Assembly: GCA_964035015.1 (NCBI GenBank)
Contig: OZ036017.1
Coordinates: 6,118,080 to 6,182,079, forward strand
DNA from: Corallium rubrum
Taxonomy: Eukaryota; Cnidaria; Anthozoa; Scleralcyonacea; Coralliidae
DNA: 64,000 nt
Direction: 5' to 3'
In this document: positions 1 through 64,000 of the stretch, one piece after another
Numbering within the stretch: the first letter of the stretch is position 1
Layout: each line of letters begins with the position of its first letter
Notes under the pieces: generated by a model
Database searches by the model: none
The model's input: only the letters and a program-made list of their open reading frames with translations
What the model was told of the DNA's origin: nothing
Program-made: the position numbers and the translations under genes

Positions 1-197
1 ATCGCCATTCTTCTCTAACTATTTTATGAGTGATAAATCAATTATTGAACTCGTCTATCGCAAAATATCATGATTTGTCAGTGTCTCGTTCCCAGTTATT
101 GCCTCTGCCTTCGGCATCCGCAAATACTAGTATATTTTGCTCAGACTCGTCCAATAATTGATAAATATTTAACAGTTATTGGACAAGGCTGAGCATG

Positions 198-461
198 ACG
201 TTACGCTACATTGTAAGATGTTACGAACATTGTAAGACTATACGCTACATTGTAAGACGTATACGCTACATTGTAAGACGTTACGCTACATTGTAAGATG
301 TTACGACCATTGTAAGACATTACGCTACATTGTAAGACGTATACGCTACGTTGTAAGACGTTACGCTACATTGTAAGACGTTACGCTACATTGTAAGACG
401 TTACGCCACATTGTAAGACATTACGCTACATTGTAAGACATTACGCTACATTGTAAGACGC
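198..461. repeat. 20-bp satellite, block 1
   Basis: Tandem array with a unit close to 'ACGCTACATTGTAAGACGTT' (20 bp). Most copies differ by one or two bases and some are shortened or lengthened by a few bases. It is the same family as the block at 991-1816. No coding capacity is expected. The high A+T content and small indels are typical of a slowly decaying satellite. Confidence 0.9.
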
Positions 462-990
462 ATTTTTTTATGCGGAAAATTACTAAAGCACAGAATACAC
501 AGGTACACAGCATGCTTTAAGGGTCCTTGAAAACAGACAGAGTATACTAATACTAAATATTGAATGCCAGAAAAATAGTACTATTTAATATTAAATGGTG
601 GTATTCTATTGTTCATTTGCTAATTATTTATAGCAATATAATTAGTGTATTACAATTAATGTGTTTTGGATCTTTTATACACCTTTTACCAAAATATAAG
701 AATCATTTCAGCCTGACTAGGAAAAATAGGGGTTGTTTTATACGGGTTTTTACTGTGTATTTAAAATCGCCATAGAGCCCGCGCTTCATAATAAAAATTC
801 TGAATGCTTCCGTAGGGAAAACGATCGACACATTATTTTCACAAAATAAACTAAATTGCAAATTTCCTTCTAACAGTACCTTGGTCAACTTCTTCTCGGA
901 TGTTCTCACTCTTTTAAATTCTCTGTCTACGGAAGCTTTTGATATTTTAACACACTAAAAAATCAAAACTTAAATTATTAAGAGAAATTT
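462..990. other. Single-copy gap between satellite blocks
   Basis: Non-repetitive DNA that separates two blocks of the same satellite, so it may be an insertion into a once continuous array. On the minus strand about 703-950 is open (it contains the peptide KKLTKVLLEGNLQF). I do not recognise it and see no clear splice sites or partner exons. No inverted termini or target duplication were found at its edges. Confidence 0.4.
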
Positions 991-1816
991 TTACGCTACA
1001 TTGTAAGACATTACGCTACATTGTAAGACATTACGCTACATTGTAAGACGTTACGCTACATTGTAAGAGGTTAAACTACATTGTAAGACGTTGCGCGCTA
1101 CATTGCAAAACATTAAACTACATTGCAAGACGTTACGCTACATTGTAAGATGTTACGCTATACATTCTAAGACATTACGCTACATTGTATAAGATGTTAC
1201 GCTATATTGTAAGGCGTTACGTTACATTATAAGACATTATGCTATATTGTAAGACGTTACGCTACATCGTAAGACATTGCGCTACATTGAAAGACCGATT
1301 ACGCTACATTGTAAGATGTTACGCTACATTGTAAGACATTATGCTATATTGTAAGACATTACGCTACATTGAAAGACATTACGCTACATTGAAAGACATT
1401 ACGCTACATTGTAAGATGTTACACTACATTGTAAGACATTATGCTATATTGTATGACGTTACGCTACATTGTAAGACATTACGCTACTTTGAAAGACATT
1501 ACGCTACATCGTAAGATGTTACGCTACATTGTAAGACATTATCAAACTACATTGTAACACGTTACACTACATTGTAAGACAATACGTTATACTGTAAGGA
1601 GTTACAGTACGCTATATTGTAAGATATTATGCTACATTGTAAGACGTTACGCCACATTGTAACGCTACATTGTAATTAAGACATTACGCTACATTGTAAG
1701 ACATTATGCTACATTGTAGGATATTACGCTACATTGTAAGGCATTACGCTATATTGTAAGACAATACGCTACATTGTAAGACGTAACGCTACATAATACA
1801 TTGTAAGACGTTACGC
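991..1816. repeat. 20-bp satellite, block 2
   Basis: Longer and more degenerate array of the same unit as 198-461, about 40 copies. Point changes (for example ATGCTATATTG variants) and length changes accumulate towards the 3' end. Confidence 0.9.
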
Positions 1817-3568
1817 TGGCCGGTGGGAAAAACCGCTGATTGGTCAAAACTTTTCCTTGAATGCGCCTAAAATGTCTTTTTCACAAACAACATTCTACAG
1901 AGTGTACTGAAGTTTTACGCGGTCTTTTGAATAATTTTTATTCGGTTACGTTATGGAACTTCTCTATGGGTACGTGAATGGTTTTTCAAGACTTCTGTGC
2001 TTCGACAAACACGATCACAACCTTCAAACGCAAACAATCTTCATGGAAAGTGGGACCACAGTTCAGTAGTGTTACTTCTGGAATAATTTTATTGTTGTCA
2101 TCAAAAGAACAGTTGTCATGACAGGCCAGAAGTGGGTGTCGTTCATTCCCCATGAAAGCGTAGGCTGTTGGCAAGCAGCGCTGATCCACGGTTGAGTCCT
2201 CCCTGTCCTGTGCAATTGATAGAAGCGATAATCGCGGATAGAAATCGACATCAATCATTCAATAACAATTGATATCAATTAATTGATTGATATTGATAAT
2301 CGGTGAACAAATGATGACTATTGATTGTGACTATTGCTTGGTATCAATTATCAATAGCAATCGCTGAACTAATTGTGATCGATTGGTGTTGAATGTTGAT
2401 TGGTATTTGCAAAACTAAAGGGTTCAAAACAGAAGCATTAATTGCTAAACAAAGTTTAAACATGTAGAAATTTTTTGAATAGAATAGCGACGCGTCAGAT
2501 TTCATTCTTCTCCTCTTTTCTTCTCCCTTGCATGTTGTATCACACTGTGTGTGTTCACCCAACTGTCAACTTCTTTGACTTCAAAATAGTCTACTCATTC
2601 ATTCAATGAGCGCCACACGCATTATCGTGGCACAAAAAGAGTTTGGTTGAAGGCAAATATATTACATAAATCTATGTATGTGCTAGCCAGGTACCCTGGC
2701 CCAATCAAAGAATATGGGCCAGGTAACCACTAAAAACTTCTGCTTTCCTATTGGTTAAAATTTCGCGCGTTTTCAGTGGCTATGAGTAAAACTGCAATCG
2801 TCGTAAGTGGATTTAGCCCTGATGACGCGAGAATGAGATTAGTGGTTACCGGGCTATGTATGTGCATACCGTAATTTGAAAGTAACAATGACATATTGGT
2901 ACAAACGCATCTAATGGAAACATGTTATACTCATAGGGTAAACATTTAAATTTAGCCTTGAAATAAAACATATCTTGATATACGGTGCACACGCTTAGAT
3001 ACATTGTTTAATACTTAATCCAAAATTGTTTTGTTTTTTGTTTTGTTTTTTAACTTTAATTCAGTGACACACAATTGAAATACAGTTGACATTGTTTATA
3101 GGGCGAGATCGACAATTCCATATTTTCAGTGGTTTTTGGTCTGGCCATAGTCTCAAAAATTGATGACAATCAATAGCAATCAATAGGCATCAATTAGCAA
3201 ATGGGCCGATTTTGGGGGCAATCGATTGGCAAATACCAATCGATATCAATTAGAAAATTGTTATCGATTGATATTAATTTATTGATTGGCTTTCCGATTA
3301 TCGATTGTCATCGATTGCTGGATTCAGTTGTACGCATTCGAATAAGCTCCAGGCAAATTCGATACATCAATACAATTTTATTTTGGGAATAAAAAAACTT
3401 CACCCTCGCCAATTTTTTTTTTTCACCCTAGATATCTATTGATCCTTACTATGGAGAATGTTTTTTCGCAAAGTAAAACCTTAAAAATAAAACGTGTTCT
3501 TATTTTTCGCATTTATGCAAGCCTACCTGGAGCTTTGCAAAAATATCCAACTCTAAAAAAGCTTGCTT
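1817..3568. other. AT-rich non-coding stretch
   Basis: No recognisable gene. The stretches 2258-2410 and 3165-3320 are dense in ATCGATT/ATCAATT words on both strands. A short imperfect inverted repeat (GCCAGGTAACCACTAA near 2712, TTAGTGGTTACCGGGC near 2868) may be the ends of a MITE. A minus-strand open stretch at 1986-2258 contains a Cys/His-rich piece (LLNCGPTFHEDCL) that looks vaguely RING-like, but it is too short to name. Confidence 0.4.
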
Positions 3569-3778
3569 AACTCATTCCTGTCCGGGGGCTTCCCCAGAGG
3601 TGAATAAAATCGTCTGGCGTTAGCAGAATAAAATACTAAAGACCGATTCGGACAAGAAAGAGTTAAAGAGATAGTTTATAACTCATTCCTGTCCGGGGGC
3701 TTCCCCAGAGGTGAAAAAAATCGTCTGGCGTTAGCCAGAATAAAATACTAAAGACCGATTCGGACAAGAAAGAGTTAA
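3569..3778. repeat. Tandem duplication, ~111-bp period
   Basis: Two near-identical copies begin with AACTCATTCCTGTCCGGGGG at 3569 and 3680 and end in GGACAAGAAAGAGTTAAA. The second copy differs by a few bases and indels. It is a recent local duplication. Confidence 0.9.
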
Positions 3779-3808
3779 ACAAGACATGGTATACGCTTAA
3801 TATACTTT

Positions 3809-4020
3809 ACAGTACTGTGCAGAAATAACCTAACAAAATCCGCGCCCGGTTTGCGATCATGTTTGCGGATCGCATACGGGCGATTCGCGGCTGAGGTTGC
3901 GTACGCTTGCCGGTTGCGGCTGCGGGCGTTTGGGAGTTCGGCTGCGAGCGTCCTTGCGGTTAGCCAGACAATACGGCAAGCAAGACGCAGGCGTCGTAAC
4001 ACGATCGGCGCTGATCGTCA
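3809..4020 (+). repeat. GC-rich dispersed repeat, copy 1
   Basis: Starts with ACAGTACTGTGCAGAAATAA and runs into a G+C-rich, GCGGTT/GCGGCT-rich segment that is quite unlike the AT-rich surroundings. The reverse complement of its start is at 10358-10384 with a similar GC-rich flank, so the two are inverted copies of one family. Open frames here on both strands are composition effects. Confidence 0.6.
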
Positions 4021-4693
4021 GCATACGTTTCTCGAACTTTAATATAAGCGTCATCTGAGATCAAATGCCACGTTCAAACGCTAAAGCGTGTTGCAATCAA
4101 TTGACTGGGAAAGCTTTCAGAATTTACTAGGAATCGAATTGTTACGCTCAAGTCGTCCGACGTTTCTACTGTCAATATATAAAGAGAATTTAGGAACAAG
4201 GATTAAAAACTTTGAGATCGGCAATAAGTTTGTTTCTCTCTCGATATCGAATAACTGGAAGACTTGCCGACGCTCAACGAGTGGGAGAAGACCTCTTTTA
4301 GTTACCGATGGAAGAAGATTCATCGACGATGAAATGAACAAGAACGACGAATTGATCGGCCGAATTAAACTTGGAATATTTTTCAAGGCAATTTGAGAAT
4401 AAAACGTCTTTATCGGTTTCGCCGTGAACAAAAATATTACTGTCAATGATTGTGAGTGATGATTGCTAATTGACTCGGGCAAATAGCCAATGAAAATTGC
4501 AATGTTGTTCGTGAATATTGCAGTGTTGCACGCAAGAGAACATCCGGTTTGACTGTAAAAATCACGTGTGGTTCATATTTAACAAGACGCCCGCTAGGCG
4601 TAAACTCGGGCTACTTAAAATATATACAACATAACAAAGAAGATTAATACGAACTATATGAACAATAAAAACACAGAAACCACGGCGAAACCT
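4021..4693. other. Gap without recognised gene
   Basis: Two overlapping open frames, one per strand (about 4088-4396 plus, 4117-4482 minus), show no family resemblance I can support and no splice-site support. Nothing else is seen. Confidence 0.3.
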
Positions 4694-5550
4694 ACCCATA
4701 CTGGTGTAGCAAAACATTGAGATGGTGGCCATACTGGTGTACCAAAACAATGAAATAATGGCCATACGGGTGTACCAAAACAATGAAATGGTGGCCATAT
4801 TGGTGTACCAAAACAATGAAATGTGGCCATACTGGTGTACCAAAACAATGAAATGGTGGCCATATTGGTGTACCAAAACATTGAAATGGTGGCCATACTG
4901 GTGTACCAAAACAATGAAATGGTGGCCATACCGGTGTACCAAAACAATGAAATGGTGGCCATACTGGTGTACTAAAACAGTGAAATGGTGGCCATACTGG
5001 CGTACCAAAACAATGAAATGGTGGCCATAGTGGTGTACCAAAATAATGAAATGGTGGCCATACTGGTGTACCAAAACAATGAAATGGTGGCCATACTGGC
5101 ATAGCAAAACATTGAAATGGCGGCCATACTAGTGTAGCAAAACATTGAGATGGTGGCCATACTGGTGTACCAAAACATTGAGATGGTGGCCATACTGGTG
5201 TACCAAAACAATGAAATGATGGCCATATTGGTGTACCAAAACAATGAAATGGTGGCCATACTGGTGTACCAAAACAATGAAATGTGGCTATACTGGTGTA
5301 CCAAAACAATGAAATGGTGGCCATATTGGTGTACCAAAACATTGAAATGGTGGCCATACTGGTGTACCAAAACAATGAAATGGTCGCCATTCTGGCGTAC
5401 CAAAACAATGAAATGGTGGCCATACTGGCGTAGCAAAACACTGAGATGGTGGCCATACTGGTGCACAAAACAATGAAATGGTGGCCATACTGGTGTGCCA
5501 AAACATTGAAATGGCAGTCATACTGGTGTACCAAAACATTGAAATGGTAG
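4694..5550. repeat. 33-bp minisatellite
   Basis: About 26 copies of a unit close to 'GGTGGCCATACTGGTGTACC' followed by AAAACAATGAAAT. The unit is 33 bp, a multiple of three, so long open frames appear on both strands. These are artefacts of the repeat. A few copies lack 3 bases (AATGTGGCCAT). Degenerate single copies of the same unit lie at about 60696-60750 and 60955-60980. Confidence 0.95.
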
Positions 5551-6835
5551 CAAAAATAAAGGAAACGACATACAGCATTCACACACACAAGTCAGTTCAG
5601 TTAAATGTCAACCTCGATGAAGATGTAAAACACAGCATGTTTACATTGTACCTTTCACTTGCAAGTTGGCTTTATCAACTTTCTTTGTTCTTTGATTTAC
5701 AGCATTTGAGCAACATTTTCAGGACAATTTAATTAATATTAACACATGTAAGATCATGTAAATTGATCGAGAAGTTTCGTATAAAGTTTGATCGAGTACT
5801 ATACACATTTTTAGCGTACGGTTATCGAGATCGCCGACCAACCCAGGTCTACTATAGTCTATTGTAAGCATTGTGAGCGTGTTTATCATTAAAACACAAA
5901 TTAACTTCGAACTACACAACCAAAGGCCGTCAGCCGGAGAAAAAACGCATGACTCCTGCACGCTCCTGCATGAAAATCAGCCATGATAGTGATGATACAC
6001 CGCCGCCGTGGTTTCGCAAAGCCTATCGGGATGATGCAATAATTGCAATTTGTCGACACAAAAAAAAATAAAAATAACAGAGCCAAAACCTAGACTCGGC
6101 TACCACAGGTAGCCCGAGTAAAAAGTGAATCTAAAATAATACGGATTCGAAAAAATAATAGTTTCAAAGCAACTATGTCGGAAACGGGAAAGGGATAATC
6201 ATCGAGTTTCGGAGTTTGGATTTGAGTTACAGTATATGTAAAGTTCGAATATACTGTAACTGTTAATATAAACATGTTTATCACAAATCATACATGCACA
6301 GAATCGTAGACTTGGCAAAGAAAAGTTATTTAGTACGTCTCCAGATTAATTTTCTCGAACTGAGTTTGTAGTGACTCAACAAACAGAGTTTCCGTTGACA
6401 ACACTGAAAAATCATTTTTTTAACAAAATAGAACGTGGGGTACTATAAGCCGCTACGAAGCTTACAAATGGGCACGTCGGGAATCGTAATTGCATAAATT
6501 ATTGGAAATTCATTGTTCGTACCGTAACCACTGAAATCTTCAAACAAACGTTCGGAAAATTTTAAGAGTGTTCTTATAGTTAAACTTTAATTTCCAAAAC
6601 TGTTTTTCGAATCTCCACAAAATGCTGTACGTCTTTAGCATACCATCCACGCGTCGCGGTTCGGAAGTTTGGAGGCTGATTTCAAAGTTCGATTCGAAGT
6701 TTGAAGGTTCGTCTTTACGGAAAATCTTTGGTAAATCGCTCGTTCAAAGTCTTTACCTGTCGCTTAGATAGACTAAGTTCTATATCTCATCAACTCGTTC
6801 GGGCAGTCTTCATTATCATGTACACAGCCAGAAAT
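5551..6835. other. Gap without recognised gene
   Basis: Low-complexity and unique non-coding DNA. No open frame with a recognisable product. The part at about 6650-6830 (TTTACCTGTCGCTTAGATA) resembles 10040-10090 (TATACCTGTCGCTCAGATA) and probably belongs to the repeat that follows. Confidence 0.35.
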
Positions 6836-7215
6836 CTCACAGACTTGTTACAACATGCAGGATTTTCGGGCTTGTTACAAGCTGTTGACAAGTTGCAACA
6901 AGCCTGTTGATTTTATCGTGCTCTGACAGACTTGTTACAACAGATCTGTTACAACATGTTGGCCGCAGAGCCGTAACAAGATGTTGGGACAAGTTGTAAC
7001 AGACCTGTTGAGAACATGGAATATCAGATCTGATAGAACAACTTGTAGCAAGTCTGATGAAGCCGACGAGGTTGTTCCAACTTGTTTCAACAGACTTGTC
7101 GCAAGATGTTATTGCCAAGCTTGCACCAAGTTGACAACAATTTGCGACGGACTTGTTATTGACAACCCGTGTTTCGTTTGTCACAACAAATTGGTACAAG
7201 TCTGCAGAGAACCTC
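6836..7215. repeat. 'CTTGTTACAAC' degenerate repeat, copy 1
   Basis: Many imperfect, partly palindromic words such as ACTTGTTACAAC, ACAAGTTGCAAC and ACAACTTGT on both orientations. It is related to 9085-9425. Open frames on both strands within it are by-products. Confidence 0.7.
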
Positions 7216-8576
7216 AAATAAAATCCGTACAATTTATGGACGTTTTGCTGTGCTTTTTAGCTTTTCTGGCGCCGACAAATTAATTTATGGTTGCTTTATC
7301 ACGTTTGGTCGAATCCAAATTCGTTGTGGTATTATTTTATTACGTGTAAATCGCAATTTATAACAGGCTAAAGCCGCTAAGCAGCTAAATAATTTGATTG
7401 CTCAGTTCCCCGAAGCTGCTATAACACGCCAGTTTTCCTAATAAATCAATACTGCGTGGGACTACCGTTACAGAAATGAACAACATATTAAATAGCGGTT
7501 CACTTGAAGCAGAGAGAGAGAGAGAGAACGTTTATTTAGTATTTTATATCTTACGTTTTTGTGTGGGTAAAACTTCAAAACGTTTTTTGTGAACGGAAAA
7601 GTGTTTGAAACAAAGAAAAAAATAAACAATAATGAAGAACAATTACAGCTAATTATAAGCTAGTTATTGCTATTTATTCAAACTATAAATGTTTAGGAGA
7701 AAGACGGCACAACATCGGTTTCTGATATCACAACACACTACGAAGACAGCCATATCACGGCCAGGCATGTCGAGACATCACTAATTCATTTTGCAAAATT
7801 TTGAAAGATATCGACTTATCAAAGCTATAGGAACGTTAATACGATCATAATGTACATATTTATCACTTCAATCTTATGTTCAAGCTCACAACAGGCATAT
7901 TTTAGGGTTTATAACCAAAAAAACAGAACTTAGCTGAAATATCTTTAAGCCTAAAACTGGTTCCTCCACGGCCACGGCACTTCACGGCAAAAGCGACTTT
8001 CGAATTCGAATACAAAACTGCTTGTGTGACTGATCTGTTACAAACCCTGTTTGTATTTCCAATTTAATGTTTGTGGGTCCAATTTAAGTTTTGTTTGTCC
8101 GAAAAATCTTTGAGTTTCAAAGTGTTTCTTTCGAACAGCTTGTAAATAAAGTTCGAAGCTTCGAGGCTAAAAACAGGAAGTAATGAGCTCGCATCATTTT
8201 ATGCTCAGAGAGCCAATCATATGCGATAAAATATAATCACCAGCCAATGAGAATGGGATTACGAAAACAAACTTGCGTCACCATGGACGACCCTTGCCGT
8301 TGCCGTTGGCTAAATTTTATTTTTCACAGTTTGAAAGTTGAAACAGACCGGGATCCACCATTCCACGGACAAAAGTCTACCGGTTTTGATCGGGACATGA
8401 TATGGGACTGAAATATGACTCTGGTTTGTGTTAAATCGTCATACGTTCACCGTTTGGAAGAAGTTCTCAGTGGATTTGCATTTCAGTTTTGAGGAATGAT
8501 AACAGTCGTTGGCAACATTCAAGATCAAATGTGTCGGGAGTGGCAGTTCATTTCTATTTTTAATTTACTTTCAAGT
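7216..8576. other. Gap without recognised gene
   Basis: AT-rich sequence with a short GA run at about 7513-7527. I see no gene, TIR pair or tandem array that I can support. Confidence 0.3.
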
Positions 8577-8741
8577 ATCCATGCAAGTGCGTACTGTTTT
8601 AAAAGGGACTGAACTGGTCCGCTGGTCCAGCTCTCAAAGTAAAGAACTGTCAACTAAAAAGGGTGATCAGACTGGAACTTTCAGAGTGCCAACCACGAAT
8701 GAAACTGATGCTGAGGAGTACAAATGTTCAAAAAGAAATGG
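8577..8741 (+). CDS. Possible isolated coding exon, unknown product
   Basis: An open stretch is preceded by a plausible acceptor (TTTAATTTACTTTCAAG) and followed by a plausible donor (AAATG|GTATAT). The translation has balanced composition and reads VRTVLKGTELVRWSSSQ then a Ser/Thr/Lys-rich stretch ending EEYKCSKRN. I do not recognise the family, and no neighbouring exons were found on this strand. It could be a host-gene exon or chance; the splice consensus is the only support. Confidence 0.25.
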
Positions 8742-9084
8742 TATATACTTTTATTTTTATGACAAACATTACTTTATCTTATCATCTGTTACTTATACCT
8801 TTAGTGCTGAGTTTATTCAGTTAAATGAACGTACTAAAACATTCAAATGAGTGAGTGATTGGACCAAATTTTTGCAATGTATTGAATTGTCTTCTGTAAA
8901 ATAAAATTGCTTTGATAGATATTTGCAGTTGTGTAAATTACATTTGACTTGTCTATATTCTATCTGAATTAGATTCAAAGGTATAGAAATCACGAAAGTA
9001 TCACAGGGTGTGATAATTTCGTTATTTCTATACTGAAGAAATCCAATAATTCAGATAGAATCAGTGCACGAACAACGCGAGAAT

Positions 9085-9425
9085 AACGCGTGTTTCATCA
9101 AGCTTGTTACAACTTGTCAACTACAGACTTGTTACAGCTTGTTCACAAGTTGTTACAGGTCTGATGACGACAATATTGTTACGATCTGTTCACAACAAGC
9201 TTGCAGCAAGTTGTTGGAACAAGTTGTTACAGGTCTGATGATGACAATATTGTTCCGGCTTGTCAGAACAACTTGCAACAAGCCTGCAAACAGCTTGTTG
9301 CAGATTTGTCACGACAAACCGGAACAAGGCATGCGAACGCATCCGGATATCGGCTTGTCCATGACAAGTTGTAACAGACATGCTGCAGACCTGTTACAAC
9401 ATGTGCGTTTCCGGCTGTGTAGCTG
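9085..9425. repeat. 'CTTGTTACAAC' degenerate repeat, copy 2
   Basis: Same family as 6836-7215, with words such as AAGCTTGTTACAACTTGTC and GAACAAGTTGTTACAGGTC. A flanking segment downstream (10040-10090) resembles the segment upstream of copy 1, so the two repeats may be larger inverted copies. Confidence 0.65.
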
Positions 9426-9434
9426 TCGTTAAGT

Positions 9435-9697
9435 TAGAAGTAATATTGGACATTTCACTCGATTACATAGCATGTTCTAAGGATTTTGGGTGAAGGAAAA
9501 TTCGAGTGTAGAATATATACATTTTAAGACCAAACCGGGACCAGTTGCGAAAAATGCAACTACACAGGCCTTCCGGCAGGAATTGAACCCACGACCTTGC
9601 GATTCTAGTGCAATGCTCTGACCATTGAGCCACGGAGGCCGTTGTCGAGAGCTTGATCGCGAGTTCTGTATATATTAAGGTGGTAATGCCAGGAGAA
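9435..9697 (-). mobile_element. tRNA-derived SINE, copy 1
   Basis: Minus strand. The tRNA-like head is 9567-9640: GGCCTCCGTGGCTCA is the acceptor and A-box region, and GTGGGTTCAATTCC is the B box. It folds into D, anticodon and T arms with a near-complete acceptor stem. The anticodon-loop position reads AGA, but there is no long variable arm, so this is a SINE head and not a functional tRNA-Ser. A shared tail (AAATGCAACTGGTCCCGG-like, then GAATTTTCCTTCACC) follows. It is directly repeated by the next copy. Confidence 0.85.
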
Positions 9698-9705
9698 CTG
9701 GGTTT

Positions 9706-9972
9706 ATTAGAAGTAATATTGGGCATTTCACTCGATTACATAGCATGTTCTAGGGATTTTTGGTGAAGGAAAATTCGGGTGTAGAATATATACATTTTAA
9801 GACCAAACCGGGACCAGTTGCGAAAAATGCAACTACACAGGCCTTCCGGCAGGAATTGAACCCACGACCTTGCGATTCTAGTGCAATGCTCTGACCACTG
9901 AGCCACGGAGGCCGTTGCCGAGGGCTTGATCGCGAGTTCTGTATATATTAAGGTGGTAATGCCAGGAGAGAA
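9706..9972 (-). mobile_element. tRNA-derived SINE, copy 2 (tandem)
   Basis: Head at 9840-9913 on the minus strand. It is nearly identical to copy 1 over its whole length, in the same orientation, about 9 bp further on. Either two insertions occurred at one site or the first was tandemly duplicated. Confidence 0.85.
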
Positions 9973-10189
9973 TTTAAGTTAGCCAGACTGAATTCAGAAT
10001 CCCAGCGACTCGTTCGTTGGTAATTTAGATTAGATCAGGAAATTCTACATCTCGTTGACAGTCTTTATACCTGTCGCTCAGATAAATTCCATCTCGACTC
10101 AGCGACTTCTTCTTTGGCGGTTTTTGTACCTGTATCTGTTGCTCCACACAGTTTAGTTTAGATAGACTGAATTATATAACACTCGGGTG

Positions 10190-10384
10190 TTCCGACGTTT
10201 GACGACCATCAACTGTGGTTCCTGCATCTGCAGAACCTCAGCCGCAAGGCGGACATGAAACCGCACGCAGACAATCTTCCAAGCGGGCGCCAGACTCAGA
10301 CGCACAACGACCTTGCGGCAGCCGCACCACCGCACACAGAGCACCCGCAGACGCAGTGTTAGGTTATTTCTGCACAGTACTGTA
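10190..10384 (-). repeat. GC-rich dispersed repeat, copy 2 (inverted)
   Basis: Ends with TTAGGTTATTTCTGCACAGT, the reverse complement of the start of the repeat at 3809, and has a similar CGCA/GCGG-rich body. Inverted relative to copy 1. Confidence 0.55.
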
Positions 10385-13141
10385 TTTGTTGCCGTGGAAA
10401 CACATTCCACGTATAGATAAGGACAGCAGCTTCGTGATCAAACTAAAAACAACCTTGGTTATCTAACATTTGCTGCTAAAAATACCTTCTTTCTTCAACG
10501 TTATTTGGCGACGTTGTCTTCCGCCATTTTGAACTACTACCCAACTCTCGGTAGATTTACGTCATGAGTACGGAATTTCTTGGCTCGTTGCTCAGACGTC
10601 TCTTTCGCGGAAGCATAATAAAGATAGACTTCCCTTTGTTGACACCTTGGTGTCTCTTTAATAATGCATACCTATATTTGTAAATACCATTCATCCTCAC
10701 GGACTCAACGAACGTTTTTCTTTTATTTAAAACCTCAGAAGACGTTGTTTCTGTTTATTAATTTATCTATTTTTACTCTCGCTCATCCTTTTTACACCCC
10801 CTTCCTTTTTGCTCATCGACGGTATGAATAGCAAATGTATTTGGCATCTCATTATCGATTTGTTATTGTTATTTTGATTTGATTGGCTAATTGTTCGCAT
10901 TCATTATCAATTTGTTATAGTTATTTTTATCTGATTGGCTTATTTTTAGTCACATGATTACCTTTCGTATATAAGCTCATCGTTTGTTTACACTCTTTAC
11001 GTTTCTCTCTGCTCGAAACGTTAGACTCCCACGTTCTCTGTTTCGGCAGTATATCTAACCTTACTATATTTCGTTTGTAAATAATACTTGGTTTCTCGGT
11101 TCCTGAGCGATTTTAAGCAAAATCGATCTTCTTTATTATGCTTCCGTCTTAAAGATAACTTGAACTTTCTATTCTATTCCAGTTCTAAATACTGACAGAA
11201 AGTTTTAGAAACTTTCAGAAGTATTAACTTCTCGTTTCTGAGCGTGGGGTACGTTAGAACATTTCCTAGGAAATTTTCCCCCCTGGAGAGACATATTTCC
11301 TAGGAAGTTTGGCCCGGGGGGATTTCCTGTGACACCTGTACCCTTACCCCAGAAGCCACAAGCATCATTGCTTTCTTCTTAGCATCTTCAGGCGTCTTGC
11401 TTGTATCCTGAGCTTCTGGAAATAATTTTGAAAAAATATCAGTACTGATTTCATAACCAACTGCAGCGTGCGGGCAATGACAATGACTGACATAATGTAC
11501 ATGCAAAGCAATGAATATAAAAATAATCATCCTGGTATGCCAAGTTGTCTGAGGAAATATGTTTATTGGAGGAAATGTTTTTTCTGACCTTGCCTGGCTA
11601 CCAGTGCTGAGTTCTCATGTTACCCACCTGTCTCATATAAACGCTGCAGTGGGAAAAGCAAGGGAACTAGACAAGTGCTGAGTAACTTGGCTGGTTGGCT
11701 AAGTTGCCTCCATATAAACAAGTCCATTCAGTCGTCAATGTAGATTGTATACTTCGAAGTTATTTGTCCAGTCACGAATCAATACCGTTTGGCTATTTCT
11801 CTGGCACTATGTCATTTTCTTCTAAAGCTAAACCTTAACCTTACCAAAAACTCTAATCCCTGATAGGGTGCTAATTCCCACCAGCGTAAAGTCTCTTACA
11901 CCCTTGTTTTCAAGGCGGGCCAAATCTGGCATTGAGTTTATTTGTATATATGTATGCAATCTCGCAGCAAGAGCCTTCGTCAGCACGCGGACGAAGGCTC
12001 CGTGATAATCCATCGCTGGAGACCAAAAAACGGTTGTCGATTGAAAAGAACATGCGCCGCCAGAAATAGACGTGATATGGAGATTATTCTGTGATCGAAA
12101 TCTTTGCAAATGGAAGGAACCGATGTTTTTGGGTTTTGCACTGATTTAATCATTACAGAAACTAAACAGAGGTCTACAAATTAAAGATAATTAACAATTT
12201 TTCACCGAAGTGGAGGTAAATATCTACACTATTCACAATTGTTTTAGCATATACCTCATAAATGAAATAGCAAGTTTAACATTCTTATATTCTTCGGTAT
12301 TTTCCTATTACAAGTTCAAGCGACGGCCCGCTAGCAACTTGGCCTACTCGATATTTGTCGACAAAACAGCTTTTACAACTTCTGAATATATGTAGTCGCT
12401 AGAAAATTGTAAAGAAACATACCTATGGACACTCTTCTACTTAATTTTGTTGACTTTTCTCGTTATTCTACTACATCAGCCTTGTTTATCAACAGAATCT
12501 CCTGCTTCAGTAAACAAAGCAAAACTGGGCTGCCATTCTGTTTTGCCCGCTGGTGAGTCATGTGCAGGATATCTGGAGCTAGAAGAACCAATCAGATTGC
12601 GCGAAAAGCACTATTCCTCTGCGAGGTATATGCTAAACTGTTATTATAATATTCTGAACAATAAAATATGTTGGAACATCACTGCTGGTTTCCTTTAAAG
12701 CTGTTTATCAAAAAACACGACAAATAAAAGCCGAACTGGTGTAAATAAGAAGGCCAAGAAGCGACACGAAAAAGTCAACAGATAAGGTAAACAGCATACT
12801 CCCTCTCCGAAGACGAAAACAACGCTCGAAGCTTAGAAATAAAATGAACCAATAGCCATATAATAAATTCCTTATTAAACTCGTTTGCTCGGTCTGTACT
12901 GGAAAGTATTTGCCCTCTTAGATGCGCATTTTTGCCCAACATGAGGGCATTAATTTTTGGCTCCAGAAATTTTTTTGTGCGCAATTTGCAAAGTTAGCAC
13001 TCAGCAGGGTACAACCAGACAAATAACCCCTTATTGTATAAAACATACCTCTTTTCACTGCTGGTTTTACTTTAATTTCAGTCTTTTCTTTTAACTTCTG
13101 CAAGGCTCTTTTCTACAAAGTACATACACCACAAGATAATG
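10385..13141. other. Long stretch without recognised gene
   Basis: Contains at 10840-11072 a half-copy of the foldback element found complete at 26786-27487 (shared TGATTGGCTAAT, CTCGAAACGTTAGA and CTTACTATATT words). Minus-strand open frames at 11300-11530 and 11828-12109, and plus-strand ones at 12210-12395 and 12447-12698, give no family match and lack convincing splice signals. Confidence 0.4.
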
Positions 13142-13585
13142 CTATGTAATATAAATCGTCTGTTGACAATTATTAGTTAATCTAGTAATAAGACATAAGG
13201 CAAAAAAAAAATACCTGGGTTTCCTATTTCTCTTCACAAAAACTTAGTTAGGGTAGGTCGGATTTACTTTTTTTTACTTTTTTTTTAATTTAGTGCCTAG
13301 GAATAACAATAATATTCTTTCCAACACCAAATGTCAATTACGCTAGCACATCTATTCAAGCTAACTTTGAGCACAATACTAGGTTCTGACGCCACGCTTG
13401 CTATCCCAAGATGCAAATCATGCTGCAACTCGGGCCCATGCTCCTTAAAAATTCAATAAAAAGATTAGGGTCGACATTTTGCTAGCAAAAAACTAGGTAG
13501 GGTCAGGAAACCGGAAACCCAGGTATTTGTTTTCCTAATTGATTAGTAACAAGACGGCTGCTTAGGCTTTCACTCGGGCTTACCG
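13142..13585 (+). mobile_element. LTR fragment, split by a MITE
   Basis: 13142-13200 (ATGTAATATAAATCGTCTG...) matches the start of the LTR at 46432-46631. The match resumes after 13529 (TAATTGATTA then AGTAA-like). The intervening 13208-13528 has its own inverted termini. So an LTR copy was opened by a later insertion. Confidence 0.55.
13208..13528. mobile_element. Short TIR element inside the LTR
   Basis: Termini AAATACCTGGGTTTCC and GGAAACCCAGGTATTT are perfect inverted repeats of 16 bp. A second inner motif, TAGGTAGGGTCAGG/TTAGTTAGGGTAGG, lies near both ends. There is no coding capacity, so it is probably a MITE. The TSD is unclear because of the adjacent A run. Confidence 0.6.
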
Positions 13586-13689
13586 ATTGCTACAACCTTG
13601 GCATAGTCTATGCACGGAACAGCGCAACAGCGTCCACATAACCGTTTGTTAAAAAGTACAAAATTTTCAGAGGTCATGTAGTTACAGCG

Positions 13690-14590
13690 GTGCAAGAAGA
13701 AGGTGTTGAAGCGTTTGCTGAGTACCGTTATAATAATCGGTCGGGTAAATTCAGTGACAAAGAAAGACGCTCGTCCTATGCCACGTATTGACGAGATCCT
13801 AGACCAGCTGGGCGATGCACGCTACTTTAGTACCCTGGACTTTGCTTCCGGGTATTGTCAAATTGAAAGAGGACACGGAGAAAACAGCTTTTTTGTGTTT
13901 GTAGACTACTATAAATTCACAGTTATGCCTTTCGGTTAAACTAACGCTCCTGCCACATTCAACGTATGGTGGGAACGCCACTGAAAGGAATTAAAGGATG
14001 CCTGCTGTTCCTTGACGATATTTTATTGGGGAGGTTAAGCCCGACTTCCGATGCGAATACCAGTATACCAATAGTCTACACTTCCGCTTCCGATTCGTTG
14101 TCATATTCGAAATCCGATCAGCCTGCTAATTCGAATGTGAATATTGAAACTGTGAAACATGGTGGGTAATATAAACCTCGAAGACGTCTTGCTTCTGGAA
14201 GCATATGATGATGACATTATAAACGAAGAAGAGCTTCTTCTCCAGCGACCAGATCCCATATTCGGTCTGCATCATCCCATCTAACTGACTTCCGAAATTC
14301 GGTCAACTTCGGAAGTGTTGACTACCGAAATCCCATACGCCGTCGTTAAATGATCTACTGCGCATGAAAAGAACCGCATTCAGTATTGGTACTCACATCG
14401 GAATTCGAACTTAATCTCGCTATTACCTTTTCGGAGACGTGCGAGGAATATCGACGCATTTTAGAAGATGTCCTTCTGCGTATTCGGGCAGCAGGATTGA
14501 AGATCAAGCAAGACAAATGCCAATTCGCTCAAGAGCCCATCAAATTCCTTGGCCACATCGTATCATCACGAGCAACCGAACATGTCTTAA
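13690..14590 (+). pseudogene. Gypsy-type reverse transcriptase fragment
   Basis: The translation of 13750-13939 shows the RT palm region: RPMPRIDEILDQLGDARYF, then STLDFASGYCQI, then the MPFG motif. After a frame break the catalytic-site region FLDDIL is at about 14008-14028. The frame is then interrupted by a 392-bp TIR element and resumes at about 14421 with the downstream RT segment ending KFLGHIVSS. RT converts retrotransposon RNA to cDNA. This copy is broken by frameshifts and by the insertion, and lacks upstream gag and protease here. It belongs with the integrase pieces at 14770-15045 and 25330-26790. Confidence 0.85.
14029..14420. mobile_element. TIR element inside the gypsy RT
   Basis: Imperfect TIRs of about 40 bp: GGGAGGTTAAGCCCGACTTC at the left and the reverse complement GCGAGATTAAGTTCGAATTC at the right, both continuing CGATG.GA.TACCA. 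It sits exactly between two blocks of RT coding sequence. The TSD may be TATT (TTATTG at left, TATTACC at right) but is not certain. Non-autonomous. Confidence 0.7.
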
Positions 14591-14769
14591 TTGAAATTAT
14601 GCGCATGTACGTCACAACATTTGACATTTACATATCAAACAAACTGAAATATCTCAAAAACGAAGCAAGGTAACCAAAAAACTGAAAAATATGTTACTTT
14701 GTCATTTTAAGCGTTCTTTCAAATAAAACAAACCTAATTTTCGTGTCATATGCACTTTAAAGCTTTCGC

Positions 14770-15045
14770 ACAATTATCCAAGTTCAGGGCACATGGGAGT
14801 CAACGGTTGCTTGGAACGCTTACAACAACGATATTACTGGCCAGGGATGGCGACAGAAGTGCAGCAGCTGTGGATAGCCGAGTGCGAACAATGCAACCAC
14901 CGTAATTAAACACCCATCACATCACATCACATCACAAAGGGCGCCTATGACGAGTATAAACGTTGGACAGCCTATGGAACTATGGGCCATGGATGTTCTA
15001 GGCCCACTCCCGATAACTGCACGCAGTAAGCAGTGTATGCAGGCT
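14770..15045 (+). pseudogene. Gypsy integrase, zinc-binding and start of core domain
   Basis: The translation of about 14785-14905 gives an H2C2 zinc-binding domain (HMGVNGCLERLQQRYYWPGM, then CEQC). 14947-15030 gives the start of the catalytic core with ELWAMDVLGPLPI, holding the first Asp. A stop lies between them in the CATCA-repeat linker (14920-14935). The rest of the core is found 10 kb away at 25330, separated by the 9.9-kb transposon and a RecQ-like scrap. Confidence 0.8.
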
Positions 15046-15164
15046 CGATTTCCAGCCGTATCTCGGGGCCCAGAACTTACCTCCCCCGAAATCTATGGTT
15101 GGCCATTCGTTTCAAAATTGGGTCTTCGTATACGGGGCTTTTTTGCACGTATATTTCTATATTT

Positions 15165-15455
15165 TCATCTGTTTGTACGCGTATATACGCCTATTTTCGA
15201 CGCATGTATACACGCGTCTTTTTGTACGCGTATATTGGCGTTTTTATACGCGTATATACACGCGTCTTTTTGAACGCGTATATACACGCGACTTTTTGAA
15301 CACGTATATACACGCGTCTTTTTGAACGCATATATACACGCGTCTTTTTGAACGCGTATATACACGCGTCTTTTTGAACGCGTATATACACGCGTCTTTT
15401 TGAACGCGTATATACACGCGTCTTTTTGAACGCGTATATACACGCGTCTTTTTGT
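15165..15455. repeat. Left subterminal ACGCGT repeat array
   Basis: About ten tandem copies of a 26-bp unit, 'ACGCGTCTTTTTGAACGCGT' followed by ATATAC. Two variant units near the outer side contain CGACGCATG. Each unit has two ACGCGT palindromes. This looks like an array of transposase-binding sites by analogy with other transposons with subterminal repeats (inference). Confidence 0.9.
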
Positions 15456-15515
15456 AACCGAGCGAGAAGACTGGTACGACTATAAATAAGAGAAATATAA
15501 AATTCTTGGCAAAAG

Positions 15516-17039
15516 ATGGCGGATAATAATTATGTATTGACAGTTGATTTACTGGAAGCAATAAGACTAATATTAAATGATTGTAGAAGACATTATCCGA
15601 CGACAGACCGTAATATGGCAGAGAACTTAGTTATTCGTTTACAAGTTGCTGTCGAATCAGTTGACCGTCTGATGAATACGTTAATTGGTACTGGTCGTGA
15701 ACCTCAAGTACTACAACATCTTGTTTCCCTGGATACTCAACTTAGATCCCTATTATACAGGTGGGAAGTTTTAACTATCGGAGCAAGCTCATGCACCAGA
15801 GTTAATCCTGCAAGAATACTACCCGAAGTGAATAATGACCCAACTCTTCGAAGAGTTGGTCGTCCATCATATGACATTTCTATACCACAGTTAGAGTTCT
15901 TCAGGAATAGGATGAGATTTACCTGGAATCAAATTTCATCGATGCTCTTGGTTTCAAGAACAACACTTTGGCGAAGAGTCAGAGATGTCGAATCATTTAG
16001 CCATTATTATACTGACATAACAGATAATAATTTAGATGAATGTATTCGTAGACTAAGGCAAACTTTTCCCAATTCTGGTATAAGCATGATGCTGGGACAC
16101 TTACGTAGTCGAAATGTCTATATTCAGCGCCATCGGATACGCGCGAGTTTGGTGAGAATTGATCCAGTGGGAAGTTCCTTGAGGTGGCTCAACAGTGTTG
16201 CTAGACGTGTATACAGTGTGCCAGGGCCAAACTCACTTTGGCATATTGATGGACTGCATGCCTTGATACGCTGGAGATTTGTAGTCCATGGAGGAATAGA
16301 TGGGTTTTCTAGACTTATTGTTTTCTTAGTCTGTTCAACGAACAATCTAGCTTCCACAGTACTAACAAATTTTATGGCAGCTGTGGATAGACATGGATGG
16401 CCATCAAGCGTACGGTCTGACAAGGGGGGTGAAAATGTTGATGTGGCAGAAGCTATGCTAAGACACAGAGGTCTTAACAGGGGAAGTCACATTGCAGGAG
16501 TATCTGTTCATAATCAGCGCATTGAGCGATTATGGAGAGATGTGTTTGTTGGTGTTTGCCACTTTTTCTATACACTCTTCTATAGTATGGAAGAAAATGG
16601 AATATTGGATCCAACAAATACAGTTGATCTATTTTGCCTACACTATGTTTTTTGTCCAAGGATAAATCATCAGTTAAACCTTTTCACAGGAGCTTGGAAT
16701 AATCACCCACTGAGAACTGAGGCAAACTGGAATCCTTGGCAAATTTGGGTTAATGGAGTTATTTCTCATGAAAACATGGAGAATACTGCAGTCAGAGATG
16801 TTTTTGATGGGATCACACCACCTGGTGATCTGTACGGTATGGATCCACAAGGACCTCCACCAAATGAATTTGACCTTGGCACTGTTGAAGTACCAGATAC
16901 AACACTCCCATTGAATGATATGGAACTTAGAACTATTTCACACATCCAACCTCTTGCTTGGAGTAATAACTATGGTGTTGACATTTACTTGGAAACAAGA
17001 ACAATAATTGCCACACTTATGGAAGCAAATATGAGATAG
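15516..17039 (+). CDS. IS3-like DDE transposase (rve fold), 507 aa
   Basis: Intronless gene that starts just inside the left TIR (AAGATGG context) and ends in TAG. Predicted to cut and join the element's TIRs in the nucleus. Residues 1-100 are helical and unrecognised. About 112-157 is a helix-turn-helix (GRPSYDISIPQLEFF, FTWNQISSMLLVSRTTLWRR). About 176-216 resembles the HTH_21 segment of IS3 OrfB (SGISMMLGHLRSRNVYIQRH). The rve core follows: LWHIDGLHAL (D245), VRSDKGGEN (D302), HNQRIERLWRD (E337), giving a D-D-34-E triad with all three residues present. The C-terminal 100 residues are acidic and Pro-rich. No stops or frameshifts. Ginger or retroviral-type integrase is the alternative family. 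Confidence 0.9.
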   Translation: MADNNYVLTVDLLEAIRLILNDCRRHYPTTDRNMAENLVIRLQVAVESVDRLMNTLIGTGREPQVLQHLVSLDTQLRSLLYRWEVLTIGASSCTRVNPARILPEVNNDPTLRRVGRPSYDISIPQLEFFRNRMRFTWNQISSMLLVSRTTLWRRVRDVESFSHYYTDITDNNLDECIRRLRQTFPNSGISMMLGHLRSRNVYIQRHRIRASLVRIDPVGSSLRWLNSVARRVYSVPGPNSLWHIDGLHALIRWRFVVHGGIDGFSRLIVFLVCSTNNLASTVLTNFMAAVDRHGWPSSVRSDKGGENVDVAEAMLRHRGLNRGSHIAGVSVHNQRIERLWRDVFVGVCHFFYTLFYSMEENGILDPTNTVDLFCLHYVFCPRINHQLNLFTGAWNNHPLRTEANWNPWQIWVNGVISHENMENTAVRDVFDGITPPGDLYGMDPQGPPPNEFDLGTVEVPDTTLPLNDMELRTISHIQPLAWSNNYGVDIYLETRTIIATLMEANMR

Positions 17040-18200
17040 ATCATTACACAGTGAGTTCATAAGAAAATATAAATTTTTATTGTTAAATTTCAAAGCACAA
17101 GTGATGTTAATGATACAGTGTAACAAGTTAAAGTGGCTCTCAGATGAAAATATTGTTGGCAATGTTTTTGCTTAATCCTAAAGATGTTATGGTAGTTGGT
17201 AATCGTGCAAAGTTTCATTTCAAAATTTGGTGAAGAAAAGGTGATATTTTACAGTACTGTAGGCTCAATAACAATGACCCTTTTGTTGACAACAACAATG
17301 ATCTTTCGTTTTATTGAGTCTATGACAGAAGTTTTTCTCCAAAATACAAACTTTACACTTAAAATACAACTTTGTTTTTGAGAATTTTGAAATGAAACAT
17401 TGAAACTCCGTACAATTACTACCATAATGTCTTTAGGATTATGCAGAAACATTACCAAAAATATTTTCAGAGAACGACTTTAATTGTACAGTATTTGCCT
17501 GCAGTTTTCTGTAATACCATGCTTTGCATCCTGGAATGTAACTCAGAAACAAAACAGTGTTATTTGGAAAAAAATAGTTATAAATGGGTAAAAATTATTG
17601 TTGAATGTTGATGTGCTACTATGTGAATTTGGTTTAAACACAAAGTCACAAACAAAGACAAATTAATGTGTTTTCTGAAGGCACTAAAATTTTACACCTA
17701 ATTCTATCCCAACTTTTTATAATTACATACAGAATTTGCTGGTGGAGACTTGTCTTTCTAGTACTCAAACATCCAGGAGCAAAACAGCATTCAGATTTAC
17801 ACACTTATAGGACTTTTTCAATCTGCTCAATATAATTATTTTGTCAAAACAAAATAACATTGAGGAGATACCCCCACCCCTGATGGTGCAAAGCATTATG
17901 GTACTTCATTTGTAAAAGAATACAGTCATGTAAAGTGCTTTGGTTTAAAAATAAGATAAATTGGCTATTAACCCACATACAGTTGGTTACATACCTGTAT
18001 ATCTGTAAAGTTTTAAATTGTGCTGTCTTTCTTTAATTATACAATAGGTAGAATAGTAAAAACTATAATACAGTATCTTTAAACTTCATGACAAAAATGG
18101 TAACCATTCTTTAACACAACGTAAAAAGATGCTTTTAAATTAACATGTCAAACTTGTTATTGCAGAACAATAACTAAGTTCAAGGGGTGGTTTCAGTAAC
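17040..18200. other. Intergenic region between convergent transposon genes
   Basis: AT-rich, no genes. It should hold both 3' UTRs. An AAAATATAAA stretch just after the transposase stop could serve as a poly(A) signal region, but no signal is decisive. Confidence 0.5.
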
Positions 18201-21200
18201 TCACGTCAACCCAAACCCCATGGATCCAAAAGCTATAGCTGTGTCAAGCTTTTTGAAAAATACATTCTTGCTGGTATGGATTACTGGAAGCTTGATAAGA
18301 CCAAAACATGCCTGTGCCATGGGTAATTCATTTGTGTCATCATCACTTAAATATTGTATGGATAGCCTGCAACTGAGGCCAAGAGGGGGTATACTTCTGT
18401 ATCCTGTTGAAAATTGCAGCAAAGGCACAAGTCTCCCTTCTGGAAATTCTGGAAATTAAGAATAATATAAAACAGGGATATTTTCAAGCATTTTAGTCTA
18501 TAATACTACCTTTTTCAAAGATCGAGTTTAGTGACAATCTGCCAATCTTTGCATCCAGAGTGTATTGATGTATGTAAAGCTTTGCAGCTCAGGGAAGTTG
18601 AAGGGGGGATGTTTATAATCTATCTTATTTCACACTGGCAAAAAAATAAATTTTAAGGAAAATTCAGTCAAATTTTATAAAATTCTGGTATTTTTAAAAA
18701 AAACAACCCACATACTGTAAGAAGATTGAGTTTCAAAGACCTGTTGGAAATACATCACATTATAAGATCATCAATAACTATACTAACATCGCTTGAAGGA
18801 GGTAAGTCAGTTATGTCCCCATTTTTAAAGAATGTTTTCCAACTTCAATGTGAGCAACAGTTACTGGTGGATGTTTGAGCAATTGTTCACCCCAAATATT
18901 ATGTTCTAAGGGTACTGGGGCAAGAATACTGTAAGTGGTATTGGGGGAGAGGATAATTGCCCCTAGAAACAGTTCTTCTGTGCTAATAACTAACCTTCAC
19001 AAGGTGTATCCCCATTCTCAATGTATTTCATGAACCAGTCATAGATTTGGCAATCAGGGTATTCACTTGGCTTGATACAGTCCTTGGAAAATAGACTCTT
19101 GAATTCTGCTGCTGTAAGAGGATGTTCCTCGTGTACCAGGAACTTTTTGAATTGACTGGGATGAGCTTCCATTATTGGCAGAATTCCAACAATGCCAAGA
19201 CCTTTCCTTATCTCATCCATTGACTTCACTCTCTTTCTTATAACCTCCTCGATGATTAAGCCTTGCACTATTTCACTCTTGTTTGTGATCAAAATAGCTT
19301 GTGTACAAGGCCACCCTGAACCATTAATGACTTCCAAGTATTCTGGTACATCAAGTAATGAATCAATTTCTTCTTGTGTTGAAGCTAAATCCATCTATCA
19401 TGTAATGTAAATACAAAGATTAATTTTATACATTAAATTAATGTACTGTACAACTATATGACTTATGAGTAATATTGGGCATTTCACTCGATTACATAGC
19501 ATGTTCTAGGGATTTATGGTGAAGGAAAATTCGAGTGTAGATTATATACATTATAAGACCAAACCGGGACCAGTTGCGAAAAATGCAACTACACAGGCCT
19601 TCTGTATATACAGAACTCGCGATCAAGCTCTCGGCAACGGCCTCCGTGGCTCAGTGGTCAGAGCATTGCACTAGGATCGCAAGGTCGTGGGTTCAATTCC
19701 TGCCGGAAGGCCTGTGTAGTTGCATTTTTCGCAACTGGTCCCGGTTTGGTCTTATACAGTAATGTATATATTCTACACTCGAATTTTCCTTCACCATAAA
19801 TCCCTAGAACATATATGACTTATGTATTTTAAATCTTGAATTTCAATTTAAACAAGAAATCTATTATCATTGTACAAACCTTAGCAATAACATCATGAAT
19901 TGCAAGTGTACTAGCATCTTTAGGAATATCATCACTACATGGTAACATAGACATAGATTGAACAACTGCATCTTCTGAGGCTGTACACAAGTACTGATAT
20001 ACAGCAGGTGCAAGCATAGGATATGCTGGACCAGCCTGTAATAAAGAATGCCCTATGATCATGCCTGCAATAACATGATGGTTACTTCCCCAGGACTTTC
20101 TTGGAATACGTCTTTCAGCCTTTCCCTCGAAGAATCTTTTATCCATTTCTTGTAACAGGCAACTAAAGAATTCAGCTTTTATGGCCCCAGCATCAAGCCC
20201 ATCCTCCCCATCGAAGCTAATTGTAAGGTTTCTTTGCAACTTTGATTTGTCTCCCATACACTGCTTATAAAATGTTAAGCCAGACTTCCATATTTCTTCT
20301 CTATTTAGACACAAAAAGTGATCATCATATTTGTTTACTAGCTTTGATATCTCTCTTTGCAGCAGCTCCTCAGCAGTCATTGTAATGTCATTATCATCCA
20401 TCATGCATGGGAATTCTTGACTATCACAAATCCACTCAATGACATCTGAAGCAGTTGCAAGGGAGCCCTATGTTAAATGTTGATAAATAATTAAAAAAAA
20501 TGTTAGAACACACTAAGCTACTGATCACTTAGTATAACATTCTTTGAACTGTTTGAAGATAAAACCAACTAGATGCTCATGTAAATTTGCATGTACATGT
20601 ACACTACTCATGTTAAAGCTTGTATGGGGTGGTCTGGCTGGTAAGGGCCATTTGGGGGAAGTAAGGCTAAAAGACGAGCCCTGAGGAAATATCCCAAGTA
20701 CAACTAGTTACAAGAAGGGCAGTTGAATAAAAGAGAAAAATGGGTGTGTTTGAATCTCAAAACACTAGTGAGTCATTTGGAAATTATGTACAAATCATGA
20801 TCAAAGTGCATGCAGTTAGGGCTGTGGACCCATCCCTTCCTTGCCTTAGTTTGTTTTGGGGTTTTTTATTTAAACTTTATTTTTGCCCTAAGAGCTTACT
20901 TATAATATAAATTATAACCACAAATTATAATAATTTATATAGTCAAAGTTAAGGTGTGAATATGCTTCTACATGTTAACAAAACTAAATTAAAAGCTTCA
21001 AAAGTTCAATCAATCAATTCAATGAGCATTAAATTGTAAAAGTATGTAAAATTATGATTGTTGAAAAGTATTGCATATTACATACACAGGCTAATATTCC
21101 TTTGTCAGCATCTTCTGATGAGAAACCAGCTTCAATCACATATCCTTCGAACATAAAGGAAACAAAATGTTATGGGTTTTGTTTGGCCTGTGTCAACTCA

Positions 21201-24200
21201 CATGGGATTTACAGACATGAAGGGCTGGGTGATTTGAGGAAATTAAATATATAATATATAAATAGTATAATAGCTGCAACACAATGTGTGGTGATATTGC
21301 TTTATAAAATAAGGTATCCTCTACAAACTCTGATTGGCTGGGATCCATGCATTTACACATGCAATATTTGCTGTGATTTAACTCCTTCTGACACATGCAA
21401 TCAATTACCAAATGGAATGACTTACAAATGTATAATTGAACTTTTTGTTCCAAATTATATTGTTCAATACAGTACTTTTGTTAGTCATCCATTCAATCTC
21501 ATGCATCAGGATGAGAAAAATCACAACAAAAATCACCTGAGTGCGGACCTCCACCAACATTACATCCCAAAATTATAAATAAATTGTTATCTGTTATAAA
21601 TATATATTTTTAATCATAAAATTAATAAGCCCATATCACAGCATATTTTCTTTTTGTATTTGAGGGTTATATTATCAGAAGAATTTTGCTTCATTAATAT
21701 TAATAGGTGGGGCTTATGCATGGTTCAATTATTGTTGTGACCATCTCCCCCCCTCCCTGGGGAAACATATACATACCCACATGAGAGGGGTTTACATACT
21801 CAAAAAAGTTATATTTCCAAGGGCACAGCGTATTTTTGGGGTTATTATCAAAGGTACAACAGTATACAGTAGTTGGTATGTGTGGAGGCCTACTTACTTT
21901 TAACATCTTCACTGGTAGTATCCTCAATGGTGGTACAAGGTGTTTGATGAGATGTTCCAGGTAATGGATTGTTCATCCTACATGAGATTGCGGTTTTGTC
22001 AATGGTGACTAAAGAAGTTTGAGTGGATGTTCCAGTTAATGGATTGTTCACCATGCATGATGTTGGGCTCTTGCCGACAATGACTAAAGACGTTTGAGTG
22101 GATGTTCCAGCTAATGCATTGTTCACCCTGCATGGTGGGGTCTCCACTGGAGGCACATTTGATTGCTGACAAGGTAAGAACATAGTGAGTTAGAGAGTTA
22201 TTACTATAGTTTCTGAATTCTGATACAGTAGTACAGTATTGGACAAAAGTTTTTGGCCACACAAATGTATCTGTTTTCTTGCATGTCTAGGTATAATTAA
22301 TTGTAAATTGAATGGCGATAAATGTGAAACAAAACAAGACATACTACATGTACCAGTATTTTGAAATATTCAACCAAATCATATACACAATATGGGTGTA
22401 TTTCAATATGAAAGGAATGTACATGTATTTCAACAAATAGGCAACTGAAGATGTTTGTCCAGCAGAACTGTAGATAAATAAGATGCATGCTTTCTGTTAC
22501 TCAGTGCTGGATTGACCTCATGAATCTTGACAATGGCACAAAAAAAACATTTTAGAGGAACCAATGACTAACCAACCTGAACAAACAATTATAATTGCAT
22601 TTCGGCCAAGTGTAAAACTGAAAATGGGTGTGGAATGGACAAACTTAACACTGAACAAGTCCACAGAATAACCCAAAGGGCATGCATGTAATTTGATTTT
22701 GAAATTAATCTGATATAAAAGTGCAAATTGCACCATGGTTATAAATATCCACTGGCTTTATACACGTACTAATAGTAATAGTATCTATCTCCAAAAATAT
22801 CTTACATATGGAATGGTTTCCAATCCAGATGACAAAACTGTTGCTGTTGAATGTAGATCGTCTTGTACAAGCATATAAACGATTCCTTGTCTGTAATTAC
22901 ACTGAATACCTGCTCCATCATATGTTGCAGAAGACCTTGTTGTCACTTTTCCATTTTTTCTGTGAACAAAACGAAGCTTTCCTGGTTTTAGCTCACTGAT
23001 ATTAGCCTTATTTGCTTGTGGTTGAGAGTTAAATGCAGTACATATATATGTCAAAATGTCACCCTCAGATGTTTGATCTGTATACTCTATATTTCCTTCC
23101 CAGATCTCTTCAAAATTCTTGTATGGCCAAGGTTCTGGTATTTCTCTGGAGCTTGATCCTCTCTTTTTACAAAGCAGTTGGACTACTTTGCGTTTGCATG
23201 GCCTGACTTGAGTGTATGGTGATGATCTGTTCCTTGATCTCGCTTTTTGTCTTCGAGGAATACTGGATGATCCATGTTGGTTATAGCTACTCATGATACC
23301 ACTGATATTGCCCAGTGCATTTTCAATGGTTGTATTGAATGAGTTGCTGTTCCGAGCTTGCTGTTGTTGCTGATTTTGTCCTCCAAACATACTGCGTAGA
23401 GTTTCATTTACTAGTATTTAACAAAAAAAAAGAAAAGTACATGTACTGTGTACAGTATTTAAATAATATACAAAAAAAAAAAGATGGGATACAACAAAAA
23501 AACTTTTTATAGTTCACATGACCAGTTACTTATGGGGAAGAAGGGGAAAATTAAGGGGTTACATGGATGAAAAAAAAAAAGATGTAGCAGGAGGCTAGCA
23601 ATAGGTGAATAGGCTCCACCCACTACCTAATATGTTTATATTAATTTGTCTCCCCCCTCCCCACTCACTCAGTCATAGGATAATTTCAGTAAACATGACA
23701 AAGCAAGTAAATGAAGGGGGGTCATGTCACAGAGCACATTATATAATATGGAGGGGAGTCATTGTCAAATTTCTGTTCTCTTGCAGGGCTTCCCATTTAC
23801 ACAGAAAGTAAAAGAGAATCACTGCCTCCACAAGCACAGATCATAATCGTATTGACTGGTCACTGTCTTTATACCGGACTGTTCTTTTTCTTTTGGGGGA
23901 GTTCCAAAATAGATAATATCACCATCCCTAGAAGAATGATACAAAATAATATATAATACATAAAATAATATAATATATAAAATATATACAATATAATATA
24001 TAAAATAAACTATGAATGGAGCATGTGTGCCCAGTGCCCCCTCATCCACTGGTTGACGTCCATTATTTGGTAGACTCTGTCTCTACAGTACAAAATACAT
24101 TATTTCTAAATAGCTAACTTATATTTAAAAGATCTTCATTTACCGTAGAAGAGAAGGATCTTTTAGTAACCCCAGATCCCCATTAAGTACTTGTATATCA

Positions 24201-24458
24201 GGACTATTGTGAATGCCAAGCTCCCTCTTTATCACGTCAAGCGTGGTAGGAATAGCCATATACTATGAAAAATGGGGAAATTCATCAAACATGGGACACA
24301 GTTCTATACCAGTATCAGTAAATATCCAAGTTTATTGGCGTGAAACTGTACGTTAAAACAACATAAATTGGTAAGATCAAACTCACCGTTCCACCTTGCT
24401 TTTGTCCTACCGGACGGATGAGAATCCTAGAAGGCCCAGCAGAAGAATTTTCACACAT
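18201..24458 (-). CDS. UBL-UBA-HECT E3 ubiquitin ligase gene, 9 exons
   Basis: Exons (5' to 3'): 24458-24387, 24262-24144, 23927-23823, 23391-22806, 22165-21898, 21144-21086, 20467-19880, 19394-18995, 18448-18201. All introns are GT-AG and every phase matches, giving 814 aa. Residues about 11-77 look like a ubiquitin-like beta-grasp (RILIRPVG, LLKDPSLLRDGDIIYFG). 100-294 is a Q-rich linker with a basic stretch. About 305-380 has three 25-aa repeats (NNPLTGTSTQTSLV). About 384-418 is a UBA split over two exons (IEAGFSSEDADKGILAC + GSLATASDVIEWI). About 445-814 is a HECT domain (FDGEDGLDAGAIKAEFF; LPMAQACFGLIKLP with Cys780). Closest in type to G2E3-like HECTs. Exon 3 has a weak donor (GCA|GTGATT); without it a 99-aa UBL protein ends at 23819 and a UBA-HECT protein could start at 23390. 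An in-frame upstream ATG is at 24593. Confidence 0.85.
19468..19811 (+). mobile_element. Palindromic tRNA-SINE with 13-bp TSD
   Basis: Flanked by the perfect duplication TATATGACTTATG (19455-19467 and 19812-19824). The tRNA-like head is 19639-19712 on the plus strand (GGCCTCCGTGGCTCAGTGG, B box GGGTTCAATTCC). Unlike the copies at 9.4-10.0 kb, the tail is present on both sides as inverted arms: AAATTCGAGTGTAGATTATA at left and its near reverse complement at right, both continuing through GACCAAACCGGGACCAGTTG. It lies in the intron between exons 7 and 8 of the HECT gene, so it arrived after that gene was in place. Confidence 0.85.
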
Positions 24459-24592
24459 CGTCTTTTCACTTTGAACACAGAATAAAGAACTGAGGTTTGA
24501 ACACTGGCCGAAGTCAACTTTCTGTTCCGCCTCCCCCCGTGACACAGAACGATATTTGCCGCCATGACTTTGCGCGCGAAAACAAATTCGCA

Positions 24593-24860
24593 CGCGTATA
24601 TTCCTCGTTCAAAAAGACGCGTGTATATACGCGTTCAAAAAGACGCGTGTATATACGCGTATAAAAAGACGCCTATATACGCGTACAAAAAGACGCGTGT
24701 ATATACGCGTTCAAAAAGACGCGTGTATATACGGGTACAAAAAACGACGCATATACGCGTTCAAAAAGACGCGTGTATATACGCGTACAAAAAGACGCGT
24801 GTATACATGCGTCGAAAATAGGCATATATACGCGTACAAAAAGACGCGTGTATACATGCG
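24593..24860. repeat. Right subterminal ACGCGT repeat array
   Basis: Mirror image of the left array: about nine units of AAAAGACGCGTGTATATACG type, with two outer CGACGCATG variants. Unit number and order differ from the left array, so the TIRs diverge here by repeat gain and loss while the outer 140 bp stay near identical. Confidence 0.88.
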
Positions 24861-25112
24861 TCGAAAATAGGCGTATATACGCGTACAAACAGATGAAAAT
24901 ATAGAAATATACGTGCAAAAAAGCCCCGTATACGAAGACCCAATTTTGAAACGAATGGCCAACCATAGAAATCACGGCTGGACACGTGAGCTTGTCCATT
25001 GTCGATTTGCACCAATCACAAACGTGGCCGCACATTTTCAGCACGCATATATTATTGGGATGATTACGGTTATTGCACGAATTACCCCGTTGGTTCAAAA
25101 TAGAGTGCTGAT

Positions 25113-25320
25113 CAATGATTGAGGCGTGCGAGCGCATTTTAGAAACGTTTAAGATTGATGATCTAAAAGATTTACGTCAAAAAGCTCTAAAGCAACTGGT
25201 TAATGGCAAATATATTTTTGTCATTCAGCCTACAGGATCGTGGAAGTCACTTATAATTCAGTCAGCTTCCATGGGTTTTGATATAGTGAAATTAATTCAT
25301 GCAAAACGTCAGACACATTC
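25113..25320 (+). pseudogene. RecQ-like helicase fragment with altered Walker A
   Basis: The translation contains LRQKALKQLVNGKYIFVIQP then TGSWKSLI, matching the N-terminal helicase motif I region of RecQ-like proteins (QxxAL...GxDVFVxxPTGSGKS). The invariant Gly before Lys is Trp, which should abolish nucleotide binding. The reading passes straight into gypsy integrase sequence at about 25320, so only a scrap of the helicase gene is present. The 9.9-kb transposon landed in its upstream flank. RecQ-like genes of this kind are often carried by cnidarian DNA transposons (recollection). Confidence 0.6.
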
Positions 25321-26790
25321 TGTGGTTCACACTGACTACAGAAGGAATTGCGAGGCGGAACTTATGAGGAAGGAATTTCGAGGCGGATCTTACGAAACGA
25401 GTGTTTCATCTTTTGGGTGTAAATAACCTGAGAACTTCAAAACCACTACACTAAACCACTACTGTACTATCCTCAAAGCAATGGACAGGTGGAGAGGTTA
25501 AACCGCACCCTCAAAGGAATCCTCACGGCCTACGTCAACAAGGACCATAGTGATTGGGATGTTCACTTACCAAGCTTACTAGCTTTGTTTGCGTACCGGA
25601 AAAGTGTACATTCCCCATCCGGAGTGTCGCCCTTCAAGGCAGTTTACGCACCAGGCCACCACACCGCTAGTGCACGTGAGCATTCCGTTAGAAGCAACAG
25701 TTCATTTCAAATTATTGCGACGAGCTGGAAAAGACCTTGAAAGACGTCCATAACGGCATTGCAGCCAACATAAACAGAGCTTGAAATAACGGCCGGCGGC
25801 CGGCGGTTTTCCGACCAAATTCCAGTTTCTCCGACCAAATGCTGAAATGATCGGAAATTTTGTCCGGACAAATTTTGAAGAAAAAAAAATCTGTTTTTTT
25901 AAATGATCGGGTCGGCGCTCAACACTACATTTTTCTTGTTAAATTTCCATTGGGTTTTCCATCAGTTTTGAGTTAAAGTTGGTTTTACACTTTACAGTGC
26001 ACTATCAAAATTTCTTCGATCAGAATGTGCTTTAAACAAAGTTTAGTTAATTTAAGTGTGTGACAGTGAGTTACGAGTCAGAGTGACTGCTTTCATTGTT
26101 GTTAATTTGACGACCTTGGAAGATAAAGAATACGTTTCCTCGACGTTTCGAGCAAAGGCCCTTCATGATCAGGACAGTTAAATAGGCTGATCAAATAGGC
26201 TTATTTGACTCTCCTGACAAAGGTCCTGAGCTCAAAACGTCGAGGAAACGTATTCTTTACCTTCCAGGTTGTCGAGTCCAGATAACAACAGTACGTGATT
26301 TTTAATTCAAAACCATTGCGTTAAACTGCGATTGACGCCATTGTAATCACAGAAACTTATCGTGTAATCCAGCTTTTCAGTTTAAAGTTGTTTCATAGTT
26401 ACCATTTTAATTAAATTATTATTCACTATAACTAATACGCAATTCAGAATTAAACATTTGTGTTTTATTATTACAAATAACAAGTAGAGTGACTTACTGC
26501 ATGCTTGACAGAATTTACTCAACGGAGGGGGTCAAACTAAACTAAAAAATTTCCGACCAAATTTGAAAATTTCCGGTCAAATTTCATTTTGCTCGGAAGT
26601 TTTGCCGGACAAATTTTAAAATTATTTCAGGCTCTGCATAAACGAGGCAAAAAGGAGGCCGAAGAACGGGTATGATGACTGCAACAAGGTCAACCAAAGT
26701 ACTTCGTTTGAGCAAGGGGACCGCGTATGGCTCAATAACCAAGCGGTTCCAAAGGGATTAAAAGTAGTGTTGAAATACAAATCGAAATAT
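25321..26790 (+). pseudogene. Gypsy integrase core and C-terminus, interrupted
   Basis: 25325-25430 holds the second catalytic region (VVHTDYRRNCEAEL) with a frame break. 25468-25530 holds PQSNGQVERLNRTLKG with the catalytic Glu. Then follows an LPSLLALFAYR region. The frame is cut at 25774 by an 862-bp element and resumes in frame at about 26638 (GYDDCNKVN, FEQGDRVWLNNQAVPKGLK). It is the other half of the integrase at 14770-15045. Confidence 0.8.
25775..26636. mobile_element. 862-bp non-autonomous element with TSD CATAAA
   Basis: Ends CAGAGCTTGAAATAA / TTATTTCAGGCTCTG (14 of 15 bp inverted) and the flanking 6-bp repeat CATAAA (25769-25774, 26637-26642). Excision of the element plus one CATAAA restores the integrase frame. 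Near both ends are TTCCGACCAAATTT-type words in both orientations. Inside, 26116-26270 is itself an inverted repeat (GAATACGTTTCCTCGACGTT and its complement). The CAGAG ends recall hAT, but hAT TSDs are 8 bp, so the superfamily is open. Confidence 0.8.
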
Positions 26791-27487
26791 AGTAAGGTTT
26801 GAGTACTGCCGAAATTATTGAACGTAGTTTCAAACGTTTCGAGCGAAGGCCCTTCGTCAGAGAGAAACGTAAATAGTATAAACGTACAACGAGATTATAT
26901 AAGAAAGATAATCATGTGACTAAAAATTAGCCAATCTGATAAAAATAACAATAACAAATCAATAATTAGATCGCATCTCATATGCATTACTGATTTGTTA
27001 TTGTTATTTTGCTCTGATTGGCTAATCTTTTCGCATCTCATTAATTTGTTATAATAGTTATTTTTATCTGATTGGCTAATTATTGGTCACATGATTATCT
27101 TTCTAATATAAGCCAGTGAACTCCATAACTCCTCCCATTCTCATATCTGGAACGCTAACTTCGGGTCAAAAAGTGAAGTCAAGCTGTATTACGTCGCCTT
27201 CAGTCCCCCTATAAACGCGGGCAATATGCGGTTCGCGTCAGGGGACTGGAAGCGACGTAATAAGTACAAAATTTTGAGTTCACTTTTGAAGCGCATCTCA
27301 TTATTGATATGTTATTGTTATTTTGCTCTGATTGGCTAATTTCTGGTCACATTATTATCTATCTTGTATAAGCTCGTTGTTTATTTACACTCATTAGGTT
27401 TCTCTCTGACGAAGGGTCTTCGCTCGAAACGTTAGAAACTACTTAACTACGTTCAATAATTTTGGCAGTACAAACTTTACTATATTC
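26786..27487. mobile_element. Foldback element
   Basis: Long imperfect inverted arms of about 200 bp: 26786 (AATATAGTAAGGTTTGAGTA, then AAACGTTTCGAGCGAAGG) and the complement ending at 27487 (CTTTACTATATTC). TGATTGGCTAAT words repeat in the middle. No ORF. A half-copy is at 10840-11072. It interrupts the tail of the gypsy integrase. Confidence 0.75.
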
Positions 27488-27540
27488 ATGGGTAGTAAAA
27501 ATAGACTAAGAGGAGATTTTCAATATAGGCACAGAAGATG

Positions 27541-27873
27541 GGAAACGCTCAACACCCACCAGGGCCACCACATACTTTATCTGTAACCATCAAATCATAA
27601 TACCATATCTAAGGAATAATTTGACACATGATGTATTGAGGAAATGTTGGGCCATAACATTTTTATGGTCAATTCAACATTGGTACCTCACCCCTTTAAA
27701 ATGTGCAAAATATTGGTGACATGATTGGACGGCGTACTTCAAGGTGGTATAAATCGCCAACAAATGATCAGAAATGTTTCATACTTGGACGGTATCTTAG
27801 TATTAGAAAGTTATTTAATTTTAAACATTTTGAACATATCAGAATGGTTTCCATGGCAATCATTGCAAGACGG
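27541..27873 (+). repeat. Dispersed repeat, copy 1
   Basis: Highly similar, as reverse complement, to 44597-44912 (shared GAAACGCTCAACACCCACCA, TTGTACGGCGTACTTCAAGG-like core and GGTTTCCATGGCAA end). Non-coding; the parent element is not identified. Confidence 0.8.
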
Positions 27874-28869
27874 TTACATTTCGTTTATATTTTACTCTTA
27901 CAATTGGTACAGTTTTAAATATTGACCATTTATTAGGCAAAATAATTCTATAAACATTACAAGACTCAAGTATTTACTTGACTGCAATAACAACATTCGT
28001 TGTATAAAATTTTCGTGAGAGTTCTGGAACGCGAAATTCTACAATTAATTTGACTGGTTTGTGAGAGGTCTGGAATCTGCGGTTCCGGAGCTCTGAGAGA
28101 AAGAATTTTAAAAACAAAGTTAAAATAACTCTGTTATAGAACATTTTTGGCTAATAATTACAGAACTATCCGTTTTAATATATCGTGTTCTTATTTTGTT
28201 GGAAATTTCATAAGCTTTCAATTGGTGTATATAATTCAACTCAAGTTTCTGAATTATTTGAAGCTTCTTGGGATAATTGTAAGCTCTCCTTGCTGCACTT
28301 GGTCAGTCTCAGCTTACTAAAAACGTTGGTCTGATATTTCGCTGGTTCAGATCTTATACTCGGTCAATATAAGTAGTAATTCATTGCATGTAACACATTG
28401 TAAGTAGTATGCAAGTAGTGGCACAACCGCTATGTTGGATGAGCAGGATCCTGGGAACGAGTTTAACTTTTTAAGAGTTTTTAGAGTTTTTAACGGGTTT
28501 TAAGTTTTCAAGGACAGCCATTTTTGTATCTGGGTGTGTGTGGGTGTGTGGGTCTGTTAACGTCTTTGTGTAACCACTGACCTGTTGTGTGTGCTGTGGT
28601 GTAACTCTAACCAATGCGCGACAATTACATCGGGGGCAATCGAAGCTTAGAACTTTTTGGCGTCAACGTACGAGCTGTCAGGTTGAACGATGGAAACAAG
28701 TACTCTTTAATCCCGATCGTGTTTATAACATTATTTCGTCGCCATATCAAAAGAGCACACTATTTTCGAAGAAAGGCAATATTGCTGATACAAATGGCAA
28801 GTATTTTTAACATGACTTATAGTAAACTTGCAAGTGTGATCTACCACAGTTTATGTGCGTTATACAGAA
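27874..28869. other. Gap without recognised gene
   Basis: Open frames at 28589-28874 in two phases lead into the following MITE. No family was recognised and no splice support was found. Confidence 0.3.
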
Positions 28870-29150
28870 CATAGTCCCTAGAATTATATTGTCTGGAGAC
28901 GCGGCGAACATCAAAGCGGTTAACAATGAGCTACAATTTAGGTTGAGGGTGGCAAATAAGGTGCACAATCTTTTGTTTTACGTTCATTAATATTTATAAA
29001 GCAACGCTGCTATTGGTTGATTGCTTCATTATACCAAAAATACAATGTGTTCAGCAAGCGTTAAGGTGAAATAAGGTGCACAAGCGTGAACAAAAACCTA
29101 GAACAAAAACTTTGGCCGCGTTTCCAGACAATTTATTTCTAGGGACTATG
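28870..29150. mobile_element. 281-bp MITE with TSD TACAGAA
   Basis: TIRs CATAGTCCCTAGAATTATAT and TTATTTCTAGGGACTATG, continuing through TTGTCTGGA.AC GCGGC (about 33 bp). Flanks carry TACAGAA (28863-28869, 29151-29157), extendable to 8 bp by the shared C. No ORF. Confidence 0.85.
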
Positions 29151-29157
29151 TACAGAA

Positions 29158-31221
29158 CGATTGAAGAGTTGACAAAAGGATTTCAACTCGTTGGGCGATC
29201 TAATATCGAGTCAGGCGACTCAGGCCAACACGTGTAAACTGTTTATGAATTAGGTCATCAGGACCGTGGTCTTCAAGTGACAAACATTACTCTTCGGAAG
29301 ACAAACAATTGTCTTTGGAGGAAACTTACAACTATATATTTCACAACCGGTAGCATCATTTTACATTTTTAATGCAATCAAGTTTATTAGCAGTACACAC
29401 ATGTACTCATTGACCGCTCGCTGTATAAAGTTGTATCTAATAAACAATCTAAGATTTTGAACTAGATTTTTCTATTTAGCTTATAGTTACGTGCCATACA
29501 TGTCAGGTAAACAACCTCACTGCCTTATTAATAAGAATAAGAATAACAAGTATATATTTCACAACATGTACAGGTAGCTTTCTTTTACATTTTTAAAGCA
29601 ATCAAGTTTATTAGCAGTGCCTATTTAAATATTAGGTTCTTGTAAGTTGACAAAGTTGTATCTAATAAACCACGATCTGCCCCACGATTTATTTTCTTTA
29701 ATATCAAGGGATTGGCTTGTCATCTCAGTCACTTATTAGTTATTACGTTCACTGAACTGGCCTGTTTACAAGGAGGTAGGGTTACCCGACTAGGTCAACT
29801 TTATTAGACCTGGTTACCAAGCACTAATAACAAGTAGGCAGGTAGGCGCGTCATCCCTACCAAATGCATTTACAAGGACAAAACATAGCTACTAGGGTAA
29901 CCCTGGCAGCTGGGTCTCCCTAGCATCCTTGTAAACACGACAAACAAAAAATGCAAGAAATGTATGGTAGCTAGGGTAATACGAGTGCTTTAGACACTTC
30001 CCAAATTTGCTTCATTGAGCATGAACAATGGTTTGAAATCGAGGTTGAATATCAGGGATGATAGTGAATGCATTACGATTTCATGTCAACCTTGAGTTCG
30101 TGCCATTGTTTCATAGGCACTATTTATAGGCTATAAATTCTCTTCTATTTAAATGTGTTCGGCGCAGACACATCTACGCTATGCGTACCTTTTGTTACAA
30201 TTAATACAGAACGATGTTTGCAATTGTAAGGTAAGTTTTCAGCCCGTGTAAACGATTCCTTGTGTACAGAAACGCATTTATTCCTATCTTTGAACTTCAG
30301 ACTTTGAATAAATAGAAATAAAAGCTTATTAACCTAGAGCGAAGTATGTACGGGAAATGATTTGCCTGAGGCTTTTTGGTACAGACCGAGCGACGAAATT
30401 TTCATGTCGCTTTATGTGTACACTATCTAGTTTCCCATTAATTTGTCGTGCTGTTCGGTAAACAACTTTAAGAAAATACAGTAATAATGTTCCAGGACAT
30501 ATTATTGTCCAGAATATTCATAAAAGGCACTTAATTTTCCATTAGTGTGGTTCAAATTAGCAGTCACAAATTTTCCCGCCAAAACTTGCTGTCAGTGAGC
30601 GTTCAGATGGCTTGCGGTCTGTTGCCCTTTTCATTGTTTATAAATGGCTTTTGTCGAGTTCTGATAACATTTCTCGACTTTTTAAACCCCTTATCCTTTA
30701 ATGTAGTTCCTGAATATTTTCCTTAACTTTGTATGAGTGTAAAAGCGTTTAAAATTTGCGAGATACCACTCTGGATAAAGACCAATCACAGGTTATGATA
30801 TTAGACAAAGTCATATAATACATACAGAATACAGATTTTAATTACTTCTTCCCACAAGGGGCTTTTCAAGAGCAATTTACATTACTAAATTTCAAGTGGC
30901 CGAGTCGAAGGCATATTAAAGGAGCTCGAAGCAGCCGCCCTACGACACATTTATGACACACATGTCAGACCACGAATCACAGACCTAGGTGTTGATTTTA
31001 TACATACATTATCATGCAAGAATTTCCCCAAAGATATATAACACATGGTCTCAGAAATTGGGCCCTTTTGAATAAAGATGTTGTTCGGTTAGAAGGAAGA
31101 CTAAAAGGCTCACTGCCGACGCGTGTGAGTATTTTGCCACTACTATGTGACACAATGTTCGTCATCCGGAAACATCTGATGGTCATGCCAAGTCAGACAA
31201 TGGTAGCGCAGAACTTGCAAT
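29158..31221. other. Non-coding stretch with duplications and a small MITE
   Basis: 29331-29450 and 29547-29675 are imperfect direct copies (TATATTTCACAAC, GCAATCAAGTTTATTAGCAG, GTTGTATCTAATAAAC). 29763-29937 has ends TGTTTACAAGGA / TCCTTGTAAACA with GTAGGGTTACC / GGTAACCCT inside, so a MITE. A weaker inverted pair lies at 30029-30106. No gene was recognised. Confidence 0.5.
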
Positions 31222-31534
31222 GAGCGGCAGCCGAGTATTACCCACAATATCCAAACTCAAATAAAAGATCAAGGCAGCTATTTCCATCTCAATCTTCAAC
31301 GTTCGTAAACTCTCAAGAAGAATATGACTTCAAATTGGCCATACAATTACAACAGGAAGAAATACAATTCAAAAGCAATTCCAAAGTCAACAAAGACTTT
31401 TCAGATGTCGCAGTCGAGGTCGCAGTCGTAGATGTGGAAGATTCGGATCCGGATGATGCAGCGACTGTAGAAGATTCAGATGATGCAGCGAAGGCAGCTG
31501 CTGTATTACTCTCTTTAAATAATGCAAATGTATA
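31222..31534 (+). CDS. Possible terminal exon, acidic C-terminus, unknown
   Basis: Open from a stop at about 31219 to TAA. It begins near a possible acceptor (GAGCGGCAG). The translation has EYDFKLAIQLQQEEIQF and then an acidic stretch (VEDSDPDDAATVEDSDDAAK). Balanced composition suggests coding origin, perhaps the last exon of a decayed gene, but I do not recognise it and no upstream exon is secure. Confidence 0.3.
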
Positions 31535-31754
31535 AAACTGTAGCTTTATTTGCAACAAACTATGGTGAACCGAGAACATAAACCTTGACCGTTTGATGTT
31601 CAATCTGTTTATTCTTTATAAATTACGTTAAAGTTTATGTGTTGATATAAGCTCCAGATGTTAAAACCAGGTGCCTTTGAACAGAAAATTGTGATTTTTT
31701 CTTTATATACCATCTTCAGCATTGTTTTGCTAGATATCACGTTGATATCACGTT

Positions 31755-32438
31755 TGCTAGATGTTGGTTCATGCCTTTATAACCAGTCGCCTTGACTACT
31801 GCAACAGTTTACTATACGGACTACCAAAGTCACAAACTATCAAATTACAGCGAGTTCAAAATGCTGCTGCAAGACTAGTATTTGACATGGGAAAGTATAC
31901 CCACATCACCCCAGCTTTATATGAACTACATTGGTTACCAGTTTCTTCACGAATTCATTTTAAAATTTTATTACTGACATTTAAGGCAATCTATGAGCTA
32001 TCACCATCTTATCTTAGTGATTTAATTACTATTAAGCCAAAGTCTGCTTACAGCCTGAGGTCCAATGACAGTCTGTTTCTCGAGCGCCCCACAGGGAAAA
32101 TGCTGCCGACACTTGGGGCCAGATCCTTCACTGCTGCTGCTCCTGAACTGTGGAATAGTCTCCCGAACCATATTCGCGAAATTAAATCGATAAGCGTTTT
32201 CAAAAAGACAATTAAGACCTATCTTTTTCAGGCGGCCTTTAGTAATTTTTAGTCTAACTTTAAAGCCTATATGTTATATAAGTTTTATATATAGTTTTAT
32301 TTTAACTCTTTCTCAATCAGGTTATTTTTTATTATTAGAATTATCATGTATTGTAAATTATCATAGAGTATACAGGCATTTCAATTTTGTGAAGCGCTGT
32401 TGATCAGCAAATGTAAATAGCGCTATATAAGTAATAAA

Positions 32439-32497
<59 letters not shown>
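31755..32497 (+). mobile_element. 5'-truncated CR1/L2-type LINE with (ATT)n tail
   Basis: The open frame 31761-32252 (163 aa) matches the segment after the RT domain of CR1/L2-like LINE ORF2: [42 protein letters not shown], and the end [12 protein letters not shown]. It ends in TAG. The 3' UTR ends TAGCGCTATATAAGTAATAA followed by an (ATT)n run (32439-32497), the usual tail of such elements. The RT catalytic part is missing, so this is a dead-on-arrival copy. Confidence 0.9.
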
Positions 32498-32521
32498 CAC
32501 GTTTAATAGACTATTAGACTC

Positions 32522-32799
32522 ACTAATTTTATCAGTCATACTGCAATTTGCGAGCCACTGTTGGGCTTGCGATTATTTTCACGTTGGTTTACGTTCGAAA
32601 GTTGTGAGTTTCAAGAGAAAAGTTCAACATTTATAAAAACAAATCAATCAACTTGCACCGTGATTTGACAGGTTCTTTTGAAATCACGCCGCAAGTTGGT
32701 GAAATTCAGAATCTTTCAACTTTCAAACGTAAACAAACGTGAAAATAATCGCAAGCCTATTGGTGGCTTGCAAATGGCAGTATTTTGAGATAAATTAGT
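32522..32799. mobile_element. Foldback MITE
   Basis: Inverted arms of about 85 bp: ACTAATTTTATCAGTCATAC at left and its imperfect complement ending AAATTAGT at right. Both share GCGATTATTTTCACGTT and TTTACGTT.GAAAGTTG. No coding content. TSD not clear. Confidence 0.75.
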
Positions 32800-32913
32800 A
32801 GTCGGTACTCTGTTGATTTGTGTTATGATTTATTAAAGTTTGATTATAAAACAGTTTTCACTACTGATTTCTAATACAAAAATATTCTCGTGATTTGTTA
32901 CATACACTAGGAT

Positions 32914-33984
32914 TTAATTATAAATGTCCATATACCCAGTTACGTTATAAAACCCTGCCATGTCCTCTGGCGAGATATGTTCAATTGCGGTATAAAGCGA
33001 TTCTTTCAAGTTGTGATTAGTTACATGAATAAACGAACTTTTCCAAACACACACTCCACTGGATTTAAATCTGACGAATAAACAGGCATGTATACCAACT
33101 CGATATTAAGATCGTGCAAGAATTCACCAAGAATTCGCCCGCCTTGGTGATGGGTGGGACAGTTATCCATCACTATTATATTCCCAGCTTCTAGGCAAGG
33201 TTGGTTTGTTCTTGTGTCTCGTGAGTTGTAGGCTTCTTGGAAGAATCGCAGAAAGTCTGTGGTGTTAGCGGGTCCATCAACCGTATTTGCGTAGCAAACG
33301 CCAGCCAAGGAAGCCGTCAAGTTAACTGTTATGTTGGGGGTTTCGGCGTATGTTTGGAATTCCAGCGCTCTTTTGCCTCTTGGTGCATGTCCATAGTTGC
33401 GTGTTGATGCAATAAGAAGCTTAAGGCCACATTCATCAAAGAACTTTACAGTATACGGATCTTTCTGGTAAAGGTAATCTAAAAATAACTGTGTGTACGC
33501 CATATTTTGCACAGTAAATCTTTCCTGTGCCACAGCAGCAACTTTCTTGAAGGTAAACATTCCACTCGGCAGTCGCCTTCGCACTGCGTTGGATATTGCG
33601 CTTTTTGAAACCGTTCCACACGGTAAGTCACCAAACTCATATAGCTTCCTAAAATTTCGTCATATGATATTGAAGGTTTCCCTCGTATTAACGCTTCGAT
33701 CAGACAAAGATCACCTCATCACCATACGACAGATGGCTAGGATTTCCACCGCCATGTTTTTCAGGAGAGAATGAATGCTCTGAGCAAAACTTTTTCCAAA
33801 TTTTTGCAACGACCACCGGACTGACACCAACTGAACGGGCGATGGATGCGTAAGTGCTAGAAAATAGACAGGTTGCAGTATCCCCATCTTTACTTATTAT
33901 TTTATCAATAATAAGAGTTCTTAAATCTTTTGTCAAAACTTTTCCTTTCACGTAACTTCGACCAGTGCTACTAACAGTCGACAT
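32914..33984 (-). pseudogene. IS630/Tc1-like DDE transposase, frameshifted
   Basis: The minus-strand N-terminus from 33984 (MSTVSSTGRSYVKGKVL) holds a paired-type HTH (YASIARSVGVSPVVVAKIW). After a frame change come IEALIRGKPSISYDEI and, after another, SKSAISNAVRRRLPS. The DDE_3 core is 33584-33021: FFDECGLKLL (first Asp), IIVMDNCPTHHQGG (second Asp), YSSDLNPVECVFGKV (Glu). A third shift near 33020 leads to the last 35 residues (SLYTAIEHISPEDMAGFY), ending at the stop 32914-32916. At least three frameshifts make it non-functional. No convincing TIR pair was found around it. Confidence 0.85.
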
Positions 33985-34661
33985 TTTACTGAAATTTGAA
34001 CCTTGGTCAGTTGGTCCTTGGCAACATTGAATTTGAACCCTAGCAACGCCGTGATTTATTTCACCAAACTATAAGCGGAAACGGATGACCCGAAACACTC
34101 AACCTAAACCCGAAGTATCTAGCAGTTATTGGTAAGACGTTTCAGGATAGTGGTATAGAAGACCACTTCACAGAATCAGGCATTTACGGGAGTAACACTA
34201 CCTCAGTCTTGTTAAAAGGAAAGTCGTACAATCGTGGTGTACGTGCACATAAGCTTCTTATGGAAGCTTTGCTGAGATTGCAGTGGCAATCCTTTGGAGT
34301 ATGGCTCGAAGAAGAACGCGACGGTGCCTCGGAAGACGTATTCCATTGGTAATGAAGAGCAGTGCTTGGCCTTGACGCATGCATGTCAGAAATCAGTTGG
34401 TAATAAAGAAGAATTGAAAACCAACTTTAAAGGTGAACTGACACGAATTTTTTTAAACCTGTTTTGACTTTCACTGTATGCAATCATTACAGCTGCAATT
34501 AAAAAATGGGCAAAAGGCGACGAAAAACCATATTTTAAAGGCATTTTTCTTGGCCTTTGTTGGTTTTAAATCGGTCCGCTTTACGCGCGGTCACGAGCAC
34601 GTGACAAATTGGCTGTGACGTAAATTTGTTTGCAAACGCATTTGGCAAAGCTACAGACAAT

Positions 34662-37600
34662 ATGGAGGCGAATAAGGCAACAAGAAGAGGAGGCAGATAT
34701 TGTGTAGCTGGGACGCCACAAAAAGTTAGTTGCAAGAATACATCGTATACCCCTGGCATAAAGATGCATGCCTTCCCAAAAGATCGGAAAACACGCCAGA
34801 AATGGGTTCAATTTGTTCGAAAACATCGAGTGGATTTCAAAGAGCCGACAAAACATTCATCTCTGTGTTCTGCGCACTTCGAAGATTCGTGTTATTCCCG
34901 TCGCTTTTTAGATGAAAGTTCAGATTATAGAGTCCTTGAACGTGGATCTATTCCGACAAAAGATACATCATTCGTGTTGGAGAATAAAAACGATGATATT
35001 ACGGCGAGAGGGAAAAGGAAGGTATATTTTTAAACTTCAACTGTATTTACAAAGCATGCCGTATTTGCATATCGCATATTCGCATATTGCATATCAATGA
35101 GGTGGTTCATTATCATATATTTATGAAGCTTGGTGTAATAATATAAGGTTTTCCGTGTTATGTTTTGTAAGTAAAAGATATCAATTTCATTCTAATATTC
35201 TCACTTTCCCAGATCTTACGTGAGGCTACAAAAACCAGCCCATGCAAAGTGGCTAGAACGGCTAGCACCGTAGAAGAAATAACGGCAGTTGAAGGCACCG
35301 ATCAAGACGAAGGGGTTATAACCACTGTAGAGGCACCAGGAGACTGTCAAGAAACCACAGAACCTAGTAGCCCAGAGCCTAAATCAAAGACAACTCAAAC
35401 CCCTGATGGCTATAAAGAAAAGGAAAACCACAGCATATATAAATCAAAGTATCTTCAAAAGTTGTCTGAATGCAAGAATCTTCGACGTCAAGTAAAGAAA
35501 CTGAGAGGCAAAAATTTGTTAGCAAAAAAGGTACTACACAGTATGATGGTTTTAACAGGTTTCAAGGAGCGTGTGGTACATTGTGGTAATTTGGTGGTAC
35601 ATATTGGGAAATTAAATGATGCAACCAAACTTTGCATAAAACTAATATTGGGAAGCACTTTAATGTAACTATAAATTCTAAAAAGTCTCTGCAGAGGAGA
35701 GTGTCTGAAAAGTGTAGCATCCCATCCCATCCCATAAAGCAGTTAGTGTAGTTTCCTACCCTAACAGGTAACCTTTTTGGGGTACAAAACATATATACAT
35801 ATTAATTCATTGTTGTCTTTTAAAGAACATTTTGAAAGAAAATGTGCCACTTGATGAACCAGACGTTGAAGACAACCAGGAAAGTATGGAACAAACTATG
35901 TGTGGTGAGCCACAAGAAAGTGATGCAGAGATGGAGTGTGATAGTGATGTAGAAGAGAACTTGAATTCAGACACTGATGATGAAGATTTATCTAGCCAAG
36001 ATGAATTTACTGAGGATGAGAGTGAAGACTTTGTACCCAATGAAGAAGAGTTGGCTGATGATGAAGAATTGCCTTCAGATGATGAAGAGTTGCCTTCAGA
36101 TAATGAAGAGTTTCCTGATGGCACACAACATTCAAAGAAAAACCTTGAGTAAGTCAAAGGTTTACAGTATTAAAACACAGGGGCCAGTTGTTCAAAGGCC
36201 TGTTAACTTAATCCTAGGTTAACTTAAAATTCAAAGCAAACTTCCCAACAACTTGGTTATAAACTTGGAAATGTTTCTTCAGAAATCTTGTGTGGATCAA
36301 TGAGAGTTTTCTTTTCTGAAGTTTTGAAACAAACAGATGTGCAGAAATACAGAAATTGAAACAGCAGGTTAAATTTGAACCCAGGGTTAGCGCTAATCCA
36401 GCTTTGAACAACCGGCCCCATAACTACAGTGTACATTTAAAGGCACTGACAAACCAAACCCAACCAACTTCAGTGTCCTAAAATCTTAATGGTCTGAATA
36501 GGTTCATTTCACATTGTCAGGTGGTGTTTGCTTCTTTGTTAGTAACAGTTATCTATCTGGTCATCTTATATTACATATAATTACCTAATTTGAAATCCCA
36601 GAATCATAAATACCCATACATTTTTTCTTGAATTTTTAGAGTTCCTGTGGATACACGTATCCATGCTGAGCCATCATTTATAGTGTTTTATAGCATGTTT
36701 CTCCAACTTTTCAACGTATTCTGTTTTAAATGCAAGGATGATAATCCAAAAGTAACCATGAGGCAGAATGGAACAATGGTCACAGTGAGCCAACATTGCC
36801 AAAAATGTGGTGAAAATGCATTTGTTTGGAGATCGCAACCCTTGGTCCTTGGGCGATATCCTCTTGGTAATGTGTTATTAAGTTATGGGATTTTGGTAGC
36901 AGGAGCAACTGTTAAGAAGGTTTTGCTTGTCTTGCAAAACATGGGTCTTCGTGCCTACTCGTACAGGACATTTTTTCGTCACCAGAGAAAGTTTTTGCTC
37001 CCTGTAACTCTTGCTTACTGGAAAACTTACCAAGAGAATCTTCTCAATGAAGTACGGAAATTGAAAGAAACTGCATGGAGCGGTGATGGGCGTTTTGATT
37101 CGATGGGTCATTCGGCCAAATACGGAACTTATACCATGTTCTGCAATGCCCTCTCAAAAATTGTTCACTTTGAAGTTGTTCAGGTAAGTTCCCACTTTCA
37201 CGTGTACTGGTTGTGCCAGTTAAACATTTAGTCAGAATTTAACCAAGTGACTATGCATGCAGCATATTTGTTTAAACTCTGACTAATTTTTTTTGTCTAA
37301 ACCAGACAAGTTTACTTGCAAAATAGGAGGTCTTGCTGACAATGGGTTATAGAGCTAGGGGAGCCACCATGGTGTATTAAAACAGTTCAGTTATACTTTA
37401 GCCAATAAAGTAAACATACTCTTCGGAATGATTATTTGTAATTATACCTACACAATTTAGTACACTTAATATACAAACCACAAATGAGAATACAAAACAT
37501 GACTGGCAAAAAAATCTGTTATCACCAATAAATTTAACAATCCACCAAGTCATGATGTGATTTATACCTTCTGAATTTATTTTCAGGCCTGGACTATTAG

Positions 37601-40056
37601 GCTGCCAACTCTCCGATGAAAGCCTTAAAATTAATGAGTTTTTTTTATTATAAATGTAGTCAAATGAAACTGGAGGCAGCAACCAAATGGAGTTGGAAGG
37701 AGCAAAGAGGTGCTTTTCATACCTTCAAAACAATGCCCAAGTAAAGATCCCTGTTTTCATATCAGATAGACACTCTAGTATCAGCAAGTGGATACGTGAA
37801 AAACAACCAAACACTACCCACTTTTATGATATTTGGCATGTGGCCAAGGCAGTCACAAAACGAGTCCTTAAAGCAAGTAAAAAGAAGGGGTGTGAGATTC
37901 TGAAGGACTGGACAAAAGCAATAAAGAACCATCTGTACTGGTGTGTTACCTCCACCAAGCAAGGTTTTGTGGACTTGATCAAAGCCACGTGGTTGTCATT
38001 GATCCAGCATACTTCAGACAGGCACTGTGATCATCCCAATGAATTGTTTCCAGTATGCAACCATGGCGAACTGGAACCAAGGGACTGGATTTTGCCTGGT
38101 AAGTCTCCAATGCCCTTTATTATATAGCAAGTGTCAAAGTTCAATTTTCCTGTTTACCAATTGGACAAAACCGTATCACGTGCCAGTCCACAAAACATCA
38201 TGTTGACTGCATGCTTGCAACCGGTCAACAATGAAACAATTGTGGTTAACAATAAAACCGGAAGTGAGGCGCGAGCTGCTCGTATCTGCCAGTCAGTTTG
38301 CAAGTCGTTCAGAAGATGTTAATCTATTATTAAGAGATAAAGACATGGTGGTGAATTATTGAGACTTTGCTATATAATAAAACACTTATTTACTGAGACC
38401 CCGGGAAAATAGTGTATTTTGTGGTCCCTCAACCGCCGTTTTTGCCCCCGGCTTCGCCTCGGGCAACAACAGTGGTCGCAGGGCCACAAAATATGCTGTT
38501 TCCCTCGGTCTCAGTAAATAAGTGATAATTATTCATCATAAGTATTCATTAAAAGTATGCTGTAATCGCATGGCACTCAGGTCGATCAGTCAGTGAGGTC
38601 AATCAGTGACAACTATTTCTAATTGTGCCTCATGAATACTGGATGAGATACAATTAGGGCTAATAGTGTCTCATCCAGTATCCATCAGACAAATACAATG
38701 GTAATTCTCCCTTATGAAATAAACAATTTTGAGGTGACCATATGATTAATTACAGTAATTTGACTTGATTTGTGGGGCACAGTGTTCATAGGAGTATTAT
38801 TTTTATTTTAGGCACAGATGCATATGACAAATTAAATGCCATTGTGAGCAACACGCGCCTAGTGAATGATATCAAGAAAATGTCACCTGACACCCAAACA
38901 AGTGCACTTGAGTCATATCATGCAGTGCTGAACTTCTGGCACCCCAAAATGCTCTGTTTTTCATGGATGGGGACAAAATGCAGGTATGCAACATACAAAC
39001 ATTGTTTTATTTGTCCTGTAGGGTGTTTTGTGAATACAACATAGGTGTACCAGCTCAGGTGTGTGTGGTCCCCCCCCCCCCCCCCCACCTAATTTTGACA
39101 AAAAATATTCTGCATATTCACTGGTTTAAAAAAGTTCAAAAGGAGCTAAAATGTCATAACTTGTATGGCAATCTGTTTTTGTTCCATAATTTTGTCAAGG
39201 GAGAGGGCAGGGCATCACTGTGTCAGGCAATTTCCATGCAAGTTGGGCATATTTTTTCCACCTGTATGCCCATGCTGATTACCATTAATTCAAAAGATTA
39301 TGTACTTAGCGAGGGTTATAATCCAGCAATACTTACACCAGTTAATGTGTAGTGTATACACTGAGCTTTTACAATTGATTTTGACAACTAGGCAAATTCT
39401 TGCATCACTTCATTTTAATGAAAACGTGCATCGGGAAGTGAAAAAGAAGAAGAATGGTGAAGTCAGGACACGTGTTTGGTGGCCAAAGTTCAAGGCTGGT
39501 GAAGCTGTAGTTAGAGATGTGAAAGTTGAGCCAACTTACAGTAAGTGTCATGTTTTCCATAAGAGGTTGTTCATGATTATCAACATTTTCACAAGCATAC
39601 CAAGTGTATCATTTTCCCACCCCCTCCCCTTATCCATACTGCATCCCCCTTAAATTAGTACAGGAAAGTGATTAGGAAAAAAGAGGATTTTTTTTCTCCC
39701 CAGGATACAGCGATAATCTAAAGGAGATGTTGTTCACGAGTCCATTAAAAGATCTGGAAAAGATTTATCAGGAAGAAGAGTCTAAAGCCCCAAAGTCACT
39801 AACATCACAGTTTTCAAACAGGTTGTCTCGAGAAAATGCGATTCAGCAACTTGCAACCACCCAAAGTGTGAAAACCCCTCTGTTTCCTGCATTAGAAGTT
39901 CAAGACCAATTGATCATTGCAGAGAATGAAAGATCTGAGAATATGACTCAAACTTCTAGTGCTACCAGTACTACTGCCAAAAAGAAAAGATCGCCTCATT
40001 GCAAAAAATGCAAAAAGCCTATGCTAGGTCATCCACGAAACCGTTGCCCAAATTAA
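34662..40056 (+). CDS. Kolobok THAP transposase, 8 exons, 885 aa
   Basis: Exons: 34662-35021, 35213-35530, 35826-36148, 36640-37183, 37660-38098, 38812-38983, 39392-39540, 39704-40056. All introns are GT-AG, phases agree, and there is no stop. Residues 1-85 are a THAP zinc finger (C14, C24, C69, H72; GIKMHAFPKD, LCSAHF) that should bind the TIRs. About 200-226 is a basic coiled segment. About 235-330 is very acidic with EELPSDDEELPSD repeats. 335-768 is the transposase core: CFKCKDDNP and CQKCGENAF knuckles, then GDGRFDSMGHSAKYG, ISDRHSSISKWI, FYDIWHVAK and SALESYHAVL, the conserved acidic positions of the family. The end has a zinc knuckle (CKKCKKPMLGHPRNRC). Probably still functional on sequence grounds. 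Confidence 0.9.
36180..36419. mobile_element. MITE in transposase intron 3
   Basis: 240 bp with ends GGGGCCAGTTGTTCAAAGGC and GCTTTGAACAACCGGCCCC. TSD not obvious. Inserted after the Kolobok arrived or carried with its lineage. Confidence 0.8.
38393..38524. mobile_element. MITE in transposase intron 5
   Basis: 132 bp with long inverted arms: CACTTATTTACTGAGACC... and ...GGTCTCAGTAAATAAGTG, continuing through TATTTTGTGG. and its complement. The centre is GC-rich (CCCCCGGCTTCGCC). Confidence 0.8.
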
Positions 40057-41126
40057 AATTTGTTCCATAACACCAGATGACTGATAAATACAATATATTG
40101 AAATTTTTTACCAAAGTTGATACAAGACAAGGCTTGAACACTTGATAGAAGTACAATATAACTCACTATCTATGTTTTTGTCTAGGTTTGTGCAAAATTG
40201 CAGTTCTTGGTGGCCACATGTGTATTGTATTTTCACTCATCCAACCAATAGTAGTGTATTGCCTAGTTATTCACCGTTACATGAACTATTGGTTAGTTTA
40301 ACAATTACTATTGGTTGATTTGGAAAAATGACATGTAACAACAATGAACCAAGTTTAAGCAAACCTACACTAACATTGGTAATTAGTTATATTTTATTTT
40401 CAAGGTACTTTCATCCTGTCTCCAAATTTGACACACCAATTTGGCAATTCATGTAATTTCAGATTGCGTATGGAAATAATGTTTTAGAGAAAGTGTTTTT
40501 ATAGTAACAACAGAGGTACAATAACTGGAAAAATTGAATAACTGAAAAATTTAAATATACAGTATAATTTGGGACTTGAAGAGTTGGATGCTGAAGTTAA
40601 TTGCATTCCAACCAATACTTGTAATTAGATGTTTGCATGTTGGCATTATGGTCACTGTAATTCCCTTTTGATTTGAGCATAAACCAGGTTCACTTATGCC
40701 AAGCTTTAAGTAAGTAGAATATATTAGCAAGCTTTCAATGAATATAATATATGCAAGTGTTACCTCAAAGCAGAATGGTCTGACTTTCACTACCATATTG
40801 CTTTTGTAATGTCGGGTCAACACACAATATTTTTACTGGTTCATTTTAGAAAAGATCAACACTTCCCCCACAAAGGAAATTTCAGCCATCCCAAGGTTCT
40901 CTCCTCCCCTCCCCGTCGGGATGGCAGAAAGAGAGTAATTTGTTTCCAATTATAGTAGTGTATTAGGATTGAGGATTAGGATAGCCAGCGCCAGAAGGTG
41001 TAGCTTGGTTAATTTCTTCTGTGGGGAGAGTATAGATGTTCTCTGGAATAATCAAATTCTATTCTAGTATATACTTAATTAAAAGTATTATGACATGACA
41101 CTTTATATTCAACAATCAATATAAAA
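40057..41126. other. Intergenic region between the two Kolobok genes
   Basis: Non-coding DNA between the two convergent 3' ends. No additional gene is seen. Confidence 0.5.
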
Positions 41127-41896
41127 TTACACAGGTCCCTGTCTGCATTGTGCTGGTAGATATCCCTTGTTTTCGTATCTTTGTCCTTTTGGATATTTTG
41201 TTCGAAGATAATCATAGATACAAGCAGGCAAAGGTCTTGTGTTGCTCCAACCCATGTACCCACAAAGCCACCTTATTAGCAACCGATACGCCACAGATCT
41301 CAAATATCTATAAGTTGACAGAAACACAACATTTATTACTGTAATAATTACAAGACAGTTTATACAGTTGAAGCAGCAAAAGTAATTTAATTTATATTTG
41401 TGCTGACTTACTCGTCTTCAGGTACATTTTTCTTCTTACGATAGTGACTTCCATCCATACGAACTAATGACTGCCCAGTTAGAGTTAACACAGCCTTATT
41501 CGTGATTGCTAAAAAGTCTTCGTGTTGGATAATGCACTTGATATGCTCTATCGAGCCGTCGAAGGCCATTTTCCCGGCCGTATCCAAGACTTCCCGGCAA
41601 CATCTGTACTCGAGAGATCCAACAAGATGTTCTACTTTACATTGGCCACAACTACACCAATCCTTAACATCAACTTTGCTTTCGAATCGTTCAGCAAGAA
41701 CACGAGGAGAAAGGCCATCCAAATCAACTTCGTCATTGCTGGAGCTTGTGCGCTGTCGTTTGTTTGACCGATTGCTTGCCAATGGTTCATGAACATAAGG
41801 TTCATATTGCCCATAAACCACACCACATAGCTCTTCTGAGTCGCTAGAAGATTCTTGTGGACTTCAAGAGTCATTTTCATCAGAAGAACTTGCCAT
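41127..41896 (-). pseudogene. P2X7 cytoplasmic-domain-like gene with one TGA
   Basis: Two exons, 41896-41412 and 41307-41127, joined by GA|GTAAGT and TTATAG, coding about 221 aa. The N-terminus is Ser/Asp-rich. Then come KRQRTSSSND and LSPRVLAERFES, then the Cys-rich signature DWCSCGQC and YRCCREV, CIIQHEDFLAI, and in exon 2 YLRSVAYRLLIRWLCGYMG and LPACIYDYLRTKYP. These match, in order, the ballast/zinc region of the P2X7 receptor C-terminus, here free of any channel domain or membrane segment. Codon 11 is TGA (41864-41866). It is either a nonsense mutation or the true start is elsewhere. No other defect is seen. Its role in transposition is unknown. Confidence 0.85.
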
Positions 41897-44596
41897 TTTA
41901 TTGATTCTACTCCAGTCTGAACACTAGACTTGTCTATTTACATAACGGAACGTGCAAACAAATTTACGTCACACATCGCACGTGACCAGACAATCTCGCC
42001 CCCATGCCCCGGGCCAAATTTTGCCTTAAAAATCGAAATTTTATGATGGGTTTTGCTCCAAAAAAAGGGCAAGGAAAAACCAAAATGGCTTCAAACAAGG
42101 TAGTTTTGTGTTGTAATAAGGTCTAGTTAAAAGAATATGAGAAAAAAAAATTCGTGTCAGTTCACCTTTAATCGTCGCTGTAAAGAAATTCCAGAAGTTC
42201 AAGACCTCTTCTCAAAGTTTCCCAGAATGCTTGTGAACAGTCCAGGTTATTTCAGTTTTGGGACATGTATATTAACATGGTTCTTCTGCTTCTGCGATTC
42301 ATCACGGCAGAGAGAGATGCAATATGGTCACTCCATCTTAACGCTGTGGTAGAAATGATCCCTTATTTCTTTTCTATGGATCGCATTAACTACGCAAGGT
42401 AAGTTTATCAGTCTAGACGTTTGTATGGTAACGTAGGCTTGGTTTGGAAATTTACCCAGTCTACGTAGCTGAAATGAACATGCTTCCCACCCTTGCTCCA
42501 GAAGCTCACAAAGAATTCTTAGAAGGTAACCATACAGTCAGCAGGTCAAATCAATCTTTCAGTCAGGTATGGAGTGACATGGCGCTTGAACAGAGCATCA
42601 ATCTCGACAGTAAAACTGCTGGAGGAATTGTTGGCTTAACTCGCAAAGCTGGTGCACTGCTGCTGCAACCCTTTTGACCTAAGCGAAGCTTCCAAAGAAC
42701 AGCCTATTCCATTAAGAAACATCGCAACAGGTGTTGTTTGTATGCCTGTCGAAATGGCGGACCGACTTATCAACTCCCAACAAACAGGCAAAAAAGAGAG
42801 ATGAACACAATCACGAAACAAAGGCTTAACAGCACCGAAGTCTCCTTTTGGAATAAGATCAGCAAATGCAACATACAGACTTTTTGCGCTATTTCAAAAA
42901 TTAAGAAGATAAAATGTTCTGACGAGAAAACTGTTACCATCAGTGCCGACCGTAGCTTATTTGGAAGGCTATACTTATTGCAGCAAAATGTCGTGATGTC
43001 GATCTAAGAGAAGTGCTCACCTACGAACTGTCTACGGTACCTTTTGCTTTGTCGCATGTAGATGGTTCATTAAGGAAAACAACGAAAAGTGTCTGCATGA
43101 CTGAGTTAGAGAGAGTTGTTCCAGCTGAGGGAAGACTTCATGCAGGAAGTAATATGCCAACTTGTTTTATTTTCGACGCCATGGCTCTAATCCAAAAGGT
43201 TCCCTTACATTTGGTGAACTTGCTGAAAGGTATTTTAACATCATCACTGCTCCTTTACACGAAAGTAGTTGCACACGAGTAGATGTTATCTTAATATCTT
43301 TGATCGTTACGACCTTCAGCATTCGATTAAGGACGGTGAAAGATCAAAACGTGGTATGAGTAATTCTCTTGAGATTAACATCTACGGCACATGTACACCT
43401 GTTCCAAAGCAATGGCCGAAGTACATAAACAACAAGCAAAACAGGATCAACTTGTCCAACTTCCTATGTCAAGCATGGTCTATACGATTGGAAAGCACGA
43501 GCTTCGTTCCGGACAGCAGCTAGGTATTGCAGGTGGCTTTGAAGATCCAACTGAAACTGTTGTGGTAACGCATGGGAGTGTACATCCCATTCCAGAACTT
43601 CAATCAGACCACGAAGAAGCCGATGCATTATTCATGCATTACACGCATCCTCAACCAAGGAAAGAATTGTTATACAGTCACCAGACACAGATGTTGCAGT
43701 GTTAGCTATATATGCCTTCCATACAATGCAGTGTAAAGAGCTATGGTTTAAAACTGGTTTGAAAGACAATGTTCGTTACATTCCAATCCACTTTATTGCG
43801 CAGAAGCTAGGTGTAAGCATTTCCACTGCTCTTCCAGGTGGTTTATTTCAAACCGGCAAGAAGAGAGCGTGGAAGGTATTTATTATAAGCAATCAGAGTA
43901 TCCACGACCGTGTTGGCAATCTTGGAACTCGAGTACCTCCTTCTTCTGAGACCTTTGAAGCATGCGAAAAGTTTATTTGCTCACTGTATTGTACGAGCAA
44001 AAAGGCTGGAGTAGTAGCAGATGACGTGCGATATTGGATGTTTTGCCAAAAACATCAGAGAAGCGAGAGTCTCCCACCAACAAGTACAGTGTAACAGTCT
44101 CAGACACCACGTCGACAGAGCAAACTACCAGGCCTACATTTGGAAACGTTGCATTCATGCAATGCAGGAACTAACCACCGGCAGGTAATGGTTGGAAAAT
44201 AGAGGAAGGTATTTTGGAGCCGCTACTAATGTCTAAAGATCCAGCACCCAAAGGGATGATCGAGTTAAGTGTGTGCAAATGCAATAAGAATGCCTGCAAA
44301 AGGGACGACCTTTGCCCACGCAGATCCAACGAGATGCCATGCACCGAGTCATGCTTATGCATGAACGACGACAGCTGCCAAAATCCCCACGGACACGATG
44401 TTTTGGATGAAAGCAGTGATGGCCTCAGCGAGGATGATAACGACATAAAACTGTAGTTCATACTTATACATACAGTTAACATGGACGAGTGTAATGGATT
44501 TTGGTTGGCTCTCACCATACTTCCTCGGTTGCTAGGTGCAAATATACTTTAAATTATTACTTTAAAACTTACTTGTAACCAGTGAGAAAGTATTGC

Positions 44597-44912
44597 CTGG
44601 CAAAGGTTGCCATGGAAACCATTACATGTTTAAAATGTTTAAAATTAAATACCTTTCTAATACTAAGATACCGTCAAAGTATGAAACATTTCTGATCATT
44701 TGTTGGCGATTTATACCACCTTGAAGTACGCCGTACAATCATGTCACCAACGTTTTGCACATTTTAAAGGGGTGAGGTACCAATGTTGAATTGACCGTAA
44801 AAATGTTATGGCCCAACATTTCCTCAGTACATCATGTGTCAAATTATTCTTTAGATATGGTATTATGATTTGATGGTCACAGATAAAGTATGTGGTGGGT
44901 GTTGAGCGTTTC
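44597..44912 (-). repeat. Dispersed repeat, copy 2 (inverted)
   Basis: Reverse-complement copy of 27541-27873. The minus-strand open frame here (44744-45022) is absent from copy 1 and is probably chance. Confidence 0.8.
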
Positions 44913-45639
44913 CATATTTTCTTAGCAATACCTCTTAGCCAGAAGACTTGATAGGAAACTTCATAGCGTGAGCATAACAACCTGGTTAAATTGACAAGCT
45001 TAAAAACCCCTTGTATATTCAAAGTTTAGGATTAATACAACTTAAAATGAAAATCGAACAGCCTGTAAATACGACAAAGCCACAATACGATAAAATGCCT
45101 GTCTATTCTTATTTCGTACTCATTTTAAAAGAAAATATCAAGGTTTACTAGTTAAAATATGCATCGCAAATTCAAAGCAAAACAAAGTACTATTGCGATG
45201 ACCTACATATAACCATTGTATAACCGTCATACGCGAGTTGTCGGTTGTATAACTGTTATATATGGGTCATGATCAGTGGTACACGCCCATCGTGGAAATC
45301 AGCTTTTGTTGACGTTGTAAGCGTGTTTAAATAAAGTTATCTATCTATCTATCTATCTAGCACAGAAAACATCAAAACAAAGATCAACAACGTTTACCAC
45401 AAACACTCGATTGTGCATGGCTAAGTCAGGTTTGTAAGGCGATAAAATCATTTGAAACGTCAACATAGTCATCTGAATGTGAGAACATGAAGAATTTGAA
45501 GAAAAGGTCACTTAAAAACCTAAGTAAAACAAGCATGCTCACGCCATTCGTGACATCACAATTTACAACTAGGTTTCAATCATTTTGCAACCTGGGTGAA
45601 TGCGATTTAACCAATCAAAAGGCCCAAAAACCCCACATG
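44913..45639. other. Gap with (ATCT)n microsatellite
   Basis: AT-rich DNA ending in an ATCT run at about 45338-45359 after AAATAAAGTT, which resembles the 3' tail of a retroposed sequence. No gene. Confidence 0.4.
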
Positions 45640-46431
45640 ACTATTGGTTTCCTATCCAGTCCTTTTACATTCCATGCTATATTACAAAGGGTTTAAGCCG
45701 AAGGACCAGGACCTACGTGGTACTCAGTTGACTAATGGTAATGTAAACTACCAACGTCAAGCTGGAATCCTGGAAGGACCAAGGTACTGTACATGTAAAA
45801 CCAAAGTGGTGCACCACAATCACCTCAAGCTGGTCAAAGGTACACCAAGAGTCAAAGAATACCAGCCTATCAACCATCCAATGGAGGAGATCTAGGGCCT
45901 TTTTGAAGTTGGCAGGGCAGGAAAAGGCCCTGGTATTTGGGCTGGCTGCTCGCAGCACCCAGACGTACTGGGTGTAATAAATTAGCAATTTAGTTTAATA
46001 CGCAAAATCATTCTGAGTAATTGCAATCCTATGGGAGACCACCATTGTGATGATGGTCCCATTGGCGTCATTGGTGGTCCCATTGAAGCTATTTGATCAT
46101 AAGTGGCACAAAACTATGCATAATTATGTTTCCCGAGAAATGTTTAAGAAAAGCAAACAACCAATGAAGGTGCAGAGTCCACCAGCCCATGCCAGCCAAC
46201 TTCATAAAGGCTGGGGGAACAAGGATGAACCAAAGAGGAAATGTACTTGCCAATGAACCAGCAGTACATCAACAAGAGCTGATGCCTGCAAGGATGCAGG
46301 TGTTACCAAAAGAAGGACCTACCCTACTGCAATGGTCTACCTGTTGCCGTTGGCAGAAAGATCAATATCTGAGGTCACTACAATTTGGACAAATTAGAGA
46401 TTGAGGATGCTCTTCTTTAAGAAGGAGATAA
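45640..46431 (+). pseudogene. Gypsy integrase C-terminus remnant
   Basis: 45725-45895 encodes AGILEGPRYCTCKTKVVHHN then HLKLVKG, which resembles the C-terminal tail of gypsy integrases (K.KVVHHNRLKP). It is followed by disabled sequence up to a purine-rich tract (AAGAAGGAGATA) directly before an LTR start. Everything upstream of the integrase tail is missing. Confidence 0.55.
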
Positions 46432-46631
46432 TGTAATATAAATTGTGTGTTGACAATTAATAGTTAGTCTAATAATAAGAGACAAGTCATTGGCATAATT
46501 GATTATAAGTAATAGGAGATGGCATGTGTGGGTTATTGAGAGAGTAGAAGTGAGAGTGCATGCCAATGTATGTGATTAATAAAAGAGACTAATTTTACGG
46601 TAATCATCTGTGTTTTGGGTTTATACTTACA
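46432..46631 (+). mobile_element. Gypsy 3' LTR (200 bp)
   Basis: Starts TGTAATATAAATTGTGTG directly after a polypurine tract and ends TTTATACTTACA (TG...CA). A polyadenylation-like AATAAA is at about 46578. The same LTR family is at 13142-13200. Only one LTR of this copy is in view. Confidence 0.65.
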
Positions 46632-46797
46632 GAATTCCAGTCTGCATTCTAAGGGCCTTCCGCCACAGATCTGTGGTGGAGAGAGAGGCCCGGAAACTCC
46701 CACCAAGGTACATGTACTTTTGGTGCACACAGACACATGTATTAGCTTTGTTTGGTGGGTGATTTGGTGTAAAATGAGAAATTCGTTTTAGGCAAAT

Positions 46798-46950
46798 AGC
46801 CATCTGGGAAAATAACCAGCTACCCAGCTACATCTGGGAAAATAGCCATCTACCCAGCTACATCTGGGAAAATAACCAGCTACCCAGCCACATCTGGGAA
46901 AATAACTAGCTACCCAGCAACATCTGGGAAAATAGCCATCTGGGAAAATG
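46798..46950. repeat. ~34-bp minisatellite
   Basis: About 4.5 copies of CATCTGGGAAAATAACCAGC followed by TACCCAGCTA. Copies alternate CCAGC/CCATC. Confidence 0.9.
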
Positions 46951-47027
46951 GGGTGGGAAATGGCCAAATTAGTTCATTGTGAACTTGGCCAGAAAGGACC
47001 CACCATCTTGAAAACCATGGTTTAAAG

Positions 47028-47635
47028 CAGTGGCGGCGTGGCTCTGAAATAGGGGCCGGGAAATCACATTCTAGGGCCCACTTTCAGGGGTCATCATAGG
47101 AAGAATTTAGAACTGCCAGCTGCCGGCATGCTCCCCCAGAAATTTTTTGAAATTTGGGTGTCTGAAATGAAATTTCCTGCGTTCTGACAACACCTTTTAG
47201 CAAAAGTTTAAAAACAGAAAAACAACGATAAATAAATACTTATAATCTAATGTGTACAGTACAGTAGTTGCACGCAGTCTTGTTATTTTCAATACACAGA
47301 TTAATATTATAAAATACTATAAAATAAAATGCTGTATAGGCAATGTTGAATTGGAAAATAAATCCGAAATACTTAAGGTTTTATGAAATGAATTGAACTG
47401 TACGTTTTTCTCATAAAAGGCCTTAGCTTGAAATGCTATAGAACTGCAGTATTCCATAATCTAAATTGCACTTCAAGTTTTATGCTGCAGTGGTTAAAAA
47501 TTATTGGCCAACCAGCTAAGCATCTACAAAATATTTCGGCCCACCAGTCACAAATTGTTGGGGCCCACAAGGTATACAGATCATCGGGGCCCACCAGGAA
47601 ATCTCCCAGTGTCCTGGTGGCCCACACCACCCCTG
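47028..47635. mobile_element. Non-autonomous hAT-like element, 8-bp TSD
   Basis: Ends CAGTGGCGGCGTGG and CCACACCACCCCTG (imperfect TIR of 14 bp) flanked by the perfect 8-bp duplication GTTTAAAG (47020-47027, 47636-47643). The 8-bp TSD and CAGNGG ends are hAT features. Many GGGGCCCAC words are inside. No transposase. Confidence 0.85.
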
Positions 47636-48162
47636 GTTTAAAGGTCTGGGTATGAAATCAATTTGCCATGGTGGAAGTGGTGGAAGGCATGTGAATCAGT
47701 TGGTAGATATATTTTCTCACCAAAAATATTGGTGGGAATAATGTGGTGGGGAAAAATTATGGAATGCAGTATGGCTACAAATATACTGTATGCAGGAGTC
47801 AATTCTTCCTGTAACCACTGAAAGTGCTGTCCACAGTTGCTGATGGTAGCCAGACACTGCAAAATTTTGTTTTGTCTTTTCAGCTAGTGAAACTGTGCAA
47901 TGCAGACTGAGTTAATTTAGACTATAGCATTCTTGATGGTTTATAATTTATGCAGTGTGGTATATCCCACATCAAATCTTCGCCTGTGATGAGTATACAG
48001 TATATACCTTTTTGTGTGCTGGCTTACCATCAGCTACACTGTGCTGAGAGCTCCAAGAGAGTGAAACAGCTTTCCACAGTTACTGATGGTAGCCACACTA
48101 ATCAAACGAGAATGCAAGTGATAGCAAGTTGGCAGTCAGAATTTCTGTGGTGGTTGTTTGAA

Positions 48163-48408
48163 CCATAGAGATCATATAAATACTAGAGGGGGCATTGGCG
48201 GGAAAATTTGGTAACCACATGGGGGCCGCCATTACCTATGATATTTCAGTCAATTGGTTGGCAAACATACTAGACCCAGTCCTTTGCCAACCAACGCGCC
48301 TAATGTTTGCCTCTAAAAAAATCCAAGATGGCGGCGTTCAATTGGTTACCCATGGTTGGCTGAAATTAAGATAGGATGCCCCCTCTAGTATTTATATGAT
48401 CTCTATGG
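48163..48408. mobile_element. 246-bp MITE with TSD TTTGAA
   Basis: Perfect 35-bp TIRs starting CCATAGAGATCATATAAATA and ending in the complement. TTTGAA on both sides (48157-48162, 48409-48414). No coding content. Confidence 0.9.
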
Positions 48409-48511
48409 TTTGAACACCCAAATCAACAAAATAAAGGTTTCATGAGTGTTTTCAAAAAGTTTTAACTTGCGTTCTTGTTTGATTAGGGCTTTAGACTATA
48501 GTATTTCTGAT

Positions 48512-48517
<6 letters not shown>

Positions 48518-48546
<29 letters not shown>
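48518..48546. repeat. (AT)n microsatellite
   Basis: Pure AT dinucleotide run of about 29 bp. Confidence 0.95.
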
Positions 48547-48549
<3 letters not shown>

Positions 48550-48692
48550 TATTACAAATTGAATGTCATTCAATTTCAAGCACATTAGTAACAAGTTATT
48601 AAACACACAAACACTATTCCCCAAATTTCCAACAGCCAAAATTTTCAATCAGCAAGGTATTCTTTAAAATATTCATAGAATAATTCACAAAC

Positions 48693-48767
48693 CTTTTCTC
48701 TTAAGATTTTATATCGTTCCAAAAGATATTCTTCCTCTTCGGTCAAAGCTTCTGAAAAGCCCGACAT
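48693..48767 (-). CDS. Possible first exon, unknown gene
   Basis: ATG at 48767 opens 25 codons (MSGFSEALTEEEEYLLERYK, then ILREK) and stops at a good donor (AAAAG|GTTTGT). The acidic LTEEEEYLLERY pattern vaguely recalls the N-terminus of NELF-E-like proteins, but this is not enough to name it. No downstream exon was found on the minus strand in this window. Confidence 0.3.
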
Positions 48768-49558
48768 GTTTGGAAACAACGATACAAACACAATGGTCAG
48801 CGGTTATGCACTAGTCAATCCGAACAATGCTTCCGAAATACGCGTTTTATTTTGGCAATTTTAACCGCATCCGCTCGTCTGTTTTACTTAGGAACATAGC
48901 CGCTTTTTTGAGAAATTATTGCCAGTTTTCCGAAAGGCGCTCTATACTCTAAAAGATAACAGTATCCGATGAGGACATTTCAAAGTTTCCCGCAACCGAA
49001 CGGTTCTCAGTTAACCGCACATCCTACGAAAAACTGGATATGATCGAAATCCATCCTAAAATATTGGCTAAAACCGGCTAACCCGCCAAACTATAATAGA
49101 CCCCCTTTAGTGAGGTTATGCAATAACCACTAGCTTGTCGTACGTAATTGGTGACGGGTTACGATCGATCGAGGGGTAACCGACTGGTAGCGCACGACAA
49201 TCAGGCATTGCTTAGTAGTTACACGCTCGTTCCAGGCCATGTACACGTGTGCGTTTTCATAGCATTTTTATATTGTTCTCGGTCCTCAGGAGAGCAGAAA
49301 ACAACGGTCTCATTACCTGAAACAATATGAAAACGCTAGGAAAACGTATACGTGTGGATTGGTCTCAGTTCAGAGCAGCGTAGAATTTTCGCCCACCATC
49401 CCACCTTTAGATCAAGCTGATAATTGGTAAGTTCATTTAATATTTTTTTAATATTTTCGTGTGTCGTATTATTAGTCAAAGTAGAGTCGTAGACTGTAGA
49501 TCAAATAACGAAGTATACACAATAAAGAGCTTCAAAAATATACATTCGAGATACTACG
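48768..49558. other. Upstream region, probable gypsy 5' LTR
   Basis: Directly precedes a primer-binding site at 49560, so its 3' part (perhaps from about 49100) should be the LTR of the following gypsy. I could not fix the LTR start because no second LTR copy is visible. An AATAAA at about 49521 fits an LTR poly(A) signal. Confidence 0.4.
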
Positions 49559-49559
49559 C

Positions 49560-49570
49560 TGGCGACGAGG
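49560..49570 (+). other. Primer-binding site, tRNA-Ser type
   Basis: TGGCGACGAGG is the reverse complement of CCTCGTCGCCA, the 3' end of metazoan tRNA-Ser(GCT) with CCA. This PBS is typical of Mag-like gypsy elements. It lies between the presumed LTR and gag. Confidence 0.7.
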
Positions 49571-50490
49571 GCACGAGGATGTCATCAACCGAAACTTCAG
49601 CAGCTGCTGCGTCTCAGCAAAACGAAAATCCAGATCTACAGATCGACATTTCAAAAAAGCCATGAACACCTTCAACCTTGGCGCTCCTCGTAGTGGGCTA
49701 TCGCCTTTCGCCCCATTTGATCCTCCTCATGATCGCTCAACTGTTGGACAACGTTGGCGCAAATGGTTCAAACGATTTCAAAATCTACTCATATCAATCT
49801 CAGGGAATTCGACTCCCAAGTTAAACGAGGTTTACTTTTAACACTTACCATACGTTTGCGACGCCACCAATGCCGATATCTTCGACAGTACTTCAACTGA
49901 AACCAGAGACATCGTTACATCGACATGGCTATTTTTGAGTTCCGCGAGACGACACAAGAACAGGGAACGATCAACGCCTTTTATCACCGTTTAAAAGAAA
50001 AAGCAGTATCGTGCGAATTCACCGACGAAGATCGTGAAATCAAAACGCATATTATTCACTTGTACAAGACAACCGATTCTCGACTACGAAGGAAAGCTCT
50101 ACGAGAAGCTATGACACTCAAACAACTGTTAACGCACGCAAACACGCTGGAGAAGACCGATCTAGAATCGAAGAAGATTGAAGCTACACAACAAAACGGA
50201 ACTAATTAAAATAATACATATTCGCTTGAATCGCTTCGAAAGCAACGATTCAAAAAAACACATCATAGCCCTCAAGGAAGACATCAACAAAACAAACCTC
50301 CTGGCACACATCCATCTTCACAAAATAAACAATGTCGCAATTGTGGAAAACAATTCCCACACGAAGGAGGAAAAATTTCCAGCTTACGGAAAACATGCCA
50401 CCCATTGCCAGAAATTTGGGACAAGATGGTGGCGCGCGTGCGCATTAACGACAATAACAATGGCGATTCTCAACAGTAAATAATAAGGAT
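49571..50490 (+). pseudogene. Gypsy (Mag-like) gag remnant
   Basis: Translation in broken frames: an N-terminal FDPPHDRSTVGQRWRKWFKR segment, then 49925-50205 with TTQEQGTINAFYHRLKEKAV and CEF, LRRKALREAMTLKQLL, the capsid-like region of gag. Then come zinc-knuckle remains (CRNCGKQFPH, then a PAYGKHA..C piece in another frame). Stops and shifts disable it. Pol of the same element follows at 52790 after intervening insertions. Confidence 0.75.
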
Positions 50491-50823
50491 AGCACACAGT
50501 AATTCAAATTAAATTTTGCTTAAATGGCGGTGTTATATTTCTTCTTTGCGCAGCTCCATCTGACTTCAGCATGGACTAAGCAACAGTTATAACTGGGGAA
50601 CATTTGCTTACCTCGACGACAAAGTCAGGGACGTAGCGAGCGTGTGTGTGTGTGGGGGGGGGGGGGGGTGCTACACCCCCAACTCAGGTGAAGAAAAAAA
50701 TTCAGGTAAAATCATGAAACAGTCAGGTAAAAAATCAGGTAAATAAATCTGTTAAATTGAGACAGACAAAAAATTAAAATTAAATGATATATATGATATA
50801 TAAGGCTTGAACTCTTGAATACA

Positions 50824-51085
50824 CAATTTAAAAATGAATATCAGAGCCCAGCAAATGACTTTGAAACAAGACATAATAAAAAGAAAAAAATAATTTACTG
50901 ACGTTTCGTTGTTACATCGCAACATCTTCAGAGCATTTAAACTATATTACAGTTGGTTCACTATATAGTTTAAATGCTCTGAAGATGTTGTGATGTAACA
51001 ACGAAACGTCAGTAAATATTTTTTTTCTTTTTATTATATCTTGTTTCAAGTCAATTGCTGGGCTCTGATATTCATTTTTAAATTG
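50824..51085. mobile_element. Near-perfect hairpin MITE
   Basis: Arms of about 120 bp separated by roughly a dozen bases (TACAGTTGGTTCAC). The left arm starts CAATTTAAAAATGAATATCA and the right arm ends in its complement. Only a few mismatches, so it is a young insertion or gene-converted. The right arm supplies the first residues of the following open frame. Confidence 0.85.
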
Positions 51086-51799
51086 CGCTTTCCGCCTGGT
51101 GTGTCTATCGCTACAATATTAAAAAGACGATATCTTGAATACACGTGTAATTTCCCCCCTTCCGCACCGCAATGGATCAAATTTCATTGCCACAGACGCG
51201 ATTCGAGAGGCAAGGAATCGCGCGTATATCGTATCCCACAGCGAAACGCAATTTATTCGCAAAAGGTTAAAATGGTACTTTTCGAGTTTCGACACTCGTT
51301 TCACACCGGAAAAGTTGAAGACACGCAAAACGTGGTAGCTGCGTTCCCGTCGGCATTCTCACTGGAATCAAGTGGTGCAATTCACAGCGAATTGGCAGTT
51401 TTCTTTGAGTATGCATTGAAGGAGCATAACCGGGAGCAAGATGAACGTCAGTCACAAGGTTTAGAAGCAAAATCCATGACATGCACGTTAGCTGCAAACA
51501 TCGCTCTTAAAATTGCCAAAAACCATGGTCTCTATAAGTTAGCTGCAAAGCTTTACAAATTATTCCTAACAGCCGCCTCTTCCGTTGTCAAGAACGAGCA
51601 CGAGCGATCATTCAGCCTAATGAAGATTGTGAAAAGTTATTCACGAGACAAGATATCTGGAGAACGTTTGAACGATTGCATGATTCTTGCCGCTGAAAAG
51701 GATATCACCAATGCTGTTGACATAAACAAGCTTGCAAAAAAATGGTCATTATTGAAAAACCGACGACTGTCAATCGAGAAAAAATATTTTCAAGTTTAA
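51041..51799 (+). pseudogene. hAT transposase C-terminal fragment
   Basis: The open frame of 252 aa starts inside the hairpin MITE, and its real hAT part begins later (ATG at 51271 is possible). The C-terminus shows the hAT dimerisation pattern LYKLAAKLYKLFLTA, then NEHERSFSLMKIVKSYSR and ERLNDCMILA. The catalytic core upstream is missing, so the protein cannot transpose. The first 15 or so residues come from the MITE arm. Confidence 0.65.
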
Positions 51800-52492
51800 C
51801 TGACTGTTAAGAACACAGATGAATTCATACTAAGATACGTACTTGAATTCTACACAAGTACATTTCAACTTAATTATTTTTTCAATATTAGTATGTAATA
51901 CCGTAAACTAGAAGGATTTGAACTTTTAAACATTATTCTGAAATAAAATTTTATATTCCTATGACGTTACTTCAATTTTTCTGCAGGTGTTGGTAAAAGG
52001 TATTGAAAGATATAGCTGCGTGCGAAATAATACGCAGAACTCCCTACTACCCCATAATGTAAACAGTAAAATTTCAGATAAATTTTCAAAATGTTTTAAA
52101 TTCAGGTAAAGCGCCACAATCCACAGTGTTAGCCATAGTAATCTTTGCAAACAGGTGCTAGAAATTGGCCAAATTGACCAATAACGTTACGGGCGTGCGA
52201 AGTGCGCAGCTCGGGATGCATTCGGCATGAGTCAGTCTACTTCGAGAGCACATAAAGATCCCGATTTGTCCCTAGCATAGTACTTTCAAAAGCGTTTGAA
52301 CTTGCTTGATTTCACAGTTCTTATAGTCGTTTACAGTTGTTTACATATACATCTCAAACTCATTAATAATTCATGAGGAAAACACAATGGAAATCAGTTA
52401 CCGAGACGTTGTTGTGAAATGTGGTAATAAACGCCTATAAATTAAGAGAAGTTTTACCTCATATTTCTCTTTAAATACTGATTTGTTTGAGA

Positions 52493-52645
52493 TGTTATAC
52501 CATACACTCGAAAGCCGTTTATTATCTGATTTAAAAACACCTCGAAGTGAGTTAAAAAACTCGGCTATCGCCTCGTTTTTCAACACACTTCTCGGTGTTT
52601 TCAAATCAGATAATAAATGGCTTCTCGTGTATGATATATTACGTG
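52493..52645. repeat. Foldback with open frames on both strands
   Basis: Inverted arms: ATACACTCGAAAGCCGTTTA TTATCTGATTT and the complement ending AAATGGCTTCTCGTGTATGA. The central hairpin contains CTCGGC/GCCTCG. The similar peptides (LLSDLKTPRS) read on both strands come from this symmetry. Confidence 0.8.
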
Positions 52646-52789
52646 ACATGCACGATTTAGGCAAATTCTAAAGAAATTAATGACCTAAATAATGAGAATA
52701 CACTAGAATACAATAGAATCAAACGCATTAGAATACATAATTATATTATTATAGGCAACCGAATGTGGCAGCACAAATGACCTAAATTT

Positions 52790-54780
52790 CTGGTGATGCA
52801 AAGTGGAAAAACTGCGCAAGCAAGGGATAATCGAAAGAGTCAATGGTGCTACACCATGGTTGTCACCACTTGTTGTCATCCCAAAGAAATATGGAGACGT
52901 CCGTTTAGTCGACGACATGAGAAAACCCAACACAGCCCTAAAACGAAGAAGCCACTGTCTTTACAGAATTAGATTTCTCACAATGATACCTTCAGCTATC
53001 ACTCGCACCAGAATCGCGTTACATCGCAGCTTTTCCCATTCCTGAGCGAGATGGCCCTTACCGATTCACACGACTAGTCATGGGTGCTTGTCCATCTGGC
53101 GAATATTTCCACGAAACGATTCACTAGCTAGTAAGAGGAATACCCAACTGCGAAAACACCTCGGATAACATATGGCTTTGGTCGAAGGACATGCCCACTC
53201 ATCTGAAGCACTTCGACAAGCTGTTCAGTACCTTACAAGCAAATGGTTCGACCCTCAAGCTTCCCAAATGCACCTTTGCACAGCCTGAAATCAACGTTTT
53301 TGGTCACATCGTATCGGCGAACGGAATCCGCCCTGACCCGAGTAAGATTGAAGCGACAACCCAAGCACCACATCGCAGATATGCATCCGAAGTCCGCTCT
53401 TTCCTTGGACTGACTAATTGTTATTCTAGGTATATTCCAGATTACAACACTGTCACACAACCGTTGCGACAACTCACCATGCAAATCCAATGTTACCTTC
53501 GAATGGAATGAACCACAAGAAGCAGCATTTCAGAAACTCAAGACAACAATCAGCAGTGCACCAGTGTTAGCCCATTATGATCTACATGTACCAACCAAGC
53601 TCGTAATAGATGCGTCCCCCTGGGCAGTCGGAGCCATACTATTACAACAACAACTACCGTCCAGTGGCCTATGGAAGCCGATCATTAACAACTACTGAAA
53701 TCAAGTATGGACACATCGAAAAAGAGGCACTCGCCATTGTACACGGATGTGAACAGTTCCATATGTATGTATATGGCAGGAAATTTGAGCTCGAAACCGA
53801 TCACAAGCCCCTCCAATTCATCTTTCAATCGAAAGCAAGCAAACCACATCCAAGCCAGTATCGAAAGATGGCAAATTCGATTGCAAGAATACTATTTTGA
53901 AGTTCTATACCGTTCCCAAAACCTTGCAGATTAACACCTCAGAAGCCACCACCAAAGGGTGAAAACTGTGCCGATCGATATGTCAACCTTTTTAGTCAAC
54001 ACATGTCACCAAAGCAATCGCCACAGAAGAAATTTGCTCAGCCTCCGTGATTGACCCTGAACTGCAACATGTCCGAAAGCGCATCACTGATAACACCTTG
54101 TACAAGCTGCCGAATCCAAGCCGTAGCTAGCCAGCTATGTGTAGCCAACAACATTGTTCTTCGTGGAATCAGAATCGTCCCGTTTGAAAAGCGTTACCAG
54201 CGCAATCACAATCACCCATGAAGACCATGCGGGAATTACCCGTTGCAAACATCGTCTCAGATCCAAGTTATGGTGGCCTGGCATGGATAAAGATGTAGAA
54301 CTAACACTCGTTAAATGCTGTCATCCCTATCAAAGTAACAAGTCAACCAAATCAGCCAACACCAATTCAATCAACACCACAGCCAAGCAAGCCATGGGAA
54401 TACCTTGTACTCAATATATGTGGTCCATTTCCAACTGGCGAGTACGCGTTAGTTCTGGTCGTCACCACAACCACATCAGCAAGAATTCTTAAATGGTTAG
54501 ACTCCGTCTTCGCTACTCATGGTTACCCCATCATCTTACAAACCGGCAACGCAAGTTACTTCATCTCAACAGAATTCAGAACCACCCTACAAGCAAAGGG
54601 AATCAATACGCGCACCGTAACTGAATACTGGGCTCGGCGAATGCATTGGTGGAACGTATCAATAAAGTTCTTCTAAAATTCATCCAGGCATCATTAGCAG
54701 AAGGAAGAAATTGGAAGGAAATCGTCCCAACGATGCTCCGAAATTATCGCACCCCACCTCATCGCACCACAAAAGCCCCA
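52790..54780 (+). pseudogene. Gypsy A pol: RT, RNase H, integrase (broken)
   Basis: The RT starts at about 52800 (KLRKQGIIERVNGATPWLSP, VIPKKYGDVRLVDDMR). The YxDD box area is changed near 53160-53200 and the downstream RT ends FGHIVSANGIRPDP and RSFLGLTNCYSRYIPD. RNase H at 53580-53930 has PVAYGSRSLTTTEIKYGHIE and ETDHKPLQFIF. Integrase pieces follow: a WWPGMDKDVEL zinc-domain end (54265), core pieces to 54640, and ERINKVLLKFIQASL at 54650 up to LRNYRTPPHRT. There are frameshifts in every domain. Goes with gag at 49571. Confidence 0.85.
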
Positions 54781-54814
54781 ACGCAACTCTACAAAAAGCC
54801 CCAACGCAAAAAAT

Positions 54815-56380
54815 CACGTGACAAAAGCCCCCAACGCAACTTTACAACGTCTCAAAGAGCGAAACCTCACTCACAACAAAGTCAAGTGTGAGTTTAATAA
54901 GTCCAGCCTCGAGTATTTTGGCAAGTTCTCTGCACAGGATATCTCTCCAGATCCTCTGAAAGGAGAAGCAATTCAGAAAGCTCAACCACCATCCAATCCA
55001 ACTGAAGTTCGTATAGTCTGCTTGGTATGGTTAATCAGTTTTGGGCTCGGTTCATTCCTAATTTAATCTTGCGAACATAGCACAACCCCTTCGTGAGTCA
55101 ACCAAGAGTACAGCTCAATAGAAATGAACGACCATCGAACAAAAAGCGTTAGATAACATCAAGGAGCAACTAACCAGTGAAACTACGATAGCCTATTACG
55201 ACCAAGAAAGCGACACAGAGCTCCTCGTAGATGCCAGCCCTGTCGGCTTTGGTGCAATGCTTGTTCAAACACCACGAAATCAGAATAAACCTCCTCGAGT
55301 AAGTTATGCAAGCCGAGCACTTACACCTGTTGAAGCAAGATACTCTCAGATAGAACGAGAGGCCCTAGCCATTGTATGGGCATGCACCAAATTTCATCTC
55401 TATCTTTATGGAATGTCATTCCGTGTCATCACCGACCACAAGCCTCTAGAGCGTTTATTCAACGATCCAGGTAGCAAACCACCTGCCAGAATTGAACGAT
55501 GGTCTTTAAAGCTGCAACCTTAGCAGTTCCAAGGGCATTATCGTCCAGGTCCAGAAAATCCTGCGGATTACATGTCAAGGCACCCTATCTCGACACCAAA
55601 CTCCAACGTTGACACAAGCGCAGAAGAATATGTGAACTTCGTCTCATCGCATTCAATCCCTAAAGCTATGACGTTGACCGAAATTAAAGAAGCTACTAAG
55701 AATGACGACCCTACCTTCCAGGCAGTTATCCAAACTGTATACGAACAGGACAGTACGTGGTACCGAACCAAAGAGTTACATCACAAAGTCATCCAGTCCT
55801 TCAACAAAGTTCAACAATAACCGACTGTTAATCATGATGGTACACTCCTTCTTCGTGGCACACGTATTGTTATTCCAACGCTCCTTCAAAACCGAAGCAT
55901 TAACCTTGCACACGAATACCCGAACCAAGCAACTGCTTCGAGAAAAAGTTTGGTTCCCCAACATTGATCAACAAGTTGAAGCCAAAGTCAACAGCTGTTT
56001 AGCATGTCAAGCATCCACCAACACCAGAAACACCGAACCACTCCAAATACCTGACACAACACATCGCCCTTGGCAGGAGCTTTCCGTGGACTTCCGTGGA
56101 CCATTTCCTTCTGGTGATTATCTGCTAGTAGTTATCGATGACTACCCTCGCTACCCAGAAGTGGAGATTCTAAAGTCCTTATATCCCACACTTCAGTGAT
56201 TCCCCGCCTAGATAAGATCTTCGCAACACATGGTATAGCCTAAGTTACCAAATCCGACAATGGTCCTCCATTTAATGGAACTGATTTTCAAAACTTCGCA
56301 ACATACCTTGGATTCAAGCATCAACGTATCACGCCATATACTGGCCCCAGGCCAATGGTGAGGAGTAATGTCCAATATAG
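54815..56380 (+). pseudogene. Gypsy B pol fragment (broken)
   Basis: A second, distinct gypsy starts mid-RT: LQRLKERNLTHNKVKCEFNK. RNase H is 55180-55560 (DASPVGFGAML, VSYASRALTPVEARYSQIER, ITDHKPLERLF, then PGPENPADYMSRHP). Integrase H2C2 and core follow to about 56340 (ACQASTNT, then a VTKSDNGPPFNGTDF region). The junction with gypsy A (54780-54845) holds three near-copies of AAGCCCCAACGCAACT, so the two were joined by recombination at short repeats. Stops and frameshifts throughout. Confidence 0.85.
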
Positions 56381-56395
56381 GCATCCGTTTGCAGC

Positions 56396-57306
56396 TGCTT
56401 ACGGACGGTAAGATGTGTTTACAGGTGGTTGGGTGATAACAAGAGTGGTGTAATGGTTACAGGTGGTGGAGATCGAAGCAGCTGCTACGGACGGTAACAA
56501 GTGGTTACAGATGGTACGGATGGGAGACTTAGTGTATAGGCTTTACAGGTGGTGCAGATGGTACAGATGGAAGCAGATGCTACGGACGGTAACAAGTGGT
56601 TACAGGTGGTACGGATGGGAGACTTAGTGTATAGGCTTTACAGGTGGTGCAGATGGTACAGATGGAAGCAGCTGCTACGGACGGTAACAAGTGGTTACAG
56701 GTGGTACAGATGGAAGCAGCTGCTACGGACGGTATAACAAGTGCTTACAGGTGGTACGGATGGGAGAGTTAGTGTATAGGCTATACAGGTGGTGCAGATG
56801 GTACAGATGGAAGCAGCTGCTACGGACGGTAACAAAATGGTTACAGGTGGTACGGATGGAAGCAGCTGCTACGGACGGTAAGAAGTGCTTACAGGTGGTA
56901 CGGATGGGAGAGTTAGTGTATAGGCTATACAGGTGCTGCAGATGGTACAGATGGAAGCAGCTGCTACGGACGGTAATAAGTGGTTACAGGTGGTACGGAT
57001 GGGAGCAGCTGCTACGGACGGTAACAAGTGGTTTCAGGTGGTACAGATGGAAGCAGCTGCTACGGACGGTAACAAGTGGTTTCAGGTGGTACAGATGGAA
57101 GCAGCTGCTACGGACGGTAACAAGTGGTTACAGGTGGTACAGATGGAAGCAGCTGCTACGGACGGTAACAAGTGGTTGCAAGGTGGTACAGATGGGGGAC
57201 TTAGTGTTTAGGCTTTACAGGTGGTACAGATGGTACAGATGGAAGCAGCTGCTACGGCCGCCGGCCGGTAACAAGTGGTTACAGGTGGTACAGATGGGAG
57301 AGGCTT
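56396..57306. repeat. 48-bp-type minisatellite
   Basis: Units of ACAAGTGGTTACAGGTGGTA then CAGATGGAAGCAGCTGCTAC GGACGGTA (about 48 bp), alternating with longer units that add GGGAGACTTAGTGTATAGGC. Since 48 is a multiple of three, a 231-aa frame and others stay open across it. These are not genes. Confidence 0.92.
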
Positions 57307-58234
57307 TTCCAGAGGAAAATATAATGTCAAATAGTAAAGAGAAATTTTCGAGAAGTAAGAGTTCTACGTCAAAGGTGTTACGATGAATTATTTTGTGTGT
57401 TGTGAGGGTAAGAAAAGAAGGAAAAAGCCGACAATGTGAAGTTTCGTATGTAGGAGAAAGCAGGAATCATTTACATAGACTGATAGTATTGAATACGGAA
57501 TGTGAAAGGTCATAGGGGTTCTAAAAGGATGTCGTTAGCTGTTTTGAAGTAAACTGGCACTACGTTTCGCACGAGTTAACGTTGTGTTGAAGACGTGATG
57601 ATGATCTGCATTAGGTCTATGTGGAAGGAAGGGGAAGGGCCTTACCGTTGGTATTGCAACTAAAAAGTTATTCATCTTCTTTGTTATTGTAATGTCCTTG
57701 ACGTTTGCGTTGTATTTCCGCTGCCTACACTGTAAAAATTAAATTTCAAAACTACCAATTTTGTTTTTGATTACCAATTAAAAATGGTTCTTTTAACCTA
57801 TTTTAAATTGGTTAAATTAATTGGTAAAATCAAACAATTCTTAATATGTTGGAATAATCAATTACAAATTGGTAAAATAATTTATAACCAATTAATAAAT
57901 GGTTGAAAGCCAAAACTGAGAACAGAGAAAGAACGCCAAAACTGAAACACTGAAAAAACCCCAACAAAACTTGTAAAACTTGTCGGCCACAAAGAAAAAT
58001 AAACGGAATCAGTTATTATTCGGGACGGCTTATTAAAATATAACAGAAACTTGTGGATAAAGCTAAGCACAAAGGAATTATTTTCTAAAAGAAAGTTCAC
58101 GGTACATTATCAAATTAACCATTGAATATATAAAGTTGTCTCCCGTTTGGAGTTTGGACGATCGCTAAACAGGAAGTTGGAAAAAATAACATCCGAGCTT
58201 CCTGTTATATATTCGATGAGATCGTGATCAGAGC
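57307..58234. other. Gap without recognised gene
   Basis: 57730-57905 is rich in ACCAATT/AATTGGT words in both orientations, possibly a degraded foldback. Nothing else is recognised. Confidence 0.35.
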
Positions 58235-58240
58235 GTGGTT

Positions 58241-59851
58241 TATGGCGCGCCGTTTCGGCCAAAAATAGTGGAGAAATAAAAACATGTCGAGAATTAAAAA
58301 TGTGTCGGGTTTTACATGTCGAGATTTGAAAACGTGTCGAGTTTTACATGTCGAGAATTAAAAACATGTCGAGTTTTACGCGCCGTTTCGGCCAAAAATA
58401 ATCGAGAAAAAAAAACGCGTCGAGAATCGGCCAAAAATAGTCGAGAAATAAAAACATGTCGAGAATTAAAAATGTGTCGAGTTTTACATGTCGAGATTTG
58501 AAAACGTGTCGAGTTTTACATGTCGAGAATTAAAAACATGTCGAGAATTAAATGTGTCGAGTTTACATGTCGAGATTTAAAAAGGTGTCGAGTTTTACGC
58601 AAAAACATGTCTAGAATTAAAAAGGTGCAGATATGTTGATCAAACTTTTTGAGCTGGTCGAGAATCGCTTGAAGTGCCACGGGGGGGGGGGGGGGGAGTT
58701 CTAAACTATCCAAAGGGGAAAATAACGAATCTTTATATGCTTTCTTTGGGTAGGTAGGTAGGTAGGATTGTAATCCGACATTCTAATGCGTCGTGCATGT
58801 TACCTTGCGCGGCCGAATATTTCAAATTGTTCTAATATAATTCTTTTCTTCGTCGGTGGAATCTCTTTGTGAACAGAATAAATACAGACTAAGACTTGAG
58901 TGTGATGCCGTCTAGAACGATCGCGTTAGACTATAATATATAGTTGTTTCAATTCACGCAAATTGTGTTTCTTATACAACTATTTTATTCTGATCGCCAA
59001 GCGCTTAGTGGCGAAGATGACCCGGTTTACCATGCTTTCACATGGTGTGATTACAAATGTAAACTCGCTTTTGATATACAGTAATAAGAGTGAGAGCGAG
59101 CATATACGTAAACTCATAAAAATAATGGCAAGTTGGCAACGCAGTTGTTGTTTGGCAGTGACATGGCTGCTAACGGCCAACCAATGAATCGCCAGATTTT
59201 TCGTCAAGTTATAAAATGTGACTGATTTGCGTCTGAACTGTGACTAAACTTTTGTGAGAACTCTCTTTCTCTGGCCTAAAGTAAGAAAACACATCTGATC
59301 GAAGAGCACAGCGGGAAAAAACAACTATATATTATAGTCTAACGCGAGATTCCACCGACGAAGAAAAGAATTATATTAGAACAATTTGAAATATTCGGCC
59401 GCGCAAGGTAGCACGACGCATTAGAATGTCGGATTACAATCCTACCTACCTACCTACCCAAAGAAAGCATATAAAGATTCGTTATTTCCCCCTTTGGATA
59501 GTTTAGAACTTCCCCCCCCCCCGCCCCCCCCTCCCCCCCCCCGTGGCACTTCAAGCGATTCTCGACCAGCTCAAAAAGTTTGATCAACATATCTGCACCT
59601 TTTTAATTCTAGACATGTTTTTGCGTAAAACTCGACACCTTTTTAAATCTCGACATGTAAAACTCGACACATTTAATTCTCGACATGTTTTTAATTCTCG
59701 ACATGTAAAACTCGACACGTTTTCAAATCTCGACATGTAAAACTCGACACATTTTTAATTCTCGACATGTTTTTATTTCTCGACTATTTTTGGCCGATTC
59801 TCGACGCGTTTCTTTTTTCTCGACCATTTTTGGCCGAAACGGCGCGCCATA
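58241..59851. mobile_element. 1.6-kb non-autonomous IS3EU-like element
   Basis: Ends TATGGCGCGCCGTTTCGGCC and its complement ending GGCGCGCCATA, flanked by the 6-bp duplication GTGGTT (58235-58240, 59852-59857). TIRs run for several hundred bp (58241 to about 58955, and about 59312 to 59851). They contain subterminal arrays of TTTTACATGTCGAGAATTAA-type units plus a poly-G/poly-C run and a GGTAGGTAGGTAGG run in mirrored positions. The centre (58956-59311) has no transposase. End rules and architecture equal those of 15094-24967 while the sequence differs. Confidence 0.85.
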
Positions 59852-59857
59852 GTGGTT

Positions 59858-61149
59858 GACTTTCTTTGACAAAAGCAGTTTATTTGTCACTGGGCACAGC
59901 ATGTAAAAGAGTCAAATCATTGGTAAGTTTTATACTGTAGTATATATACAATCGAAATAGGTTAGATATATGAAATATATAGAAATAGATGTAGTATACA
60001 CTCGTTAATTTGACCAGTAGAGCACTAAAAATTAATGACATTGCTTGACTTCGATAAAAATTAAGCAGTGCACAGTATCATTTATAGATTTTTATATATT
60101 GACATTTTAAATTTCTGAATATTTCTCCCGACTCACTCTTGCATTTCCATCAGGTAAAGTATTTTCTATTTTCTTATGTAATAGCAAAAAATATTACTGT
60201 TATATACACGAGCTAGCAAACATGAAACATTTGAATTCATTTGCATGCAATTTGAAAAATCCAAATTACACTTCGTTTTGTTAGTAAGAATGTTACACTG
60301 TATCGCTTAAAATTTGCATAAAATAAATTTTGCAATGAAAAAATTAGCTTTGGTTTGTCTGTAAAAAGCATTATTGATTGAAATCTTGTCTTGTGGGGTT
60401 ACAGCATGCAGGCTCGCTCGGCTCATATAAACAGCTCCTAATTCAGCAAATTGATATTCTCACTCATCTCAAAATTCAAAAACAATTTCAAAGAAAACAA
60501 ATTAAGCTTTGTTGGTAATCATTGTCTTACAAACTAATAAACTACTAATAAATAGTTACAACCATGTTGGAATATTAGTGATGTACACTCAACCCTTGGT
60601 TGTGAAAAAGTCCTATTCCCTCAGCTTTTGAGGGTATTTAATCAGCTAAATATTCCTCATATCATGGCTGGTATACATCTAGATTGTTTTCATCTGATGT
60701 CATGGTGGCCATATTGGTGACAGCTAGTACCAAAACAGTGAAATGGTGCAGGGGTGGTGGAATATATTTTTGAGTGTGGGAGGTATAAGGGTGTGCTCCC
60801 CCAGAAACGTTATAAGTTAACATATTAGCTTAATAAGGTAGAGTATTATTATTATTTTGTTAACATGTGGGGACGAAAGTTATCTGTTGCCTCCACATGT
60901 AGAAACTGGGGGGGGGGGACAATCTCCCCCACTGCCCCCACACTACCACCCCTGAAATAGTGGCCATATTGGTGTATTGCCTTTATCCCATGGGAATTTA
61001 CCTCTATTCTTATTCAAATATTTAGTATTGTTTGACACCACCCCAATAGGGCCACCAATCACATGAGTGAAAATGATCCATTGCTATTATAATACAATAC
61101 ATGTACCTACTGTAATTACTGTATGGTATTTACTGTAAGAAGGATAAAT
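59858..61149. other. Gap with relics of the 33-bp minisatellite
   Basis: AT-rich non-coding DNA. GGTGGCCATATTGGTG...ACCAAAACAGTGAAATGG at about 60703-60745 and GAAATAGTGGCCATATTGGT at about 60954 are diverged units of the 4694-5550 minisatellite family, separated by about 200 bp of unrelated sequence. Confidence 0.5.
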
Positions 61150-61878
61150 TTATGAGTGAATCGTTGTGCTATATGGTATTACAACATATGTAGAATCATT
61201 CCTGCCTGCTGTGCTAATAGGATGCACTTGGTGCATTGGTGTGTGAATAAAAAAAACATTTTCAGTTGCTAAATATGTTGGTTCCTGACCAACAATCACT
61301 TCAAAACCATGATAATGGGAATTGAACTCAACAGGGGCATGCTTCTTCAACTGAAAATATGTCTTCTTAGTTGGCAGAATGACAATCTTTGTTATCAGAC
61401 CAAATTCTGGCATATCCAGTTCGGCTGAGTAGCCGGTTATAACAACAGCCCCAACTTTGTATTCTGTCCCATTGATAACAATTGTCTTGGGTCTAAATAC
61501 AAAAATAAAATTAAACTAATATGCACAATGCCAGTTTACAGTACTTTATCATGTACACCAGATTCAACTTCACTTGGTTTTGCTTCTATTTATGCTGCAG
61601 AGTGTCATCTCAATACACACATACATGTTGTTACTCATACAATGTATTTTAATTTAGTTACAATGCATGATAGCTGCCCTATAGAACTCACTCGTAAAGG
61701 GTATCCATGTTCATGATGTTTCTTTCCTTAGTTTGCAACTCATTGAAATAATCAGTTTCTTGTGCAATGACTGTTTGTCCCCTACCTAAAAATTAATAAC
61801 CAACAAATTTTTGCTTTTAGGAGCAATTAAATTACAGTACAAGTACAATCAGAATTATCAGATGAAGGGAAATTAATA

Positions 61879-62013
<135 letters not shown>

Positions 62014-62070
62014 TGAGTTTTGGTTCACGAAATGTTAGGGAGTGCTCAATACCATATAGATAGAGCAAAA

Positions 62071-62210
62071 TAAAGCATGAAGTATAGTTACCTAAAAGTC
62101 TTCACTAAGGTTTCACCCTAGATGGGATCGTCAGGCGATCTGATGATCCTGTCTAGGGTGAAACCTCTGGTAGCGAAGACTTTAAGGTAACTATTATACT
62201 TCATGCTTTA
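62071..62210. mobile_element. 140-bp foldback MITE in an intron
   Basis: Inverted arms TAAAGCATGAAGTATAGTTA... and ...CTTCATGCTTTA, with AAGTCTTC.CTA and GGTTTCACCCTAGA inside both arms. No coding content. Next to the TA microsatellite. Confidence 0.85.
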
Positions 62211-64000
62211 TATATAATACAAATTAACATTATGTTGGTATAGCTTACAGTAGTTAATACAGTACTGTGTACCTATGGAGGTTGGCCTTTCAAGAAATGA
62301 TGAATTACTATCAACATCATTGGCAGTCATATAATAGCACTGCTGCCCCTGATGGCGTGTTGCCATGGTGTATGCAATATTTTTGTAGTTTCCAATATAT
62401 GAGGCCAGCCGCTTAAAGTATCGATGCTTGGCCTCGAAACGCATACACCATGTTCTCTTCATGGGTCCAAACCTATATGTAAAATTAATGTTAGAGAAAA
62501 AGAGATTCAGTCTGATGTATTAAATTCAATATCATTGGATAAAAATTATTATTTAACCATTAAAGAATGAGAATGGGTTTTCTCATTTACAAGGCCAAAA
62601 TGTCAAACTGCCCTCTTGTGAACATGCAAATGGCAGCTAGGCTGATGAAAAACTAGCCAGGTTGCAAATACATTTGCAGCCCAGGTTGTACATGTACCTT
62701 AATTTAACCAGATTAATGGTACATTTCTTAATTTGTCCTTGTATAGTTAGTAATAGTGATAATAACATGATTTCTGTTGGTTCATAATTATTGTCTATTA
62801 TTTTATAGATACAAATAAACATTATGCCCTCCAGAAATCATGTTATTGCCTTATATTGTTGGAAAAGTGCTGTCTAATATACCCAGATGACATGTGATTA
62901 GGGGGAATGCAAGGAGTCGATGGCCTGGGGAGGTGTACTTACACTGTAGGTGGTTAGGATTAATACTGTAGACTAAATACTAATTTTCTCTGCTCTTTCA
63001 TTATTAAGATTTGAACATTCAACTGTATTTACAGTACCTCAGCATATGAGAAGGGTAATGGACCATATAATGCATCTTCGGGATGATGGATCTGCCAGGG
63101 TAGATTTCTATAAACTTTGAGTGGTGTTCTTCGATCAATCCCTCCAATGCACCTATGGAATTTACTGTTACTTTGTGAGAAAAGACAATGTCCACTATGT
63201 CTAACAGTAGACAGAAGAGCTAGTTGCCAATGTTCATCCTCTTCAGGGACCAAAGAACCAATTATCATTGGCAGGTACTTTGCTAAACAATACATTTGTG
63301 CTGCTATAAAAAGATATACAGTAATATATAGAAAGAATAATTTTGTGAACAGATAGAACTATGTGGTTTCATTATACAATTGTTTAATTGTTATATTGAA
63401 ATGAGTTATTATTAAGTACCTTTTTGTCTTAAGCTGTTGTTGTTGTTAATAAGTGTACGTTGCAGTATGGGAGATGGTTTATTGAGGTCATTGTAATACC
63501 CATAGTTGAATAACTTAATTCTGTTGTTTAAGGTCTCCAAAGTGAAATATTTTTCAACATTGATGAATATTTTCAGCATCTCTTTGCATTCATACTGAAG
63601 CACCCCTTCAAGAATGTCGTGCATAGCATCTGCAGGTAGACCTCCAACTACATGAAAATAGCGAGAGTTGCACAGAATGGACCTTCTTTTTACACCATAA
63701 GTTATTGCGAGCTCTGGATTTTGTTCGATCTGATTACATTGGTGATTGTAGCCCTCTTTGGTGCGAAGAACAAAGTTGCCTGCAAGAAACTGAAATTGAA
63801 CAATATAACTATTAATTGATTTCTTGTATATTAATATAAATACACAGGTGATTATAGAAAATCTCGTGTGCTGATTGGTTGAACTACTTCGGACTAATTC
63901 TTGATAATCACCTATAGCGTTTATTCAAGATGGCCACCAGCCAAATGTCAATGCGACAGACAAGGAAATTAACAATAATTATTTCAAAGCACGTTCAAAG

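Follow-up and report, generated by a model that had tools for sequence, protein, structure and literature searches.

The IS3EU/GingerRoot superfamily is characterised by a DDE transposase, TA..TA termini and usually 6-bp duplications, and the absence of an HHCC zinc motif ahead of the core serves as a further criterion (available sections of PMC10045372). Neither HECT nor ubiquitin occurs in the main text of that paper (0 occurrences each). Fungal TET-positive IS3EU families were described with TAYGG..CCRTA ends and 6-bp duplications, and fungal families with an alpha-kinase gene opposite in orientation to the transposase and also with TET/JBP, which was proposed to aid in escaping silencing (excerpts of PMC12730594). 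Accessory enzymes differing by lineage are also described for Kolobok, a superfamily of DDE transposons (excerpts of PMC9587614). No paper joining IS3EU with HECT was found in the open-licence PMC literature, which excludes Repbase Reports. IS3EU and ubiquitin occur together in PMC11645255, where the ubiquitin passage in the excerpt is unrelated, and both terms are also present in PMC8965078; wider searches listed nothing relevant. A HECT gene as the second gene of IS3EU was not found described in this literature.

The window, a 64-kb stretch of the Corallium rubrum genome, contains a complete and intact-looking DNA transposon at 15094-24967. It is flanked by the target site duplication GAAATC on the left (15088..15093) and right (24968..24973), neither with a strand, and is bounded by terminal inverted repeats (TIRs) on the plus strand at 15094..15235, starting TATGGTTGGCC, and on the minus strand at 24826..24967, finishing GGCCAACCATA. 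The TIR pair is perfect over 142 bp and continues imperfectly to ~360 bp through 26-bp tandem repeats, which form subterminal arrays at 15168..15454 (plus strand, 11.3 copies) and 24592..24893 (minus strand); these arrays are possible candidates for transposase binding sites. The terminal motif is TATGG...CCATA, and the 16-base TIR tip, with up to 3 mismatches allowed, was found at just two places within the window, the element's own ends. The sequence-only reading had proposed matching TIRs and a 6-bp GAAATC duplication, and both proved exact. It had also counted just two genes within the unit. The transposase and the HECT gene are both there, and a foldback repeat with a tRNA-Pro-like core (19501..19812, no strand) also lies inside, in the intron between HECT exons 6 and 7.

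The transposase is encoded on the plus strand at 15516..17039 as a 507-aa open reading frame, identified from the ORF and from Pfam, and the predicted triad D245/D302/E337 was located intact. It was matched by the integrase-core model PF24764 (Pfam rva_4, E=3.8e-86), which we take to be the model standing for IS3EU. Pfam matches up to E=1 included no zinc-binding integrase domain, in keeping with the lack of an HHCC zinc motif ahead of the core in this superfamily. One transposase relative is named as coming from a coral (Montipora).

The HECT gene lies on the minus strand, convergent to the transposase, and runs from 24458 to 18201 in 8 exons with a 779-aa open frame; all introns are GT-AG with matching phases. 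Exons 1 (24387..24458, with the proposed ATG) and 2 (24144..24262) were placed by splice signals only, and exon 3 (22806..23391), which is basic and has a possible nuclear-localisation stretch, by splice signals and a collinear relative, P0001. Exon 4 (21898..22165) contains 75-bp tandem repeats, a weak UBA-like stretch starts in exon 5 (21086..21144), and the N-lobe is encoded by exon 6 (19880..20467), followed by exon 7 (18995..19394) and exon 8 (18201..18448), which holds the C-lobe, the aligned catalytic Cys745 and the stop. The HECT domain PF00632 was detected at residues 499-778 (E=4.3e-14; 53.3 bits vs a curated cut-off of 23.9). Cys745 is the C-lobe catalytic cysteine by alignment with SMURF2, and is kept in 4 aligned relatives. 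A public-protein search with the window protein found three relatives, two of them partial; the closest, P0001 (701 aa), is 69% identical over residues 380-779 of the window protein and collinear with exons 3-8, and its 3803-base contig may be a spliced transcript. The gene had been read as a multi-exon UBL-UBA-HECT gene. Its multi-exon HECT character holds, and the UBL and UBA parts do so weakly at best: neither was among the Pfam families up to E=1 in the 779-aa protein, where HECT alone was listed, UBA in P0001 was below the cut-off (E=0.061), and the UBA-like stretch forms three helices in the predicted model of a sister protein.

That structure model was obtained from alignment A3 (8 rows) and depicts the sister protein encoded by family C1:48.4M rather than that of the window; P0126 and P0127, both weak matches, served solely as rows of A3. 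A model from alignment A2 (4 rows) was poor (pLDDT 38) and was set aside. The cellular HECT E3s UBE3A, SMURF2, HUWE1 and UBR5 have the HECT fold and the C-lobe Cys in common with the transposon-borne protein; in fold alignments of the predicted sister protein, identity to them is 14-22% and the N-terminal part appears to differ, and the claim of a shared fold excludes residues 1-250, which the fold searches hardly cover. SMURF2, UBE3A, AREL1 and HUWE1 all match with none far ahead, so that a distinctive host HECT parent was not found among them. The cellular enzymes are host genes, whereas the window ligase is encoded inside a transposon.

Compared with the systems above, the window element is like IS3EU/GingerRoot in its DDE transposase, TA..TA termini and 6-bp duplication (PMC10045372, available sections). 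It shares with the fungal TET-positive families the ends, the 6-bp duplication and an extra enzyme gene in opposite orientation, but the enzymes are an alpha-kinase and TET/JBP in the fungi and a HECT ligase here (PMC12730594, excerpts). Kolobok is alike in having lineages with accessory proteins, yet these are nucleases, helicases and KolX, the transposase is a different one, and HECT has 0 occurrences in PMC9587614.

The genome (474 Mb, 312 contigs) was searched for further copies with a 507-bp left-end query, and all 14 matches were ends of six two-ended copies: the window copy, C25:10.86M, C28, C1:23.2M, C25:3.14M and C30. The 6-bp duplication differs from copy to copy in all six and their flanks are mutually unrelated; these six insertions show that the unit 15094-24967 moves as one piece. 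Aligned blocks of the other copies match the window copy at 94-99.9% identity, and the family has therefore moved fairly recently. The TATGG...CCATA ends are present in the window copy and four of the five others, with a change further in for C25:3.14M; the right tip of C25:10.86M has one altered base (CTATA). In line with the pairing that the sequence-only reading had claimed, transposase and HECT exons were found between the same TIRs in all six copies at unrelated insertion sites, several of the genes being damaged, and the focal TIRs and transposase without HECT were not seen in any copy from the left-end search.

C30 and the window copy have an unbroken transposase frame; it is split or shifted in C1:23.2M, C28, C25:3.14M and C25:10.86M. 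The HECT frame is uninterrupted throughout in the window copy, C1:23.2M and C30, although the acceptor AG of exon 8 is missing from C30; extra bases are inserted in exon 2 of C28, and in C25:3.14M exons 1-2 are unmatched, further exons are broken and there is one stop. HECT codons were compared with the window copy, counting shared changes once per copy and omitting gaps and missing exons. C28 differs at 1 codon, C1:23.2M at 2, C30 at 5 and C25:10.86M at 5, with no stops and 9 of these 13 differences silent; C25:3.14M differs at 16 (9 silent, 6 changed, 1 stop).

The same arrangement was recovered in three diverged families, from which five complete elements were delimited; each has TATGG TIRs and a 6-bp duplication and contains a transposase with a HECT gene convergent to it: C51:2688475-2696112 (CTGGAA), C209:64707-72337 (ATTGTC), C82:1582593-1588316 (TCTTTG), C52:5121429-5129095 (GAAAAT) and C1:48446242-48453918 (CTTATG). 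Since these places were picked for having both genes, they show the pair within TIRs and not its frequency. TAYGG..CCRTA termini are found on the window element and on other families. In C51, C1:48.4M and C82 one large frame of 640 to 657 aa makes up the HECT gene; counted from a first ATG, it shortens to 556 aa (C51) and 524 aa (C82), so these two may have an upstream exon. All 11 complete elements delimited, from four families, have HECT within their TIRs and a 6-bp target site duplication; for C51, C209 and C82 the scan required a near-match duplication, and the ends of the remaining eight were fixed first by TIRs or by copy comparison.

To count pairs across the genome, 86 matches with the transposase query were combined with PF24764 matches (150 of 1351 candidates scored). 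Three HECT queries listed 65, 131 and 70 matches; all of the 131 and 15 of the 65 were used, the other 50 being judged already in the 131 or in focal copies, and the 70 were left out. After merging, the matches listed gave at least 157 transposase and at least 118 HECT loci. A listed transposase lay within 10 kb of 32 of the 118 listed HECT loci, 31 of these pairs being convergent and one having both genes on the same strand, vs ~0.8 near pairs expected under uniform placement, a null that ignores transposon clustering. As both locus lists are partial, the near-pair fraction is a lower bound. No transposase was listed within 10 kb of the remaining 86 listed HECT loci. Since the list takes in 150 of the 1351 PF24764 candidates and so has gaps, these loci could belong to elements, to the host's own genes or to domesticated copies; some are surely host genes. 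Most of the 157 listed transposase loci likewise had no listed HECT within 10 kb.

A less selected sample comprised 21 loci centred on a transposase, taken with 1.5 kb on either side (L026-L048 minus the focal pieces L027 and L031). HECT was found at E<1e-6 in 7 of the 21, and L030 was added by the HECT genome search. Six of the 13 others were hand-picked and extended, and HECT appeared in three: C188 (E=1.5e-21), C299 (three exons) and C8 (E=2.9e-6, weaker and degenerate-looking). Within ~6 kb downstream, a clear HECT was not found in C39, C221 (E=0.018) or C23. C23 holds a Ty3-like insert with a pol frame. The sample total is 11 of 21 loci with HECT, 3 with none within ~6 kb and 7 viewed with 1.5 kb flanks only; HECT is frequent but not universal among IS3EU-type loci. 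The HECT-bearing loci with transposase sequence cluster at 80% identity into 11 groups, one of which is the focal group.

Transposase and HECT identities correlate across five families (r=0.98; 1 of 120 label permutations as high), and HECT identity is below transposase identity in all 10 family pairs. For the closest pair, C51 vs C1:48.4M, dN/dS is 0.09 for the transposase (dS 1.8) and 0.10 for HECT (dS 2.3). HECT dN/dS is 0.22 to 0.28 in three other pairs (dS 2.0 to 4.2) and ~0.24 in one further pair whose dS is higher again; all other values are saturated, so that the strength of selection is rough. As judged from codons, comparison of the families shows HECT to be kept under purifying selection. 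On these sequence grounds, many IS3EU-like transposons in the Corallium rubrum genome carry HECT as an inherited second gene, because it lies in the TIRs of several families, convergent pairs are in excess, the two genes diverge in parallel and dN/dS is low.

Host HECT genes might simply adjoin IS3EU insertions by chance or insertion preference, and the 86 listed HECT loci apart from any listed transposase indicate that HECT also occurs elsewhere. We regard this as extremely improbable, given that HECT is within the TIRs of every complete element, that near pairs are in one orientation in 31 of 32 cases and that the flanks of the focal copies are unrelated; for the four families with complete elements, chance pairing or a HECT at a host locus is refuted. 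Transposons do capture genes, and the seven introns retained in the focal HECT gene would suit passive cargo, acquired from the host in a single capture and of no benefit to the element. This account is disfavoured and very unlikely, since the convergent placement is identical in 11 transposase groups, HECT is one large open frame in three sequenced families, and purifying selection appears in the closest family pair.

A more serious alternative, though one to which we give only a minor share of belief, is that the ligase would act mainly on its own transposase, either clearing the transposase-DNA complex after strand transfer or limiting transposase dose. ClpX does such clearing of the transposase complex for phage Mu, and co-inheritance with parallel divergence of both genes would fit a direct partnership. 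However, the lower identity of HECT in all 10 pairs fits host targets at least equally, and some related loci seem to manage without HECT.

Our preferred reading, which we hold to be probable, is an autonomous transposon of the IS3EU kind, with a tail-to-tail transposase and a co-inherited, likely nuclear HECT ligase targeting proteins that limit the element. The DDE transposase would bind the repeat-bearing TIRs and move the whole unit by cut-and-paste, leaving 6-bp duplications. The HECT E3 ligase, predicted to be active, would work in the nucleus, and ubiquitin would pass through Cys745 to the limiting proteins. Host silencing or repair factors may be the targets in the first place and the transposase-DNA complex in the second, a ranking adopted in view of the faster evolution of HECT compared with the transposase and of the other enzymes carried by fungal IS3EU. 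More tentatively, and with doubt outweighing belief, IS3EU elements may reserve the convergent second-gene position for an enzyme that modifies proteins: an alpha-kinase in rust fungi and, here, a HECT ligase as a counter-defence tool removing silencing factors.

The same pair in the same arrangement occurs in many related transposons, and the ligase therefore looks like a regular part of them. If the more tentative reading is true, a DNA transposon would turn the host ubiquitin system against the factors silencing it. A ligase conserved in a DNA transposon lineage would add protein degradation to the means with which transposons may deal with their hosts. Concrete transposase-HECT gene pairs are now at hand for asking whether silencing factors or the transposase are the target, and transposon-borne ligases would account for part of the large set of divergent HECT genes that the Corallium rubrum genome contains.

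The intron between exons 6 and 7 of the HECT gene was found to hold a foldback repeat (window 19501-19812), with arms of 53-56 bp that are 96-98% complementary and a tRNA-Pro-like core at 19640-19712. At the site of this repeat, a reversed segment was observed in C1 and C28, two other copies of the focal family in the same genome. Between the 3' ends of the transposase and HECT genes, an imperfect inverted repeat with 52-bp arms (88% complementary) was located at window 17145-17469.

The frames flanking the focal element (window 14878-15087 and 25112-25740) were read by eye as retroelement-like, and the only match in them was a sub-threshold one to the integrase family rve_3 on 25432-25737, with an E-value of 0.049. 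Elsewhere in the window, two tRNA-Ser(aga) genes were predicted on the minus strand (9567-9639 and 9840-9912), spaced by approximately 200 bases. C82, a complete related element from a diverged family, has a short-period tandem array (locus L051, 6048-7001) approximately 230 bases beyond its right end.

Many separate open frames elsewhere in the genome matched the N-terminal domain (approximately residues 10-140) of the sister HECT proteins, encoded by related families, which suggests that numerous multi-exon relatives are present in C. rubrum.
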